Shown here piece after piece: positions 1 through 64,000 of a stretch of DNA of 64,000 nucleotides (within the stretch, counting starts at the first letter, position 1; each line of letters starts with the position of its first letter). Source of the stretch: Pseudofrankia inefficax (GTDB lineage: Bacteria; Actinomycetota; Actinomycetes; Frankiales; Frankiaceae); assembly GCF_000166135.1 (NCBI RefSeq), contig NC_014666.1, forward strand, positions 62,001 through 126,000, read 5' to 3'. The position numbers and the translations under genes are program-made. Below the pieces are notes generated by a model, which was not told where the DNA came from, made no database searches, and was given only the letters and a program-made list of their open reading frames with translations.

Positions 1-177
1 GTCCTGCCCGACGCGGTCCGCCAGCTCCGGTGGCCTGGCGCCTGCGCCCACCGCTTCCTGGTACCGGCGGCGGCGCCCACCGTCATCTGCCCCCGCTGCT
101 CGAGCACCCAGGCCGGCCCCCCGTACCGCCTCCGCGCCCCCTACCCCGACCAGGAACCCGACCCCAGGAACGCCTGA
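1..177 (+). CDS. C-terminal fragment of an unrecognised protein (partial at left edge)
   Basis: Frame 1 is open from the first base to a TGA at 175-177, giving 58 residues. They read like the tail of a real protein: a CPRC pair near residue 36 follows an earlier Cys and His, and the chain ends in an acidic, Pro-rich tail (DQEPDPRNA). The CPRC pair could be half of a zinc site, but the rest of the gene is outside the window and I do not recognise a family. It converges with glycerate kinase, and a palindromic repeat lies between the two stops. Confidence 0.45.
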   Translation, partial: VLPDAVRQLRWPGACAHRFLVPAAAPTVICPRCSSTQAGPPYRLRAPYPDQEPDPRNA

Positions 178-235
178 AGGCGCCCAGCCCCTTGGCAGGC
201 AGCCTCGGCCCCCGTGTCGCCGGAGCCTCCCGCCG

Positions 236-316
236 CCTTGATCGCCGTTTTCGCCCTCCGGTGGCTATGAAACAGACCCGGCGGCGACCACCAGAGGGCC
301 GAAACGGCGATCAAGG
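236..316. repeat. GATCAA-tipped palindromic intergenic repeat, copy A
   Basis: Left arm 236-264 and right arm 288-316 are inverted copies, 26 of 29 bases matching, around a 23-base centre. The tips read CCTTGATCGCCGTTT. The right half contains GACCACCAGAGGGC followed by AAACGGCGATCAAGG, a pattern shared with the elements at 15945-16017 and 59757-59835. It sits between two convergent genes, so it could act as a two-way terminator or be a REP/MITE-like element. Confidence 0.75.
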
Positions 317-363
317 GGACTATGGGAACCGTCGCGTGATGAGTTCGCGGCGGGCCTTTGGCT

Positions 364-1506
364 CTACGGGCGGTCGCCGAGCTGGTTGGTGGTGGCGGTG
401 GCGAGGCGGGTGGCGGCCCTGGTGAGCCAATGTTCGGGTTCGGCTACCGCCGGGGCGACGCCGCCCGCGAGGGTAGCCAGGGCCAGCGCGGTGCGGACCC
501 CGGAGGGGGCGGGTGCGCCTAGCTGGCCGGCGACCAGGAGGACCGGTACGGGGCCGGACGCGCCGGGCCGGGCGGCGGCCAGGCCCAGGACACCGCCGAC
601 CACCTTCCCGGTCAGGGAGGTCGCGTCGAAGCGGCCCTCGCCGGTGATGACGAGGTCTGCCTCGGCCAGCGCGTCCGGCAGGCCGGCGTGCTCGGCGACC
701 GTGGCCGCGCCCGGAACCAGCCGAGCGCCCCAGGCGGCGGCCAGACCATAGCCCGTGCCACCCGCCGCTCCCGCTCCCGGCGCGTCGGGAGCGCCGCCGA
801 GCAGGGCGGCCAGCCGGCGCAGGCCCTCGTCGAGTGCCGGGACGTCGGCCTCGGTGGCGCCCTTCTGCGGGCCGAAGACGGCCGCGGCGCCGCGCGGCCC
901 GCACAGCGGCGCGTCGACGTCGGTCAGGCAGAGCACTCCGTCGGGCGGCGGCTTGCGCAGGCCGCCCAGGTCGACGCCCGCCAGGCGGACGAGGGAGCCT
1001 CCGCCGGGTGGCAGCGCGGCGCCGGTGGCGTCGAGGAACCGGGCACCCAGCGCCGCGAGCGCGCCGGTGCCGCCGTCGGTCGAGGCGGAGCCGCCGAGGG
1101 TGACGATGATCTGGCGGATCCCGGGGTCGTCGAGGGCGGCGGCGAGGAGCTGGCCGAGGCCGACGGTGTGCGCGGCGCGCGCGTCCCGCCGGTCTCCCAT
1201 CAGCGGCAGCCCGCTGCCCCGGGCCAGCTCGACCACGGCGGTCCCGTCCGGCAGGGCCAGCCATTCGGCGTCGACCAGCTGGCCGCGCGGGCCCGTCACG
1301 GTGGCCGGTCGGCGGCGCGCTCCTGGTACGGCGGCGGCGAAGACGTCGAGCGTGCCCTCGCCGCCGTCCGCGATCGGCAGCCGCACGACCTCGTCCGTCG
1401 GCCGGACCGAGAGCCAGCCCTCGGCCAGGGCCGCCGCGACCCGGTCGGCCGCCAGCGATCCCTTGAACGAGTCCGGCGCGATGACGACCTTCAGCCTGTC
1501 CGCCAC
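364..1506 (-). CDS. glxK: Glycerate kinase (GlxK/GarK family)
   Basis: 380 residues, the normal length for the type-1 glycerate kinase family, which phosphorylates D-glycerate with ATP in the cytosol. The N-terminus carries the family signature APDSFKGSL (about residues 10-18). Further family patterns are ADGGEGT near residue 47, TLGGSASTDGGTG in the middle and ITGEGRFDATSLTGK in the C-terminal half. The ATG at 1506 directly precedes the conserved first strand and needs no change. It is read in the same direction as the adenosine deaminase gene upstream, with 66 bases between them, so the two may share a transcript. No regulatory site was seen. Whether 2- or 3-phosphoglycerate is formed cannot be read from the sequence. 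Confidence 0.93.
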   Translation of the reverse strand: MADRLKVVIAPDSFKGSLAADRVAAALAEGWLSVRPTDEVVRLPIADGGEGTLDVFAAAVPGARRRPATVTGPRGQLVDAEWLALPDGTAVVELARGSGLPLMGDRRDARAAHTVGLGQLLAAALDDPGIRQIIVTLGGSASTDGGTGALAALGARFLDATGAALPPGGGSLVRLAGVDLGGLRKPPPDGVLCLTDVDAPLCGPRGAAAVFGPQKGATEADVPALDEGLRRLAALLGGAPDAPGAGAAGGTGYGLAAAWGARLVPGAATVAEHAGLPDALAEADLVITGEGRFDATSLTGKVVGGVLGLAAARPGASGPVPVLLVAGQLGAPAPSGVRTALALATLAGGVAPAVAEPEHWLTRAATRLATATTNQLGDRP

Positions 1507-1572
1507 CCCGCCATCATGGCGTGGCCCGGCCGGCCAGAGTCGATCGGCGTCAGGGTTGATCGGCTCCCGCGG

Positions 1573-2562
1573 TCACCCGGCCGGAGCCGCGAGCCAGGCG
1601 TCGATGCCGGCCAGGGCCGTTGCCTGGACCTCGGCCGGAGCGGCTCCGCCGGTGACGGAGCTGCGGGCGCACGTGGCGAGCAGCTCGTCGTCGAGGCCGA
1701 AGGCGTCTCGGCACAGCTCGTACTCCCGCAGGATGCTCGGCCCGAACAGCAGCGGGTCGTCCGCGTTGATCGAGCAGCGCACGCCGGCGGCCAGCAGCTC
1801 CGGCAGCGGGTGTTCGGCCAGCGACGGGACCACGGAGAGCTGCAGGTTCGAGGTCGGGCAGACGTCCAGCACCGTGCCGCGGGCGGCGAGCACCTCGACC
1901 AGCGCCGGGTCCTCGACGGCACGGATGCCGTGCTGCAGCCGGTCGGCGAGCAGCACGTCGATCGCGCCGCGGACCGAGGCCGGGCCGTCGAGCTCGCCGG
2001 CGTGCGGGGTGGAGAGCAGGCCGGCGTCCTTGGCGTAACGGAACGCGTCGGCGAACGGCTCAGGCGGGTAGCCGTTCTCGTCGTTGTGCAGGCCGAGCGC
2101 GACGACGCCCGCGTCCCGGTTGCGGACGGCGAGCTTCGCGACCTCCACGGCCTGTGCCGGCGTGTCGAAGACCCGGTCGACGGCGGCCATCCAGCGGACG
2201 GTGACGCCGTGGCGCTCGGCGGCCAGCGCGGAGCGGGCCAGCACGGTTTCCCAGGCGGCCTCGGCGGTCCCGAAGACGTCCAGGTACGGGTACGGGTAGA
2301 AGCTCGGCTCCAGGTAGACGACGCCCTCCTGCGCGGCGTCCTCGACGACCTCGTCGACCAGTCGCTCGAAGTCGGCGACCTCGCGGAACATCGGCAGGAT
2401 TCCGCCGATCACGACGCCGAAGCCGCCGAACTCGGTGAACCCGGTTGTGGGCGGCGTCGGTACGCCGTTGCGCGCGGCGAGGTCCGCCAGCGTCGACGGG
2501 CGCATCCCGAGCTCGAAGTGCAGGTGCAGGTGCCCCTTGGGCAGCGCACGCAGGTCACGCAT
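1573..2562 (-). CDS. Adenosine deaminase family protein
   Basis: 329 residues, typical of the zinc-dependent adenosine/adenine deaminase family (amidohydrolase fold), which hydrolyses the 6-amino group of adenosine in purine salvage. Metal and catalytic motifs are visible: HLHFE near residue 13, THAGE-type HAGE near 193, CPTSNLQLS near 250 and SINADDP near 275. The first motif reads HLHFELG rather than the usual HxHLDGS, so substrate preference could differ. Start ATG at 2562 has GAGGAG about 10 bases upstream. A 17-base direct repeat (2574-2590 and 2592-2608) lies in the leader. Divergent from the SPFH operon. Confidence 0.9.
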   Translation of the reverse strand: MRDLRALPKGHLHLHFELGMRPSTLADLAARNGVPTPPTTGFTEFGGFGVVIGGILPMFREVADFERLVDEVVEDAAQEGVVYLEPSFYPYPYLDVFGTAEAAWETVLARSALAAERHGVTVRWMAAVDRVFDTPAQAVEVAKLAVRNRDAGVVALGLHNDENGYPPEPFADAFRYAKDAGLLSTPHAGELDGPASVRGAIDVLLADRLQHGIRAVEDPALVEVLAARGTVLDVCPTSNLQLSVVPSLAEHPLPELLAAGVRCSINADDPLLFGPSILREYELCRDAFGLDDELLATCARSSVTGGAAPAEVQATALAGIDAWLAAPAG

Positions 2563-2573
2563 CGCAGTTCACT

Positions 2574-2608
2574 CCTCACTGGGCCCGCCGCCCTCACTGG
2601 GCCCGCCG
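2574..2608. repeat. Short tandem repeat in the leader of the deaminase gene
   Basis: Two copies of CCTCACTGGGCCCGCCG at 2574-2590 and 2592-2608, period 18 bases. They lie between the deaminase start and the divergent SPFH promoter region. Probably a simple replication-slippage duplication. Confidence 0.6.
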
Positions 2609-2788
2609 CGCCGGCCGGGACGCCGCTCCCGGGGTCGCCAGTTCGGGCGGCGCCCGTTCGGCGCCGCCGCGCGGCGGTCTGCCTGCGACGACGGTACGGA
2701 CGAACCCGACGTCCAGGAAGATCGTCCGTCGGGATTTACCGCCGTGACACACGAGCGGCCGGACCGGCGGTTGGCTCGGGCCCGAAAA

Positions 2789-2806
2789 AGTGATATCACT
2801 TTGATA
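2789..2806. promoter_or_regulatory. Overlapping palindromes, candidate operator of the SPFH/RHH operon
   Basis: AGTGATATCACT (2789-2800) is a perfect 12-base palindrome. TATCA-CTT-TGATA (2794-2806) is a second perfect inverted repeat overlapping it. The site lies about 65-80 bases before the SPFH start in a locally AT-rich patch of otherwise GC-rich DNA. The operon's second gene encodes a ribbon-helix-helix protein, a fold that often binds such half-sites and represses its own operon. That link is inference. Confidence 0.4.
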
Positions 2807-2871
2807 GTGGCGCGGCCGGACTTGCCGGCGGGGCGGTCCCCGCGCCAGCGAGATCGAAGGAGATGGCCGCT

Positions 2872-3861
2872 ATGAGCAGCGGTGACGCGCCGCGGGAGCC
2901 TGAAGGCCCGGTCGGCGCGCAGGTCCGTCCCGAGCTGGATCCCCGAGAGACGATCGACATGCCGGCCCCGCGGGTGGGTGAGCGGGTGATCACCGGGATC
3001 TCCGGCGCCGTGGGGTTCTTCGGAACCCTCGGCGCGCTGCTGGTGGCCGCCGGGCTGATCGTGCTGGCCGGCGTGCTGTTCGCGCACGGCGTGGGAGTCG
3101 GCGGCACCGTGGCGCTCGTGGTCGGGATCCTGCTCTTCCTCGCGAGCCTGATCTGTTTCGGCGGGCTGACGGCCGTCGCCCCGGGCCAGGCGCGGGTCGT
3201 GACCTTCTACGGCCGCTACGTGGGGACGATCCGCCACACCGGCCTGCGCTGGGTGAACCCGCTGACGAGTCGGCGGCGGGTCTCGACCCGGATCCGGAAC
3301 CACGAGACCGGCGTCGCGAAGGTCAACGACGCCGACGGCAACCCGATCGAGATCTCCGCGGTGGTGGTCTGGCAGGTCGCGGACACCGCGCAGGCGGTCT
3401 TCGAGGTGGACGACTTCATCGAGTTCGTCGCGATCCAGACCGAGACCGCCGTGCGGCACGTCGCGACGCGTTACCCGTACGACGCGCACGAGACGGGGCA
3501 GATGTCCCTGCGCGAGAACGCCGACGAGATCACGGCCATGCTCTCGGTGGAGATCGCCGCGCGGGTCGCCTCGGCCGGGGTCCACGTCATCGAGTCGAGG
3601 ATCACCCGGCTGGCGTATGCCCCAGAGATCGCCCAGGCCATGCTGCGCCGCCAGCAGGCGAACGCGGTCGTCGCGGCCCGGGCCCGGATCGTCGAGGGCG
3701 CCGTCGGCATGGTGGAGGCGGCGCTGGCTCGACTGGAAAGCCGGGACGTCGTCGAGCTGGACGAGGAGCGGAAGGCGACGATGGTCAGCAACCTGCTGGT
3801 GGTCCTGTGTAGCGAGCAGTCGACCCAGCCGGTCGTGAACGCCGGGTCGCTCTACCACTAG
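2872..3861 (+). CDS. SPFH/Band 7 domain membrane protein
   Basis: 329 residues. An acidic, Pro-rich N-terminus (1-40) is followed by two hydrophobic segments (about 46-70 and 77-99) and an SPFH/prohibitin-type domain (about 101-290), seen in the [19 protein letters not shown] entry and the later [18 protein letters not shown] segment. Such proteins assemble into membrane-bound oligomers; their role in actinobacteria is unclear. I chose ATG 2872 rather than the in-frame ATG at 2863 because GAAGGAG (2856-2862) abuts 2863 but is ideally spaced, 9 bases, from 2872. The stop is only 8 bases before the ribbon-helix-helix gene, so they form one operon. Confidence 0.88.
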
Positions 3862-3869
3862 TCCGGCCC

Positions 3870-4217
3870 ATGACGGAACGTAAGAAGATCCTGCTGCGGC
3901 TTGATCCGGCGGTGCACGACGCACTGGCCCGGTGGGCCGGCGACGAGCTGCGCAGCACGAACGCCCAGATCGAGTTCCTGCTGCGCGGCGCGCTGGCCTC
4001 CGCCGGCCGGCTCCCGTCCGCCGTCGGACGGATGCCGCGGCGCGGCCGCCCGCCCGCCGCCGAGGCCGACGGCGCACGGGAACCCGACCCAGTCCTCGCA
4101 CCCGACCCAGTCCTCGGAGCTGACGACACCGAGGCGCCGGACGAGATCACGGACGAGGCGCCCGACGACGGCGCCGGCGAGACCCCGCCCGGCCGCGAGC
4201 CCACGCCGGATGCCTGA
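3870..4217 (+). CDS. Ribbon-helix-helix (HicB/Arc-like) DNA-binding protein
   Basis: 115 residues. Residues 1-45 read like an Arc/HicB-type ribbon-helix-helix: a beta strand KKILLRLD, then two helices with LARWAGDELRSTNAQIEFLLR. The rest is a disordered acidic tail rich in Asp, Glu and Pro with a short repeat (PDPVLAPDPVLGADD). It starts 8 bases after the SPFH stop. No toxin partner is visible, so despite its resemblance to HicB antitoxins it is more likely an autoregulator or an accessory factor of the SPFH protein. The palindromes at 2789-2806 are a candidate target. Confidence 0.8.
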   Translation: MTERKKILLRLDPAVHDALARWAGDELRSTNAQIEFLLRGALASAGRLPSAVGRMPRRGRPPAAEADGAREPDPVLAPDPVLGADDTEAPDEITDEAPDDGAGETPPGREPTPDA

Positions 4218-4314
4218 GGGTGGCCCGTCGCGTCCGTGGCGCACATCCGAACCCGAACCCCTGAACGGCCGGACCATCCCGTGGCCCGGACCTCGTGTCC
4301 GAGAGGAGCAGGCC

Positions 4315-5019
4315 GTGGAGCTGCCCGACTCACTGCCGGCCCAGCTGTACCTGCTGACCTACAACCCCGAGAGCGAACGGATGGCCGGCCGGCACAGGTC
4401 CGGCTACCTGGGCCCCGGCCTGCGCGCGGCCGCCGTGCTGGAGCTGGAACGGCGCGGGCGGGTCGCCGTGGCCGACGGAAAGGTCGTGCCGGTCGCCCCT
4501 GAGCGGCGCCCGGCGGTGGCGGCCGGGCCCGGCGTGGCCATGCTTCCCGACGATCCGATCCTGACGCGGGTGCTCGACCAGATCGAGGGCTCGGGGCGCC
4601 ATCGGTCCCTGCGGCACTGGATCGCGAAGGACAACCGGGTCACGACCCGGTGCGCCCGCGACTACCTGGAGGCGGGTCGCTGGCTACGCGTCGACCGGTA
4701 CCGGGTGATCGGGCTGATCCCGCGCACGAGCGTGACCGTGCGCGACACCAGGCTGGTCCGGAAGCTGATCGGCGACGTGCGTCAGACGTTGGTAGGCGCG
4801 GCGCCGGCCGCCCGGGTCGCCGACCGCGACCGCCAGCTCGCCGCCCTCGGCGTGCTCGCCGAGATGGGCGTCCTGTTCTCCAGGCGGGAGCGGCGCGCCC
4901 ACCGGGACCGGGCGCGCGAGCTCGTGGCGGACCTCGGGCCGGTCGGCGAGGCGCTGCGCAAGGTCGTCCGTGACCAGAAGGCCGACGCGGCCGCCGCTGC
5001 CGCCACCAGCGGAGGCTGA
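4315..5019 (+). CDS. GPP34/GOLPH3-family protein
   Basis: 234 residues. The opening LPAQLYLLTYNPESERM, the GYLGPGLRAAAVLEL helix and the repeated small helical units match the GPP34 family, homologues of the Golgi phosphoinositide-binding protein GOLPH3 that are common and multi-copy in actinomycetes, with no settled bacterial function. The frame is open much further upstream, but GTG 4315 has AGGAG at 4304-4308 and begins exactly at the family's conserved N-terminus. It follows the ribbon-helix-helix gene by 97 bases on the same strand and may be co-transcribed. A hairpin lies after its stop. Confidence 0.82.
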   Translation: MELPDSLPAQLYLLTYNPESERMAGRHRSGYLGPGLRAAAVLELERRGRVAVADGKVVPVAPERRPAVAAGPGVAMLPDDPILTRVLDQIEGSGRHRSLRHWIAKDNRVTTRCARDYLEAGRWLRVDRYRVIGLIPRTSVTVRDTRLVRKLIGDVRQTLVGAAPAARVADRDRQLAALGVLAEMGVLFSRRERRAHRDRARELVADLGPVGEALRKVVRDQKADAAAAAATSGG

Positions 5020-5029
5020 GACGAGCCTT

Positions 5030-5059
5030 CGTCTGACGGGTCGACGCGCACGTCAGACG
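5030..5059. terminator. Hairpin between convergent genes
   Basis: CGTCTGACG (5030-5038) and CGTCAGACG (5051-5059) are perfect 9-base inverted arms with a 12-base loop, between the GPP34 stop and the MFS stop. The right arm contains the MFS stop codon. No T-run follows, as is common for GC-rich actinomycete terminators. Confidence 0.45.
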
Positions 5060-6330
5060 GCCTCGCCGACGGCGGCGGCAGCGGCAGCGGCGGGCGAGGC
5101 GTCGCCGCCGGGCGGGGCGTCGAGCCAGCGGGTCCGCAGCACCGGGACCCCGGCCAGCAGGACGACGGCGAGCAGGGCGAAGGCGGCGGCCGGATGGTGC
5201 AGCAGGCCCTGGACCGCGAGCGACACCACGACGCCGCCCGCGTTGCCGGCGAGCCAGACCAGGGCGGCGAGGGTCGCCACGTCGCCACCCGGGCGGTTCT
5301 CGGCGACCTCCAGCAGGATCGGCAGGTCGGCGAGCAGCAGCAGCCCCATCAGGCAGACCGCGACCGCGGCCGTCGTCACGCCGGGAGCGACGGCCAGCAC
5401 GGCGCAGCCGACCACCGTCACCCCGACCGACAGCCGGATCACCTCCGTGCGCCGACCGCGCCGGGCGGCCCAGGCCGGCAGTACGGCGGAGCCGGCCGTG
5501 CCGGCGGCCACCATCCCGATCAGGAGCGCCCCGGCCACGCCGGTGGAGACTCCGGCCGGCTTGAGCAGGGCCTGCAGCCAGGTCGTCAGCGCGATGAACA
5601 CGCCGAAGCCAAGCGTGACGATCGTGACCAGCCGGCGGACGACCTCGTCGGCCCACAGCCGCCGGACCGCGCCGCGCGCGGCCGCCTCGCCGGGGACGAG
5701 CTCGCCGTCCCCGGCAACGGCGCCGGCGCCGGCGGCGGCGGCGAACGGTCCCGGGCGGCGCAACGCGAACAGCACGGCCACCGTCGCGACCACGGTGAGC
5801 GCGGCCTGGACGGCGAGCAGCGCCGTCATCCGGCTGGCGCCGACCGCGGCACCGAGCACGAACGCGGCGATCATGCCGACGAACAGGGAGGCCGAGCCGA
5901 GCGCGATCCCCGCGGCCCGGTGCCGGTGGGCGAGGTAGCCGCCGGCCAGCGCCGTGACCGCGTTCAGCACCAGCGGCTGGGCGACGGCGACCAGCAACTG
6001 GCCGGCGATCGCGACGCCGAACCCGCCGCCGGCCAGCCGGACGAGGCCACCGGCCGCGGTGAGCACAGCGCCGACAGCCAGCCATGTCCGCATCGACCGG
6101 TCGAGCAGCCGGCCGGCGGGAATCCCCAGCACGACGTACAGCAGCGGGAACACGTTCGCCAGCCAGCCGATCGCGCCCTCGGAGACGCCGTAGTGCTGGG
6201 CCGCGTCGGTGGTGATCGGCGCGAACGTCAGCCAGAGCAGCTGGGTGCAGGCGGCGATCGCCGCGTAGCTCGCCAGCGCTCCCCACCGGCTTGCCGACCC
6301 GTCGCCGCCCGTGGCCTGCTGGTTCGTCAA
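5053..6330 (-). CDS. MFS transporter
   Basis: 425 residues with about 12 hydrophobic segments, consistent with a major facilitator family permease. The loop 2-3 motif appears as GIPAGRLLDRSMRTW. The N-terminal half begins WGALASYAAIAACTQLLWLTFAPIT, which resembles nitrate/hexuronate-like or drug MFS proteins, but substrate cannot be assigned. The frame is open up to 6615; I chose TTG 6330 because GGGAGG lies just before it and the preceding residues are low-complexity. ATG or GTG alternatives upstream lack a binding site. It diverges from the response regulator gene with about 106 bases between. Confidence 0.82.
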   Translation of the reverse strand: MTNQQATGGDGSASRWGALASYAAIAACTQLLWLTFAPITTDAAQHYGVSEGAIGWLANVFPLLYVVLGIPAGRLLDRSMRTWLAVGAVLTAAGGLVRLAGGGFGVAIAGQLLVAVAQPLVLNAVTALAGGYLAHRHRAAGIALGSASLFVGMIAAFVLGAAVGASRMTALLAVQAALTVVATVAVLFALRRPGPFAAAAGAGAVAGDGELVPGEAAARGAVRRLWADEVVRRLVTIVTLGFGVFIALTTWLQALLKPAGVSTGVAGALLIGMVAAGTAGSAVLPAWAARRGRRTEVIRLSVGVTVVGCAVLAVAPGVTTAAVAVCLMGLLLLADLPILLEVAENRPGGDVATLAALVWLAGNAGGVVVSLAVQGLLHHPAAAFALLAVVLLAGVPVLRTRWLDAPPGGDASPAAAAAAAVGEAV

Positions 6331-6436
6331 CGCGCCTCCCGCACCGCCGTCGTGGCTGCCAGGATGGCTGGCTCGGTCGAAAGCGGTCAATCTGGCCTGA
6401 TCGACGGCCGGATGGGCGGGGTGACAGGCTAGGCGG

Positions 6437-7081
6437 GTGCGTGTGGTGCTTGCTGAGGATCTGGCTCTGCTGCGGGATGGACTGATCAGGCTGCTGACGG
6501 CCTTCGACTTCGAGGTGGTCGAGTCCGTCGACAACGGGCCGGCGCTGCTGCGCGCGCTGGTCACCCACCGGCCGGACGTCGCCGTCGTGGACGTCCGGCT
6601 GCCGCCGACGTTCACCGACGAGGGCCTGCTGGCCGCGATCGAGGCCCGCGGCCAGGTCCCGGGGCTGCCGGTACTGGTCCTGTCCCAGGACGTCCAGCCG
6701 GTCTATGCCCGCGAGCTGCTCTCGAGCCCCGGCGGCGGGGTCGGCTACCTGCTCAAGGACCGGGTCGGCGACGTCGGCCAGTTCGTGGACTCGGTGCGCC
6801 GGGTCGCGGCTGGCGGATCCGCGATGGACCCGGAGGTCGTGGCCGAGCTACTGACCAGGCGATCCCGGGACCAGCCGCTGCAGGCGCTGACGGCCCGCGA
6901 GCGCGAGGTGCTCGGGCTGATGGCCGAGGGACGGTCGAACGCGGCCATCGCCGGCCGGCTGTTCATCACCGAGAAGGCGGTCGGCAAGCACACGAACAAC
7001 ATCTTCGCGAAGCTGAGCCTGCCGCCTTCCGCGGACGACAACCGCCGGGTTCTCGCGGTCTTGGCCTACCTGAACTCCTAG
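6437..7081 (+). CDS. LuxR/NarL-type two-component response regulator (orphan)
   Basis: 214 residues: receiver domain 1-120 with acidic pocket E7/D8, phospho-acceptor D52 (VAVVDVRLPP) and the conserved Lys in YLLKDR near 107; C-terminal LuxR-type helix-turn-helix starting at LTAREREVLGLMAEG with the recognition helix around ITEKAVGKHTNNIF. Starts at a GTG. There is no histidine kinase next to it, so its partner is elsewhere. The position opposite the MFS gene suggests it may control that transporter, which is inference. The stop overlaps a 16-base tandem duplication. Confidence 0.92.
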   Translation: MRVVLAEDLALLRDGLIRLLTAFDFEVVESVDNGPALLRALVTHRPDVAVVDVRLPPTFTDEGLLAAIEARGQVPGLPVLVLSQDVQPVYARELLSSPGGGVGYLLKDRVGDVGQFVDSVRRVAAGGSAMDPEVVAELLTRRSRDQPLQALTAREREVLGLMAEGRSNAAIAGRLFITEKAVGKHTNNIFAKLSLPPSADDNRRVLAVLAYLNS

Positions 7082-7110
7082 GCCTGGTCAGGCGTAGGCC
7101 TGGTCAGGCG
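7079..7110. repeat. 16-base tandem duplication spanning two convergent stop codons
   Basis: TAGGCCTGGTCAGGCG occurs twice back to back at 7079-7094 and 7095-7110. The first copy contains the response regulator's TAG stop; the second holds the stop of the converging methyltransferase (7104-7106). Looks like recent local duplication. Confidence 0.75.
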
Positions 7111-7817
7111 CCCTCCGCCAGGACCAGCAGGGAGGAGCCGCCGAGCACCCGGGCCGCCAGGTCGGGGTTCAGCCGGTGGGCGACCTGGCGGGGCACCCGG
7201 GCGACCCGGCGCCGGCCCGAGACGGCGAGCTCGACGCCACCGCGGGTGTAGGCCTCGTCGATCACCCGGTAGCCGGCGTCCGCCAGCGTGGCGAGCGCGG
7301 TCTCGCGGCTGAAGTAGTGCAGGTGGCCGACGCCGCGGCGCGCGCCCAGCAGTGGCTTCGCCCGCAGCACCGTCTGCACCGACATGTCCAGCGGTATGTG
7401 GAAGACGAAGACACCCGCGCGGTCGCGGAAGCTTCGCAGGAATCCGAGATAGTCCTCGACGTGCTCAAAGACGTCGACCATCATCAGCAGGTCGAAATAC
7501 TCGTCCGACGCACGTGCGTCGCCAGTGACGAGCTCGACACCCTCGCCGGTGTCCTCATTGAGCCCTAGCGGCGCCGCCGCGATGTCGAAACCGACCATCC
7601 GGGGTGTTCCAGGAAGATGGTGCGACAACTCGCGCAGCACCCTTCCGGTGCCGCAGCCGACATCGCAGACGGAGTTTGGGCGCAGGTTGTTCCGCTCCAG
7701 TATCCGGGCAATCTGGAGTGCTTTCCAGGCACCGTCGCCGTCGTGCCGGCCCGGGTTCAGGCCCAGATATTCCCCCGACGTGTAGAGGTCCTTCGTACCA
7801 GTCACGTGATGCTCCAT
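7104..7817 (-). CDS. Class I SAM-dependent methyltransferase
   Basis: 237 residues with a Rossmann-type SAM-binding core: motif I VCDVGCGTGRVLREL, followed by an acidic loop and MMVDVFEHVEDYLGFLR, as in methyltransferase families 11/23. The N-terminal GTKDLYTSGEYLGLNPGRH is typical of glycan or lipid-linked methyltransferases, but the substrate is not evident. I prefer ATG 7817; a GTG at 7886 would add 23 poorly conserved-looking residues. Neither has a strong binding site. The gene converges with the response regulator. Confidence 0.8.
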   Translation of the reverse strand: MEHHVTGTKDLYTSGEYLGLNPGRHDGDGAWKALQIARILERNNLRPNSVCDVGCGTGRVLRELSHHLPGTPRMVGFDIAAAPLGLNEDTGEGVELVTGDARASDEYFDLLMMVDVFEHVEDYLGFLRSFRDRAGVFVFHIPLDMSVQTVLRAKPLLGARRGVGHLHYFSRETALATLADAGYRVIDEAYTRGGVELAVSGRRRVARVPRQVAHRLNPDLAARVLGGSSLLVLAEGA

Positions 7818-8300
7818 CCACGATCGGGGCCGGTCACGGCCCGACGGCGAGATCGGGAGTCGGCCGCTCGCCCGTGATTGCTCCACCGGCGTCGGCCCAG
7901 AATTTAGTGTCCCTTCTGCCCGCTGTCACCGACCGTGGCCCGAGGTCGCCATGGTTGTGCAGATCAATGCCGCCAGCCGGCCCGGGCAGAACGAGGCGCG
8001 CGCCCCGCTGGCAAATGGAAAACGAACTCTGGTGAGGACTTACCGGTGGAAAAAAGAAGGCGGACAGTCCGATTGGTGACCCATGGGCCGACCCGCCGGG
8101 AAATCAACGTCACCGGTGCCCGCGGAACGGCGTTCAAAATGCTGGCCCGTGATCACGTCGAGCGCGGCCTGACCGGGTATCGGTCAGAAGGACTCGAATT
8201 TCACCGGCCGCCGCGGCGCGCCGGGCGCACGGCAGCCCGCCGAGTGCGCCGCGTCCGGTTCGGCGTCGGAGGTGCCGTGTGCCCGCCAGGCGTCGATGCC
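7818..8300. other. Non-coding gap with no recognisable feature
   Basis: 483 bases between two minus-strand genes. Composition is somewhat less GC-rich than its surroundings (for example GGAAAACGAACTC and GGAAAAAAGAAGG near 8018-8058). I see no plausible protein, RNA gene or strong hairpin; it presumably holds the methyltransferase promoter. Confidence 0.5.
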
Positions 8301-9116
8301 TCAGACCGAGCGGTTCATGCCGGTGAGGATGTAGCCGATCTTCAGCCAGGTCTGCCGGCCGACGACGCCGTCGACCCCGATCGGGCCGTAGTACGGCGAG
8401 TTCAGCCGCTGCAGCGAACCGACCCGGGCGAGGGTCGCCGGGCCGAAGCTGCCGTCCGGGACGAGCCGGTTCGGGTCGCCGGTCGGAGCCTCGTGGCCGA
8501 AGATGATGTTCAGCGCGTTCTGCAGCGTGACGACGGCCGAGCCCTTGCTGCCGCTGCGCAGCGTCGGCATGTTGACGTAGCGCTGCTGGGCCTGGGACGG
8601 GTTGGGCGTGGGCGGCGGGGTGCCGTTCAGCGCCAGCGCGGCCGAGAGGACGTCCTGGCGCCGGTTGGCGCGGATGTCGCCGGGGCAGGAATGGCCGCCC
8701 CAGGCTGTGCCGCCCATCCGGTGCGTCCCGATGCCGTACCCGTCGACGCTGTCGGTGATCTCGGCTTTCCAGCCGAACTCGGTCATGCCCCAGGCGTAGA
8801 ACTCGGCGAGCCGCTGGACCTGGATCGGCGAGTAGTCCTCGGTGTCGAAGCCCTCGCACTCCACCGAGATCCAGTACGGGTTGCCGGCCGCCTCGGCCCA
8901 GGCCTTGTCGGCGAGGTCGACGTACTGTTCCCAGCCGCCGCCCTTGGACAGCCACAGATGGCTGGAGACCTGGGTGCTCGGGGTGTTGAACATGCCGTAG
9001 AGCGAGCCGTTGCCCTGCTGGACGTGCGGGATGAGGCCCCGCGTTGGCTCGATCATGGTGCCGGACGTGTTGACGACGGGGCGCCAGGTGGCCGACGGAT
9101 AACGGGTGGCGGCCAT
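8301..9116 (-). CDS. N-acetylmuramoyl-L-alanine amidase with peptidoglycan-binding domain
   Basis: 271 residues. The N-terminal part (about 1-165) matches amidase_2/PGRP enzymes that cut the lactyl-amide bond of peptidoglycan: LIPHVQQGNGS provides the first zinc His, HLWLSKGG and an ECEGF stretch follow, and GGHSCPGDIRANRR gives the second His and Cys. The C-terminal part (about 180-271) is a helical peptidoglycan-binding domain (LRSGSKGSAVVTLQNALN; DGSFGPAT; GVDGVVGRQTW). No signal peptide or membrane anchor is visible, as in phage endolysins, so how it reaches the wall is unclear. No phage genes flank it. Confidence 0.88.
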   Translation of the reverse strand: MAATRYPSATWRPVVNTSGTMIEPTRGLIPHVQQGNGSLYGMFNTPSTQVSSHLWLSKGGGWEQYVDLADKAWAEAAGNPYWISVECEGFDTEDYSPIQVQRLAEFYAWGMTEFGWKAEITDSVDGYGIGTHRMGGTAWGGHSCPGDIRANRRQDVLSAALALNGTPPPTPNPSQAQQRYVNMPTLRSGSKGSAVVTLQNALNIIFGHEAPTGDPNRLVPDGSFGPATLARVGSLQRLNSPYYGPIGVDGVVGRQTWLKIGYILTGMNRSV

Positions 9117-9558
9117 GTCACCGCCCCCGACGGCCGGTCCGGGCCGTCAACCCGAGGCTGCCGGCGCCCGCGTCGTGCGCGCGGAAGTTGCCCATTATGT
9201 CCATTTCTGACCCCTGTTTTGCCGGAGAGCCTCCGCCATTCACGCGGTCCCAGGTGACCTCGGGCCGCGTCCGGGGTGGCGGCGGGAGAGGCTCATTTCT
9301 GCCGCCTTGCCGGGCCGGTCAGGAGACGATGCTGTCGCCGGCCTTGCCAGAAAAGCGCGTCTTGCGACTCTCATTCTCTGTGTCCTCTGTCACGCCGGGT
9401 CATCGGGCCCGGATGAACCGCGTGTCGGGGCCGTCGGTGAGGCGGCCCTGAAGTGCCGGTCCGGCAGGGTTGGGGCGGCCGGAGCGCGGCGGGCGCGGGG
9501 CACGGCAGGCCGGTCAGGCGCCGTCCCGACCGGCCGTCCGCTTTCTAGACTCCGGCCC
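9117..9558. other. Divergent intergenic region, nothing recognised
   Basis: 442 bases between the amidase start and the double-GNAT start. It should contain both promoters. I found no convincing -35/-10 pair, operator palindrome or small gene. Confidence 0.5.
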
Positions 9559-10650
9559 ATGGTTGTGTCGGCTCGTCCAGGTCCGCGTACCGAGAGCGGC
9601 GGGGGCGACGACGGCGGAGCGCCGCGCGTCGTCGTGCTGCCCGGCCCGCCCCCAGCGGCGGCGCGGGCGCTGCGGACGGCCGTCTTCGTCGAGGAGCAGG
9701 GCGTCCCGGCCGAGCTTGAGCACGACGCGGCGGACCTCGCCGCCGACCACGCCGTCGTCTGGGATGAGGCCGGCGAGGCGCTCGCGACCGCCCGCCTGCT
9801 GGACCCGGCCGCCATTCCCGATCTCGACCTGGGTCCGGCGCCGGTCGGGCCGGTGCCGGACGGTCCGGTCGCCAACCGCTTCGGCGAGTCCGTCGGGGTC
9901 ATCGGGCGGGTCGCGGTCCGGCCGGACGCGCGTGGTCGTGGGCTGGCCAGGGCGGTGACGATCGCGCTGGAGCGCCGCGCGGCCGAGCGTGGCCTCACCG
10001 GCATCCGCCTGCACGCGCAGGCGGCCGTGGCCGGGCTCTACCTCGGCCTCGGCTACGAGACCTTCGGGCCGCCCGACCGGACCGCCGGCATCGATCACGT
10101 CTGGATGCGCCGGTCGATCCTGCCGGGGCTGCGGCCGGTCCGGGACGACGACGGGCCGGCGGTGCAGCGGCTGATCGGCGCGGTCTGGGCCGAGTACCCG
10201 GGCTGCGTCCTCGATGTCGACGGCGAGGAGCCGTGGATGCGTGCCCCGGCGACGGCGTACACCGGAGACCTGGATCCCGCCCGCTACCGCGGCCGCATGT
10301 GGGTCGTCGAGGACAGGGCCGTCGAGGACGAGGACGCCGGGCGGCCTGGCGTGCTCGCCGCCAGCGTCGCGGTGCGCGAGACCGCGCCCGGCCGGGTCGA
10401 GCTGAAGTCGCTCTACGTCGCGGCGAGCGCCCGGCGGCGCGGGCTCGGTCAGGCCCTCGTCTTCCTGGTGGAGCGGGAGGCTCGGCGCCGGGACGCCCAG
10501 GTGGTCGAGCTGTGGTCCGACACCCGCTTCTCGGACGCGCACCGGCTCTACGAGCGGTTGGGTTACCGCGGCGCCGGGCGGACCCGCGACCTCCATGATC
10601 TCTCCAACACGACCGAGATCCACTTCACCAAGGATCTACTGAGCGAGTAA
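9559..10650 (+). CDS. Tandem GNAT acetyltransferase
   Basis: 363 residues made of two GNAT domains. The first (about 25-190) resembles ElaA-like GNATs, with VFVEEQGVP near residue 43 and an acetyl-CoA loop RVAVRPDARGRGLAR. The second (about 191-363) has LKSLYVAASARRRGLGQAL and ends in a YERLGYRGAGR turn. Both keep the R/Q-x-x-G-x-G/A type loop, so both may bind acetyl-CoA. ATG 9559 is chosen over the long open extension upstream because the extension is low-complexity. Substrate is unknown; double GNATs of this kind often act on small amines or antibiotics. Confidence 0.85.
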   Translation: MVVSARPGPRTESGGGDDGGAPRVVVLPGPPPAAARALRTAVFVEEQGVPAELEHDAADLAADHAVVWDEAGEALATARLLDPAAIPDLDLGPAPVGPVPDGPVANRFGESVGVIGRVAVRPDARGRGLARAVTIALERRAAERGLTGIRLHAQAAVAGLYLGLGYETFGPPDRTAGIDHVWMRRSILPGLRPVRDDDGPAVQRLIGAVWAEYPGCVLDVDGEEPWMRAPATAYTGDLDPARYRGRMWVVEDRAVEDEDAGRPGVLAASVAVRETAPGRVELKSLYVAASARRRGLGQALVFLVEREARRRDAQVVELWSDTRFSDAHRLYERLGYRGAGRTRDLHDLSNTTEIHFTKDLLSE

Positions 10651-10845
10651 GAGTGATTGCCGAGCGTGACGTTTCTCGCGCCTTGAAGATTTGTTGCGGC
10701 CGCTGTCCCGGGAGGACTGCGCATCTGCGTGAGACTTGGGCTATACAGCTTGGGACCTGTTACCTAACTCACCAGTAACCAGCCGGGCAGCCACCGCCGC
10801 CCCACCGAACCCCGCTGCCCACCGAACCCCGCCGGGAGTCTGCTC

Positions 10846-13383
10846 GTGTCCACACCCCCAGGTCCCTCCGAGTCGCGTGATCCCACGCCCGGCGGTCGGT
10901 CCGGAGCCTTCTGGACGTCGGCCGCCCGGCTGGCGGGTCAGCGCGGTGGCATCGTCGCGGTCATCGCGCTCGTGCTGACGGTGGGGCTGGGCTTCGGCAT
11001 CTCCCAGCTGAAGTTCAGTACGGACCAGAGCAACTACCTGAACTCGAACTCGCAGGTGGCGAAGGACAACCACGCCTACCAGTCGCTGTTCGGCGGCGAG
11101 TCGATGATCACGGACTTCACGGTCGACCCGGGCAAGAACCTCACCGACCTGTTCACCCCGAACAACCTCAAGGCGTTCGCGGCGGTCACCAAGGAGCTTG
11201 AGGCCGACAAGCGGATCGTTGCCGTCGTCACCCCGGTCACCGCGCTGCAGTTCACCCACAACCTGGTCAGCAGCCCGGACGGCAACCCGATCAACAGCCC
11301 GGCCGCCAAGATGCTGCTGTCCGCGCAGCAGCGCGACACGGACCCGACGTCGCAGGCGACCCGACTCCAGGACGCGATCAAGACCCTGGGCCGGGTCAAC
11401 GCGATCCCGCCAGCGCAGCAGACGATCGGCTCCCCGGCCTGGGACAACTTCCTGCTCTACGACAACAGCGGCAAGGTCCGCGAGGCGTTGGTGCCGTTCT
11501 TCCCGAACCGCACCAACGCGCAGATGGTGGTCCGCCTGGAGGGCAACGCCTCGATCAAGGACGAGGGCGCGGCGGCGAGCCTGGTCCAGGAGGCGATGGC
11601 CAAGCAGCACTTCGAGAACGCGCACGTCGTCACGACCGGTGCGTCGGTGTTGCTCAAGGACATCAACGACTACCTGCGCGGCGGCTTCCTGACCCTCGGC
11701 GCCATCGCCCTGGCTCTCATGGTCGGCCTGCTGCTGGTCGCGTTCGCGGTGCGCTGGCGGCTGCTGCCGCTCGGGGTCGTCGTGGTCGGCCTGATCTGGG
11801 CATTCGGCCTCGCCGGCTACCTCGGCATCCATCTGAACGTCGTCACGATCGCCGGCCTACCGGTGCTGCTCGGCGTCGGCATCGACTTCGCGGTCCAGCT
11901 ACACAGCCGGGTCGAGGAGGAGGCACAGCTCGATCGGGCCGACAATCCGGTCGCGGCGACGCTGCGCAACCTGATGCCCGCGCTGCTGCTGGCCACCGTG
12001 GCGGCCGTGGTCGCGTTCCTCGCGCTGGAGTTCAACGCCACGCCGATGATCCGTGACTTCGGCGTGCTGCTGGCCATCGGCCTGCCGGTCATCGTGCTCG
12101 CGACCGTGCTGCTGACGTCCGCGACGCTGGCGTGGCGGGAGGACAAGCGGCCCACCCAGCCGAAGGACTACACCCGCGGACCGCTCGGGCGGGCGACCGT
12201 CACGCTCGGGTCGCTGCCGCGCGTCGCCGCGCTCCCGCTGGTCGTGATCGCGATCGCGGTCTTCGTCGGCGGGGCGTTCGTCGAGGGCGGTCAGAAGATC
12301 CAGACCGACCCGCAGAAGTGGGTCAACCAGAACAGCCAGGTCATCAAGGATCTCGACTACCTGGGCGACCACGCCGGCACCACCAGCGAGCTGGGCGTCT
12401 ACATCCAGGCGGACAACCTCTTCGACGACAAGACCGCCGCGTTCGTGAACACCGTCGCTCGTGATCAGATCGCGAAGCACCCCGACGTCCTGACCAACGC
12501 CTCCAGCCTCGTCACGACCGTCGGCTACCTGCTCGACGTTCCGGGCGCGAAGATGGTGCCGCCGACCGGCGACGACGTGCGGGCCGCCTACGCGGTCGCT
12601 CCGGCCGCGATCCGCAGCAGCACGGTCAACCTCAGTTCGCCGGGCGGGACCGCCGGCGCGATGAACCTGATCTTCCAGACCGGCCCGAGCTCGCTGGTGC
12701 AGCGCGCCGTGGTCGTGAAGGACATCCGCGCGACCGTGCAGCCGCCGGCCGGGGTGCGGGCCACGCCGTCGGGCCTCGCCGTCGTCGGCACCAGCCTGCT
12801 GGACAACATCGGGCACAACCGGGCGCTGCTCACCTACTACGCGCTGATCGGCGTCTTCCTGGTCCTGCTGCTGCGGTACCTGAGCCTCGCGAAGGCGCTG
12901 CTGTCGGTGGTTCCGGTACTGATCGCGGTCGGGCTGACGTCGCTGATCGCGCGGGGGTCGGGCCTGGAGCTGTCCCCGCTGACGGCCGTGAGCGGTCCGC
13001 TGGTCATCGCGCTGTGCACCGAGTTCACCACCCTGATCGTCCAGCGGCATCTGGAGGAACGGGCGCTCGGCCTGGCGCCGCGGGCCGCCGTCGACGAGGC
13101 GGCGGCGCGTACCGGTCGGGCCTTCCTCGTGTCGGCCGCTGCGGCCGTCGTCGGCATCCTGGTGCTGGCGTTCAGTCCGCTGCCGCTGCTGCGCGACTTC
13201 GGCCTGATCGTCGCGCTCAACGTCGCGGTCGCGCTGCTCTCGGCGCTGGTCGTGCTTCCGCCGCTGCTGGTGTGGGCGGACGAGCGCGGCTGGGTGTACC
13301 GCCCGCAGGGCGGGGCCGGTGACGCGGCAGCCGGCCGGTCCGCCTCCCCGGCGGACACGCCGACCGGCAGCAGCGTGGCGTAG
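10846..13383 (+). CDS. MMPL/RND-family transporter (HpnN-like)
   Basis: 845 residues with the duplicated RND layout: TM1 (about 38-58), a large extracytoplasmic loop, a TM2-6 bundle (about 280-430), then TM7 near 465, a second loop and TM8-12 (about 665-815). The first bundle contains GLPVLLGVGIDFAVQLHSRVEEE, typical of sterol-sensing-like MMPL proteins. Similar proteins export lipids, and in bacteria with hopanoids the HpnN branch moves hopanoids to the outer surface. Assignment to that branch is inference. GTG 10846 has GGGAG seven bases upstream. It stands alone. Confidence 0.85.
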   Translation: MSTPPGPSESRDPTPGGRSGAFWTSAARLAGQRGGIVAVIALVLTVGLGFGISQLKFSTDQSNYLNSNSQVAKDNHAYQSLFGGESMITDFTVDPGKNLTDLFTPNNLKAFAAVTKELEADKRIVAVVTPVTALQFTHNLVSSPDGNPINSPAAKMLLSAQQRDTDPTSQATRLQDAIKTLGRVNAIPPAQQTIGSPAWDNFLLYDNSGKVREALVPFFPNRTNAQMVVRLEGNASIKDEGAAASLVQEAMAKQHFENAHVVTTGASVLLKDINDYLRGGFLTLGAIALALMVGLLLVAFAVRWRLLPLGVVVVGLIWAFGLAGYLGIHLNVVTIAGLPVLLGVGIDFAVQLHSRVEEEAQLDRADNPVAATLRNLMPALLLATVAAVVAFLALEFNATPMIRDFGVLLAIGLPVIVLATVLLTSATLAWREDKRPTQPKDYTRGPLGRATVTLGSLPRVAALPLVVIAIAVFVGGAFVEGGQKIQTDPQKWVNQNSQVIKDLDYLGDHAGTTSELGVYIQADNLFDDKTAAFVNTVARDQIAKHPDVLTNASSLVTTVGYLLDVPGAKMVPPTGDDVRAAYAVAPAAIRSSTVNLSSPGGTAGAMNLIFQTGPSSLVQRAVVVKDIRATVQPPAGVRATPSGLAVVGTSLLDNIGHNRALLTYYALIGVFLVLLLRYLSLAKALLSVVPVLIAVGLTSLIARGSGLELSPLTAVSGPLVIALCTEFTTLIVQRHLEERALGLAPRAAVDEAAARTGRAFLVSAAAAVVGILVLAFSPLPLLRDFGLIVALNVAVALLSALVVLPPLLVWADERGWVYRPQGGAGDAAAGRSASPADTPTGSSVA

Positions 13384-13720
13384 CGACGCCCGCGCCCGAA
13401 GGCGGGTCGGTGGCCGCGGTGAAGGCGCGGACCGGGCGCCGACCGGGCGTCGGCTCCACCGGTTCCTGACCAGTTCGCGTCAAGTTTCACCGCGGCCTCA
13501 GACACGGAAGGCCCTGCTAGAGCGGGGAAAATCGCGGCCGGCGGCCGGTCCCGACTATGGGGCCGGTCGCCGCCGCGCGCTGCCGAGTGCCGTACCGTGA
13601 CGCCATACGGCACGGGCTATGAATCCCTCGCTCGGGCCTCGGGCTGTGGTCACAAAGGTCTTCATTCGGACCAGGGTCAAAAAGGTCTCAGGAGCGCGCG
13701 CGGAGCGCCGAAGGAGAGAG
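13384..13720. other. Leader region of ahcY, no riboswitch recognised
   Basis: 337 bases between the transporter stop and ahcY. A TATGAAT box at 13618-13624 could be a -10 element. I looked for the conserved pattern of S-adenosylhomocysteine riboswitches and did not find it. The AAGGTCT word recurs (about 13656 and 13683) and GGAGCGCGCGCGGAGCGC precedes the binding site, but I cannot assign a structure. Confidence 0.4.
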
Positions 13721-15157
<1,437 letters not shown>

Positions 15158-15203
15158 GTCGACCAGACGCCGGTCGGTGTCGCTCACGCAGAACGGGTAA
15201 CGA

Positions 15204-15240
15204 CGAGGGCCGCTCCCGCGGGAGCGGCCCTCGCCGTTTT
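15204..15240 (+). terminator. Rho-independent terminator of ahcY
   Basis: A perfect 30-base palindrome spans 15204-15233 (arms of 15 bases starting CGAGGGCCGC), followed by CCGTTTT. It starts 46 bases after the ahcY stop. Confidence 0.9.
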
Positions 15241-15312
15241 CGCCTACCCCCGGCCACGGCCACCGCTTCACCTGATCGTCGAGGCCAGGCGCACTCGCCG
15301 CGCACCAGATCC

Positions 15313-15464
15313 CCTGCGCATCCGATGATCAATGAGGCCTTGATCGCTAGATGCGCAGGCAGGGTGGCGTCGGCTGCCCCGATTTGCTGTCTTTATTCCT
15401 GCGCAGTTATCGATCAAGGTGCGGCGGCTTGGCTAGCTAGCCGGCTGATCGGCGTCTGCGCAGG
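15313..15464. repeat. Pair of GATCAA/CCTGCGCA nested hairpins
   Basis: Four related 20-base units alternate in orientation: 15313-15332, 15340-15359 (inverted), 15398-15417 and 15445-15464 (inverted). Each has CCTGCGCA at one end and GATCAA (GATCAG in the last) at the other, with a variable centre. Units 1-2 fold into a stem with perfect outer (10 bp) and inner (6 bp) parts around a 4-base mismatch. Units 3-4 do the same with 8 and 5 bp, and their loop carries the palindrome GGCTAGCTAGCC (15431-15442). REP/BIME-like element between convergent genes. Confidence 0.65.
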
Positions 15465-15563
15465 GGAAGCGATGCCTGATCTTGGTGCGGTGGATCCCCG
15501 CGTTCCGCCGGTGCGGTGGATCTTCGCGTCCGCGGTGCGGTCCGGCGGTTCTTGCTGGGCGGG

Positions 15564-15761
15564 TTAGGTGTGCTGCTTGGCGAATATCTCGAGGACGGAG
15601 TCGGCGCTCGGGAAGCAGAGGCCTTCGTGGCCGTCGTCCCAGCGGATCAGGTAGGGCGGTCCGTCCGGCTTGCCGCGTACCTCCAGCACCACACCGTGTC
15701 GCTCTGCCTGGCCTACCGTCCGGCTGCGGACGCAGACCCGGTCTCCTGCGGTCGCATGCAT
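15564..15761 (-). CDS. DUF1918 domain protein
   Basis: 65 residues: starts MHATAGDRVCVRSRTVGQ and contains GVVLEVRG and PPYLIRWDDGHEG, the pattern of the small DUF1918 family found widely in actinobacteria. It is predicted to form a compact SH3-like barrel; no function is established. It lies alone between two repeat-bearing intergenic regions. Confidence 0.85.
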   Translation of the reverse strand: MHATAGDRVCVRSRTVGQAERHGVVLEVRGKPDGPPYLIRWDDGHEGLCFPSADSVLEIFAKQHT

Positions 15762-15944
15762 CGCTGCCCCCTCAGCTGATCACCCATCGTCGATAGCTGG
15801 TCGTCCCTGGGTAACCTGTCCCCTCCTCCTGCCCGCTAACCCCAGTCCACGGGCGGCGATCCGCGTGCGGGGAGGGCCCGCCGCCAGGGCAGGGCCGGCG
15901 CCTAGCGCCGCATCTGACGGGGCGGCCAGGTCCGAGACCAGCAA

Positions 15945-16017
15945 GATCGGGGTTTTCGCCCTCGCGCGGCCGCAACCGTCGCGATTTTGTGACCATTTGA
16001 GGGCGAAAACGGCGATC
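15945..16017. repeat. GATCAA-tipped palindromic intergenic repeat, copy B
   Basis: Arms GATCGGGGTTTTCGCCCTC (15945-15963) and its near-inverse at 15999-16017 match at 17 of 19 positions. The right half shares GACCATTTGAGGGC and AAACGGCGATCA with copies A and C. It lies upstream of the DUF1918 gene and downstream of the thiolase gene. Confidence 0.72.
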
Positions 16018-16050
16018 ATGCGGGAGGGGTGACCTCGCCGGGGCCGGCGG

Positions 16051-17271
16051 CTAGCTGAGGCGCTCGACCAGCATGGCCATGCCCTGGCCGCCCCCGACGC
16101 ACATGGTCTCCAGGCCGATGGTCTTGTCCCTGGTGCGCAGGCCGTTGAGCAGGGTGGTCAGGATGCGGGCTCCGGTCGAGCCGAACGGGTGGCCGAGCGC
16201 GATCCCGCCGCCGTGCACGTTCAGCTTGTCGAAGTCGATGTTCAGCTCGCGGGCCGACGGGACCACCTGGGCCGCGAACGCCTCGTTGATCTCGACCAGG
16301 TCGACGTCGTCGATCGTCATGCCGGCCCGGCCGAGCACCTGGCGGACCGCGCCGATCGGGCCGAGGCCCATGATCTCGGGGGACAGGCCGGTGACGCCCG
16401 TGGCGATGATCCGGGCGAGCGGGGTCAGGCCCAGCTCGCGGGCCCGGGTGTCACTCATGACCACGACCGCGGCGGCGCCGTCGTTCAGGGGGCAGGCGTT
16501 GCCGGCGGTCACCGAACCGTCGGGCCGGAAGACCGGCTTGAGCGCGGCCAGCGCCTCCAGCGTGGTACTCGGCCGCGGGCCGTCGTCGGTCGACACGACC
16601 GTGCCGTCCGGCAGGGTGACCGGGGTGATCTCGCGCTCGAAGAAGCCGTCGGCGATCGCCTTGGCGGCGTTCTGCTGCGAGCGCAGCGCGAACTCGTCCT
16701 GATCGGCCCTGGTCAGGCCGGTGTACTGGACGACGTTCTCGGCGGTCTGGCCCATGGCGATGTAGATGTCGGGCAGCAGGCCGGCCTCGTGCGGGTCAGT
16801 CCAGACCGGAGCGCCGGCCTCGGCCCGGGCCTTGGTGCGCGCCTCGGCGTCGGCGTAGCGCGGGTTGTGCGTGTCGGGCAGGTTGTCGGCGCTGCCCTTG
16901 CCGAAGCGGCTGACCATCTCGACCCCGGCGGAGATGAACGTGTCGCCCTCGCCAGCCTTGATCGCGTGGAAGGCCATCCGCGTGGTCTGCAGCGACGAGG
17001 AGCAGTAGCGGTTCACCGTCGTGCCGGGCAGGAAGTCGAACCCGAGCTGGACGGCGACCGCCCGGGCCATGTTGAAGCCCTGCTCGCCGGCCGGCTGGGC
17101 GCAGCCGAGCATCAGGTCGTCGATGGTCGTCGGGTCGAGCGCCGGGACCTTGTCGAGGACGGCCCGCACGATGGTGGCCGCGAGGTCGTCGGGGTGCAGG
17201 TCCTTCAGCGATCCCTTGAACGCGCGGCCGATCGGGGACCGGGCGGTGGCGACGATGACAGCCTCGGGCAC
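16051..17271 (-). CDS. Thiolase (acetyl-CoA C-acyltransferase)
   Basis: 406 residues, normal for type I/II thiolases, which cleave or form 3-ketoacyl-CoA in fatty-acid breakdown or acetoacetyl-CoA synthesis. Active-site Cys is C90 in NRYCSSSLQT; the His and second Cys lie in GGGIALGHPFGSTGAR and ETMCVGGGQGMAM. GTG 17271 is set by a strong GAAGGAG six bases upstream and the conserved N-terminus PEAVIVATARSPIGRAFKG; an upstream extension is low-complexity. FadA-like degradative thiolase is more likely than an acetoacetyl-CoA synthase, judging by its similarity pattern, but no fadB-type partner is adjacent. Confidence 0.93.
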   Translation of the reverse strand: MPEAVIVATARSPIGRAFKGSLKDLHPDDLAATIVRAVLDKVPALDPTTIDDLMLGCAQPAGEQGFNMARAVAVQLGFDFLPGTTVNRYCSSSLQTTRMAFHAIKAGEGDTFISAGVEMVSRFGKGSADNLPDTHNPRYADAEARTKARAEAGAPVWTDPHEAGLLPDIYIAMGQTAENVVQYTGLTRADQDEFALRSQQNAAKAIADGFFEREITPVTLPDGTVVSTDDGPRPSTTLEALAALKPVFRPDGSVTAGNACPLNDGAAAVVVMSDTRARELGLTPLARIIATGVTGLSPEIMGLGPIGAVRQVLGRAGMTIDDVDLVEINEAFAAQVVPSARELNIDFDKLNVHGGGIALGHPFGSTGARILTTLLNGLRTRDKTIGLETMCVGGGQGMAMLVERLS

Positions 17272-17489
17272 GGGGGGCTCCTTCGACGGGTGGTACGCGG
17301 GCGGTCGTTCCCGCCGCGGTTGTCGGTCAGGTGCACGTGTCGTTGGAGCGCACCTGCGGGCACGCCGCCCGCGCGTTGCCCGGGCGCCGACTCTGACAGT
17401 CAAGGCGGGTGACGGTCAGGGCGGGCGACAGCTACCCCGCCCAAGCTAACGCAACTCGCCCACCCGGGCCTCCCTTGTGGACCGTTCCC

Positions 17490-17536
17490 GATCAAGGTCC
17501 CGGGTGACGGTGGCCTCCGGCGGCCCTACCTTGATC
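17490..17536. repeat. GATCAAGGT inverted repeat
   Basis: GATCAAGGT (17490-17498) and ACCTTGATC (17528-17536) are perfect 9-base inverted arms around 29 bases that are themselves rich in CCGGnGG. It shares the GATCAAGG tips, but not the interior, of repeats A-C. It lies between divergent thiolase and protease genes, 31 bases before the protease start. Confidence 0.5.
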
Positions 17537-17567
17537 CACGCGGGAAGAAACGGCTGCGGGGAGTCCG

Positions 17568-19577
17568 ATGGCGCGGGACCGGGACCATGCCGACGACCAG
17601 GCCGCGCGGCTGCCGGCCGTGGTCGGCTCCGCCGCCGCGCGGCTGCGAGACGCGTCGCTGGCGCTGCGCCGCCTGGCCGTGACGACGTCCACCCTGCTGG
17701 AGCCGGTGGCGGAGCTCAACACGACCGACACCTGGTCCTCCCCGTGGCAACGGCGTTCGACCGCCCGGGTCGATGCCTGGCAGCAGGCGCTGACGGCTGG
17801 TGCCGGCGTGCTGGTGATCCGGTCGGGCTGGTACTCCCGGGTCGCGGACGTCCTCGACGCCGCGACCAGGGCCGTCACCGCAGGCTCGACCGGCGGCCGG
17901 GTCGGCGGTCCCGGCGTCGTCGGGGATCCCAACTCGGCTGAGGGGTCCGTCGTGGCGCCCACCGTGGTGGTGCCCGCGATGCCGCGTGGCTGGGATGACC
18001 CCGACCTGGCGCTGGTCCGCGCCCTCGGCGCCGGGCTCAGTGACCGTGCCGACCCGGCGGACCCGCCCGGCGGGGACGTGGGCGGCGACGGCCCGGTCTG
18101 GTTCGACGCGGGCCAGCTGGGCGCCCTCGCGGGGAGCCTGCGCGCCGCCGGCACCGCCGCGGCCCGGCTCGCCGGCGCCGTCGACGCGACCGAGGACCAG
18201 GCCCTGCGTGCCGCCGCCCTCGCCCTGACCGAGCTCGTCGCCAGCACCGGCGACGGCCTCGGCGGCGCCGTCGGGGCCGCCGCCGCGGTCCGGCCGCCGG
18301 AGACGTTCCGGGTCGCCGGGCTGGCGGCGACCACCGACGTGCTCAGGCTCGGCGCGCACGTCATCGCCGTCGACGGTCCCCGGCTGGCCGCGTCGCTCGA
18401 CCGGCGGATGGCGCACTTCGCCGCGGCCGAGGACGCCGTGCGTGCCGGCGGGGTGCTCATCGACCAGCGGGCCTGGTTCGACGACGCCCCGCCACCGAGC
18501 CTCGGCCAGATCAGGTCCGTGGCCGCCGGTCTGGTGGCCCTGATCGGGACGGAGCCGAAGGCGTTGTCGGCCGGCGAGGTGCGCGAGGTGGGCCGGCGGC
18601 TGGCCGCGCTGTCGCCGGCGGCCCGCGAGGCGGTGATCAGCCGGTTGCGCGGCGCGCCGCTGGCGGTGTTCGCGGCCGCGGTGACCCGGCTGAGGAAGCG
18701 GCTGGTGGCGCGGACCCGGGCCGAGCTGACCGCGCTGACGGCGGTGCCGGACCTGCTGCTGGCCAGTGCGCCGGCGGCGATGCTCGACGAGCTCGTCCGG
18801 CTGCTGCCGGACCTCGAGCCCGCCGCGCCGGGCGCCGGCGGCCAGCGCGGCGGCGCCCCCGGCAGGGACGGGGCCGACGCCGACCGGACCGACGCGGTGG
18901 TCCGCGACGGGATCTCCTCCTCCGACGTCGGCCAGGGCGGCGTCGACGACTGCTACCTCGCGGCCGCGCTCGTCGGCCTGGCCCGCCAACGCCCGGCTCT
19001 GCTGGCCGACGGCATCCGGGAGAACGCCAACGGCACGTTCACCGTCACGCTGTACCGCGACGGCCGGGCCTTCCCCGTCACCGTCACCCGCGACCTGCCC
19101 GGCCTTGCCTCCGCTGACGGCTCGGGGGACGCGGGAGGCCGACCGGCGCGGACCGGGATGGCGGCCTACGACGTCAACGGCCGGCCCGAGCTGTGGGCGG
19201 CCGTTTACGAGAAGGCCTACGCCCGGGCGCACGGCGGCTACGACTCGATCAACGGTGGCGATCCAGGCGTCGCGACCAGCGACCTGACCGGCCGGCCGCA
19301 CCGGACGCTCCGGCCTGGCGAGGTGTCGACCGGCGAGTTGGCGGCGCGGCTGGCCGCCGGAGACGTCGTGATCGTCTCGACCGGCGGCGAGGCGCCCCGG
19401 GTGGACAGTGGCCTGGTCCGCCGGCACGCGTACACGGTGCTGGCGGTCGACGTGACCGGCGGAAGGGTGCTGCTGCGCAACCCGTGGGAGCACGTCGGAG
19501 GAGAGCTGACCGCCTGGTATCGCTGGGACGACCTGCGTCCTGGCCTGGTGGCCGTCAGCCTGACGCCACCGCGCTGA
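17568..19577 (+). CDS. Calpain-like C2-family cysteine protease
   Basis: 669 residues. The first 430 are mostly Ala/Leu-rich helix without recognisable domains. The C-terminal 230 form a calpain-type papain-fold catalytic domain: SDVGQGGVDDCYLAAAL gives nucleophile C462, RRHAYTVLAVD gives H620, and LLRNPWEH gives N638. The Gln in VGQGG is the oxyanion residue. All catalytic residues are present, so it should be active. No signal peptide is evident, though WXG-like helical N-termini sometimes mark type VII export; that is speculation. Start ATG 17568 follows a weak binding site (GGGGAG). Divergent from the thiolase. Confidence 0.82.
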   Translation: MARDRDHADDQAARLPAVVGSAAARLRDASLALRRLAVTTSTLLEPVAELNTTDTWSSPWQRRSTARVDAWQQALTAGAGVLVIRSGWYSRVADVLDAATRAVTAGSTGGRVGGPGVVGDPNSAEGSVVAPTVVVPAMPRGWDDPDLALVRALGAGLSDRADPADPPGGDVGGDGPVWFDAGQLGALAGSLRAAGTAAARLAGAVDATEDQALRAAALALTELVASTGDGLGGAVGAAAAVRPPETFRVAGLAATTDVLRLGAHVIAVDGPRLAASLDRRMAHFAAAEDAVRAGGVLIDQRAWFDDAPPPSLGQIRSVAAGLVALIGTEPKALSAGEVREVGRRLAALSPAAREAVISRLRGAPLAVFAAAVTRLRKRLVARTRAELTALTAVPDLLLASAPAAMLDELVRLLPDLEPAAPGAGGQRGGAPGRDGADADRTDAVVRDGISSSDVGQGGVDDCYLAAALVGLARQRPALLADGIRENANGTFTVTLYRDGRAFPVTVTRDLPGLASADGSGDAGGRPARTGMAAYDVNGRPELWAAVYEKAYARAHGGYDSINGGDPGVATSDLTGRPHRTLRPGEVSTGELAARLAAGDVVIVSTGGEAPRVDSGLVRRHAYTVLAVDVTGGRVLLRNPWEHVGGELTAWYRWDDLRPGLVAVSLTPPR

Positions 19578-19601
19578 CCAGAAACCGAGCGTCCGTTGTT
19601 T

Positions 19602-19617
19602 TGTGATGTCGGTCACA
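19602..19617. promoter_or_regulatory. CRP/FNR-type palindrome (TGTGA-N6-TCACA)
   Basis: TGTGATGTCGGTCACA is an exact match to the CRP-family consensus. It lies 25 bases after the protease stop and 200 bases past the end of alkB, so it is downstream of both neighbouring genes and its target is unclear. Could be chance or serve an unannotated transcript. Confidence 0.3.
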
Positions 19618-19666
19618 CAAGTCGAGCTCCTGGGGGTGGTGGCGACCGGTCGTCACCGCACCGGCC

Positions 19667-19680
19667 CGAACGTTAGTTCG
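19667..19680. promoter_or_regulatory. LexA/SOS-box-like palindrome (CGAAC-N4-GTTCG)
   Basis: CGAACGTTAGTTCG matches the Gram-positive SOS-box pattern. Its nearest gene is alkB, a DNA-alkylation repair gene, but the site is past alkB's stop rather than in its promoter. Recorded as a candidate only. Confidence 0.25.
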
Positions 19681-19817
19681 ATTCGTGTTCGATGTCGACG
19701 GGTCCGGCGAGGGGTCGCGCGCGCTCGCGCGGTCCGTCACCTTGGTTCCGGCGCCCGCCGACGGCACCGCGGGACGCACCCGTCCGGCCGGCTCGGTCGG
19801 CCGGCCGTTGTTCTCGG

Positions 19818-20603
19818 CTAGCGGCCGAAGTGGCGGGACGCCATGTAGCCGGGGCCCTGCTCCGGCTGGCCGGTGCGGCTCGTCCAGCGCCACTGGACCG
19901 AGATCCGGCCGCCGACGTGGCCGGTCACCTTGGGTACTCCGTGTAGCCAGTCGCGCTGCGCCCGGCCGCCGAGGACAAGCAGGTCGCCTGGGCCGGGCGC
20001 GAGGTCGAGCAGGCCGGTCGTGTCGGTCGCGTCGTTCAGGATGCGGCGGCCGGAGGGCAGCCGGGCCGGCTTGACGGTCCAGGGCCGGCGGGCGCCGAGC
20101 GTCAGGATCGCGATCACGGTGTCGTCCAGCCAGCGCAGCTCCTTGTCCCGGTGCATCGCCACCGAGTCGGCGCCGTCGCGGTAGTAGGACAGGCCGTAGC
20201 CGTCGAAGGAGATGCCGTAGCGGCGGCGCAGCGCGAGGTGGGCGGCCGACAGCTGCGGGTACGGCGGCGGTTTGCCCGGTGGGTACCAGGCGGAAAGCCG
20301 CGGCGGGACGACGTACTTCTCGTAGCGCCACATGGCGCCCTCGTGCCACGGCGCGGTGTCGCGGACGTGCTGGTAGAGCTCCTCGGCGCCCGGCAGCCAG
20401 CCGCGGCCGACGTCGACCCAGGACGTCTGGTCGAGCCAGTGCCGCTGGACCGGTGCCGCCGCGAGCGCCTGGACGAGCCCGCGTACGGCGGCCGCGGGGT
20501 CCTCCTCGGTGCGGGCCTCGGCCGCCGGGTCCCGTGGCGTGTCGACGGCTGGAAGCGGCTCGGCCCGGGGCGGATCGACTCGTTGCGCCTCGTCGGCGGA
20601 CAT
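19818..20603 (-). CDS. alkB: AlkB-type 2-oxoglutarate/Fe(II) dioxygenase
   Basis: 261 residues. Iron ligands H151 and D153 (MHRDKEL) and H221 (DWLHGVPK), and the Arg pair R233/R239 in GGRISVQWRW, fit AlkB enzymes that oxidatively remove methyl groups from N1-methyladenine and N3-methylcytosine in DNA or RNA. The nucleotide-recognition lid includes SFDGYGLSYYRDGADS. The first 40 residues are variable and acidic. ATG 20603 has no clear binding site. Monocistronic, converging with the C2 protease. Confidence 0.9.
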   Translation of the reverse strand: MSADEAQRVDPPRAEPLPAVDTPRDPAAEARTEEDPAAAVRGLVQALAAAPVQRHWLDQTSWVDVGRGWLPGAEELYQHVRDTAPWHEGAMWRYEKYVVPPRLSAWYPPGKPPPYPQLSAAHLALRRRYGISFDGYGLSYYRDGADSVAMHRDKELRWLDDTVIAILTLGARRPWTVKPARLPSGRRILNDATDTTGLLDLAPGPGDLLVLGGRAQRDWLHGVPKVTGHVGGRISVQWRWTSRTGQPEQGPGYMASRHFGR

Positions 20604-21210
20604 GACCCAACGTTACCGACGGGCTCCGTCACCTTCGAGTGGAGGCGCCGTTGGCGATCATCATCCTCTGTGGTCCCGCCGCCCGGCCGGACGGTTTTCG
20701 GGAGTGCTGGCGCGGCCTGACGTAGGTGTCAGATTGCGGCCGGGTGGGCTGCGAGAGGGTCGGCGTTTCGCGACGTCGATGCACGTCGATCCGGCACTGG
20801 CTCGGACGACTGCTGGAACTCGCATCACTCGACCGAAGAGAGGCATAAGTGCTGGTAAGGAGCTTGTTGTGCGCGCGCACAGGCATGTTGCCGTGGTGTG
20901 TGCCCCTTGGCCGCGAGCCCCTTACCCCTTCGCCGGCAGGGGGTAACGTGCCTGAACCGGCATAGCGAAGGCCGGCCTCGCCATACCCGGCGACGGCCTG
21001 CCGAGAACCATCCGCGACGAGCGCACCACCCTTGACCGGCCGACCGCCCGAGCACGAACGGCCCGCGGCGGGCCAGCACCCGAGACCGACGGCCCAGACC
21101 GTCCACCCGCTTCGTGACCCGCGACGCGACGCCGAGCCCGACCCACCGTCGGCCGCCGGCGAGCGACCACGCGGAGCACGAGCAGACCCGCAGGAAGGAG
21201 GCGACGCACC
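20604..21210. other. Long divergent intergenic region with one short inverted repeat
   Basis: 607 bases between alkB and the winged-helix gene. TTACCCC (20922-20928) and GGGGTAA (20940-20946) form a 7-base inverted repeat with an 11-base gap, 265 bases before the downstream start; it could be an operator. I see no convincing gene or RNA here. Confidence 0.4.
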
Positions 21211-22899
21211 GTGGAGACCGGCCAGACCGTCAGGACCGACGAGACGATGCGCCAGCTGTCCCTTCCAGGGGTCCTGGTGCTGGTCTCGACGCCCTCCGCC
21301 GACCACCTCGTCGCCGACAACGTCGGCTGGCATCGCACCGTGGCCCAGGCCGGGCTGCCCCGCGCGACCAAGCTGGTCGCCCTTGTCCTGTCCAGCCACG
21401 TGCAGCCGGCGGACGGCACCGACCCCGACCTGCCGGCTGGCGCGGCCTTCTGCGCGCCCGGGCTGCCCGTCCTCGTGGAGCAGACCGGGTACAGCCGCAC
21501 GCATGTCCAGCGTCAGCTCGCCAAGCTGCGCGAGCTCGGCTGGCTCAGCACGGTCGGCCGGCCCGCCGCCGGCCGACCGGCCCGCTTCGTGCTGACCCTG
21601 CCGGCGGAGGTCGCCCGCCTGGCCGGAGTCGGCCTGGCCGTGCCCAGCCAGGCGCCGGTGGCCGGGCAGGCACCCGCGCCCGGCCCGGTACCCGCGAGTC
21701 ACCGGCCGGCCAGGCCTGAACCGCTGGCCGCGACGGCCCGCGTCGCGATGCAGGGTTGGCGGCCGCTCGACGACGTCCCGGCGCGCGCCGGCTTCGCGAT
21801 GCCCGAGCGCAACGCCCCGACGCGGGCGCCCGACGAGGTCGTGGCCTCCGCCGTGGCCGGCCGGCCGAAGTCCCGACGGGCGGCCGGGCACAGGGTCGAG
21901 GGTGCCACCGAGACGGCCGTCGTCGAGTGGGAAGAGGACGAGGAGCAGGTCACCGAGGAGGACGGCCCGCTGACGGCCACCGGCGACCGGCCGCGCGTGA
22001 TCGTCGGTAGGCACGTCTTCCGGCGCCGCGGCGGGCGGCCCTTGGACAACTCGAAGGCGGCGGTGCGGCGGCGGGCCCAGGTCGTCGGCGCCTTCCTGGG
22101 CAGCCGGCCGACCACGGACGGTCGGGACGACACCCCGCTCGGCCGGCTCGCCGATCAGCTGCTGCCGCCGACTCGGATCATCACCGACGAGTCGGTGACG
22201 CCGACTCGCATCATCATCGAGGACCGGAACTTCGCGCCTGGGACGGAGCCCTTCGAGCCGGCCAGGCCGACGCCGGCCGAGCCCGCGGTTGGGGCTGAGG
22301 GCGCGCAGCCCGTCGACCCCGCCGCCACGGGCGCGCCCCCGGTCGACACGGCCGTCGCGAGCGGTCCACCGGTTGACTCCACCGTCGCGGGCGGGCCGAC
22401 ACCGCCTGAGCGGGAGGTGTCGTCCGTCGGGGAGGCTGCGCCTGGTGAGGGGCCCCCGCCCGTCGAGGAGGCGCCTGACCCGGTGGTCGTCGCGGCGCGC
22501 CAGGTGGTCACGACGCTGGCCCAGGCGATGCGCTGCGAGCCGGAGATGTTCGACGACTCGGTCGACGGGCTGACGGACATCCTGCGCGAGGGCGGCTGGA
22601 CCGCGCCGACGCTCGCGACCCACCTCGTGCACATGGTCGTCGGCGGGGTGAAGGTCGGATCCGACAGCCCGGGGGACAACCTGGCCTGGCGGCTCAAGCA
22701 CCTGCCGCGCGCCAGCGACCAGTGTCCCTGCGCGGCCTGCCGGAGCTGGCGCAACGCGGTCGCCCAGACCCCGGCCCAGACCAGGTCCGACCGGGCGGGC
22801 GAGGACAGCCCCGCGCTGCCGGACGTGGCCGAGATCGAACGCGCCGCCGCTCTCGGCGCCGAGCAGGCCGCGTTACTGGCCCGCGCCCGCGCCTCCTGA
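21211..22899 (+). CDS. Winged-helix protein of unknown function with CxCxxC C-terminus
   Basis: 562 residues. Residues about 50-132 look like a winged helix-turn-helix of the kind seen in plasmid/ICE replication or MarR-like regulators (LVEQTGYSRTHVQRQLAKLRELGWL, then a wing and RFVLTL). A long acidic/Pro-Ala linker (about 170-420) follows. A second conserved-looking helical block (about 425-495, VVTTLAQAMRCEPEMFDDS) ends in CPCAACRSW (C505, C507, C510), a possible metal site. GTG 21211 has AAGGAGG nine bases upstream. I do not recognise the full family. It may bind DNA; no replication or mobile genes surround it. Confidence 0.6.
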   Translation: METGQTVRTDETMRQLSLPGVLVLVSTPSADHLVADNVGWHRTVAQAGLPRATKLVALVLSSHVQPADGTDPDLPAGAAFCAPGLPVLVEQTGYSRTHVQRQLAKLRELGWLSTVGRPAAGRPARFVLTLPAEVARLAGVGLAVPSQAPVAGQAPAPGPVPASHRPARPEPLAATARVAMQGWRPLDDVPARAGFAMPERNAPTRAPDEVVASAVAGRPKSRRAAGHRVEGATETAVVEWEEDEEQVTEEDGPLTATGDRPRVIVGRHVFRRRGGRPLDNSKAAVRRRAQVVGAFLGSRPTTDGRDDTPLGRLADQLLPPTRIITDESVTPTRIIIEDRNFAPGTEPFEPARPTPAEPAVGAEGAQPVDPAATGAPPVDTAVASGPPVDSTVAGGPTPPEREVSSVGEAAPGEGPPPVEEAPDPVVVAARQVVTTLAQAMRCEPEMFDDSVDGLTDILREGGWTAPTLATHLVHMVVGGVKVGSDSPGDNLAWRLKHLPRASDQCPCAACRSWRNAVAQTPAQTRSDRAGEDSPALPDVAEIERAAALGAEQAALLARARAS

Positions 22900-23024
22900 C
22901 CCCGCGCCTCCTGACCCCTCGCTCCTGATCGCCGCCGCTGACGGTCGCGCGGCGGGGCCGGCACCCGCCAGCCTCCTGACACCGCTTTCGATGGCCAGGG
23001 CGGCGGCGGGGGAATGATGGGGTC

Positions 23025-24947
23025 ATGGAAACCGGGGGAGCGGGACCGGCCCGGGACGACGACGGCCAGTTCGACGTCGACGTTCTGGTGGTGGGTAGCG
23101 GGTTCGGCGGAAGCGTGACGGCGCTGCGCCTCGCCGAGAAGGGCTACCGGGTGACGGTCGTCGAGGCCGGACGCCGGTTCACTCCGTCACCCGCGGCTAC
23201 CGGTAGCACGGCCGCCGATGCCGGCCGCCCGGCCGAGGCGGGCTCGGGTGACCGCCGGGGCGGCGGAGCGTCGCCGTTGCCGCGCAACAGCCTGGACCTG
23301 CGGCGATACCTGTGGCTGCCCTGGCTGGGCTGCCACGGAATCCAGAAGATCACGCTGCTGGGCCGGGTGCTGGTGCTCTCCGGTGCCGGCGTCGGTGGCG
23401 GCTCGATGGTCTACGCGAACACGCTCTACCGCCCGCTGGAGGCGTTCTACGCCGACCCGCAATGGGCGGCCCTCGCCGACTGGCGGGCCGAACTGGCGCC
23501 CTACTACGACCAGGCCGAGCGAATGCTCGGGGTGGTCCCCAACCCGACGACGACCTACGCCGACGAGGTCTTCCGTTCCGTGGCCGAGGAGATGGGCGTC
23601 GGCGACACCTTCCGACTGGCCGATGTCGGCGTCTACTTCGGCCCACCCGGCCGGCCCGCCCCGGGGGAGACGGCCGACGACCCGTTCTTCGGCGGTGCCG
23701 GGCCGCGGCGCACCGGCTGCCTGGAGTGCGGCGAGTGCATGAGCGGCTGCCGCCACGACGCCAAGAACACCCTCGACCGCAACTACCTCTACCTGGCGGA
23801 ACGGCTCGGCGTCACGGTCGTGCCCGACACCACGATCCAGTCGGTCACCCCGCTGCCCGGCGGCGGTTACCAGGTCCTCGGCGCACCGGCCGGTGCCTGG
23901 CCCGCGGTGACCCCGAGGGGCCGCGCGCGGGCGCGGCGGCGCGGGCGCGCCTGGCGGGCCGAGCAGGTCGTGTTCGCCGCCGGGGCGCTCGGCACCCAAC
24001 GGCTGCTGCTCGCGATGCGCGACGCCGGCCGGCTGCCCGACCTCTCGCCCCGGCTCGGCTACCTGACCAGGACGAACTCGGAGGCCATCCTCGGCGCGAC
24101 GACGGTCCGCCCGGACCGGCGGATCACCCACGGGGTGGCGATCACGTCCAGCTTCTATCCGAACGAGCACACCCACGTCGAGCCGGTCCGCTACGGCATC
24201 GGCAGCAACGCGCTGGCGCCGTTGGCGTCGGTGATGACGGACGGGGGCGGGCGGATACCCCGGTGGCTGAAGTTCGTCGGCGCCTGCCTGCGCCGGCCGC
24301 ACCTGGCGCTGCTCGCCGGGCTGCCGTGGCGGTGGTCCGAGCGGACGATGATCTCCCTCGTCATGCAGTCCCACGACAACTCGCTGATCGTGCGCCGCCG
24401 TCGCGGGCCGGGGGGCCTGTCCTGGCTGACCAGCCGTCAGGGCCACGGCGGACCGAACCCGACCTGGATCCCCGAGGGCAACGACGCGACACGCCGGGTC
24501 GCCGCCAGACTCGGCGGCCATCCCGCGGGTTCGATCACGGAGCTGGCGAACATCCCGATCACGGCGCACATCCTGGGCGGCGCCACGATCGGGGAGTCCG
24601 CGGAGCACGGGGTGGTCGACGCCTACCAGCGCGTCTACGGGCACCCGGGCCTGCATGTCGCCGACGGGGCCGCCGTCACCGCGAACCTGGGCGTCAACCC
24701 GTCATTGACGATCACGGCGCAGGCGGAGCGGGCGATGGCGTTCTGGCCGAACAGGGGCGAGGCAGACCCGCGTCCGCCGCTTGGCGCGCCCTACCGGCGA
24801 ATCGAGCCGGTGGCGCCGCGCAACCCGGCCGTTCCGGCCGCCGCCCCCGCCGCCTACCGCCCGGCGGGGCTTCCGGTCGTGCCCGTCGGCGATCTGTTCA
24901 GGTCGGCTCGGACGACCGGGGCAGCCGAAGGACCCGCACGGGCCTAG
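23025..24947 (+). CDS. GMC-family FAD oxidoreductase (cholesterol-oxidase-like)
   Basis: 640 residues. Dinucleotide motif VGSGFGGSVTALRLAEKG at about 24-41 binds FAD; the C-terminal GMC signature runs through AHILGGATIGES and ANLGVNPSLTITAQAERA. A cysteine group C232-x2-C235-x2-C238-x3-C242 (CLECGECMSGC), followed by AKNTLDRNYL, is characteristic of this actinobacterial branch and resembles a ferredoxin-type cluster site. Family members oxidise sterols or other alcohols. Substrate here is unknown. ATG 23025. The TAG stop lies inside a perfect palindrome. Confidence 0.85.
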   Translation: METGGAGPARDDDGQFDVDVLVVGSGFGGSVTALRLAEKGYRVTVVEAGRRFTPSPAATGSTAADAGRPAEAGSGDRRGGGASPLPRNSLDLRRYLWLPWLGCHGIQKITLLGRVLVLSGAGVGGGSMVYANTLYRPLEAFYADPQWAALADWRAELAPYYDQAERMLGVVPNPTTTYADEVFRSVAEEMGVGDTFRLADVGVYFGPPGRPAPGETADDPFFGGAGPRRTGCLECGECMSGCRHDAKNTLDRNYLYLAERLGVTVVPDTTIQSVTPLPGGGYQVLGAPAGAWPAVTPRGRARARRRGRAWRAEQVVFAAGALGTQRLLLAMRDAGRLPDLSPRLGYLTRTNSEAILGATTVRPDRRITHGVAITSSFYPNEHTHVEPVRYGIGSNALAPLASVMTDGGGRIPRWLKFVGACLRRPHLALLAGLPWRWSERTMISLVMQSHDNSLIVRRRRGPGGLSWLTSRQGHGGPNPTWIPEGNDATRRVAARLGGHPAGSITELANIPITAHILGGATIGESAEHGVVDAYQRVYGHPGLHVADGAAVTANLGVNPSLTITAQAERAMAFWPNRGEADPRPPLGAPYRRIEPVAPRNPAVPAAAPAAYRPAGLPVVPVGDLFRSARTTGAAEGPARA

Positions 24948-24960
24948 GCCCGTGCGGGTC
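24931..24960 (+). terminator. 30-base perfect palindrome containing the GMC stop codon
   Basis: 15-base arms beginning GACCCGCACGGGCCT meet at a central CCTAGG; the TAG stop (24945-24947) is at the dyad. No T-run follows. Likely a termination or mRNA-stabilising hairpin that can form only after ribosomes leave the stop codon. Confidence 0.6.
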
Positions 24961-25040
24961 GGTGCTCGTCCGCTCGGCTTGTCGGTCGGACGGGCCGATC
25001 GGTCAGGGCCAGCCGCCTCGACCGTCGGCCCGCGCCGGTG

Positions 25041-26402
25041 TCAGAAGCGGCGCGAGGTCGAGTCGCTCATCGAGTCGGTCCCGGCGCGGTGGCCGGCGGT
25101 GACGTCGTCCCGCAGGCCGTCGGACAGCCGCTCGTCGGTCGGGTACCGGGTGGTGGTCGTGGTCACCCGGGTCGTCGACGCGCCGGTCTGGTCCAGGCCA
25201 CCCGCGGCCGGCTGGCCGCCCCCGGGCTGGCTGAGCATCCGGCGGGCGGCGATGGCGATCCCGGCGCCGGCGCCGGCCAGCATCACCAGGCCGACGCCGC
25301 GGCGGCGGCGCCGCTGTGCCGAGGCCATCCGGTGCTGGGCCCGGGCCAGGTGCTGGTCGAGCAGTCGCTGGGCACGGTCGGCCTGCGCCACCGCCTTGCG
25401 CTCGTCCTTCATGGCCCGGCGGGAGTGGCTGTGCCGCATGGCTCGCTCGCTGGCCTCGAAGGCGCGGCGGGCCGAGTCGTCAGCGGCGTCGTGGGCCTTC
25501 TCGATCCGCTTGGTGTGCCGCTTGGGCAGGCCGTGGCCGCCGAGGAGCTCCTCCCGCGACCTGAGGTCCGGGCGCTCCCACCGCTGCGCCGGCCGGCGAC
25601 CGGCCTGGTCGGTCCAGTCGCCCAGCTGCTCGTGGCCGCGCTGGCCGCGGCGGCGGCCACGGCCGCGCTGCTCCCGGCCCTGCGGACCGAGCTGCCCGCC
25701 GTGCTGCTCCCAGTCGCGGCCAGGCCGGTCGTCGCCGGTCCGGAGGTCGCCACGGGTCGACCCGCGCAGGCCCAGCGCGCCGCCCAGGCCCTCGCCCTCG
25801 TCGGCGCGGCCCATCCGGGCGCTCACGCCGTGGCTGGCGTTGCCGTTGCGGCGCGCCTCGTCCCAGCCGTAGCCGGCGTCGTCCCGCTGGCCCCACCGCT
25901 GCTGGCGGGCGGGCTCGTCCCAGCCACCGCGGCTCCTGGGCTGGTCCCACGCCCGCCCGCCGCGCTGCTCGCGCGAGGACTGGCCCGCGTCGTCCCACTG
26001 CCGGCCCGGACCGCGACCACCCAGCCGGGCGCCCTGGCGGCCCGACCAGCCCGGGTCCTCGGCGTGCTCGCTCATCCGGCCGGAGACGTCCGACATCCGG
26101 CCGGCCAGCGCGCTGCCGGCCGACTGGCCGGCACGGGCCGCGATCCCGGCGGCACCGGCCATCGCCGTGCCGGCCCGGCCGGCCGCGCCCCAGGCGGCCT
26201 GCTGGAAGCCGGGGCCGTCCTGGTGCCGGCTCTGCTGGCCGATCTGGCCACGCAGGGCGGACATCGGGCCGCCGTCCCGGTCATGGCTGTGCTGGTCGGC
26301 CGCGCCGCCGCGCAGCAGGCCACCGAGGCCGCCGCGCCGAGCGCTCTGAACCGGCGCATCGGTGACGCGCGAGAGCCGGTCCCGCATATTGCTGGTACCC
26401 AT
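25041..26402 (-). CDS. RG-rich disordered protein with one C-terminal membrane segment
   Basis: 453 residues, family not recognised. After MGTSNMRDRLSRV, residues about 40-270 are low-complexity, rich in Arg, Gly, Gln, Trp and Asp with RGG-like clusters (for example SRGGWDEPARQQRWGQRDD). About 285-368 is a basic, Ala/His-rich helical stretch likely to be coiled coil. About 372-390 is a single hydrophobic segment, followed by a Thr-rich tail (TTRVTTTTTRYPTDE). ATG 26402 with GGGAG just upstream is preferred to starts up to 26576. The basic RG-rich part could bind nucleic acid or anionic lipid near the membrane; that is inference. Confidence 0.65.
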   Translation of the reverse strand: MGTSNMRDRLSRVTDAPVQSARRGGLGGLLRGGAADQHSHDRDGGPMSALRGQIGQQSRHQDGPGFQQAAWGAAGRAGTAMAGAAGIAARAGQSAGSALAGRMSDVSGRMSEHAEDPGWSGRQGARLGGRGPGRQWDDAGQSSREQRGGRAWDQPRSRGGWDEPARQQRWGQRDDAGYGWDEARRNGNASHGVSARMGRADEGEGLGGALGLRGSTRGDLRTGDDRPGRDWEQHGGQLGPQGREQRGRGRRRGQRGHEQLGDWTDQAGRRPAQRWERPDLRSREELLGGHGLPKRHTKRIEKAHDAADDSARRAFEASERAMRHSHSRRAMKDERKAVAQADRAQRLLDQHLARAQHRMASAQRRRRRGVGLVMLAGAGAGIAIAARRMLSQPGGGQPAAGGLDQTGASTTRVTTTTTRYPTDERLSDGLRDDVTAGHRAGTDSMSDSTSRRF

Positions 26403-26933
26403 CGGTCTCCCTCTTCTGCTGCCGCATTCCCACAGGCGGCGGAGGTTCTGGACGCCCCGCCCGATGTGCGCCGCGACGCGCTTGCCGGTCGACGGCCGCC
26501 TCGGTTCTCCCCCGACGTCGGACGTCCGGGAGCCCCCGCTCTCGCCCGGAACCCGCTTGCCGCCGGACATCGACAATCACTCTGTGTAGTGCTGACAGCA
26601 CTCTCGCCTCTCGAGCCGCTCCTGTCGCGCGCACAGGGCGGAGTGCCACGTTCGCCCCACCGCGTCGGCCCGACCGGCTCGACGCGGTCCTTGCGCCGGC
26701 GGGACGCATGTGGTCCGGGGCCACCGCGCGCTGCTCCGTGTTCGGCTGGCGCGTCGGCGTGACCGGCCGGCACATACGATCGTCAGCAGGTCGGCCCCTG
26801 CGGGCGCGGCGGACGCGGATCGACGGCGGAACCCCGCACGGCGCGCGGACGTCCTCCTGATGGGGATCGGTGGGCCGGTGACGCGAATCCTGCGCGGGTC
26901 AGGCGACCCGCGACACGAAGAGAAGAGAGGCAC
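26403..26933. other. Divergent intergenic region, nothing recognised
   Basis: 531 bases between the RG-rich protein gene and the cyclophilin gene, expected to hold both promoters. No hairpin, operator or small gene stood out. Confidence 0.45.
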
Positions 26934-27461
26934 ATGGCCGAGGAGCTGTACGCGACGCTGCGGACGACTCAGGGCGACATCGAGGTCCGGCTGTTCCCGG
27001 ACCATGCCCCCAAGACGGTTCGCAACTTCGTCGGTCTCGCGACCGGCGACCAGGAGTGGACCGACCCGAGCACCGGTGCCAAGAAGACCGGCACTCCGCT
27101 CTACAGCGGCACGATCTTTCACCGGGTCATCCCGGGCTTCATGATCCAGGGTGGCGACCCGCTGGGCAGCGGCCGCGGCGGCCCGGGCTACAAGTTCGCC
27201 GACGAGTTCCACCCGGACCTGACGTTCAGCAAGCCCTACCTGCTGGCCATGGCGAACGCCGGGCCGGGCACGAACGGCTCGCAGTTCTTCATCACGGTCG
27301 GGCCGACCGACTGGCTGAACCGCAAGCACACGATCTTCGGTGAGGTCACGCGCGGCACGGAGATCGTCGACGCGATCGCCAAGGCCCCGACCGGCGCGCA
27401 GGACCGCCCGAAGACCGACGTGGTGATCCAGGAGATCGCCATCGAGACCCGCCCGGCTTAA
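26934..27461 (+). CDS. ppiA: Peptidyl-prolyl cis-trans isomerase, cyclophilin type
   Basis: 175 residues, a complete cytosolic cyclophilin without signal peptide. Active-site residues are visible in FHRVIPGFMIQGGDP (catalytic Arg, Phe, Met, Gln), NGSQFFIT and WLNRKHTIFGEV. Catalyses proline isomerisation during folding. ATG 26934 follows GAGAGG. In actinobacteria ppiA sits next to the rhomboid gene and crgA close to the origin, as here. Confidence 0.97.
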   Translation: MAEELYATLRTTQGDIEVRLFPDHAPKTVRNFVGLATGDQEWTDPSTGAKKTGTPLYSGTIFHRVIPGFMIQGGDPLGSGRGGPGYKFADEFHPDLTFSKPYLLAMANAGPGTNGSQFFITVGPTDWLNRKHTIFGEVTRGTEIVDAIAKAPTGAQDRPKTDVVIQEIAIETRPA

Positions 27462-27506
27462 GGCGATCGTCCAGAACGGGCGCGGAGCGCCCGCTGGACG
27501 CTCGCC
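27462..27506 (+). terminator. Hairpin directly after ppiA
   Basis: Starting one base after the TAA, GGCGATCGTCCAG...GGGCGC pairs with GCGCCC-G-CTGGAC-G-CTCGCC, giving a long stem with small bulges and a 3-base loop. No T-run; a GC-type terminator for ppiA. Confidence 0.55.
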
Positions 27507-27704
27507 GGCTCGGGCGCTGGGCGCCCTCCCCAACGTGGGACGGGGCGGGTGGTGAGTTCCGAGGCCGGCCCTGTCCAGGGCCGGGCCCTTGGGTCAGTTT
27601 CGCGCCGAGCCTCGAGGTCCGCTGGGATCGGGGGCTTGGCGGGTTTCGTTGGTAGGCACGGATGTGCAGGTTAAGGGCCGGATGGCCCGCGGAGGGTGGC
27701 GGCG

Positions 27705-28877
27705 GTGAGCGTCGAGGAGCCGGGCGGACCGGTGTCCGGTTCGAGCGAGGCCGAGCCGGCGCCCTCCGCCGCGCCGTCGCCCTGGGACCGCCCAACCGGC
27801 GCGGGGACGCCGCCCACGATGCCGAAGCAGAGCGAGCCGGGCGACAGCGCGCCCGGACAGGGCCACCAGCAGGGCTGGGGAGCCCCCCAGCAGGGAGGCT
27901 CCCCGGGCCAGTGGGCCCGCGACGCCTCCGGGATGCCCGTCTGGGAGGGTCCCCGGGCGGACGAGCCGTCCGGCCGTTCGACGCCCGGCCCGGGTCAGCC
28001 CGCGCCTGGCCTCCCGGCGGCGGGGGGCCAGGCGGGCCAGTCGAACCGGTGCTACCGGCACCCGGACCGCGACGCGTTCGTCTCCTGCCAGCGCTGCGGC
28101 CGGCCGATCTGCCCGGACTGCATGCGCCCGGCCGCCGTCGGCTTCCACTGCCCGGAGGAGGCGGCGGCGGCCCGCACGCCGGCGTCGCCAACCCAGTTCG
28201 GCGGCCGGGCGGACCGGGACTCCTCGGGCCTGATCACGAAGATCCTGATCGGGATCTGCCTGGTCGCCTACGTGCTCGAGGGCGTGCCCGGGCTGACCGG
28301 CACCTCGCACATCAACCAGTTCACGCTCGACTACTCGCTGATCGGCGTGGACATCGCCCAGAAGCACGAGTACTGGCGGCTGGTCACGGCGGCGTTCCTG
28401 CACGGCAGCGTGCTGCACATCGCGTTCAACATGTACGCGCTGTTCCTGCTCGGGACGCAGCTGGAGGCGATCCTCGGCCGAGTGCGCTATCTGGCGCTGT
28501 TCTTCGCCTGCGCGATCGGCGGTAACACTCTCAGCTACGTGATCCACGACGAGAAGGCCTTCTCCTACGGGGCCTCGACCGCGATCTTCGGCTTCTTCGC
28601 CGCGTACTACCTCATCGCGCGTCGCCTACGGGTGAACACGAACCAGATCCTGATCGTCGTCGGGATCAACCTGTTGATCACGTTCAGCATCTCGGGCATC
28701 GACAAATGGGGCCACATCGGCGGCCTGGCGACGGGCGTCGTGCTGGGCCTGCTCTACGCGTACGTGCCGGCGAGGCGGGTCGCCATCCAGGCGCTCGGGA
28801 CCGTCGCCGTCCTCGCGATCCTCGTCGTCGCCGCGGTCCTGAACACCCAGAGCCTGACGGCGCTGCACACGTTCTGA
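27705..28877 (+). CDS. Rhomboid intramembrane serine protease with N-terminal zinc finger
   Basis: 390 residues. A Pro/Gly-rich N-terminus (1-105) leads to a Cys/His cluster (CYRHPDRDAFVSCQRCGRPI, then CPDC and FHCPEE) resembling a B-box zinc finger. Then come six or seven membrane segments. Catalytic Ser is S291 in SYGASTAIFG and His is H337 in GHIGGLATGVVLG; the HIAFNMYAL motif is in TM2. Rhomboids cut membrane proteins within the bilayer. GTG 27705 is chosen over GTG 27696 because GGAGGG (27691-27696) overlaps the latter and is well spaced for the former. Substrate unknown. Confidence 0.92.
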   Translation: MSVEEPGGPVSGSSEAEPAPSAAPSPWDRPTGAGTPPTMPKQSEPGDSAPGQGHQQGWGAPQQGGSPGQWARDASGMPVWEGPRADEPSGRSTPGPGQPAPGLPAAGGQAGQSNRCYRHPDRDAFVSCQRCGRPICPDCMRPAAVGFHCPEEAAAARTPASPTQFGGRADRDSSGLITKILIGICLVAYVLEGVPGLTGTSHINQFTLDYSLIGVDIAQKHEYWRLVTAAFLHGSVLHIAFNMYALFLLGTQLEAILGRVRYLALFFACAIGGNTLSYVIHDEKAFSYGASTAIFGFFAAYYLIARRLRVNTNQILIVVGINLLITFSISGIDKWGHIGGLATGVVLGLLYAYVPARRVAIQALGTVAVLAILVVAAVLNTQSLTALHTF

Positions 28878-28891
28878 CGCCCGCCGGCGCC

Positions 28892-28907
28892 CGTCCCGCG
28901 CGGGACG
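28892..28907. terminator. Palindrome between convergent rhomboid and methyltransferase genes
   Basis: CGTCCCGCGCGGGACG is a perfect 16-base palindrome, flanked by partly complementary CCGGCG/CCGG. Likely a two-way termination hairpin. Confidence 0.45.
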
Positions 28908-28983
28908 CCGGTCCTGGTCGCGGGGCCGGTCCCACAGCGGGGCCAGGCCCATCGCGGGCCCGGGCCCGGCCGGGTGGCTGGGG

Positions 28984-30105
28984 TCAGTGCCAGCCGACGG
29001 AGGCGTACACCGGGAGCCGGCCGAAGTGCGGGTGCCCGCGCTCGTCCGGCGCGTTCCACTCCTCGGCGGGCACCAGGCCCGGCTCGATCGGCTCCCAGGT
29101 GCTGACCAACTCGACGGTCTGCTCGTGCGGCCGGGGGGCACCCGGCTGGCCGGCCCGTTCGAACAGCGCCCGCAGGCCGCGCGCGCTGCCCTCGTCGCAC
29201 AGCTGGCTGAACAGCAGCAGGCTGCCGCGCGCGGTGACCTCCCGATAGCCCCGCAGCACCTCGCGCGGATCCTCGTGGTCGGCGATCTCCGGCAGGCCGG
29301 GCACCATCACGATGGCGATCGGCTGGGTGACGTCGAGGTGGGCGAGCACGCCCGGATGCCGCAGCACCTCGGCCGGCCTGGAGACGTCCGCCTGCACCAG
29401 CGCGACCTGGCGATCCCGGATGTCCGGCAGCGACCGGGCAATCACCAGCGGGTCCGGCTCGACGTACACCGTCTGGCTCTCCGGGGCGACGGCGCAGGCC
29501 ACCTCGTGCACGGGGTCGACGGTCCCGGCCCCGCCGCCCAGCGCGAGGAACTGGTTCACGCCGTTGCGGGCCGCGAACCTGACCGCCCTGACCAGGAAGT
29601 CCTTCATCGCCCGGGCGGCGGCCGGCGCGTCCGGCCAGGCCAGCAGGATGGCCAGCGCGGACCTGCGGTCCACCCGCCGGTGCGCGGTGCCGCCGAGCAG
29701 CGCGTCGTACACCCCGGCCGGCGACGGGCGTTCGTTCAGGTCGCCCGCGGGGCGGAATCCACCGGGCCCGATCGGGGCGAGGCCGCCGCCGGGACCGCCC
29801 AACTCGACCGGGTGCACCGGCCCGACCGGGGCGAACGGGCCGTCGGAGTGGAACTGGCTGTCGACCGAGGTGAGGTTCGCGATGCTGAACGGGCTGGTGG
29901 CCTCGCGGGACTCCTCGGGTCTGGCCACCTCGCCGGGTCTGTGTGGCCCGGCCGGCTGACCTGACCGGGCGGACGGGGCGCTGGTCGGTGGCCCGTCGCC
30001 GCTGGTCCTGGCCCGGCCGGCGCCGCGGAGCGGCCCGGGCGCCGCGGAAGCCTGCATGATGCTGCCGCCGTGCCTTCTGGCGAGCATCGGTCCGGTGGAG
30101 GTCAT
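28984..30105 (-). CDS. S-adenosyl methyltransferase, DUF574 family
   Basis: 373 residues. After a disordered Pro/Gly-rich 120 residues, the domain has the DUF574 pattern: a short SPAGVYDALLGG motif, the conserved block VNQFLALGGGAGTVDPVHEVA (SAM loop), VVYVEPDPLV-type TVYVEPDPLVIA, and VLAHLDVTQPIAIVMV. This actinomycete family is large and its substrates are mostly unknown. The loop here reads LGGGAGTVD where many members have LGTGLPT, a mild divergence. ATG 30105 has a weak AAGG upstream; a later ATG is possible. Confidence 0.8.
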   Translation of the reverse strand: MTSTGPMLARRHGGSIMQASAAPGPLRGAGRARTSGDGPPTSAPSARSGQPAGPHRPGEVARPEESREATSPFSIANLTSVDSQFHSDGPFAPVGPVHPVELGGPGGGLAPIGPGGFRPAGDLNERPSPAGVYDALLGGTAHRRVDRRSALAILLAWPDAPAAARAMKDFLVRAVRFAARNGVNQFLALGGGAGTVDPVHEVACAVAPESQTVYVEPDPLVIARSLPDIRDRQVALVQADVSRPAEVLRHPGVLAHLDVTQPIAIVMVPGLPEIADHEDPREVLRGYREVTARGSLLLFSQLCDEGSARGLRALFERAGQPGAPRPHEQTVELVSTWEPIEPGLVPAEEWNAPDERGHPHFGRLPVYASVGWH

Positions 30106-30780
30106 GTCGTTGCCTTTCGGTTCTGCTCGGCGGCGCCGGCGCTCTGCGAGGCGGTGGGCGTCGCGGTCGGGTCCGGTCCAGCCGTCGGGACGCGGCGCTC
30201 TCACCCGGCAGGTGCCGCGGGCGCGGCGGAACCGAGCGGTCGCTGGAGCGACGGAGCTGGAGGGATGGGCACCAGCGGCGTTCGGGGCACGGGAGTCCGA
30301 ACGTCGCCAGGGCTGGTGGCCGGCTGTTGCCGACAGTGGGTGCGGTCGGCCGCGCGCGCCTGGGGTGCGTCGGATGGCGTCGCCGCAAGGCCTGGGTACG
30401 TCAGCGCACCGGGCCGTCGTCCGCGCGCGGGGGGCGCGGGGCCCCCGACCTCGCCCGCACCGACCTCGTCGAGCGGTCTGCGCAACCGTTGTTGCCAGGC
30501 ATGCGGTCCCCCTACCGTGTGGCGTGGCGAGATCAGATTATCGGTGCTTCAGCCCGCCGTATCAGTGCTTACGTATTTCTGAGCTGAGCCTTTTTCCGGT
30601 TGCTGCCCGGAATCGCCCGCTCAGTCGGTGCCTCCGGTCCCCGGTCAAGATGATTACTATCCGTTTCTGCTTCCGATACAATGAGTGGGAGGAGTGTACG
30701 GGCTCCGCTCGTCGGTACCGGGGGCAATTCGGGACAACGTCTGACCAGGTACCCGGCGGCGCAGCGAAACGGGGGCAGCG
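30106..30780. other. Divergent intergenic region with a low-GC patch
   Basis: 675 bases between the DUF574 gene and the GH15 gene. The part 30530-30690 is clearly less GC-rich than the surroundings (for example AGATCAGATTATC, CTTACGTATTTC, CAAGATGATTACTATCC). It presumably carries promoters for both genes. No gene or hairpin was identified. Confidence 0.5.
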
Positions 30781-32685
30781 GTGGCACACTCACCGACACG
30801 TCGGCTCGGTGGCAGCCCTTTCCCGCCGATCGCCGAGTACGCGTTCCTCTCGGACTGCGAGACCACCTGCCTGGTCGCACCGAGTGGCAACGTCGAATGG
30901 ATGTGCGTGCCTCGCCCGGATGCGCCCAGCGTGTTCGGCTCGATCCTAGACCGGTCCGCCGGCGGCTTTCGGTTCGGTCCCGAGCGCATCATGATTCCTG
31001 CTGGACGCCGTTACCTCCCAGGAACCAACGTCGTGGAGACGACCTGGCAGACGCCCAACGGCTGGCTCATCGTCACCGACTGTCTGGTCGTCGGCCGCTG
31101 GCACCGCACCGCCGCCCGTTCCAAGACGCACCGGCGCACGCCGATGGACTGGGACGCCGAGCACGTGCTGCTGCGCACCGCCCGCTGCGAGCACGGCACC
31201 GTCGATCTCAGCCTGGTGTGCGAGCCGAACTTCGACTACGGCCGCAAGCCCGAGTCGTGGGAGTACGAGGGCGACGGCTACGCGTCCGGGATCATCCGGA
31301 ACGCCGACACCGACGTCACACTGCGGCTGCGCACCGACCTGCGCCTCGGCTTCGACGGCCGGCGGGCGCTGGTCCGGACCACCCTCAAGGAGGGCGACAC
31401 CGCATTTGTCGCCCTTACCTGGCGGGCGCACGAACCCATGCTGCCCACGACGTACGCGCAGGCCATGGCCGCCGTTGACTCGACGACCGAGTTCTGGCGG
31501 CAGTGGTTGTCGCGCGGCATGTTCCCCGACCACCCCTGGCGCCGGCAGCTCCAGCGCAGCGCCCTCGCGCTCAAGGGCCTCACCTACGCTCCCACCGGCG
31601 CGCTGCTCGCCGCGGCGACCACCTCGCTGCCGGAGACCCCGCAGGGCCAACGCAACTGGGACTACCGGTTCAGCTGGATCCGGGACTCGACCTTCGCGTT
31701 GTGGGGGCTCTACACGCTGGGGCTGGACTACGAGGCGAACGACTTCTTCTCGTTTATCGCCGATGTCTGCGAGGAAGCCGACGACATCCAGGTTATGTAC
31801 CGGGTAGGTGGTGAATCAGACCTGCAGGAACAGGTGCTGGGCCACCTGTCCGGCTACGACGGGGCGACCCCGGTACGGATCGGCAACGACGCCTACAAGC
31901 AGCGCCAGCACGACGTGTGGGGGACCGTGCTCGACTCGGTCTACCTGCACACGAAATCACGTGACTATCTGTCCGAACGGCTGTGGCCGGTGCTGGTCCA
32001 GCTCGCCGAGTCGGCCGCGACCCATTGGCGCGACGCCGACCGGGGCATCTGGGAGGTGCGCGGCGAGCCGCGGCATTTCACCACGTCGAAGATGATGTGC
32101 TGGGTGGCGCTCGACCGGGGCCGTCGGCTCGCCCAGATGCGCGGTGACCTGAAGACCGCCGCGCGCTGGAAGACTGTCGCGGAGGAGATCCACGCCGACG
32201 TCTGCGCCAGGGGCGTCGACGAACGCGGCGTGTTCACGCAGTACTACGGCTCGACCTCGCTGGACGCGTCGGCCCTGCTGCTTCCGCTGCTCGGCTTCCT
32301 GCCCGCGTCCGACGACCGGGTGAAGGCGACCGTGCTGGCGATCGCCGACGAGCTGACCGTCGACGGGCTGGTGCTGCGCTACCGGACCGAGGAGACGGAC
32401 GACGGCATCGGCGGCGAGGAGGGCGCCTTCCTGATCTGCTCGTTCTGGCTGGTCTCGGCGCTGGTGGAGATCGGGGAGCTGCACCGCGCCCGGCAGTTGT
32501 GCGAGCGGCTGCTGTCGATGGCGAGCCCGCTGGACCTCTTCGCTGAGGAGGTCGACCCGCCGACCGGTCGGCACCTGGGCAACTTCCCGCAGGCCTTCAC
32601 CCACCTGGCGCTGATCACCGCCGTGATGTACGTGATCCGAGCCGAGGACGCCGAGGCCTACGCCCGCCCCTCACCCAGCACCTGA
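30781..32685 (+). CDS. Glycoside hydrolase family 15 protein (glucoamylase or trehalase type)
   Basis: 634 residues. The N-terminal beta-sandwich begins PFPPIAEYAFLSDCETTCLV; the (alpha/alpha)6 catalytic domain has RNWDYRFSWIRDSTFALWGLY and the catalytic-base region GIGGEEGAFLICSFWLVSAL near the C-terminus, plus NFPQAFTHLALI. This is the GH15 group that in mycobacteria includes a trehalase, so trehalose is a plausible substrate; alpha-glucans are the alternative. GTG 30781. It lies alone between the DUF574 gene and a small hypothetical gene. Confidence 0.85.
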   Translation: MAHSPTRRLGGSPFPPIAEYAFLSDCETTCLVAPSGNVEWMCVPRPDAPSVFGSILDRSAGGFRFGPERIMIPAGRRYLPGTNVVETTWQTPNGWLIVTDCLVVGRWHRTAARSKTHRRTPMDWDAEHVLLRTARCEHGTVDLSLVCEPNFDYGRKPESWEYEGDGYASGIIRNADTDVTLRLRTDLRLGFDGRRALVRTTLKEGDTAFVALTWRAHEPMLPTTYAQAMAAVDSTTEFWRQWLSRGMFPDHPWRRQLQRSALALKGLTYAPTGALLAAATTSLPETPQGQRNWDYRFSWIRDSTFALWGLYTLGLDYEANDFFSFIADVCEEADDIQVMYRVGGESDLQEQVLGHLSGYDGATPVRIGNDAYKQRQHDVWGTVLDSVYLHTKSRDYLSERLWPVLVQLAESAATHWRDADRGIWEVRGEPRHFTTSKMMCWVALDRGRRLAQMRGDLKTAARWKTVAEEIHADVCARGVDERGVFTQYYGSTSLDASALLLPLLGFLPASDDRVKATVLAIADELTVDGLVLRYRTEETDDGIGGEEGAFLICSFWLVSALVEIGELHRARQLCERLLSMASPLDLFAEEVDPPTGRHLGNFPQAFTHLALITAVMYVIRAEDAEAYARPSPST

Positions 32686-32744
32686 CCGAACGTCCAGCCG
32701 ACCGAACGCGCGCCCCCGGGATCCCGAGGTCCTAATGTTGGGGT

Positions 32745-33116
32745 GTGGCGAAGCTGGTGGTCGGGGGCGGACGGGTCGAGGTCGTGCTGAGCCAGGCCGA
32801 ACGTCTTGCGGCCTTGCGTGGGGACGTGTCGGCGGCGCTGGACGAGATAGCCGACGTCCAGGTCTCGCCGCACCCGTTCGGCGAGCTGCGCGGCATCCGG
32901 GCTCCGGGGACCGGTGTTCCCGGGGTGATCGCCCTGGGCACCTGGCGCCACCGCGGCGGCAAGGACTTCGTCGCCATCTACCGGCGCCGGCCGGCCGTGG
33001 TCGTGCTGCTCGCGGCCGGCTGTGAGTTCGAACGCCTCATCGTCGGCGTCGAGGACCCGGACCAGACGGTCGCCGCCATCCGCGCGGCGACCGGCCTGGT
33101 CATTGGGGGAGCGTAG
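32745..33116 (+). CDS. Small conserved-looking hypothetical protein
   Basis: 123 residues, no signal or membrane segment. Alternating strands (KLVVGGGRVEVVLS, ADVQVSPHPFGELRG, FVAIYRRRPAVVVLLAAG) and a final helix (PDQTVAAIRAAT) suggest a pleckstrin-homology-like barrel, a fold also seen in small proteins beside crgA in other actinobacteria. Start GTG 32745 is 59 bases after the GH15 stop. No function is assigned. It converges with crgA across a DnaA-box cluster. Confidence 0.65.
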   Translation: MAKLVVGGGRVEVVLSQAERLAALRGDVSAALDEIADVQVSPHPFGELRGIRAPGTGVPGVIALGTWRHRGGKDFVAIYRRRPAVVVLLAAGCEFERLIVGVEDPDQTVAAIRAATGLVIGGA

Positions 33117-33130
33117 GGGAGTGGTCGGGG

Positions 33131-33163
33131 CTGTCCACATATGTGGACAACGGTTGTGGATAA
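33131..33163. promoter_or_regulatory. Cluster of three DnaA-box-like sites
   Basis: CTGTCCACA (33131-33139), TGTGGACAA (33142-33150, the inverse of TTGTCCACA) and TGTGGATAA (33155-33163, the inverse of TTATCCACA) lie within 33 bases. The last two are exact DnaA-box matches; the first two form the perfect 18-base palindrome TGTCCACATATGTGGACA. The site is between convergent genes, so it is not an ordinary promoter. It may bind DnaA for titration or origin control. There is no AT-rich unwinding stretch or dnaA/dnaN here, so it is not called oriC. Confidence 0.6.
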
Positions 33164-33249
33164 ATCTCAGCCGTGCAACTTGCCACGCCGGGCGGCTGAC
33201 CTGCCGGATCGGTCCACCCGCGTTCCAGGTGGACCGTCGCCCGGGTCCG

Positions 33250-33513
33250 TCAGTGCCACTGGGTCGCCACGCCCAGGCCAATCACCACAAAACCAAAGCC
33301 GATGAGGATGTTCCAGCCGCCCAGCGCCTCCATACCCAGGACGCCGCCGTTGGAGAAGTAGTACGTCAGCAGGTAGGCGATTCCGATCAGGAAGAACGCC
33401 ATGATCATCCCGCCGAACCACCGGGGCGACGGTGACCGCCGCTTCGCGGTGACCGTCGAGGCGGGGCGGGCCGCAGTGGCCTTTTTCGGCTTGCGCCGTC
33501 GCGATTCGGGCAC
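33250..33513 (-). CDS. crgA: Cell division protein CrgA
   Basis: 87 residues. A Lys/Arg-rich cytosolic head (1-30) precedes two membrane segments (about 33-52 and 66-84) joined by a short FSNGGVLGMEALGGWN loop, exactly the CrgA layout. CrgA binds FtsZ, FtsQ, FtsI and other divisome parts and, in sporulating actinomycetes, delays septation. Its place beside DUF881 and the pknB operon is the canonical one. Confidence 0.95.
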   Translation of the reverse strand: MPESRRRKPKKATAARPASTVTAKRRSPSPRWFGGMIMAFFLIGIAYLLTYYFSNGGVLGMEALGGWNILIGFGFVVIGLGVATQWH

Positions 33514-33681
33514 GGGACGGTCTCCTCGTCGGGGCTAGACAAACATTGCGTGCAGGCTATTACGGGTCCACGCCGTGGTGGGCGCCCGATCCCCATCGGC
33601 GCGGCCGTAAGTGGGCGACCGGCGAGACACACCGAAGACCCAGAGTCGACAAGACCGCCCGCCAGACACGATGGTTTCCCT

Positions 33682-34512
33682 GTGCATACCGGCCCGGGAC
33701 GGCGAACCGGCCAGGCGCGTCGGGTCGGTATCCCGGTGGCGGCGGCCCTCGCCGGCCTGCTGCTCGTGCTCGGCTGGGGGTCCGCCGGTGGCGCCCGGCC
33801 GCCCGCCGGCAGCGCCCTGGCCGGCGAACATCGCGCGCTCGCGGGCGTGGTGGCGGCCGACCAGGCCGGCGTCGACCGGTCCCGCGACCGGCTGGCCCAG
33901 GTGCGGGCCGCCCTCGCGTCACCCGGCCCGCTGGCGGCGCCGGATCCGGCCGGGGCATCCCGGGTGCCGCTCGCGGCCGGCTGTACGAGCGCCGACGGCT
34001 CGGCCGGGCCGCCTGACTGCGCCGGACAGGCGGCGCTGCTGGCTCAGGTGGGCCTCACGCCCGTACGCGGCACCGCGGTCGTCGTGTCGCTGGATGACAC
34101 CCCGCGTGGCAGGCGCGCCGGCCCGTGGCCGTCCGGGGTCCGCGCCCCCGTCGCCGACGACCTGGTCGTGCACCAGCAGGACGTCCAGGCCGTGGTGAAC
34201 GCCCTGTGGACCGGCGGGGCGCGGGCGATGACGCTGATGGGCCGGCGGGTCACCGCGCGGACCGCGGTCCGCTGCGTCGGCAACACGCTGCTGCTGGAGG
34301 GGAACGTCTACTCCCCGCCGTTCGTGGTCGCGGCGATCGGCGACCCGGCCCGGCTGACGGCCGCCCTGGACGCCGACCCCGGCGTCGTCCTCTACCGGGA
34401 GTACGTCGACGCCTACGACCTCGGCTACCACGTGGAGACGAAGGCGAACATGACCTTCCCCGCCGCGACGGAACCGCCGACCGCCGTCTACGCCACGCCG
34501 CTGCGCGACTGA
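33682..34512 (+). CDS. DUF881 family membrane-anchored protein
   Basis: About 276 residues: a short basic head, a membrane anchor (VGIPVAAALAGLLLVLGWGSAGG), then an extracytoplasmic domain with VVVSLDDTP, VVHQQDVQAVVNALWTGGARAMTLMGRR and VYSPPFVVAAIGD, diagnostic of DUF881. The family accompanies crgA and pknB across actinobacteria, implying a division or envelope role that is not defined. The frame is open to GTG 33550; GTG 33682 fits the family's usual N-terminus better, but neither start has a good binding site. It converges with trpG. Confidence 0.85.
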   Translation: MHTGPGRRTGQARRVGIPVAAALAGLLLVLGWGSAGGARPPAGSALAGEHRALAGVVAADQAGVDRSRDRLAQVRAALASPGPLAAPDPAGASRVPLAAGCTSADGSAGPPDCAGQAALLAQVGLTPVRGTAVVVSLDDTPRGRRAGPWPSGVRAPVADDLVVHQQDVQAVVNALWTGGARAMTLMGRRVTARTAVRCVGNTLLLEGNVYSPPFVVAAIGDPARLTAALDADPGVVLYREYVDAYDLGYHVETKANMTFPAATEPPTAVYATPLRD

Positions 34513-34545
34513 GGGCGCCGGCCAGGACGCCCCCAGGCTGCAGGG

Positions 34546-35196
34546 TCAGGCGAACGCGGCCTGGCGCAGGGTCTCGACCTCGTTGGACAGCGCCGGAGCG
34601 AGCGCACGGCTGGCGCCGCCGTCGCCACAGGCGTCCAACCAGCGCGCGAGCATCAGGTGCCCGCCCTGGGTGAGGACCGACTCGGGGTGGAACTGCACCC
34701 CTTCGATCGGCAGCGTGCGGTGTCGCATCGCCATCACCACGCCGCTGTCGGTCCGGGCGGTGATCTCGATCTCCGGCGGCAGCGTCGCGGCCTCGACGGC
34801 GAGCGAGTGGTACCGCGTCGCGACGAACGGGTTCGGCAGGTCGGCGAGCACCCCCGCGCCGTTGTGGTGCACGACAGACGTCTTGCCGTGCAGCAGTTCG
34901 GGCGCCCGGTCGACGGTCGCGCCGAACGCGACGCCGATCGCCTGGTGACCGAGGCACACCCCGAAGACCGGCAGCCCGGCGGCCGACGCCGCGGTCACCA
35001 TCGGGATGGTCATGCCGGCCGCCTCGGGCGTCCCGGGGCCGGGGGAGAGCAGGACGCCGTCGACACCGAGCTCGCCGACCCGCTCCGGGTCGACCTCGTC
35101 GTTGCGCCGCACGACGCACTCCGCGTCCAGCTGGCCCAGGTACTGGACCAGGTTGAACACGAACGAGTCGTAGTTGTCGACGACCAGGATGCGCAT
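34546..35196 (-). CDS. trpG: Glutamine amidotransferase of anthranilate/aminodeoxychorismate synthase
   Basis: 216 residues. Class I amidotransferase: VVDNYDSFVFNL at the start, oxyanion loop LSPGPGTPEAAG, nucleophile Cys in GVCLGHQAIG, and the His-Glu pair in VQFHPESVLTQGG. It supplies ammonia to chorismate for tryptophan or folate (pabA). It is the last gene of the pknB operon, 23 bases after pknB. The same gene neighbours pknB in other actinobacteria, where trpG and pabA names are both used. Confidence 0.93.
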   Translation of the reverse strand: MRILVVDNYDSFVFNLVQYLGQLDAECVVRRNDEVDPERVGELGVDGVLLSPGPGTPEAAGMTIPMVTAASAAGLPVFGVCLGHQAIGVAFGATVDRAPELLHGKTSVVHHNGAGVLADLPNPFVATRYHSLAVEAATLPPEIEITARTDSGVVMAMRHRTLPIEGVQFHPESVLTQGGHLMLARWLDACGDGGASRALAPALSNEVETLRQAAFA

Positions 35197-35219
35197 CCTG
35201 CTCCCGCTTCCTGAGTGGA

Positions 35220-37244
35220 TCAGCCGGTCGGGCTGGGGGTGGCGGTCCCGCCGCCGTGGCCGGGGCCGCCGGTGTTACCCGAGGTCGGCAGGCCAGGCAG
35301 CGTCGGCGTCACACCGGTGGACGGCGTGCCTGTCGGGCTGCTGGTGGCCTGCGCGGCCACGACCAGGGTGATCGTGTCCCCACGGTTCACGGTGGCGTTC
35401 TTCGGATTCTGGTCGATGACGGTGCCCGGCGCCTGGTCACTCGGCTGCTGCTGGACCGTGTTGTTCAGCCCCAGCTGCGTCAGGGCGGCCTGGGCCGACG
35501 AGACCGACTGGCCGATGTAGCTGCCGACGTTCACCTGCGAGCTGACCACGAAGATCGTGACCGTGGTTCCCACGCCCCATGGCTGACCAGCCGCGGGGTC
35601 GGTCTTCTCCACCCGGCCCGGCTTCTGCTTGGGCGGGTTGGTGCTGTCGCTGTAGGGCTGCTGCTGCACTTCGAACCCGGCCGCCGTAAGCGCGGCCTGG
35701 GCCGCTGACGCCGTCTGGCCGACGACGTCCGGGACGGGCTTCTGGTCCGGCGCCGCCGCGACCGTCAGGCTGATGGCCGTCGACAGCGGGACCTTGGAGC
35801 CCTCGTTCGGCGCGATCTTGATGACCGTGTCGGGTGCGGTCCCGTCGGTCACCTTCTGTGACGTGCTGGTGATATTGGTGAAGCCGAGGTCCGTCAGCTG
35901 GTTCTTGACGGCGGTCAGGGGCTGGCCTTTCAGGCCCGTCGGGATCGTCGCGTCGGTCGAGGAGCCGCCGCCCGACCCGCCGCCCTTGTTGGACAGCAAC
36001 GACGTCGCGACCAAGGAGACGACGACGAAGGTGAGCACGACCGCGAGGCCAGCCAGCACCCACTTCCAGGCGTTCGAGCCGCGCTGCGGTGGCGGCGCCG
36101 CGCCGCCGGAACCGCCGTACCGGTCGTCGTCCGGCGGGAACCGCTCGAACTGGTCGGTGTAGCCGCCGACGGGGGCGTAGCCACCACGGGTGCGGGTCTC
36201 CCCGCTCTGCCGGTAGGCCCCGGCCTCGTAGCCCGAGTCCTGGTAGCCGGTGTCGCCGTAGCGGTCGTAGGTGTCGTAGCCGCCGGTCCGGGGGTCGTCG
36301 CGGTAGCCGCCGCGCGCGATCTGGGTCGCGGCGGCCGAGGCGCCACCGGTCGGGCGGCCGGACTGCTGGGCGACCACCCGGCGGCCCGCGAGGGCCCGCT
36401 CCAGATCGTCGCGCATCTCGCCGGCGCTCGCGTACCGGTCGTCCGGCTCCTTCTCCAGCGCGTGCAGCGTGACCGCGTCCGCGGCCGCCGACAGCTGCGG
36501 GTTGTGCCGCGACGGCGGGTCGGGGATCTCCCGGACGTGCTGGTAGGCGACGGCCACCGGGTTGTCGCCCCGGAACGGCGGCTCGCCCGTGAGCAGCTCG
36601 TAGAACAGCACCCCGGTCGAGTAGACGTCGCTGCGCGCGTCCACCTTCTTGCCCTGGGCCTGCTCGGGCGAGAGGTACTGGGCGGTGCCGATGACGGCCT
36701 GCGTGGCGGTCATCGTCGACGAGGTCGCGTTGTTGGCCTTGGCGATGCCGAAGTCCATCACCTTGACCGAGCCGTCCGGGGACAGCATCACGTTCGCCGG
36801 CTTGACGTCCCGGTGGATGATGCCCAGCCGGTGGCTGTAGTCCAGCGCCGCGCAGATGTCGGAGGTGATCTCCATCGCCCGGCGTTCCGGGAACGGGCCC
36901 TCCTGCTGCAGCACCTCGCGCAGGGTCCGGCCCTCGACGAACTCCATCACGATGTACGGCAGCCGGGTGCCGTTGATGATGTCTTCGCCGGTGTCGTAGA
37001 CCGACACGATCGCCGGATGGTTGAGGCCCGCGGCCGACTGCGCCTCACGCTGGAAGCGCTTGAGGAAGTTGGGGTCGCGGGCGAGGTCCGAGCGCAGCAC
37101 CTTGATGGCCACGTCGCGGCCCAGCCGGATGTCCCGCCCTCGGTACACCTCGGCCATGCCGCCGTAGCCGATGCCGGCGCCCAGCTCGTACCGGTCGCCG
37201 ACGAGACGTGGTTCCGTCCCGTACAAGTCCGTCACGTCAGTCAC
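35220..37244 (-). CDS. pknB: Ser/Thr protein kinase PknB with PASTA domains
   Basis: 674 residues. Cytosolic kinase domain (about 19-280): ATP-binding Lys K48, catalytic loop HRDVKPAN with D146, D164 of DFG, activation-loop Thr residues near 177-181. Then a Tyr/Gly/Asp-rich juxtamembrane stretch (about 315-395), one membrane helix (about 400-425) and three PASTA repeats outside that sense muropeptides or lipid II, ending in a Thr/Pro/Gly tail. GTG 37244 has GGAGG nine bases upstream and overlaps the pknA stop by 8 bases (GTGACTGA), implying coupled translation; GTG 37235 is an alternative. PknB controls peptidoglycan synthesis and division. Confidence 0.96.
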   Translation of the reverse strand: MTDVTDLYGTEPRLVGDRYELGAGIGYGGMAEVYRGRDIRLGRDVAIKVLRSDLARDPNFLKRFQREAQSAAGLNHPAIVSVYDTGEDIINGTRLPYIVMEFVEGRTLREVLQQEGPFPERRAMEITSDICAALDYSHRLGIIHRDVKPANVMLSPDGSVKVMDFGIAKANNATSSTMTATQAVIGTAQYLSPEQAQGKKVDARSDVYSTGVLFYELLTGEPPFRGDNPVAVAYQHVREIPDPPSRHNPQLSAAADAVTLHALEKEPDDRYASAGEMRDDLERALAGRRVVAQQSGRPTGGASAAATQIARGGYRDDPRTGGYDTYDRYGDTGYQDSGYEAGAYRQSGETRTRGGYAPVGGYTDQFERFPPDDDRYGGSGGAAPPPQRGSNAWKWVLAGLAVVLTFVVVSLVATSLLSNKGGGSGGGSSTDATIPTGLKGQPLTAVKNQLTDLGFTNITSTSQKVTDGTAPDTVIKIAPNEGSKVPLSTAISLTVAAAPDQKPVPDVVGQTASAAQAALTAAGFEVQQQPYSDSTNPPKQKPGRVEKTDPAAGQPWGVGTTVTIFVVSSQVNVGSYIGQSVSSAQAALTQLGLNNTVQQQPSDQAPGTVIDQNPKNATVNRGDTITLVVAAQATSSPTGTPSTGVTPTLPGLPTSGNTGGPGHGGGTATPSPTG

Positions 37245-39051
37245 CCGCGTTCGCCTCCACGACCACGATCCCACCACCGCGGGTACCGGTCGTCACCGCC
37301 TGTGTGACGGAGGACGCCGCATGGTTCGAACCACCCGAACCGGCGAGTGACCGGGTGATCAAGGCGCAGACGACCACTGTGATGGCCAGGAGCACCAGCA
37401 GGACAGGCAGGCTAAGCCGCCGTCTGCGGCCCGCGGCCGCTCCCGCGCGGGTGGATCCGGCTCGGCGGGCGGCGCGGGTGCCGGGCTGCCAGCCGGCCGG
37501 CTCGTCCAGATCGCCGGCCGGCGCGAGGTGCGCGGCGGCCAGGCTGGTCTCGTCGCCCTGCTCGTCGGCCCACCCGCCGCCGGCCGGCTGGTAGGAGGTC
37601 GGCGTGGGCTGGTAGGCCGTGGGCGCCGGCTGGTAGCCGGCCTGCTCGGGCTGGTACCCGGTGGCGCCCGGCTGGTAGCCGGTCGCGCCGGGCTGGTAGC
37701 CGTTCGCTCCCTGCTGGTAGCCCGTGCCTCCGGCCTGGTAGCCCGTGGCTCCGGGCTGGTAGCCGGTGGCTCCGTCGGCGCGGTTGGCGAAGCCGCCGCC
37801 CGCCTGGTAGCCGGTCTGGCCGGCCGGCGACTGGTACCCGGTGCCGCCGGGCTGGGCCGGCGGGTAGCCCGTCGCGCCCTGCTGGTAGCTGGTCGCCGGC
37901 CCGCCACGGCCACCGGGGTTCTGACCGGGGTAGTTGGCGCCCGGCGCGGCCGAGGCTCCCGCGCTGCCGGGGTAGCCGCCACGCGCGGCGGCGCTGCCTG
38001 GCGTGCTCGTGCCGCCGGCCGCGGGAACGCCGGCCGGGCCGTCGGCGAGCCAGGACGCCGCTCGGGTGCGCCCGCGCGGCGGCGGGCCGGCCGGGCCGGG
38101 ATGGCGGGCCGTCATGTCGGGGCTGACGCCGCCGGCTCCGGCCGCCCAGCGTGGTTCCGGCGAGAACAGCTCGCGCTGGATGGCAGCGGCGCTGCGCGCG
38201 AACCCACCGGCCGACGGCGGCCGCCGGTTTGGGTTCTTCGCCATCGCCTGCTCGACGAGCTGCCGGACCTGATGGGGCACATCGCCCGGCAGCGGCGGAG
38301 GGTTGTCCTGCTGGTGCGCCATGACGACGACGATGGGGTTGCGGTCGTCGAACGGCCGGCGGCCGGCCAGGCATTCGTAGGCGACGACGCCCAGCGAGTA
38401 GACGTCGCTCGCCGGGGTGACCGGGCGGCCCGAGGCCTGCTCCGGCGACACGTAGTAGGCAGTGCCCATCATGATTCCGGTGGCGGTCAGCGGGGCCGCG
38501 TCGACGGCCCGCGCGATGCCGAAGTCGGTGACCTTGACGACGCCGTCGTGGCGGATCAGCAGGTTGCCCGGCTTGATGTCCCGGTGCACGATGTTCAGGG
38601 CGTGGGCGGCCTGCAGCGCGTCCGCCGCCTGGCCGAGGATGTCGAGCATCCGCTCGGGCGACAGCCGCTTCTCCCGGTGCAGGACGGCCGACAGCGGCTC
38701 GCCCTCGACCAGCTCCATCACCAGGTAGGCGGTCGGGTGGTCGTCGACGGTGGCGACCTCGCCGTAGTCGTAGACCGAGGCGATGCCCGGGTGCGAGAGG
38801 CGGGCGGCGTGCCGTGCCTCGCCACGGAAGCGCACCAGGAACGACTCGTCGCTGGCGTACTCCGGGCGCAGCAGCTTGACGGCGACCGGTCGGCCCAGCG
38901 TCTGGTCGACGCCGCGCCAGACCTCGCCCATGCCGCCGGTGGCTATCCGGCCGTCGAGGCGGTAGCGGTTGTCGAGAACGGTGTTCGCCGGAACAGCACC
39001 GGCGAACGGCTGGGCTGGCTGGTGGGCTGGCTGCCCGGACGGGTTGTTCAT
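37237..39051 (-). CDS. pknA: Ser/Thr protein kinase PknA with GYQ-repeat linker
   Basis: 604 residues. Kinase domain (about 29-290) with K59, the HRDIKPGN catalytic loop, DFGIARAV and the MMGTAYYVSPEQ activation segment. The linker (about 300-520) is low-complexity; some 15 units based on TGYQPGA follow one another between about 395 and 490. One membrane helix (LSLPVLLVLLAITVVVCALI) near 555 is followed by a short outer tail. Its start overlaps the pbpA stop by 4 bases. PknA works with PknB on cell shape and division proteins. The Tyr-rich repeat is longer than in textbook PknA. Confidence 0.93.
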   Translation of the reverse strand: MNNPSGQPAHQPAQPFAGAVPANTVLDNRYRLDGRIATGGMGEVWRGVDQTLGRPVAVKLLRPEYASDESFLVRFRGEARHAARLSHPGIASVYDYGEVATVDDHPTAYLVMELVEGEPLSAVLHREKRLSPERMLDILGQAADALQAAHALNIVHRDIKPGNLLIRHDGVVKVTDFGIARAVDAAPLTATGIMMGTAYYVSPEQASGRPVTPASDVYSLGVVAYECLAGRRPFDDRNPIVVVMAHQQDNPPPLPGDVPHQVRQLVEQAMAKNPNRRPPSAGGFARSAAAIQRELFSPEPRWAAGAGGVSPDMTARHPGPAGPPPRGRTRAASWLADGPAGVPAAGGTSTPGSAAARGGYPGSAGASAAPGANYPGQNPGGRGGPATSYQQGATGYPPAQPGGTGYQSPAGQTGYQAGGGFANRADGATGYQPGATGYQAGGTGYQQGANGYQPGATGYQPGATGYQPEQAGYQPAPTAYQPTPTSYQPAGGGWADEQGDETSLAAAHLAPAGDLDEPAGWQPGTRAARRAGSTRAGAAAGRRRRLSLPVLLVLLAITVVVCALITRSLAGSGGSNHAASSVTQAVTTGTRGGGIVVVEANAGD

Positions 39052-40511
39052 CCTTGAACGTCCAATGCGATCTGCATGACCTTCTGCGCGATCGGGGCCG
39101 CGACGGAACCGCCGGTCCCGGATTCTCCGCCGCCGTCCTCGACCACGACCGCGACGGCGATGCTTGGGTTTTCGGCTGGGGCGAACCCGACGAACCAGGC
39201 GTGCGGCGGCTCGTTCGTCCCATGTTCGGCGGTGCCTGTCTTGCCGGCCACCGACACGCCGCTGATTCGTGCCTTGGTACCGGTGCCGGACGTGACGACG
39301 GATTTCATCATGGTCGTCAGCTCATCGGCTACCGAGGACGAGATGGGCTGTCCAAGCTCCTTCGGCTGGGTCTTGGAGATCTGCTTGAGGTCCGGTCCTT
39401 CGAGCTCGTCGACGAGGTACGGCTTCATCATCCGCCCGTGGTTGGCGATGGCCGACACCACCTGTGCCATCTGCAGCGGAGTGACCCGGTCGTCGAACTG
39501 GCCGATCGCCGACTGCGCGGTCTGCGCCTGGTCGAGCGACGAGGGGAAGACGCTCTTCGCCTCGGGCAGCTCGAAGCCGTCGATCGTCGTGTTGAACCCG
39601 AACGCCTGCGCCTGCGCGCGCAGCTTGTCCCCGCCGACCTGCATGCCGAGCGAGGCGAACGCGGTGTTACAGGAGATCGTCAGTGCGTGGATCATCGTGT
39701 CGGTCTGCCCGTTGCCACAGCGTTCACCACCGAAGTTCGGCAGCTCGGTGTTGCTCTGCGGGAGCTTGAGCCGGTCCGGCGCCGGGAGCACCGAATTGAT
39801 GTCGTACTGCCCGGTCGACAGCGCGGCGGCGGCGGTGATCAGCTTGAAGGTGGAGCCGGGCGGATAGGTCTGCTGGGTGGCCCGGTTCAGCAGCGGCTGG
39901 TTGGTGTCCGCGTTCAGCGCGTCGTAGTTCTTCTGCACCTGGTCCGGGTTGTGGCCGGCCAGGTCGTTCGGGTCGTACGTCGGAGCGGTCACCATCGCGA
40001 GGATCGCGCCGGTGCGCGGGTCCATCGCGACGACGGCGCCCTTGCGCCCGTTGAGAGCGGCCGAGGCGGCCTGCTGGATCTTCGGGTCGATCGTGGTCAG
40101 CACGTAGCCGCCCTTGCGGCCAGAGCCGGACAGCAGCGCGCTGACCCGGCTGGCCAGCAGCCGGTCGTCGTCGCCGTTGAGGAACAGGTTCTCGGTGTGC
40201 TCCAGCCCGGTGGCGCTGTACAGCGTGAAATACCCGGTGATCGGCTCGTACAGCCGGCCGTCCGAGTACTGGCGCAGGTACTTGAACTCGTCGTCGACGG
40301 GCGTCGAGGACGCCATCGTCACCCGGTCGTTGGCCGGGCCGGCGAGCAGGCCGCCGCGCTGCCGGTCCAGCCGGGCCGCGATCTCCCTGGTGTTCGTCGG
40401 TTCCTGCTTGAGCGAGTGCTGGTCGCCGACCTGCACCCAGTTCGCGTTGACCAGCAGCGCCGCGAACAGCACGGCGCACACGATCGTGACCTTCCGGATC
40501 GGCCGGTTCAC
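39048..40511 (-). CDS. pbpA: Penicillin-binding protein 2 (division transpeptidase PbpA)
   Basis: 487 residues. Single N-terminal membrane anchor (about 8-24); a short dimerisation region (about 40-140); transpeptidase domain with the three penicillin-binding motifs: nucleophile S220 in PGSTFK, SCN in TISCNTAF, and KTG in AGKTGTAEHG. It cross-links peptidoglycan with the RodA polymerase encoded just upstream. Starts and stops overlap rodA and pknA by 4 bases each. In mycobacteria PbpA is a PknB-related division enzyme. Confidence 0.95.
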   Translation of the reverse strand: MNRPIRKVTIVCAVLFAALLVNANWVQVGDQHSLKQEPTNTREIAARLDRQRGGLLAGPANDRVTMASSTPVDDEFKYLRQYSDGRLYEPITGYFTLYSATGLEHTENLFLNGDDDRLLASRVSALLSGSGRKGGYVLTTIDPKIQQAASAALNGRKGAVVAMDPRTGAILAMVTAPTYDPNDLAGHNPDQVQKNYDALNADTNQPLLNRATQQTYPPGSTFKLITAAAALSTGQYDINSVLPAPDRLKLPQSNTELPNFGGERCGNGQTDTMIHALTISCNTAFASLGMQVGGDKLRAQAQAFGFNTTIDGFELPEAKSVFPSSLDQAQTAQSAIGQFDDRVTPLQMAQVVSAIANHGRMMKPYLVDELEGPDLKQISKTQPKELGQPISSSVADELTTMMKSVVTSGTGTKARISGVSVAGKTGTAEHGTNEPPHAWFVGFAPAENPSIAVAVVVEDGGGESGTGGSVAAPIAQKVMQIALDVQG

Positions 40512-41995
40512 GGGCTCTTCACCACGACCTGTGTCCGCGCCCCGGCGACCGCGTCCGGGTCGTAGAGCGGCGCCGGCGCGGCCTCCTCCCGCGGGCTGCG
40601 GATGGTGCTGTCGCTGATCCGCAGCAGCAGCGCGATGATCGCCGCGTTGGCGACGATCGAGGAACCGCCATAGGAGACGAACGGCAAGGTGATGCCGGTC
40701 AGCGGGATCAGCCGCATCACACCACCGACCTGCACGAAGACCTGGAAGGCCAGCGACGCCGACAGGCCGGTCGCCAGCAGCTTGCCGAACGGGTCACGGG
40801 CGCCGATGGCCGCCCGCAGCCCACGCATCACGATCAGCGCGTACATGACCAGGATCGCCATGACGCCGGTCAGGCCGAGCTCCTCGCCGAGGCTGGCCAT
40901 GATGAAGTCCGTGTTCGAGAACGGCACCTTGCGCGGGTTGCCCTGGCCCAGTCCCGTCCCGGTGATCCCGCCGGCGGCGAAGCCGTACAGGCCCTGGACG
41001 AGCTGGTAGGACTTGCCGCTCGGGTTGGAGCCGTCGAACGCGTGCAGCCAGCCGTCGACCCGGACCTGGACGTGCGAGAACAGGTGGTCCGCGAGCAGCG
41101 CGCCGCAGCAGAACAGCGCCAGGCCGATCGCGACCCAGGAGACCTGCTCGGTGGCCGTGTAGAGAATCACCAGGAAGATCGCGAACAGCAGCAGCGACGA
41201 GCCCAGGTCGTTCTCGATGACGAGGACGCCGAGGCTCGCCGCCCAGGCGACCAGTACGGGCCCCAGGTCCCGTGGCCGCGGCAGCTTCAGGCCCAGGAAC
41301 GTCGGCGAGGCGACGGAGATGACGTCGCGCATCCGGCTCAGGTAGCCCGCGAAGAAGATCATGAGCAGGATCTTCGAGACCTCGCTCGGCTGGAACGAGA
41401 ACGGCCCGACCCGTAGCCACAGCCGGGCTCCGTTGATGGACGCGCCGATGCCGGGGACCGCCGGCAGGATCAGGAACAGGATGCCGGCGAGGCCCGCGGT
41501 GTAGGTGTAGCGGGTGAGCGTGGTGTGGTCGCGGACGATCGCGAGGACCAGCACGAACACGATGATCGCGAGAAGGGTCCAGACCAGCTGGGTCTGGGCG
41601 GCCCCGGCGGTGACCGTCTTGTGCGCGGCGCGCTGTGCGTCCGCCCTGGCCAGGTCGATCCGATAGATCATCACGAGGCCGATGCCGTTGAGCGCCGCGA
41701 CCAGCGGCAGCAGCATCGGATCGGCCGCCGGGGCGAACCAGCGGACGGCCAGGTGCCCCAGGCCCCACAGCGCGAAGAACCCAAGCCCGTAGGTAGCGAC
41801 CTGGAAGGTCAACGTGCCGTTGTGCGCCAGCATCAGCGCGGCCAGCGCACCGGTCGCCAGAACTCCCGCGAACACCAGCAGGCCGAGCTCGCGCCGACGG
41901 TACGGCGGGATCTCGAGCCCTGGTGGCAGTGGGAATCCGGCGAAGGTGGCCGTGAGGTCCGCGGGGCGTGGCCGGCGCAGCGGCGGCAGGGTCAT
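40508..41995 (-). CDS. rodA: FtsW/RodA/SpoVE-family peptidoglycan polymerase
   Basis: 495 residues with about 12 membrane helices. SEDS family signatures: GARLWLRVGPFSFQPSEVSK, VLVIENDLGSSLLLFAIFL, GLGQGNPRKVPFSNTDFI and LIPLTGITLPFVSYGGSS. The conserved catalytic Asp lies in the long outer loop. It polymerises lipid II into glycan strands with its partner PbpA; the genes overlap by 4 bases. Start ATG 41995 overlaps the pstP stop likewise. Confidence 0.95.
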   Translation of the reverse strand: MTLPPLRRPRPADLTATFAGFPLPPGLEIPPYRRRELGLLVFAGVLATGALAALMLAHNGTLTFQVATYGLGFFALWGLGHLAVRWFAPAADPMLLPLVAALNGIGLVMIYRIDLARADAQRAAHKTVTAGAAQTQLVWTLLAIIVFVLVLAIVRDHTTLTRYTYTAGLAGILFLILPAVPGIGASINGARLWLRVGPFSFQPSEVSKILLMIFFAGYLSRMRDVISVASPTFLGLKLPRPRDLGPVLVAWAASLGVLVIENDLGSSLLLFAIFLVILYTATEQVSWVAIGLALFCCGALLADHLFSHVQVRVDGWLHAFDGSNPSGKSYQLVQGLYGFAAGGITGTGLGQGNPRKVPFSNTDFIMASLGEELGLTGVMAILVMYALIVMRGLRAAIGARDPFGKLLATGLSASLAFQVFVQVGGVMRLIPLTGITLPFVSYGGSSIVANAAIIALLLRISDSTIRSPREEAAPAPLYDPDAVAGARTQVVVKSP

Positions 41996-43350
41996 GGGGA
42001 CGGGGACGTCAGGCTCACGCAGTTGAGGGCTGCCGCCGGGTCGGACGTCGCACAGGCGGCGATCGAGGCCGCTGTGCCGGGCAGCGTGCTCTTGTTGGTC
42101 GGGGTCGCCGTCGGAGTCGTGGTCGGCTTCGAGGTGGACCCGCTGGCCGGGACGGTCCGCAGGTTGCTCACCTTCTTCTGCGCGTCGGCGAGGTCATCGG
42201 CGTGCAGACCGGACCGGACCGCGCTCTGGTCCGGCTCGGCCACCTCGGAGATCGGCATGAAGGTCGCGTGCACGCTCGACAGTGCGTCGAGGCTCTGCAC
42301 CCCCTGGAAGATCGCGACCTTGTTGTCGTGGACGCCGACGTAGTACTGGCTGCGCACCCACGCCCAGCTGGCGATCGCGGTGACGACGATCAGCACCGCG
42401 ACGGTCGCGCCGACGAAGACGAACCGGCGGCGGCCCCGGCCAGGGGTCGCGCCGTCGGCGAAGTCCTCGGGTGAGAGCCCACCCCGGGAGGCCCGGCCGA
42501 TCCGGGCGGCTCGGGCGGCGGCCGAGTCGCTGTCCGGGTTGCGCGGGTTGGGGCCGACCCGGGCCGGCGTGGCGCCCGGAACGCTCTCCTTCTCGGCGGC
42601 CGCACCGGCCACCATGGCGGACTGCGCCGACTCCTCGTCGTCGACGACGTCCGCGACGACGACCGTGATGTTGTCCGGACCGCCGCCCTTGAGCGCCAGC
42701 TCGATCAGACGGTCGACGGCGTCCTGCGGGCTCGTTCCCAGCAGCGCCTCAAGGATCGTCTCCCCGCTGACGACGCCGGACAGGCCGTCGCTGCACAACA
42801 GGTAGCGGTCGCCGACCCTGGCCTGGCGCAGCGAGAGGTCAGGGTCGACCTCCCGGCCGTCGAGGGCCCGCATCAGCAGCGAGCGCTGAGGATGCGAGTT
42901 CGCCTGCTCCGGGGTGATCCGTCCCTGGTCGACCAGGTCCTGCACGAGGGTGTGATCGTGCGTGATCTGGCTCAGGACCTCGTCGCGCAACAGGTAGCAG
43001 CGGGAGTCGCCGACATGCAGCACTCCGAACTGGTCACCCGAGGCCAGCACGGCGGTGACAGTGGTGCCCATCCCGTCGAGTGACCCGTCGCGGGCCGACA
43101 TCGCCCGCAGGTTCGCGTTGGCGTCGTGCATGGCGGAGACGAGCGCCTCCACCAGTTCGTCGGCGTCGATCTCGGTGTCCAGGTCGGCCAGCGCGGCGAT
43201 GACCGTCGAGCTTGCCACCTCACCCGCCGCGTGACCACCCATACCGTCGGCGACGGCTAGCAGGTAGGGACCGGCATACGCCGAGTCCTCGTTTCCTTCT
43301 CGGACGTGGCCAACGTCCGAGCGGATCGCATAGTGAAGCCGCAGGCTCAC
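41992..43350 (-). CDS. pstP: PP2C-type Ser/Thr phosphatase PstP
   Basis: 452 residues. Metal-dependent phosphatase domain (1 to about 235): E21/D22 in GNEDSA, D35 in VADGMGGH, then LLCSDGLSGVV and GPDNITVVVAD. A linker with Pro/Ala, one membrane helix (about 309-330) and an outer domain of about 115 residues ending in Thr/Pro-rich sequence follow. It removes phosphates placed by PknA and PknB. Overlaps fhaB and rodA by 4 bases each. Confidence 0.95.
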   Translation of the reverse strand: MSLRLHYAIRSDVGHVREGNEDSAYAGPYLLAVADGMGGHAAGEVASSTVIAALADLDTEIDADELVEALVSAMHDANANLRAMSARDGSLDGMGTTVTAVLASGDQFGVLHVGDSRCYLLRDEVLSQITHDHTLVQDLVDQGRITPEQANSHPQRSLLMRALDGREVDPDLSLRQARVGDRYLLCSDGLSGVVSGETILEALLGTSPQDAVDRLIELALKGGGPDNITVVVADVVDDEESAQSAMVAGAAAEKESVPGATPARVGPNPRNPDSDSAAARAARIGRASRGGLSPEDFADGATPGRGRRRFVFVGATVAVLIVVTAIASWAWVRSQYYVGVHDNKVAIFQGVQSLDALSSVHATFMPISEVAEPDQSAVRSGLHADDLADAQKKVSNLRTVPASGSTSKPTTTPTATPTNKSTLPGTAASIAACATSDPAAALNCVSLTSPSP

Positions 43351-43907
43351 CGGCGGAGCTCCAGGACCGTCTTGCCGATCCTGACCGGCGCGCCGAGGGA
43401 TACCGGCATGGGCGTGGTCACTTTCGTGTGTTCGAGAAAGGTTCCGTTGGTCGAGTTGAGATCTTCGACGAACCAGCGCCCGTCGTGAGGGACGAGTCTC
43501 GCATGCCGGCCGGACGCGAAGTCATCGTCAAGAACCAACGTCGAGTCCGGAGCCCGTCCGATGGTGATCGGTTCGCCGGTTAGTGGGATGACAGTGCCCG
43601 CTAGCGGACCCTTTGTGACCACGACCTTGCTTGGCGGGTATGCATTGGGTGCGTTCGGTGGCGCCGGTGCCGGTAGGCCCGCCGGTGGTTGAGCCGGCTG
43701 CTGATGACCGCGAGGCCGCGCCACGGCGTCCCCACCGCCGCCGCCCGCCCGGACCGGAGTGCCCCGCCGCTGCACCCGTCGCCGGGCGGGTTCGAGCAGA
43801 TCCGCGCGGATCGCGCGGACGACCAGCAGCACGAACGTCCAGAGCAACGCCAGGTAGCCGATTTTCACCAGCAACAGGACGAGCTCGTTCGGCTGGGACG
43901 GGTCCAT
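43347..43907 (-). CDS. fhaB: FHA-domain membrane protein FhaB (FipA)
   Basis: 186 residues. One membrane helix (about 8-30), a basic and Pro-rich linker, and a C-terminal FHA domain (about 95-184) with the phosphothreonine-binding residues R118, S132/R134/H135 and N154/G155 (LNSTNGTFLEH). It reads phosphothreonines on kinases and division proteins. It follows fhaA by 6 bases and overlaps pstP by 4. Confidence 0.94.
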   Translation of the reverse strand: MDPSQPNELVLLLVKIGYLALLWTFVLLVVRAIRADLLEPARRRVQRRGTPVRAGGGGGDAVARPRGHQQPAQPPAGLPAPAPPNAPNAYPPSKVVVTKGPLAGTVIPLTGEPITIGRAPDSTLVLDDDFASGRHARLVPHDGRWFVEDLNSTNGTFLEHTKVTTPMPVSLGAPVRIGKTVLELRR

Positions 43908-43913
43908 CAGGCT

Positions 43914-45746
43914 TTACCAGCTCCGGTCGCTCGGCGGGGGCGGGCCCGGCCGGCGGCGAGGGTCGTCGGACCGAGGACGACCAGGCGCCCGGCTGGGCAG
44001 GACTGTCTCGGCATCGTAGATCTCTTCCGGCGGGCGGCCATCGCGGCCGCCAGCGTCGCGGCCACCGGCACGGCGGGCCCCGGCCGGGTGCGGCCCACTC
44101 CCGTCGCCACGGCGACCATAGCCGCGACCTTGGCCAGCGTACTCATCGCTGTCGCCATCCTGACGGGGCCGGGCATCCCGGGCATCCCGCCCGTCCCGCG
44201 GGAGCCGGGCCGGGCCGTCCCGGTTTGGCTCGTTCCGAGCACTCGACGGGCCGCCGTAGGCCTCGTCACGCGGGCGGGCGCCGCGGGGGCCCGACCGGTC
44301 GTCCGCCGGCGCCGGGCGCCGGGCGCCCAGGGGACGAGGGCCCTCGGGCTGAGCGGGCTCGCGCGGCGGCCCAGGGCGGGGTGAGTCCTTGCGCTGTGGG
44401 TCGTGGCGCGGTCGCTCGTCGCGCTGCGGCTCCGGGCGTGGTGGGCCCGGGCGGGCGGGCCGGCCGTTGGGTCCGTCCCGGTACGGCTCGCCCCGGGCTC
44501 CGGAGCGGTCCCGGAAGACCTCGCCGCGCGGCCCCGAGCGGTCGTCGAACGGCTCGTCTGCCCGGGGCCGGTCGGCCCGAGCCGGCCCCGCCTGGCGGTC
44601 GCGGTACGGCTCCCCGCGGGCTCCGGAGCGGTCGTTGAACGGCTCGTCCGGGCGGGCGCCGAGCCGGTCCGGCCGGTCAGCTCGGGCCGGGCCGGGCGGC
44701 CGGTCGCGGTAGGGCTCACCGCGGGCGCCGGAGCGGTCGTTGAACGGCTCGTCCGGGCGGTTGCCGGCTGGCCGGTCGGGCCTGACCGGGCCATCCGGCC
44801 TGTCCCGGTACTGGTCGCCGCGCGGCCCTGGGCGGTCGCGCGGTTCCAGGCGGTCGCGCGGTTCCAGGCGGTCACGGGGGTCGAGACGGCCGTCCCGGTC
44901 CACGCCGCGCCCGCCGCGGAAGGCGTCCGGACCACCGCCGGGCTCACGGTCGTTCGGACGGCCGAACGGCTCCGGCGGCTCGACCCCGAGCCGGCCCGGT
45001 TCGCGGCTGTCTCGACCGCCTCGGCCGTCGTCGCGCTGGAAGGTGACCAGGGCGGCGCCAAGCTCGATCAGGTCCCCGTTGACGAGCTTGACCTGCGTCG
45101 CCGGCCGCCCGTTCACGATGCTGCCGTTCGTCGAGCCCGCGTCCACGTAGAGCCAGTTGCCATCCGGCATCCGACGGATCTCGCCGTGGCGGCGGGAGAC
45201 CCCGGTGTCCGTCAGCCGGATGTCGCACTCCACGCTGCGGCCGATCAGGGTCGACTCGGCGGTGAGCTCGTACTCCCGCTCCCGGCCGGGCGGGGCCTCC
45301 TTGTTCGTGATCAGCAGTCGGGGCACACCCGGCGCGGCTCGCGACCCACGCCGCTGCGGCGTCGCCACCATCCCCTCCGCCGACGCCACGCTGCTGCGAA
45401 TCCGGAACACGCCGACGTCCAGGTCCGGCGCCTCGGACAGCCGGATGCTCACCGGCCCGACGAACGTGTACCGCTGCTCGGCCGCATGCTCGCGGACCAT
45501 CTCGGCCAGCTCGTCACACAGGGCCCGGCTGTAGGGCGACAGGCGGTTGTAGTCCGGGCTGGCCAGCTCCACGGCGAACTCGTTCGGCACCAGCACCCGG
45601 TTGGAGCTGATCGCCCGCCTGTCGTCGGCCTCCCGGGCGAGCGCCCCCGCGATCTCCACCGGCTCGACGCCGCCCTTGAAGACCTTCGCGAACGCGCCCT
45701 CGACGAGGCCGCCCAGGCGGCGTTCGAATCGCTGCAGCACACCCAT
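43914..45746 (-). CDS. fhaA: FhaA: DUF3662 plus FHA domain with long charged tail
   Basis: 610 residues. DUF3662 (about 1-120: MGVLQRFERRLGGLVEGAFA), FHA domain (about 142-236) with R170, S184/R185/H187 and N207/G208 (AGSTNGSIVNG), then about 370 disordered residues rich in Arg, Asp, Pro and Gly. The tail includes imperfect repeats of GARGEPYRDR and RPDEPFNDRS (coded about 44490-44790). In mycobacterial FhaA the FHA domain is at the C-terminus after the linker; here it precedes the disordered part. FhaA binds PknB-phosphorylated partners such as the MurJ-like flippase. First gene of the operon. Confidence 0.92.
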   Translation of the reverse strand: MGVLQRFERRLGGLVEGAFAKVFKGGVEPVEIAGALAREADDRRAISSNRVLVPNEFAVELASPDYNRLSPYSRALCDELAEMVREHAAEQRYTFVGPVSIRLSEAPDLDVGVFRIRSSVASAEGMVATPQRRGSRAAPGVPRLLITNKEAPPGREREYELTAESTLIGRSVECDIRLTDTGVSRRHGEIRRMPDGNWLYVDAGSTNGSIVNGRPATQVKLVNGDLIELGAALVTFQRDDGRGGRDSREPGRLGVEPPEPFGRPNDREPGGGPDAFRGGRGVDRDGRLDPRDRLEPRDRLEPRDRPGPRGDQYRDRPDGPVRPDRPAGNRPDEPFNDRSGARGEPYRDRPPGPARADRPDRLGARPDEPFNDRSGARGEPYRDRQAGPARADRPRADEPFDDRSGPRGEVFRDRSGARGEPYRDGPNGRPARPGPPRPEPQRDERPRHDPQRKDSPRPGPPREPAQPEGPRPLGARRPAPADDRSGPRGARPRDEAYGGPSSARNEPNRDGPARLPRDGRDARDARPRQDGDSDEYAGQGRGYGRRGDGSGPHPAGARRAGGRDAGGRDGRPPEEIYDAETVLPSRAPGRPRSDDPRRRPGPPPPSDRSW

Positions 45747-46126
45747 GGCCGACCTCCCTCCTCCCGCTACGTGAGATCGTATGACGGCCGCCCTCGTCGC
45801 CCCCGACCACCGGGCGTGACCAGGCTCGTCACCTCACGGACAAGCCGCGCCGCGCAACCTTCGAGGCGGGGCGCGCATCCCACCGGCCTCCTCTCGCCGG
45901 TGCCCGCGTCCTGTCCCCTCAGGGGCGCCACGGCACCCGTCAGACCCGACCTACCCCGGCGCCATCCACCCATGCGGACGTGGTACCGTGGCTGCGCACC
46001 AGACAAAGGCCGCGCCACCCGAACTTGGCGTGAACCTAAGTTCATGTGGTAGTTGGCCCGTCGTGCTGATGAGATGTGGGCTGGGAAGTATTGAGGCGCA
46101 GGCCACGCTGTCGGTGGCTGGCTGGT
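45747..46126. other. Divergent region between fhaA and tRNA-Leu
   Basis: About 380 bases, expected to hold the promoter of the whole fhaA-trpG operon. GAACTT (46021-46026) and AAGTTC (46038-46043) form a short inverted repeat. No gene seen. Confidence 0.35.
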
Positions 46127-46156
46127 GTGACAGTGATTGGCAAGAAAGCGTAACGT
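46127..46156 (+). promoter_or_regulatory. Probable tRNA-Leu promoter
   Basis: GTGACA (46127-46132) and TAACGT (46151-46156) are separated by 18 bases and end 17 bases before the tRNA, matching an actinobacterial housekeeping -35/-10 pair. Confidence 0.4.
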
Positions 46157-46173
46157 AGCGGGCAAGACCACTC

Positions 46174-46256
46174 GGGCGAGTGGCGGAATGGCAGACGCGC
46201 ACGGTTCAGGTCCGTGTGTCCGAAAGGACGTGGGGGTTCAACTCCCCCCTCGCCCA
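46174..46256 (+). tRNA. tRNA-Leu (anticodon CAG)
   Basis: 83 bases. Acceptor stem GGGCGAG/CTCGCCC closes perfectly with discriminator A; anticodon stem CACGG/CCGTG holds loop TTCAGGT, giving CAG, which reads the CTG codon. A variable arm (GTGTCCGAAAGGAC region) marks it as class II, and the T-arm GGGGGTTCAACTCCCCC is intact. CCA is not encoded. A tRNA-Leu next to fhaA is the usual actinobacterial arrangement. Confidence 0.96.
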
Positions 46257-46274
46257 CTCGTAAGCGAATATCTG

Positions 46275-46314
46275 GCTGGGAGCCTTGAATCGTCGGCTCC
46301 CAGCTTTTTCTTTT
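46275..46314 (+). terminator. Rho-independent terminator of tRNA-Leu
   Basis: GCTGGGAGCC (46275-46284) and GGCTCCCAGC (46295-46304) are perfect 10-base arms with a 10-base loop, followed by TTTTTCTTTT. It starts 19 bases past the tRNA. Confidence 0.93.
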
Positions 46315-46362
46315 GTGCGGCCATTGGTCCGCCGGTCGCCTCAGGGCATGGCGGCTCGGTCC

Positions 46363-46415
46363 ACTCATACGCCGTGGCCGCGGTTACCCCCGTTCGGCGG
46401 CCACGGCGTATGAGT
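46363..46415. repeat. Perfect 19-base inverted repeat
   Basis: ACTCATACGCCGTGGCCGC (46363-46381) and its exact inverse (46397-46415) flank a 15-base loop. It lies between the tRNA terminator and the stop of the HNH gene. No T-run on either side. It may end the HNH transcript or be the trace of a mobile or recombination site. Confidence 0.8.
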
Positions 46416-46434
46416 GCGCGTTTGGCGTGGCCCG

Positions 46435-47181
46435 TCAGCCGCCGAGTTCGGGCTGGGAGGCGCAGGACGAGAGCACGGTGCGCATGGCGTCGGCCTCGGC
46501 CTGGGTCACCCAGAGGTGATAGCGGGCCTTGATGCCGATCTGCCGCGCGACGTAGGTGCACCGGTAACCCACGGCCGGCGGGAGCCATTCACTGGCGTCG
46601 CTGTCGCTCTTCTTGACGTTCGTCGGTCCGTCGACGGCGAGGAGGTTCTCGGGGTCGTTGGCTATCGCCTCGCGCTCGGACTCGGGGAAGGCGTAGGCAC
46701 CGGTGCGCCAGGCGTCGCCCAGTGGGACGACGTGGTCGATCTGCACCGCCGCGGAGTCCTTGCCGCGGTTGAACCGGATGATCCTGTTCGTGTACGGGTC
46801 GTTCAGCTCGCCGGTCAGGACGATGCAGTTGTCGGTCGTGCGAACCGTCACCGAGTGCAGGTCCCGGTGCAGGACGTCGTTGCGGGTGTCGCAGCCGTTG
46901 TGGTCGACGTCCTTCCAGGCTGTGCCGAACGCGTCACGGTCGTACTTCGGCGACGTGGCGAGCGGCGCGATCTTCAGCGTGCCCAGCGCCGCGAGCGCGG
47001 AGCCGTCGGCGCCGACGTCCGAACCGTTCGCCGCGAACCCGCTCGGCAGCGCACCCGACGGACTGGCCGTCGAGGTGTCGCTGAGCGCCGTCGAAACCCC
47101 GTTGCACCCCGATGCCAGCACCGCCACTGTCGCTGCCGCTGCCACGACTGCGGCGAGCCGCCCCGCGACCCACGTGCCCAT
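46435..47181 (-). CDS. Secreted HNH-family nuclease lipoprotein
   Basis: 248 residues. N-terminal hydrophobic signal ends in a lipobox-like VLASGC, so it is probably anchored outside the membrane. The nuclease domain belongs to the DUF1524/HNH type: catalytic IDHVVPLGDAW followed by FPESEREAIANDPENLLAVDG and TNVKKSDSD, with extra Cys residues (NGCDTRND, TDNC, YRCTY, SSCAS) that could form disulfides. Extracellular nucleases of this kind may scavenge DNA. ATG 47181 follows a GGTGGGGG site; GTG 47199 is an alternative. Divergent from the TetR gene. Confidence 0.88.
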   Translation of the reverse strand: MGTWVAGRLAAVVAAAATVAVLASGCNGVSTALSDTSTASPSGALPSGFAANGSDVGADGSALAALGTLKIAPLATSPKYDRDAFGTAWKDVDHNGCDTRNDVLHRDLHSVTVRTTDNCIVLTGELNDPYTNRIIRFNRGKDSAAVQIDHVVPLGDAWRTGAYAFPESEREAIANDPENLLAVDGPTNVKKSDSDASEWLPPAVGYRCTYVARQIGIKARYHLWVTQAEADAMRTVLSSCASQPELGG

Positions 47182-47445
47182 GTCCCCCACCTGTCCCACG
47201 TCCGTTCGTTAGCGGCGAGTCTGCCGGAGCCCAGGCCGATACGAGCGGTTTTGTCGCTCGGTGATGGCGGCCCGGCGCCCGATCGTGCCACAGATGGGCG
47301 CATATCGGGTTTTCGACCGGCCGGTACGTGCGCCGGCCGCGTTGACTCGCAAGGACCATCGAGCGAATGGCGCGCCGACAGCTCATCGGGGGCGGTGCTA
47401 TCAGAACGGATGATTGGGCTTATAGGGGCCCTTTACAGTTGCCGC

Positions 47446-48108
47446 ATGAGTTCGGGGGGTCCCCAGGTCGTCGGCGTCGCCGCGTCGGTACCGCGACCGT
47501 TGCGGCGCGACGCGGAACGCAATCGTGAACGCATCCTGTGCGCGGCCCGAGAGCTGTTCGTCGCGCATGGCCTCGCTGTAGGCGTCGACGAGATCGCCCG
47601 CCGCGCCGGCGTCGGGATGGGGACGCTCTACCGCCGTTTCCCGAACAAGGACGCGCTCGTCGAGGAGACACTGGCCGCGGCGGTCGGGCGGGTCCGCGAG
47701 CTCGCGGTCATCGCCCGCGAGACCTCCCCGCCGGGTCGAGCGCTGCGCGAGTTCCTGATGACGTCGATCTCGGACGACGCCTGCCGGTGGGCCTTCGTCT
47801 CCCGGCGGCTGTGGACGGGCCGGACCTCCGCGCTCGTGTTCGACGACGTCGTCCCGTTGCTGGGGCTGATGTTCACCGACGCGCAGGAGGCCGGGCTGAT
47901 CCGCGCGGACGCGGTGCTGGCCGACCTGATCGTGCTGCTGCGCGCGGTGCGGGTCGTGCTGGAGCTGACCGACGCGCCCGTGGGGCAGACCTGGCGCCGG
48001 TACATCGACCTGTTGCTGGACTCGCTGCGGCCCAGCGAGCACAACACCTCGCTCGACGGCCCGCCGATGACGCTGCGCGCCCTGGCGAGCTCGGCGATCG
48101 AACCCTGA
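47446..48108 (+). CDS. TetR/AcrR-family transcription regulator
   Basis: 220 residues. DNA-binding domain (about 22-68) with RILCAARELFVAHGLAVGVDEIARRAGVGMGTLYRRFPNK-type helix-turn-helix, of which GMGTLYRRFPNKDAL is the recognition part; the rest is a helical ligand-binding domain of the SbtR-like type (RRYIDLLLDSLRP near the end). ATG 47446 begins just before the conserved part. It may control the divergent HNH gene or the rhodanese gene 67 bases downstream; no operator was identified. Confidence 0.9.
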   Translation: MSSGGPQVVGVAASVPRPLRRDAERNRERILCAARELFVAHGLAVGVDEIARRAGVGMGTLYRRFPNKDALVEETLAAAVGRVRELAVIARETSPPGRALREFLMTSISDDACRWAFVSRRLWTGRTSALVFDDVVPLLGLMFTDAQEAGLIRADAVLADLIVLLRAVRVVLELTDAPVGQTWRRYIDLLLDSLRPSEHNTSLDGPPMTLRALASSAIEP

Positions 48109-48175
48109 CAGCCCGGTGGTGGCCTGGGCGGAAACCCGGGTGCCGAGAGGTGCGGCGGGCCGCGGAGGTGGCACG

Positions 48176-48535
48176 ATGGCTGGCATGGGTCCCGATCAGG
48201 TGCCGACCGTTACGGTGGCGGACATTCCCGCCGAACCTACGGGCGACGACAAGCTGTTCCTGCTCGACGTCCGGGAGCCGGACGAGTGGGCCGCCGGTCA
48301 CATCGACGGCGCCACACACATCCCGATGGGCGACCTGGTCAGCCGCCTCGACGAGGTCCCGCGATCGGCCCGCGTCATCGCGGTCTGCCGGTCCGGCAAC
48401 CGGTCGGGCATGGTAACCGGCTATCTGACCAAGGGCGGCTGGGACGCGTACAACCTGGCCGGAGGCATGATGGCCTGGGCTGCCGGCGGCCGTCCGATGA
48501 CCGCCGACAGCGCGGGCGCCCCGTTCGTCCTCTGA
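48176..48535 (+). CDS. Rhodanese-domain protein
   Basis: 119 residues, single rhodanese domain: LLDVREPDEWAAGHIDGATH, then the active-site loop VCRSGNRSGMV with its Cys near residue 72, and YLTKGGWDAYNLAGGMMAW. Such single-domain proteins transfer sulfane sulfur from thiosulfate or persulfides. ATG 48176 has GGAGGTG five bases upstream. It is on the same strand as the TetR gene and may be co-transcribed. Confidence 0.93.
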   Translation: MAGMGPDQVPTVTVADIPAEPTGDDKLFLLDVREPDEWAAGHIDGATHIPMGDLVSRLDEVPRSARVIAVCRSGNRSGMVTGYLTKGGWDAYNLAGGMMAWAAGGRPMTADSAGAPFVL

Positions 48536-48572
48536 CGCCCGCGGCCGGCCCGGTCGAACGCTGAGTCGAGCC

Positions 48573-49451
48573 CTACTTCAGCAGGCGGGACAGGCGGCGG
48601 TCGGCGAGTAGCCGGCCGCCGGTCTGGCAGGTAGGGCAGTACTGCAGGCTGCGGTCCGCGAACGAGACCTGGCGGACGGTGTCGCCGCAGCGCGGACAGG
48701 CCTCGCCGGTCCGCGCGTGCACGGCCAGGTTGGCCTTCTTCTCCGCCTTCAGGTCGGCGGCGCCCAGCCCGCCGGCCGCCTCGACGGCCGCTCGCAGCGT
48801 TCCCACCAGGGCTTCGTGCAGGGCGGCGACCTGATCGCCGGACAGGCCGCTGGACGGGGCGAACGGGGACAGCCTGGCCGCCCACAGCACCTCGTCCGAG
48901 TAGGCGTTGCCGACCCCGGCGAGGACCGACTGGTCGGTCAGTACGCCCTTGACCTGGCTGCGCCCGGCGGCGGTGAGCAAGGCGGCCAGCGCCTCGACGG
49001 TGAAGGCGGGGTCCAGCGGGTCGATGCCCAGCCGGGCCACACCGGGCACCTCGGCCGGGTCGCGCACCAGGTAGACGGCCAGCCGCTTCTGGGTGCCGGC
49101 CTCGGTGAGGTCGAAGCCGGACCCGTCGTCGAACACCAGCCGCCAGGCGAGGCCACCGCGCCCGCCGCGGCCGGGCGTCGTCGGCTGGCTGTCCTTCCAG
49201 CGCAGCCAGCCGGCCCTGGACAGGTGCGCGACGAGGTCGAGCCGCTCGCCGCCGGTGCCGGCGAAGACGAGGTCGAGGAACTTGCCGTGCCGCGTGGCGT
49301 CGACCAGGGTCGCGCCGACCAGGTCGGCCGGGCCAGGCGAGACGGTGCGCAGTGCGTTGATGGCGACCGGCTCGGCCCTCGTGACGACCTTGCCGACCGC
49401 GCGGTCGCGCAGCACGCTCGCGAGCGCCTCCATCTCGGGCAGCTCCGGCAT
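48573..49451 (-). CDS. Fpg/Nei-family DNA glycosylase
   Basis: 292 residues. N-terminal MPELPEME carries catalytic Pro2 and Glu3 for base removal and beta/delta elimination; a helix-two-turn-helix (QSVLAGVGNAYSDEVL) and a C-terminal zinc finger (CPRCGDTV ... YCPTCQTGG) follow. It excises oxidised bases. Which of Fpg or Nei activity dominates cannot be decided. ATG 49451 follows GAGGG and is fixed by the invariant Pro2; the upstream open frame is not used. Divergent from a small zinc-ribbon gene. Confidence 0.93.
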   Translation of the reverse strand: MPELPEMEALASVLRDRAVGKVVTRAEPVAINALRTVSPGPADLVGATLVDATRHGKFLDLVFAGTGGERLDLVAHLSRAGWLRWKDSQPTTPGRGGRGGLAWRLVFDDGSGFDLTEAGTQKRLAVYLVRDPAEVPGVARLGIDPLDPAFTVEALAALLTAAGRSQVKGVLTDQSVLAGVGNAYSDEVLWAARLSPFAPSSGLSGDQVAALHEALVGTLRAAVEAAGGLGAADLKAEKKANLAVHARTGEACPRCGDTVRQVSFADRSLQYCPTCQTGGRLLADRRLSRLLK

Positions 49452-49523
49452 GCCCTCAGTCTTGCCGGTCCGGGCCGCCGTGGCCATCCCCGACCTGGGA
49501 AGCCGGCATGTCATCGTGAATCC

Positions 49524-49727
49524 ATGACAAATGGCGGCGCCGTCGACGGGCCGTGGATCAGTTGCCCCTGGTGTACCGGCACGGTGCCGCTGACATATTT
49601 CGCCGAATCCGACGAGGAGCCGGGTGCCCAGGAGGCGGTCTGCGAGGCCTGCGGCCGCCGGGTCTCCTTCCTGCCGCCCCGGCCACCCGATGAACCGGGG
49701 GACCAGGCGCCCTCGGCCGCGGCCTGA
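49524..49727 (+). CDS. Small zinc-ribbon-like protein
   Basis: 67 residues. Two Cys pairs, ISCPWCTGTVPL and AVCEACGRRVSFL, spaced as in a zinc ribbon; the tail is Pro/Ala-rich. The frame is open far upstream, but ATG 49524 is the first start after the divergent fpg gene. No function known. Real rather than chance, judging by the paired CxxC motifs. Confidence 0.6.
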   Translation: MTNGGAVDGPWISCPWCTGTVPLTYFAESDEEPGAQEAVCEACGRRVSFLPPRPPDEPGDQAPSAAA

Positions 49728-49936
49728 CCGTCGTGCCCCGCCAGCCGCCGCGACCGGTCTGATGGCCGACAAAGGGGATGATTGCCCCGCATTCGGCGCC
49801 AGGCTGCGGGGTAAGTGCTGGCATGTGGCGGAATGGGGCCTCGGCGAGCCGAACGCGGGCAGCGCGGCGCCCCGGTGTTGGGGGAGACTGCGGCTACGAG
49901 TGACCGGGGCATCGGACGGGGGACCAGGGGGCGCGG

Positions 49937-51706
49937 GTGACGGAGGACGTGGCGGGCGCGGAGCGGCGCCCGGCCTCCGGGCTGTCGGGTGACCCGCTCG
50001 CGGCGCACGACCCCCGCCGGGTCGGGCCCTACCCGTTGCTGAGCCGCCTGGGCACCGGAGGCATGGGGACGGTCTACCTGGGCCGGGGCGAGCGCGGCCG
50101 GTTGGTGGCGGTGAAGGTCATCCGGCCGGACCTGGCCGCGGACGAGGAGTTCCGCCGCCGGTTCCGGCAGGAGGTGGCGGCCGCGCGCCGCGTGGCGCCG
50201 TTCTGCACGGCCGAGGTGCTCGACGCCGATCCGGACGCGGCCGCGCCCTACCTGGTGACCGAGTTCATCGACGGCCTGCGCCTGGACCAGGCGATCGCCC
50301 GGGGCGGCCCGCTCACGCCGTCGACCCTGACCGGGCTCGCGGTCGGCGTCGCGACCGCGCTCACCGCGATCCACCGCGCCGGGCTGGTGCATCGCGACCT
50401 CAAGCCGAGCAACGTGCTGCTGTCGCTGTCCGGGCCGCGGGTGATCGACTTCGGGATCGCCCAGGCGGTGGCCCACGGCTCCACGGCCAAGCCGACGTCC
50501 TGGGGGTTCGGCTCCGCCGGCTGGATGGCGCCCGAGCAGATCAACGGGCAGCCGATCGGGCCGGCGGCGGACATCTTCACGTGGGGCATCCTCATGGCCT
50601 ACGCCGGGACCGGGCAGCACCCGTTCGGCGAGGGCAAGGACATCGACCTCGCCTACCGGACGGTCTCGGCCGCGCCGGACCTGACCGGCCTGGTTCCTCC
50701 GCTGCGAGACCTGATCGACGCCGCGCTGGCCAAGGACCCAGCCGCCCGGCCGACCGCCCGCGACCTGCTCCTGGCCCTCATCGAACGCGGTCACACCGGC
50801 GAGCCGGGAGTGCCTCCCGGCGAGGAGTTGCTCGGGCTGGCCGCCGACCGGGCCGAGGTGATGGCGAGCCCGGCGGTGGTCGCCCTGACCGGGCCGGATC
50901 CCTCCAGCGGGTTGCCGCGCACGCGGGTGGCACCTCCCGGCTACGGCGCCGCGACCGCGCAGGTCGAGGGCGCGGGGCAGCCCGGCGGCCCCGGCTACGA
51001 CCCCCGGCAGGCGTCGGCGCGGTACCAGCGGCCCGGCGAGGCGCCCGGCGGCATCGTGCCACCCCGGCGGCCGTCGACCCCGGCGGCCGGAGTGCGCCCC
51101 GGCGGTGCGGGCTACCCGGGCCAGGCCCGGTCCGGTATGCCACTGCGCGCGGGCGGCCGCAGGCCCGGCGGCAGCAGGCTCGGGCTGTGGCTGACGATCA
51201 TTTTGATCATTCTGGGCGCACTGGCGATCACCCTGATCGCGCTCAACCCGGGCGACTCGTCCGAGCCGGGCAGCTCCGTCCCGCCGTCGAGGACCCCGAC
51301 GCCGACGGCGACCGGGCCGAACAGCCGCGTCTACACCGACGGCTCGCTCCAGTTCCAGATCCAGAGCCTGCGCTGCGGTGTGCAGAAGATCGGCATCATC
51401 CCGCGCAAACCGGACGGCCAGTACTGCCTCGTCAAGATCAACGTTCGGAACGTCGGAAGCTCGTCGCGGACGCTGGTCGCCAACCAGCAGTTCATGTACG
51501 ACCAGAACGGCGGCCGGCACGAGGCCTACTCGGCGCTGGAAACCCGGCTGTACTACCCGTTCGACTCGCTGTGGAACAAGATCCAGCCGAATGCCCAGGT
51601 CAGTGGAACGCTGATCTTCGACATTCCGGTCGACACCGGCCCGACGCGCCTGGAACTGCACGACGGCCTGATCGGCCAGGGTGCCCAGATCCCGGTCGAG
51701 GGCTGA
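49937..51706 (+). CDS. Ser/Thr protein kinase with DUF4352-like extracellular domain
   Basis: 589 residues. Kinase domain (about 30-285): LLSRLGTGGMGTVYLG loop, K60, HRDLKPSNVLLS, DFGIAQAV, and WMAPEQINGQ. A Pro/Gly/Arg-rich linker, one membrane helix (about 417-437: LWLTIILIILGALAITLIAL), then an outer immunoglobulin-like domain of about 125 residues with two Cys and the DUF4352 pattern (FQIQSLRCG, YCLVKINVRNVG, LVANQQFMYDQNGGR). GTG 49937. Unlike PknB it has no PASTA repeats, so it senses something else. No substrate gene is adjacent. Confidence 0.88.
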   Translation: MTEDVAGAERRPASGLSGDPLAAHDPRRVGPYPLLSRLGTGGMGTVYLGRGERGRLVAVKVIRPDLAADEEFRRRFRQEVAAARRVAPFCTAEVLDADPDAAAPYLVTEFIDGLRLDQAIARGGPLTPSTLTGLAVGVATALTAIHRAGLVHRDLKPSNVLLSLSGPRVIDFGIAQAVAHGSTAKPTSWGFGSAGWMAPEQINGQPIGPAADIFTWGILMAYAGTGQHPFGEGKDIDLAYRTVSAAPDLTGLVPPLRDLIDAALAKDPAARPTARDLLLALIERGHTGEPGVPPGEELLGLAADRAEVMASPAVVALTGPDPSSGLPRTRVAPPGYGAATAQVEGAGQPGGPGYDPRQASARYQRPGEAPGGIVPPRRPSTPAAGVRPGGAGYPGQARSGMPLRAGGRRPGGSRLGLWLTIILIILGALAITLIALNPGDSSEPGSSVPPSRTPTPTATGPNSRVYTDGSLQFQIQSLRCGVQKIGIIPRKPDGQYCLVKINVRNVGSSSRTLVANQQFMYDQNGGRHEAYSALETRLYYPFDSLWNKIQPNAQVSGTLIFDIPVDTGPTRLELHDGLIGQGAQIPVEG

Positions 51707-51787
51707 CGTCGGCCCGCTCGCCGTGACGCCGACCGCGCCGGCGCCGTCCGATGGCCAGCGCGGAAACCCGGTCGTTACGCTCGGGTC

Positions 51788-53215
51788 GTGTCAGCTCGGA
51801 TGAGTTCCGCTCCGCTTGTCGTCGGCTTCGACCTGGATCTCACGCTGTTGGATGCGCGACGGGGCATCGTCGCGACCTACGCGGAGATCGCCGCCCGCAC
51901 CGGCGTCCCGATCGACGGCGAGCTGGCCGCGAGCCGGCTGGGCCCGCCGCTGGAGCAGGAGCTCGCGAACTGGTTCCCGGCCGACGAGGTAGCCGGCGCC
52001 GCGACGCTCTACCGCGAGCTGTACGTCGACCACGCCGTGCCGGTGTCGGAGGCGATGCCGGGGGCGGCGCGGGCCGTCGAGGCGGTCCGGCGGGAAGGCG
52101 GCCGGGTGGTCGTGGTGACGGCGAAGGCCGAATGGCTCGCCCGCGCCAGCCTGGCGGCGATCGGGATCGAGCCGGACGTCGTCGTCGGCTGGCTCTGGGC
52201 CGCGGCCAAGGGGGACGCGATCCGCGAGCACGGCGTGCACATCTACGTCGGCGACCACGAGGGCGACATGCGCGGCGCGCGGGCCGGCGGGGCGCTGTCC
52301 GTCGGGCTGACCACCGGGTCGCACGACGCGGACGCCCTGTCGGCCGCCGGCGCGGACGTCGTGCTCGGCGGGCTCGCGGACTTCCCCGACTGGCTCGCGG
52401 GCGCGGTCCTCGACCGGCGGCTGGCGGCGCTGAGCACCCGGCTGACCGAGCTGGGCTCGGTGCTCGTCGCCTTCTCCGGCGGCGCCGACTCGGCCTTCCT
52501 GCTCGCCTGGGCGGCCAGGACGCTCGGGCCCGGCGCGGTCGTCGCCGCGACCGCGGTCTCCCCGTCCCTGCCGGCCGCCGAGCTCGACGCCGCCCGCGCG
52601 TTCGTCGCGGCGCTCGGCGTGCGCCACGTGCTGCCCAGCACCGACGAGCAGTCCCGGCCGGGCTACCTCGCCAACGGCGCGGACCGCTGCTACTTCTGCA
52701 AGGCGGAGCTGACCGAGACGCTCGGCCCGCTGGCCGCCGACCTGGGCCTGGCCCACGTCGTCACCGGGACGAACGCGGACGACGCCGTCGCCGGGTTCCG
52801 TCCCGGCATCCGGGCCGCCGCCGAGCGGGGCGCGGCCACCCCCCTGCTCGACGCCGGGCTGACCAAGCGGCAGGTCCGGGCGGCCTCCCGCCGGCTTGGC
52901 CTGGTCACCGCCGACAAGCCGGCCGCCGCCTGTCTGGCCAGCCGGATCGCCTACGGCATCGAGGTGACGCCCAGTCGGCTCGCCCGGGTCGAGCACGCCG
53001 AGCAGGCACTGCGGCTGGCGTTGGCCGACGCGGAGCTGCCCTGCCGGGACCTGCGCGTGCGTGACCTGGGTGACCGGGCCCGGATCGAGGTCGACGCCGA
53101 GCTCGTGCCGACGCTCACCGCCCGGCCCGATCTGACCTCCGCCGTCACCGGCTTCGACCTCATCGAGGTGGATCCGCGTGGCTTCCGGTCGGGTTCCATG
53201 AACGAGCTGCTCTAA
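51788..53215 (+). CDS. larE: HAD hydrolase fused to LarE sulfur transferase
   Basis: 475 residues, two domains. Residues 1 to about 210: HAD phosphatase-like fold with D15 and D17 in GFDLDLTLLD, a VVVVTAKAEW motif II region and YVGDHEGDMRGAR as motif IV. Residues about 215-475: LarE-type PP-loop enzyme with SGGADS at 230-235, RCYFCKAEL (C301, C304), TGTNADD, and AACLASRIAYG with C382 at the position of the sacrificial cysteine. LarE inserts sulfur into the nickel-pincer cofactor of LarA-type racemases. No larA, larB or larC is nearby. Start is GTG 51788 or ATG 51800. LarE is normally a stand-alone protein of about 270 residues. Confidence 0.88.
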   Translation: MSARMSSAPLVVGFDLDLTLLDARRGIVATYAEIAARTGVPIDGELAASRLGPPLEQELANWFPADEVAGAATLYRELYVDHAVPVSEAMPGAARAVEAVRREGGRVVVVTAKAEWLARASLAAIGIEPDVVVGWLWAAAKGDAIREHGVHIYVGDHEGDMRGARAGGALSVGLTTGSHDADALSAAGADVVLGGLADFPDWLAGAVLDRRLAALSTRLTELGSVLVAFSGGADSAFLLAWAARTLGPGAVVAATAVSPSLPAAELDAARAFVAALGVRHVLPSTDEQSRPGYLANGADRCYFCKAELTETLGPLAADLGLAHVVTGTNADDAVAGFRPGIRAAAERGAATPLLDAGLTKRQVRAASRRLGLVTADKPAAACLASRIAYGIEVTPSRLARVEHAEQALRLALADAELPCRDLRVRDLGDRARIEVDAELVPTLTARPDLTSAVTGFDLIEVDPRGFRSGSMNELL

Positions 53216-53542
53216 GCCCTGGACCTGGGTGAACACCGGGCTTCGCCGGGGCTCGCCTGGCGCGGAGCCTGTGTGGTCCGCCCCTGCGGCGGTGGAATCC
53301 TGCGCCTGACGGGCGCCGGCCGGATAGCCTGAGGACCGTCGTTTGTCGGTCGCACCAGCCTGCTTTCCAGGCCGGCGTGACCGGCGTGAGGGCGCGGCCA
53401 GCCAGACATGGTCGCGCCTTCTTTGCCGCCAGGGATCCCACCGATTGGCGGCGGAGTGGACGACCGGGAGCCGGATCGACGGGCGCCCGACGGTGGGGGA
53501 GAAAGCGTCGTAGCTCCCGTCGCGCTAAGAACGAGGTCGCCC
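53216..53542. other. Leader region of the cold-shock gene, nothing recognised
   Basis: 327 bases between larE and the cold-shock gene on the same strand. Cold-shock genes often have long structured leaders, but I cannot identify a specific element. Confidence 0.4.
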
Positions 53543-53938
53543 GTGCCCACCGGCAAGGTCAAGTGGTATGACGTCGACAAGGGGTTCGGCTTCCTCTCCC
53601 GCGACGACGGCGGGGATGTCTTCGTCCACAAGGCCGCGTTGCCGGCCGGGGTCGAGAAGCTGCGCGCGGGCGACCGGGTCGAGTTCGGCGTCGCAGCCGG
53701 CCGCAAGGGCGACCAGGCGCTCTCCCTGCGCATCCTGGCCGAGCCGCCCTCCGTGGCGAAGGCCGTCAGAGAAGCCGCCCGGCGCAGCCCCGACGAGCTG
53801 CACGCCATGGTCGAGGACATGATCAAGGTGCTGGATGACGTCCAGCGTGACCTTCGCCGTGGCCGCTACCCCGACCGTCGCATCGCCCAGCGGGTGGCCA
53901 AGGTCGTCCACGCGGTGGCCAGCGAGCTCGAGGCCTAA
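53543..53938 (+). CDS. Cold-shock domain protein with C-terminal extension
   Basis: 131 residues. Cold-shock domain (1-68): [16 protein letters not shown], then [10 protein letters not shown], the RNP1- and RNP2-like strands that bind single-stranded RNA or DNA. The C-terminal 60 residues are helical and charged ([19 protein letters not shown]), as in the longer actinobacterial type of csp. GTG 53543 follows GAGG. It converges with mqnD, 13 bases between stops; the same pairing occurs in Streptomyces. Confidence 0.93.
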
Positions 53939-53951
53939 GCGCTCGTCAGGG

Positions 53952-54857
53952 CTAGGGCTGGCGGAGCGGGCTGGGGAGCGGGGGGACCAGGTTCTCGGCG
54001 GCGGCCCGGGCCAGGAGCTCCTCGGCCGCGGCGTAGCCCTCGTCGCCGAGGTCGAGGCTGAAGTCGTTGACGTACAGGTCGATGTGCGCCTGGACGACCT
54101 CGGGCGCCAGCTCCTGGGAGTGTTCGAGCACCCAGGCCGCGGAGGCCGCCGGGTTGGCGAAGGCGGCCGCCACGCTGGCCCGCACGGCCGCGGCCAGATC
54201 GCCGGACTCCGCGGGCAGGTCCCGGCGGGCCAGGATCGCGCCGAGCGGGATCGGCAGGCCGGTCGCGCCCTCCCACCAGTCGCCCAGGTCGGCGACGGAC
54301 ACCAGCCCGTAGGACGGGTAGGTGAACCGGGACTCGTGGATCACCAGCCCGGCGTCGTACCGGCCGGCCTGGACTGCCGGCATGATCTTCTCGAATGGCA
54401 GCACGTCGATCGTCGCGACGTCGATGCCCGCCGCCCACAGCCGGAACAGCAGGTAGGCGGTGGTCCGGGTCCCGGGGATCGCCACCCGGGCCCCCCGCAG
54501 CACCGCCGCGTCTCCCTGGGCGCCCGCGGCGGTGGGACCGCCGGCGGACATGAGTACCAGGGGGCCGCAGCCGCGTCCCAGCGCTCCGCCGGCCGGCAGC
54601 AGCCGGTAGCCGTCGAGCAACCACGGCAGGGCCGCGTACGAGACCTTGACCAGGTCGTCCAGGCCGTCGGCCGCACGGGCGTTGAGCACGTCGATGTCGG
54701 CGAACGTGACCGACACGGGCGGTACCCCGGGCACCAGGCCGTGCGCGAGCGCGTGGAAGGCGAACGTGTCGTTCGGGCAGGGCGAAATCGCCAGCGTGAG
54801 GCCCGTCCGCTCGCGCTGGTCCGCCTCGCTGGCCGCCGTCACCTGGGACATCGTCAT
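53952..54857 (-). CDS. mqnD: 1,4-dihydroxy-6-naphthoate synthase (MqnD)
   Basis: 301 residues. Periplasmic-binding-protein-like fold used as an enzyme in the futalosine route to menaquinone: it converts cyclic dehypoxanthinyl futalosine to 1,4-dihydroxy-6-naphthoate. Family patterns: ISPCPNDTFAFHALAHG, FADIDVLNARA, KVSYAALPWLL, the GRGCGPLV loop, and LVIHESRFTYPSYGL. ATG 54857 has no strong binding site, but the gene is 45 bases after mqnB in the same direction. Confidence 0.94.
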   Translation of the reverse strand: MTMSQVTAASEADQRERTGLTLAISPCPNDTFAFHALAHGLVPGVPPVSVTFADIDVLNARAADGLDDLVKVSYAALPWLLDGYRLLPAGGALGRGCGPLVLMSAGGPTAAGAQGDAAVLRGARVAIPGTRTTAYLLFRLWAAGIDVATIDVLPFEKIMPAVQAGRYDAGLVIHESRFTYPSYGLVSVADLGDWWEGATGLPIPLGAILARRDLPAESGDLAAAVRASVAAAFANPAASAAWVLEHSQELAPEVVQAHIDLYVNDFSLDLGDEGYAAAEELLARAAAENLVPPLPSPLRQP

Positions 54858-54902
54858 GCCTTCATTGTCTGTCGGTTCCCCGCCAAGCGGGCGTTGGGAC
54901 GC

Positions 54903-55847
54903 TCAGCGCCCGACCGGTGGGCGTGACCCGTCAGCCGCCGAAGCGTCCGCCGCGGCCGCCAGCAGGCCGTCCGGGTGGGCGACGAGGGCGCCGGCCGCGG
55001 TGCGCAGACTCGCCAGCGCGGCCGGAAGGTTCCAGCTGGCGCGGTCACGCCGGCCGACCTGGTTGCTGATGGCGCGGATCTCGCCGGCCGGGACGCCGAA
55101 GGCCGCGGCGGCGGTGCCGACCGCGTAGCCCTCCATGCCCTCGGCGACCGGGTCGAGCCGGGCGGTCAGGGTCGCCGCGCGCAGCTCGGTGCCGGTGACG
55201 GTGGCGACGGACAGCACGGGCCCGGTGACCACCCGGCGGCCCGTGATGCCGACGACGGTCGCCAGCCGCTCGACCAGGCCGGACTTCGGGATGATCGTCG
55301 ACGAGCCGAGGTCCAGGTCGTCGAGGGTGAGGAACTTCCCGTCCGCGGAGGAGCTCGTCGCGCGCGGGAGCGGCGGCGCGCCGGTGCTGTGGAAGCCGAG
55401 GCTGCGGTCCATCTCGTGAACCTTGCCGGCCGGCTCGCGCAGGTCCTCCAGGCCGGACTCGGCGCCCAGGTCGGCCGCCACCAGCCGGGACGCGACCGCC
55501 AGGTCGCCGACCTCGGCCCAGCCGCGGAACCCGCCGGCGACGCCCATCGAAAGCACCAGGGTGAACGGGTCGCCGGTCGCCGCGGCGACCGCGAGCGCCA
55601 CGGCGGTACCCGCCGCGGCCGCCGGTCCGCCGGTGCCGGCCGCCAGGACCGTCACCGGGCCGCGGCGGCGGCCGACGTACGGGCCGAGCGTCGAGGTGGT
55701 CAGCAGTTGGCGGTCCCAGTCGGGGGAGACGGGCGCGCTCGGCACCTCGGAGGAAGGTCCGCGGGAGCGAGACCAGCTACCCATCAGGCCCGCGCACACC
55801 GCGTCCGCCTCAGCCTGGACGGCGGTGACGATCAGGGTGCGGCTCAT
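54903..55847 (-). CDS. mqnB: Futalosine hydrolase (MqnB)
   Basis: 314 residues. Nucleosidase fold: LIVTAVQAEADAV at the start, VLAAGTGGPAAAAGTAVAL, LVLSMGVAGGF, and near the end EGMEGYAVGTAAAAFGVP, which includes the catalytic Glu-Gly-Met region. It releases hypoxanthine from futalosine, the step before MqnC. Two insertions rich in Ser/Pro (about 25-45 and 165-185) make it longer than most homologues. ATG 55847 is at the conserved first strand although no binding site is visible. Forms an operon with mqnD. Confidence 0.93.
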   Translation of the reverse strand: MSRTLIVTAVQAEADAVCAGLMGSWSRSRGPSSEVPSAPVSPDWDRQLLTTSTLGPYVGRRRGPVTVLAAGTGGPAAAAGTAVALAVAAATGDPFTLVLSMGVAGGFRGWAEVGDLAVASRLVAADLGAESGLEDLREPAGKVHEMDRSLGFHSTGAPPLPRATSSSADGKFLTLDDLDLGSSTIIPKSGLVERLATVVGITGRRVVTGPVLSVATVTGTELRAATLTARLDPVAEGMEGYAVGTAAAAFGVPAGEIRAISNQVGRRDRASWNLPAALASLRTAAGALVAHPDGLLAAAADASAADGSRPPVGR

Positions 55848-56216
55848 CGGCGTGTCTGAGGCATGGTCGGTGTGGATCTCCGTGCGCCATCGTCGGGAAC
55901 AGACAGACCCTCCGGGAAAGACCACCGTGTCGGACGGCGCGGTGACAGCACGAGGTTCCCGAGGAGGGCAAACCGGACTTTGTTGACGGACCTTAGCACT
56001 GCCGTCGACCGAGCGTGGTTCCCGCGTCGGGCGGTGACGATGAGTGGCCGGCCTGGTCACCCGTCGGGTGACCAGGGTGCGGCGACGCCCGGTGTCGGTT
56101 TCCTGTGCCGGGGTTCTCGCTCGGGAGCGCGGGCCCCGGCGGGGCATTCGCCCAGCACGACCGGCTGGCCGGTGACGCCGTCGCGCCAGTCAGCCCCGCC
56201 GGTCGCGCTGAATCGG
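55848..56216. other. Intergenic region, nothing recognised
   Basis: 369 bases between mqnB and DUF3027, both on the minus strand. It should contain the mqnB promoter. No gene, hairpin or operator was convincing. Confidence 0.45.
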
Positions 56217-57155
56217 TCAGGCGTGGCCGTACGGCTCCGGGCGCCCCACGGCGGGGTGGCCGGCGTGCGCGGGCTCGGGCGCGGTGCCGCCCGCCGTCGC
56301 CCCGACCAGTTCGACGTCGGTCGGCGTGAGATCTGACGGGTCCTCGTCGAAGGGGACCGACTCCGGGTGCGCCGACGGGGCCACCAGCGCCTCGGAGTGG
56401 GCACCGCAGCCGTGGTCGATCGAGGTCACCCGGGCGTCGTCGGGCGCCAGCTCGTTGGCGCACACCCCGAACAGCCGGCCGAGGGCACCGGCCAGCCGGA
56501 CGTGGAACCCGCAGGTCAGGCACGTCGCCGGGGCGACCTTCGCCACATGGGCGTCGGGGCCGGACTCGCCGGCGTACCAACGGGCCGAGGCCTCCTCCCG
56601 GCCCACCGCGGAGAGCACCCGCGGGCGGCCAAGCCCCAGCTCCAGGAACGCGTCGGTGTCGACGAACTCCTCGACGTCGGCCTGGCGCAGCGCCAGCCGC
56701 GGGTCGTCGACGGCGGTGGGCAGCAGGTCGCCGACGCCGACGTCGCCCGGGCGAAGCCGCTGCGACCACGGCACCCACGCCGGCGCGAGCAGCGCGTCGT
56801 CGCCGGGCGTCAGCACGACGTCGTCGACGGTGACCTTGCGTACCCGCGGCGCGCGGGTGGTCACGACCGTCCACACCCAGCCCCGGTAGGCGCGGGCGAG
56901 CGAGGCGAACCGGTGCAGCACCAGCCGGTCGCCCTCGGCCTCGACGCCCAGGTGCTCGCCGACGGCTCCCTCGTCCCCGGCCTCCTCGACGGCGGCGGCG
57001 CGGGCCACGTCGACGGCCGCGGCGCAGACCGGGTCCGGGCCGGTGGCCCGGGACCTCGTCCCCCGCGGGGTGGCCGGGTCCTCCTGGTCGTCCTCGTCGT
57101 CACCGTCGGCGGGTGGCGCGACCTCGGCCGTGGGGTCGGCCAGTGGCTCGATCAC
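56217..57155 (-). CDS. DUF3027 family protein
   Basis: 312 residues from GTG 57155. DUF3027 patterns: VCAAAVDVARAAAVEEAG, YRGWVWTVVTTRAPR, LLAPAWVPWSQRLRPGDVG, and a zinc-like Cys group (CLTCGFHVRLAGALG then FGVCANELAPDD), ending with CGAHSEALV and an acidic tail. Function unknown; the family sits near mqnB/mqnD in actinobacteria. The N-terminus is acidic (DGDDEDDQED). An in-phase repeat shows that the real protein was probably longer and is broken by a 1-base frameshift at 57174-57177. Confidence 0.82.
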   Translation of the reverse strand: MIEPLADPTAEVAPPADGDDEDDQEDPATPRGTRSRATGPDPVCAAAVDVARAAAVEEAGDEGAVGEHLGVEAEGDRLVLHRFASLARAYRGWVWTVVTTRAPRVRKVTVDDVVLTPGDDALLAPAWVPWSQRLRPGDVGVGDLLPTAVDDPRLALRQADVEEFVDTDAFLELGLGRPRVLSAVGREEASARWYAGESGPDAHVAKVAPATCLTCGFHVRLAGALGRLFGVCANELAPDDARVTSIDHGCGAHSEALVAPSAHPESVPFDEDPSDLTPTDVELVGATAGGTAPEPAHAGHPAVGRPEPYGHA

Positions 57156-57173
57156 GGCCGTCGTCTCGGGTTC

Positions 57174-57524
57174 GAGGCTCGGGTTCGGGGCGGGCCTCGG
57201 GTTCGGGGCGGGCCGCCGGTTCGGCCGCCGCGTCGATGGACGGTTCGGCGGGCGGCTCGGATGCGGGCGATTCGGGCGCCGTCGGGGCGGCGAGGGCCAC
57301 CTCGTCGGCGGGTGCCGCGGCCGGCGGCTCGGCGAGAGCAGCCGGGATCGCCGGCTCAGGCGGGTCGCCTGGAGTCGGGGCGGCGGTAGTTGTCAGGTCG
57401 GCGGCGGGTTCCGTCGGTGCCTCGGTCGGGCCGTCGGGCTGGGAGCCCGCCGCCGCGTCCTGGGCCTCGGCCGGCTCGGCCGGAGTAGCGCTCACCGCGT
57501 CGTCAGCGCCCGTTGCATCGTCCA
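57174..57524 (-). pseudogene. Out-of-frame N-terminal extension of DUF3027
   Basis: From GTG 57524 the minus strand codes an acidic, Pro/Ala-rich stretch (VDDATGADDAVSATPAEP ... ARPEPEARPEPE) of about 115 residues with codon use typical of a real gene. It runs into an Arg-rich nonsense end at 57100 because its frame differs from DUF3027. The nonamer CTCGGGTTC (plus strand) repeats at 57165, 57178 and 57196: steps of 18 and 13 bases, so the last step breaks the frame. Removing one base, or adding two, within 57174-57177 joins the two frames. Sequencing error, real frameshift or recoding cannot be told apart. Confidence 0.6.
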
Positions 57525-57651
57525 CGAGACCATTCTCGCCCAGGCTCGACAGGTACGCCCGGCGTGGTCGTGGCCGCGCGGCTGTTCGGCGAGCACACTC
57601 GGCAGGGTGGGTACTCGCGGGTTCGGCCGGCCGCTGCGCCGCCGTGCGGTC

Positions 57652-59715
57652 GTGGCGGAGCCCGGCGCGGCTACGGAGAGTCCGACCGGGACCGTCGGCA
57701 GGGTCCGCGCGAGTCTTGGAACTGGCGTTGGACGCATCCGGGCGACTACTAGGCGTGATGGCGCCGACCGGTCGGGGCTCGCCGCGCTGCTCGACCTTTC
57801 CGTGATCAACGCCGCCGGCGACGCGCTGGTGACCGTCGCCCTGGCCGGCTCGCTGTTCTTCTCGGTGCCGACCGGCCAGGCCCGGTCCAAGGTCGCGCTC
57901 TACCTGCTGATCACGATGGTCCCGTTCGTGCTGCTGGCCCCGGTGATCGGGCCGTTGCTCGACCGGGTGGCCCATGGCCGGCGCACGGCGCTGGCGGCGC
58001 TCTGCCTTGGCCGGTGCCTGCTGGCCTGGCAACTCGCGGCCCAGCTCTCCGGCCTGCAGGTTTACCCACTCGCGCTGGGCCTGCTGATGCTCTCCCGGGC
58101 GTTCGGGATCGCGCGCAGCGCCGTGATCCCTCGGGTGGCGCCACCCGAGCTGACGTTGGTCAAGGTCAACTCGCGGATGTCGATGGTCAACATCGTCGCG
58201 AGCTCCGTGATCGCGCCCATCGGGCTCGGGATCGCGCACATTCCGTATGTCGGCTACGCGTGGGTGTTGCGGCTGTGCGCGCTGCTCTATCTGGTCGGCG
58301 TGCTGTTGGCGATCAACCTGCCGAAGCGGGTCGACTCGAACGCCGGCGAGCGGGCGCTGCGGGACATCGTGGCCGGTGCCACCGGCCCGCGAGCCGCAGC
58401 CGCGCCCGGCCAGCCCGTTGCGGCCGGGCTGCAGTACCAGGCTGTCGCGGGCACGGTCGTGGACGCGGAGAGCCGGGGTCGGCGGCTCGCCGGCAAGCAC
58501 GCCCGCTGGCACGCGTTGGTCCGAGCGGTGCTCGGCGCGTCGCCGGTGGCGTTGCGCTCCACTCTGGTGTTGCGCGCGATCGTGGGGTTTCTCACGTTCT
58601 TCCTTGCGTTCCTGTTGCGCACCGAGGGCGGGACCAACCTCTGGCTGGGCGCGCTGGCCGCGTCCGCCGCGGTCGGCAGCGGCCTGGGCGTGGTGATCGG
58701 CGGACGGCTGGGCCGGCGCCGGCCGGAGCGCATCCTGACGCTGGCGCTGCTGCTGACGACCGTCGGCTGCCTGCTGGCCGCCATCGACTACGCGAAGTTC
58801 CCGGCGTTGTTCGCCGCCCTGCTGGCGATGCTGGCCGCGGCGATGGCCAAGCTCGCCCTGGACGCGATCATCCAGCGCGACACGGCCGACGACGTGCGCA
58901 ACTCGGCGTTCGCCCGCTCGGAGACGGTGTTGCAGCTGGGCTGGGTGGCCGGCGGAGCGCTCGGGCTGATCGAGATGCCCGGCCAGCTCGGATTCCTGAT
59001 CGCCGGGCTGGTCCCCGCGGCCGCGCTGTTCCCGCAGGCTCGGGAGATCCGTCGCGCCCGCGGTGCCGCGGACCGCGCGGAGCGGCTCCGGGCGTCGGGC
59101 GGTGACCCGGCGGCCTGGCCCGGGGCGGCGACCGGTACCTGGGTGCAACCGGACGGCACGACCGTCCTGCCGGTGATGATGCCGGCACCGGATCGCCCGT
59201 TCCGACCCGTCGCCGGTCAGGCCCCGGACGACGCGACGCGTCCCTGGCGAGCCGCACCCGAGCCGCCGATGCCGGCTGGTGGTCCCGTGGTTCCCGGCTA
59301 TCCGAGTGTCAGCCCGCCCCCAGCGGCGCCACCGACCCTCTGGTACCCGGGTTCCGGGGAGTACCAGGGCTCCGGCGAGGACCAGGCGAATGGCGGGTAT
59401 CCGGGGTCCGGCGGGTATGCGGGGTCTGGCGAGTACCCGGGGAATGGTGGGTATCCGGGACCCGGTGGGTACCCGGAAGTTGGGGCTTACCCGGCGCCTG
59501 GCGACCAGACGGCGGGACAGCCGGTGGGCCCGTGGGTGCGGGCGCCCGGCCCGGTCGACGAGACCACGACCCGGCCCGCCCGTCGGCGCCCGTGGGGACG
59601 CGCCCGCCGAGCCGACTCCGAGGCGGACCCGGACACGACGCTCCCGCTCGGCTCCGACCGCCGCTTCCCCGACGTACCCCCGCCCCGCGACACCCCCAAC
59701 CAGTCGGCGGACTAG
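57652..59715 (+). CDS. MFS transporter with Gly/Tyr-repeat cytosolic tail
   Basis: 687 residues. About 12 hydrophobic segments between 55 and 470 with RSAVIPRVAPPELTLVKVN and GVVIGGRLGRRRPERILTL, as in MFS proteins of the actinobacterial type with a long middle loop. The last 170 residues are disordered; about 570-620 repeats GYPGSG/GEYPGNG units. GTG 57652 is used; the frame is open further up but overlaps the DUF3027 region. Substrate unknown. Divergent from DUF3027. Confidence 0.85.
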   Translation: MAEPGAATESPTGTVGRVRASLGTGVGRIRATTRRDGADRSGLAALLDLSVINAAGDALVTVALAGSLFFSVPTGQARSKVALYLLITMVPFVLLAPVIGPLLDRVAHGRRTALAALCLGRCLLAWQLAAQLSGLQVYPLALGLLMLSRAFGIARSAVIPRVAPPELTLVKVNSRMSMVNIVASSVIAPIGLGIAHIPYVGYAWVLRLCALLYLVGVLLAINLPKRVDSNAGERALRDIVAGATGPRAAAAPGQPVAAGLQYQAVAGTVVDAESRGRRLAGKHARWHALVRAVLGASPVALRSTLVLRAIVGFLTFFLAFLLRTEGGTNLWLGALAASAAVGSGLGVVIGGRLGRRRPERILTLALLLTTVGCLLAAIDYAKFPALFAALLAMLAAAMAKLALDAIIQRDTADDVRNSAFARSETVLQLGWVAGGALGLIEMPGQLGFLIAGLVPAAALFPQAREIRRARGAADRAERLRASGGDPAAWPGAATGTWVQPDGTTVLPVMMPAPDRPFRPVAGQAPDDATRPWRAAPEPPMPAGGPVVPGYPSVSPPPAAPPTLWYPGSGEYQGSGEDQANGGYPGSGGYAGSGEYPGNGGYPGPGGYPEVGAYPAPGDQTAGQPVGPWVRAPGPVDETTTRPARRRPWGRARRADSEADPDTTLPLGSDRRFPDVPPPRDTPNQSAD

Positions 59716-59756
59716 CCAGCGCCCTCTCCGACCGGGGTCGCCGGTCAGGATGTCCT

Positions 59757-59835
59757 CTTGATCGCGGTTTTGGCCCTGGGATGGTCGTCGCGGGGGCGTT
59801 TCAGTGACCACCTCAGGGCCCAAACGGCGATCAAG
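59757..59835. repeat. GATCAA-tipped palindromic intergenic repeat, copy C
   Basis: Arms CTTGATCGCGGTTTTGGCCCTG (59757-59778) and its inverse at 59814-59835 match at 20 of 22 positions. The right half GACCACCTCAGGGC followed by AAACGGCGATCAAG is shared with copies A and B. It lies between convergent genes. Confidence 0.75.
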
Positions 59836-59884
59836 GTGAGGCAGGCGTTGGCGGGGGGACGGCACTGACCAGCCGGGTGGTGGG

Positions 59885-60877
59885 TCAGGCGGGCAGGAGG
59901 CGCTTGCGGGTCAGGTACTCGGTGGCGACGGCCGCGGACGCTTCGCCGTCGGAGTCGACCCTCCGGTCCAGATCGGCCAGGTCGGCCGTGGTCAGTACGG
60001 GGGCCAGCACGTTCAGCGCCGCGCTGATCTCGGGGGTCAGGGATCGGGTGTTGACGATCGGCACCAGGTTGTCGGCGTTCTGGAGCTTCTTGTCATCGGT
60101 CAGGATGACCAGGCCGTAGTCGTCGACCGTCGCGTCCGTGGTGGCGACCAGACCTAGCTGGGCCAGGCCGTCGCGGACCGCCGCCTTGGTCTGGGCCGTG
60201 TCGAAGCCGGTCTGGACCAGGCCCGCGATCTTGATCCCGTAGGTCCTCTCGAGACCTGGCTGGCAGAACGGCCGGGTCGGGCATTCCGTGGTCGCGGCGA
60301 CCGTCACCGCGACGCCGCTGGCGCCCAGGTCGGACAGCGTCCGAAGCTGGTGGGCGCTGGCGAAGTCCTTGGTCACGGCGAACGCGTTCTGGTCGACGGC
60401 GTTCGCCGGGTTCAGCGCCGTCAGGCCTTTGCCGGCGGCGAACCGGCGCAGCGCGGCCAGCGAGGCGGTCAGGTCGCTCGACGAGACCGGCGGGGTGTCC
60501 TTGCCGTTGACGAGGGAGCTGAGCAGGTCGGCGTAGGTGGCGACATACTGCGGCATCACGTCGATCTGGCCGCTCTCCAGCGAGGACTCGGCGATCTCGG
60601 TGCTGGCGATCGACGTCCGGTCCACGCCGTAGCCGGCCTTGGTCAGCAGCTGGGCGTATATGTCGGCGAGGATCTTGCTTTCGGTGAACCCTGCGTCGGC
60701 GACCGTCAGGTGGCCCCTGGGGACTCCGTTCGTCCCGCCGCCGCCCTTGGCGGAGCCGCCCGAGCCGCCGCACGCGGCCGCGCCGAGCGCGAGGGTCAGC
60801 AGCGCCGCGATCCCGACGGCGCGTCCGGGATTCCGCTGGCCTCGGGAGTGACGGTAGACGGATGCCGTGTCTGCCAC
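59885..60877 (-). CDS. Osmoprotectant ABC transporter substrate-binding lipoprotein
   Basis: 330 residues. Signal with lipobox LALGAAAC, then a Ser/Gly linker and a ProX/OsmF-type domain: LTVADAGFTESKILADIYAQLL, SGQIDVMPQYVATYADLL, and ILTDDKKLQNADNLVPI. Binds glycine betaine, carnitine or choline for uptake. GTG 60877 has GGGAGAGG just upstream; the open extension to 60922 lacks a site. It is the last gene of the operon, 215 bases after the other binding protein, across a hairpin. Confidence 0.9.
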   Translation of the reverse strand: MADTASVYRHSRGQRNPGRAVGIAALLTLALGAAACGGSGGSAKGGGGTNGVPRGHLTVADAGFTESKILADIYAQLLTKAGYGVDRTSIASTEIAESSLESGQIDVMPQYVATYADLLSSLVNGKDTPPVSSSDLTASLAALRRFAAGKGLTALNPANAVDQNAFAVTKDFASAHQLRTLSDLGASGVAVTVAATTECPTRPFCQPGLERTYGIKIAGLVQTGFDTAQTKAAVRDGLAQLGLVATTDATVDDYGLVILTDDKKLQNADNLVPIVNTRSLTPEISAALNVLAPVLTTADLADLDRRVDSDGEASAAVATEYLTRKRLLPA

Positions 60878-61036
60878 AGGTGCCTCTCCCGGGTCCCCCG
60901 CCGCCGCGTCCGCGGCTGTCAAACGCCGCCAGCATACTTCCGGTGGATCTTCGTGGGCCGCGCGGGGCCGGGCGCGGATCGCGGGTCAGGACCGGCGCCA
61001 GCGCGGCTCACCTGAGCGCGGGCGGGCCCACGACAT

Positions 61037-61074
61037 GCCGGCCCCCGGACCCAGCAAAGGGTTCGGGGGCCGGC
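61037..61074 (-). terminator. Hairpin between the two substrate-binding genes
   Basis: GCCGGCCCCCGGACCC (61037-61052) and GGGTTCGGGGGCCGGC (61059-61074) pair at 15 of 16 positions with a 6-base loop, 19 bases after the stop of the first binding-protein gene. Without a T-run, it may be an attenuator that lets less mRNA reach the second gene. Confidence 0.55.
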
Positions 61075-61092
61075 GGCCGAGCGGGCGATCGG

Positions 61093-62022
61093 TCAGGCGA
61101 GACCGACGCTGGTCAGCCACTGCTTGGCGACCGCGTCCGGGTCGCCGGTCCCGACCTTCGCGTCGAGGTCCGCGAGGATCGCCGTGGTCAGCTTCGCGGA
61201 CACGGCGTTGACGGTGTCCTTGATGGTCGGCGTGACCTTGGCGGTCGCCACGACCGGAGTCACGTTCTGCGCGGCGAACATGTTCTTCGGGTCGGCCAGG
61301 GCGACGAAGCCCTCGGACGCGAACGACGGGTCGGTCGAGAAGATGTCCGCGCCGTCGATCGTCCCGTTCTTCAGCGAGGTCACCGTGACGGTGCCACTGG
61401 CCGAGAGCGCGGTGAAGTTCCCGAAGGTGACCCCGTAGACGCTCTTGAGCGCCGGGATGCCGTCAGGCCGGGTCTGGAACGCGGCCGGGGCGCCGAAGGT
61501 GAGCTTGTCGGCGACCGAGGTCAGGTCCGCGATCGAGGTCAGGTGGTACTTGTCGGCGGTCGCCTTGGTCACCGTGATCGTGTCGGAGTCCTGGGCCGTG
61601 GCCGGGGTCAGCGCGGTCAGCTTGCTGCCCAGGGCGGCGGGCAGCGCGGCGGTCACCTCCGCGGTGCTCTTCGCCGTCGCCTTCGGGTCCAGGTAGGCCA
61701 GGATCGAGCCGTTGTACTCGGGGATGAAGTCGATCGAGCCGTCCTGCAGCGCCTTGACGTAGACGGACCGCTCACCGATGTTCAGCTTCTTGGTGATCTT
61801 CACGCCCTTGGCCGCCAGCGCGTCGGCGTAGATGTCGGCGAGCAGGGCGCTCTCGGTGAAGTCGGCTGAACCGATCGTCAGCGAGCCCGCGTCGGCGGCC
61901 GCGCTGGCGCCGGCCGAGGGGCTGGCGGATGAACCACTGCTGCCGCTCGAGCCGCAGGCGGCCAGCGTCAGCACGACGGGCAGTGCGAGGGCGACAAAGG
62001 CCGACGTGGTCTTGCGGTACAT
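61093..62022 (-). CDS. Osmoprotectant ABC transporter substrate-binding lipoprotein
   Basis: 309 residues. Signal MYRKTTSAFVALALPVVL with lipobox TLAAC, then a ProX/OsmF-type domain: LTIGSADFTESALLADIYADAL, DGSIDFIPEYNGSILAYL, and VALADPKNMFAAQNVTPVV. Same family as the downstream binding protein, but clearly diverged from it. Starts 9 bases after the stop of the second permease, so it is translated from the operon mRNA. Confidence 0.92.
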   Translation of the reverse strand: MYRKTTSAFVALALPVVLTLAACGSSGSSGSSASPSAGASAAADAGSLTIGSADFTESALLADIYADALAAKGVKITKKLNIGERSVYVKALQDGSIDFIPEYNGSILAYLDPKATAKSTAEVTAALPAALGSKLTALTPATAQDSDTITVTKATADKYHLTSIADLTSVADKLTFGAPAAFQTRPDGIPALKSVYGVTFGNFTALSASGTVTVTSLKNGTIDGADIFSTDPSFASEGFVALADPKNMFAAQNVTPVVATAKVTPTIKDTVNAVSAKLTTAILADLDAKVGTGDPDAVAKQWLTSVGLA

Positions 62023-62031
62023 GGGTCTCCT

Positions 62032-62871
62032 CTAGATTTCGGCGGATGCCGGGGGTGCTGCGGATGCCGGGGGTACGGGGGCTGGCAGGGTGGTGCGGTA
62101 GCGGCCGGCGATGCCGCGCGAGACGACGAGCCGCTGCAGGCCGAGCAGCAACAGGTCGGCGACGACGGCCAGCACCGCGACGAGCAGGGCCGCGCCGATC
62201 ATCGCCGGGTAGCCGACGTCCGGGTCGTTGATCTGGGGCAGGCCGTTGATGAAGATCTGGTAGCCGAGGCCGCCGAGGAAGGGCAGGTAGCCGGCGATGG
62301 TCGCGGTCGCGATCACCTGGAGCACCGCGCTGCGGACGCCGGCCAGCACCAGCGGCAGCGCGATGGGCAGCTCCACCCTCGTGACAACCTGCCACCCGCG
62401 CATGCCCATTCCGCGTGCGGCGTCCCGTACGTCCGGGTCCACGCCCTGCACGCCGGCATAGGTGTTCGTGAGGATGGGGGGGATGGCCAGCACGACGAGC
62501 ATGGCCTCGACCGGGATCAGGGAGCCGAACGCGCCGCGCGGCACCAGCCAGCTGATCGAGCCGTGATAGTGGATCTTCGGGCTCACCACCACGTAGAGCA
62601 GGATCAGCAGCCCGAAGGCGGGCACTGCGCGAATCGCGTTCGCCAACCCGGCGATGGCGAAGCCACCGCGCCCGGTGTGGCCGACCAGCAGCCCGATCGG
62701 AACGGCGATGATCATCGCGACGACGACCGCGACCACCGTGTAAAGCACGTGCTCGCGCAGGGAGACCAGCAGACCGTGCGGCCCCCACCAGTGCGACGCC
62801 GTCGTCAGCCAGCCGGGCACCAGCCCGAGACTGGGCAGGTTGCTACTGGCCAGCGTGGTCGCCGCGCTCAC
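62032..62871 (-). CDS. Osmoprotectant ABC transporter permease
   Basis: 279 residues with five or six membrane helices. The permease EAA-like loop is DAARGMGMRGWQVVTRVELP, followed by IALPLVLAGVRSAVLQVI. GTG 62871 overlaps the stop of the preceding permease by 4 bases (GTGA), which fixes the start; a long upstream frame is a shadow. Pairs with the other permease to form the membrane channel of a ProW/OpuC-type importer. Confidence 0.92.
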   Translation of the reverse strand: MSAATTLASSNLPSLGLVPGWLTTASHWWGPHGLLVSLREHVLYTVVAVVVAMIIAVPIGLLVGHTGRGGFAIAGLANAIRAVPAFGLLILLYVVVSPKIHYHGSISWLVPRGAFGSLIPVEAMLVVLAIPPILTNTYAGVQGVDPDVRDAARGMGMRGWQVVTRVELPIALPLVLAGVRSAVLQVIATATIAGYLPFLGGLGYQIFINGLPQINDPDVGYPAMIGAALLVAVLAVVADLLLLGLQRLVVSRGIAGRYRTTLPAPVPPASAAPPASAEI

Positions 62872-63521
62872 CGGGCCACCGCCCGCCGCCACGGCGTCGC
62901 CAGCCGGACGCCCAGCAGGATCAGCGCGTCGAGCACCAGGGCGAGCAGCACGAACAGGATCAGCCCGAGCCAGATCGGCGCCGTGTCGCTGGTGGTGGCC
63001 CCCAGCGTGAACAGGGAGCCGAGCTGGCTGACCCCCAGCGAGGACGCGACGGCGATCAGGCTGACGTTCGAGACGGCGGCGACCCGCAGGCCCGCGCCGA
63101 TCACCGGCACCGCCATCGGGAGCTGCACCGCGAGCAGGCGCTGGCGCTCGGTGTAGCCCATCGCCGCCGCGGCGTCCAGCACCGTCGCGTCGACGGACCG
63201 CAGGCCGTCCGCGACGACCCGCACGAGCAGCGCGACGCTGTACACGGTGAGCGCCACCGCGACGTTGAGCGGGTCGAGGATTCCGGTGCCGAGGACGCCC
63301 GGCAGGGCCAGGAACAGCACGATCGACGGGATCGTGTAAAGCAGCCCGCCGAGGCTGATGACCGGCGCGTAGGTCCAGCGGTACCGGCTCGCCAGCCACC
63401 CGATCGGCAGCGACAGCACCAGCGCCACCACCAGCGGGACGAGCGACAGCCAGACCGTCGTGCGCAGCCAGTCGAGCACCTGGCTGTGGTTGTCGCTGAG
63501 GTACTGCCAGATGTGGTTCAT
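62868..63521 (-). CDS. Osmoprotectant ABC transporter permease
   Basis: 217 residues with about five or six membrane helices. EAA-like loop: DAAAAMGYTERQRLLAVQLPMAVPVIGAG. OpuCB-like size. ATG 63521 overlaps the ATPase stop by 4 bases and its own stop overlaps the second permease, typical coupled translation. Confidence 0.93.
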   Translation of the reverse strand: MNHIWQYLSDNHSQVLDWLRTTVWLSLVPLVVALVLSLPIGWLASRYRWTYAPVISLGGLLYTIPSIVLFLALPGVLGTGILDPLNVAVALTVYSVALLVRVVADGLRSVDATVLDAAAAMGYTERQRLLAVQLPMAVPVIGAGLRVAAVSNVSLIAVASSLGVSQLGSLFTLGATTSDTAPIWLGLILFVLLALVLDALILLGVRLATPWRRAVAR

Positions 63522-64000
63522 GGCGCCGGCTGTTCGGGTGAGCCGGGCGGGGCGGCGCGCTCCTGCTCGATCCGGACCAGCACGTCGGACGCGGTGACAG
63601 TACCGGCGAAGGTGCCGTCGGCGTGGACGACGACCCCCCGCCCGCTCGGCGACGAAAGGGCCGCGTCGAGCGCCTCGCGCAGCGTTCCCGCCTCGGGGGT
63701 GAGCGTGCCGCCGAGGTTCAGCTTGTCCGCGTCGACCGTGCCCTCGCCCGTCGCGGTGGCTGCGCCGACCTCCGCTGTCGCAGAAGTGGCGAGCCAGCCC
63801 AGCGGGCGCCGCTCCTCGTCGAGTGCCAGAACCCAGCCGTCCCTGGCCAGGTCGGGCGCCGACTTGAGCGGGGCGCCGACCGTCACCGTTGGCTCGTCCA
63901 GCAGCGGCAGCTCGCCTGCGTGGGTGAACCCGAGGGCCCGGTAGCCACGGTCGCGGCCGACGAAGCCCGCGACGAACGAGTCGGCCGGGCTGGCCAGCAG
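63518..64000 (-). CDS. Osmoprotectant ABC transporter ATPase, C-terminal part (cut at right edge)
   Basis: The last 160 residues of a ProV/OpuCA-type ATPase; the Walker motifs are outside the window. What is seen: LLASPADSFVAGFVGRDRGY, typical of the region after the nucleotide-binding domain, then two CBS-like halves (DGWVLALDEERRPLGWLA; GRGVVVHADGTFAGTVTASDVL). CBS domains in OpuA-type ATPases gate transport by ionic strength or cyclic-di-AMP. The frame is open to the last base. First gene of the operon seen here. Confidence 0.88.
   Translation of the reverse strand: MLASPADSFVAGFVGRDRGYRALGFTHAGELPLLDEPTVTVGAPLKSAPDLARDGWVLALDEERRPLGWLATSATAEVGAATATGEGTVDADKLNLGGTLTPEAGTLREALDAALSSPSGRGVVVHADGTFAGTVTASDVLVRIEQERAAPPGSPEQPAP

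Follow-up and report, generated by a model that had tools for sequence, protein, structure and literature searches.

The locus described here lies in the window, by which we mean the whole 64-kb stretch of DNA that was analyzed (positions 62001-126000 of a genome that consists of one contig of 8,815,781 bases), and its central feature is a single gene in which an HAD hydrolase domain is followed by LarE (Table 1). In the open-frame reading, the frame is uninterrupted over its 475 codons from the GTG start to the stop codon, with an in-frame ATG at 51800 as a candidate alternative start. The first-pass annotation had placed HAD and LarE in one intact frame, and it was right to do so; the residues D15, D17, GDHEGD at 155-160, SGGADS, C301 and C304 of RCYFC, and C382 are all present. 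The HAD half matches Pfam PF12710 at 46.5 bits (cut-off 27) and PF13419 at 39.1 bits (cut-off 23.8), and it contains every residue of the superfamily motif test (D15, D17, T19, T111 at the position that may be Thr or Ser, K141, and G155-D160), which we take to fill the roles of the DxDxT motif, the motif II Thr/Ser, the motif III Lys, and the GDxxxD motif. The LarE half passes the curated threshold of NCBIfam TIGR00268 (267.5 bits compared with a cut-off of 150, over residues 213-472) and has the SGGxDS PP-loop (S230-S235). A scan for promoters and terminators found none.

Table 1. Features of the HAD-LarE locus and the partner genes of the same genome. Coordinates are those of the window, except for larC and larB, which are given on the genome contig (G000:C1).
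Feature	Coordinates	Strand	Details
HAD-LarE fusion gene	51788..53215	+	475 codons, start GTG 51788
HAD hydrolase domain	51809..52399	+	residues 8-204; D15, D17, T19, T111 (T or S), K113, K141, GDHxxD 155-160
Junction helix	52373..52453	+	residues 196-222; predicted continuous from final HAD helix to first LarE helix
LarE domain	52409..53212	+	residues 208-475; PP-loop SGGADS 230-235
CxxC-C triad codons (C301, C304, C382)	52688..52933	+	predicted [4Fe-4S] ligands
Cold-shock-domain gene	53408..53938	+	PF00313, 62 bits; common next neighbour of fused and solo HAD
VitK2_biosynth family gene	53952..54857	-	PF02621, 231.9 bits
PNP_UDP_1 family gene	54903..56147	-	PF01048, 60.5 bits
DUF3027 protein gene	56217..57155	-	PF11228, 265.1 bits; in many related loci
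MFS transporter within open frame	57043..59715	+	PF07690, 60.5 bits; in many related loci
larC	G000:C1 134307-135869	-	NCBIfam LarC1 190.6 bits vs 90, LarC2 118.7 bits vs 50
larB	G000:C1 135866-136780	-	NCBIfam LarB 233.5 bits vs 175

An AlphaFold2 model of the fusion, built from 55 aligned rows (mean pLDDT 94.1, pTM 0.87), predicts one continuous helix across the junction, and a comparable junction is present in the 16 fused rows printed in the alignment. Among solved structures, Foldseek lists only LarE entries in the top 50 for the model (best E 1.8e-18), and the solved sequence nearest to the HAD half by phmmer is that of Protein Tyrosine Kinase A (PtkA, PDB 6f2x, 50 bits), a low similarity; we take this to be the M. 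tuberculosis protein. The sequence and the model together suggest that the HAD cap is of the C1 type. Among the downstream genes, the VitK2_biosynth neighbor is presumably MqnD and the PNP_UDP_1 neighbor MqnB-like. Upstream of the fusion lie genes for a GmrSD_C-type protein (46435-47199, minus strand) and for a protein kinase-domain protein with a C-terminal DUF4352 (49937-51706, plus strand).

The fusion of an intact HAD domain with a full-length LarE is real, and an open frame arising by chance from high GC content can be dismissed, because full-length relatives with 55-95% identity occur in many genomes. In samples of 35 genomes of the order, 393 of the class, and 296 of the phylum, the same domain order was found at full length in at least 44 of the class genomes, belonging to eight families (f1, f9, f14, f20, f22, f26, f28, and f40), which rules out a chance or misassembled frame and also the merger confined to one assembly that the first-pass annotation had considered. 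In the order sample the full-length fusion is present in all eight genomes of the window's genus (its own genome included), in all six of g6, and in three of the five of g7, and one further genome, G015, has one incomplete match. LarE alone is found in two g7 genomes and in the single genome of g3, and neither half was found in the single g5 genome, which is 63% complete. The 13 genomes of g2, which we infer to be Frankia proper (genus and family names of the G-numbered genomes derive from matching named loci), include 11 with a solo HAD; neither LarE nor LarB passes the cut-off in any of the 13, and the sole LarC match is a 46-position fragment in one of them. Of the nine g2 solo HAD genes that were read, one (L111) is interrupted by an in-frame stop near codon 62. 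The named loci, taken as the best 80 of 185 relatives, add Nocardioides and an Acidothermales bin to the carriers of the fusion. In the phylum sample (E ≤ 1e-60) it was seen in the window's own genome only, and the eight genomes from other classes that matched had LarE alone. No description of an HAD-LarE fusion was found in the open-access PMC literature, where absence is weak evidence; the parts are ordinary, the combination is unusual, and it is conserved.

The genomes that have only one of the halves make it possible to ask which half goes with the other genes of nickel-pincer nucleotide (NPN) synthesis. Of the 207 class-sample genomes with a match, 142 were assigned a state (the unassigned ones are G015 and G091, with incomplete matches, and 63 others), with at most four first-look candidates scored per genome, the best places among the matches listed, one match at E ≤ 1e-30 defining "HAD-only," and E ≤ 1e-20 defining the presence of LarC. 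Among these 142 genomes, LarC is present in 40 of 44 with the fusion, in all three with adjacent genes, and in both of those that have the two halves at separate places. It is present in 31 of 32 LarE-only genomes, a set that includes two (G095 and G286) with a second match that could be an HAD elsewhere and two (G166 and G362) in which the matches extend somewhat upstream of LarE, and in none of 61 HAD-only genomes. LarE, then, goes with LarC, and the HAD does not. Where LarC is missing from genomes with the fusion (G034, G042, G114, and G126), the assemblies are drafts of 230-850 contigs and 77-98% completeness; G091, whose fused match is incomplete, likewise has no LarC. In the order sample, LarE is over the cut-off in 21 of 35 genomes, and of these 20 have LarC and 19 have an over-cut-off LarB.

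The HAD half keeps its catalytic residues throughout the aligned rows, so the loss of conservation in homologues that the first-pass annotation had named as a refuting result did not materialize. D15, D17, and T19 are present in 47 of 47 fused rows (two of which are repeats, L023 being the same as L165 and L130 the same as L170), in 3 of 3 adjacent-gene rows, and in 24 of 25 solo rows, where the exception is the stop-broken L111; K113, K141, G155, D156, H157, and D160 are present in all 75 HAD rows. Position 111 is Thr in 92% of the fused and adjacent rows, and in the solo rows it is Thr in 21 and Ser in 3. In a comparison of 50 fused-or-adjacent with 24 solo rows, 45 positions are at least 90% conserved with the identical residue in both sets, the outermost of them thinly covered, and no position is fixed to differing residues. 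Another 21 positions are at least 90% conserved in the solo rows and variable in the fused rows, several of them in the cap (e.g. E58, W62, and P64), and seven are conserved in the fused rows only. We tentatively take these differences as lineage spread (Nocardioides). An HAD visibly re-tuned to LarE is rejected, since none of its positions is fixed differently from the solo HADs, yet the 21 solo-conserved positions do vary in the fused ones.

The genomic setting is also common to the two forms. A cold-shock gene stands beside the HAD in nine of nine g2 solo loci examined, in three of three named Streptomyces loci, and in 10 of 13 other solo loci (within 1 kb), and it lies downstream of LarE in 26 of 27 named fused loci; the usual neighbors of fused and solo HADs alike are this gene, often the two menaquinone-type genes, the MFS transporter, and DUF3027. 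The solo actinobacterial HAD by the cold-shock gene (Streptomyces, g2) thus has the 45 conserved positions and the usual neighbors in common with the fusion, but it is unjoined to LarE and occurs in HAD-only genomes without LarC. Neither of two candidate identities for the HAD half is acceptable, as the curated cut-offs are missed by far, with 45 bits compared with 180 for the phosphoglycolate phosphatase (PGP) model TIGR01449 and 21.5 bits compared with 218 for the PpaX pyrophosphatase model NF009804.

It is most likely, in our view, that the HAD half does a job unrelated to NPN, and the gene is probably best read as an operon-neighborhood fusion of two enzymes that work independently. The HAD half would be a small phosphatase with a C1-type cap and a housekeeping substrate unconnected with NPN, and the halves would have been joined because an old operon, with the order HAD, larE, cold-shock gene, places larE immediately after the HAD. 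Where stop and start overlap by the four bases GTGA, a small indel would suffice for the fusion, and the product would gain joint expression and a rigid helical connection but no common reaction. The first-pass annotation had raised, among other options, the idea that the HAD acts on a LarE intermediate, which is not supported, given the retention of the same HAD where LarE has no match and the contrast in LarC between HAD-only and LarE-only genomes. Several considerations nevertheless weigh against independence. The fusion is common and keeps both active sites, which would be expected also of a useful link; four of the 44 fused genomes, and G091, are without LarC; the fused HADs are not simply identical to the solo ones, given the 21 positions conserved in solo rows only and the seven in fused rows only; and the fact that the HAD is used elsewhere does not prove that its fused form has no part in NPN synthesis.

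The alternative with the most to be said for it, though we consider it unlikely, is that the HAD helps LarE, either by clearing the PPi (in a PpaX-like manner) or the AMP of the two adenylylations and so pulling an unfavorable reaction or by dephosphorylating off-path precursors. LarE does produce PPi and AMP according to the excerpted text of PMC11796402, fusion and adjacent overlapping genes are the usual signs of a functional link, the PpaX- and PGP-type models give weak matches, and some cap positions vary in the fused and not in the solo rows. However, those matches fall short of the equivalog cut-offs, no position is fixed differently in fused and solo HADs, and LarC is absent from all of the HAD-only genomes while present in 31 of the 32 LarE-only ones. 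A more committed form of partnership, in which the HAD hydrolyzes PPi or a pyridinium nucleotide produced by LarE, a single bifunctional actinobacterial enzyme thereby drives multi-turnover sulfur insertion, and a housekeeping phosphatase was recruited with its invariant residues unchanged, also seems to us improbable. We find it rather doubtful that the HAD controls NPN supply by hydrolyzing the nucleotide phosphate on NPN or on a precursor, in an overflow or repair function, with common pyridine mononucleotides as its substrates in genomes that have no LarE; an HAD resembling a nucleotidase would be of use whether or not LarE is present, so this would fit the retention of the HAD in LarE-free genomes, but nothing observed speaks for it directly, and the recurring neighbors that were sought and found are the cold-shock, menaquinone-type, MFS, and DUF3027 genes.

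The LarE half, which in the independent-enzymes reading would carry the whole of the connection to NPN, keeps C301, C304, and C382 in 119 of 119 aligned LarE rows and so has the CxxC motif and the distant Cys. A comparator is the LarE of Thermotoga maritima, which is described in the excerpted text of PMC9283937 as holding an oxygen-labile [4Fe-4S] cluster by Cys92, Cys95, and Cys172, and the same text finds the CxxC-C motif in most LarE homologues. The fusion has in common with this enzyme the SGGxDS PP-loop and the cysteine triad, and its genome also encodes LarB and LarC, which we count as a further likeness between the systems, but it adds the N-terminal HAD domain. The Lactobacillus plantarum LarE (sacrificial-cysteine type; PDB 5udq and others) has the same fold as the LarE half, with the Foldseek E value given above, and C382 aligns with the sole Cys of its chain, Cys176 in the excerpt of PMC11796402; in contrast, there is no Cys at the places aligned with C301 and C304, and the HAD domain is again extra. 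The window's LarE is therefore not to be given a sacrificial-cysteine mechanism by default, and the earlier description of it as donating its cysteine sulfur suits the L. plantarum type; as a three-cysteine enzyme by sequence, it is expected to use a [4Fe-4S] cluster. In the portion of PMC11796402 cited here, LarB converts NaAD and CO2 to P2CMN and AMP, and LarE adenylylates, with release of PPi and AMP, and inserts sulfur. By analogy with its class, the LarE half would adenylylate the P2CMN carboxylates, with PPi and then AMP leaving, and would insert sulfur taken from a non-core sulfide bound to the [4Fe-4S] cluster. LarB before and LarC after this step would complete NPN, which would then be used by a LarAH14/15/16-type protein of the same genome.

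The larB and larC genes overlap by 4 bases and lie ~19 kb downstream of the fusion, 8.3 kb past the window edge, and there is no LarC, Lar_N, or over-cut-off LarB match inside the 64-kb window. The initial impression that the fusion stands without larA, larB, or larC nearby was thus a window-edge effect; among family relatives, one or both of larB and larC are often found on the contig that carries LarE, ~8-26 kb away from it. Two LarA-like (Lar_N) genes are located at 1.73 and 4.49 Mb of the genome, of which the latter is a LarAH14/15/16 member (903.8 bits, cut-off 740) and the former is below every NCBIfam cut-off listed. A second LarA-like protein, at L003 1294-2658 (454 amino acids), has as its best NCBIfam match a putative hexonate epimerase, at 152.7 bits with the cut-off of 500 missed. 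As far as the excerpt of PMC7583248 goes, the LarAH14 of a Frankia sp. was purified and none of seven activities was detected, and LarA groups 12, 13, and 16 are without the catalytic and NPN-binding residues; the excerpt of PMC12611868 has groups 14 and 15 without an equivalent of His174.

In our alignment, a GGHKS...HHHNSH stretch is kept in three LarBCE-positive genomes (L002, L177, and L178), and the six g2 relatives that were read (L171-L176, among nine with a Lar_N match) are without GGHKS and most of the later His residues and score 477-624 bits compared with the cut-off of 740. By our own reading of the alignment, the Lys of GGHKS would be equivalent to K184 of LarA. The g2 proteins are likely to be NPN-free descendants of NPN enzymes, and the pattern fits a scenario in which the ability to make the cofactor and the ability to use it were lost together, in support of an NPN role for the LarE half. 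A Lar_N match is found in nine of the 13 g2 genomes despite no over-cut-off LarB or LarE and no full LarC. In the g2 genome G012, which has no over-cut-off lar genes, a frame at L179 (~1970-3982, minus strand) has a decayed larB fragment adjoining a LarE fragment, on a different contig from the HAD gene of that genome. That the LarE half serves another sulfur-containing nucleotide might be suggested by the lack of adjoining larB and larC in the window, but this is very unlikely and we reject it, with larB, larC, and a LarAH member in the same genome, co-occurrence of LarE, LarB, and LarC, and GGHKS lost in the six relatives read that are without LarBCE.

Indications of how the halves came together are given by g17, where two separate genes encode HAD and LarE and share a GTGA overlap in three of three loci (L131-L133), and a small indel at this overlap would fuse them with a nearly identical junction. 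The existence of two genes in one genus could also suggest that the fusion is an assembly or reading error with a missed stop, an idea refuted by the identical continuous frame in at least 44 genomes of at least eight families and to which we attach practically no probability. In the HAD tree, which has three long branches flagged, a single clade of fused HADs is rejected (AU p 3.6e-38), and there are seven state changes, four of them forced by starred branches. The LarE tree, calculated on 89 of 119 rows (the 30 left out are mostly Geodermatophilaceae LarE-only rows) and with unsettled bootstrap, gives 11 state changes for the fused LarEs, four of them forced by starred branches, and one of the 11 may be false because L034, labeled LarE-only, begins at a contig end and is possibly a cut fusion. 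In Frankiaceae each half occurs without the other, nested among fused rows: the g2 solo HADs are within the Frankiaceae clade (99/96), though inner branches are weak (84/51 and 94/80), and the LarE-only L033 and L059 are nested in a fused Protofrankia-type clade (100/98). A search for remnants of the lost halves at half-only loci (E ≤ 0.01) left no convincing trace. It returned LarE pieces at L113 (E 0.008) and L117 (E 0.004), which overlap the HAD region, and HAD-like matches at L052 (0.004), L146 (2e-5), and L148 (0.002), all more than 2 kb from LarE, and these weak matches are taken as chance or other HADs. Because the trees are unrooted, half-loss and repeated fusion are indistinguishable in them, and their topology is compatible with several fusions, several losses, or a mixture of the two.

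Gene fusions are often taken as proof of a functional link, and here the fusion apparently marks only an old operon neighborhood, a distinction that can be drawn since natural half-only genomes allow each half to be judged separately. Caution is thus needed that neither the solo HAD relatives nor the fusion itself be filed under NPN synthesis by domain order alone. For the LarE half, the cysteine triad would assign LarE to the cluster-dependent class in many Actinomycetes.
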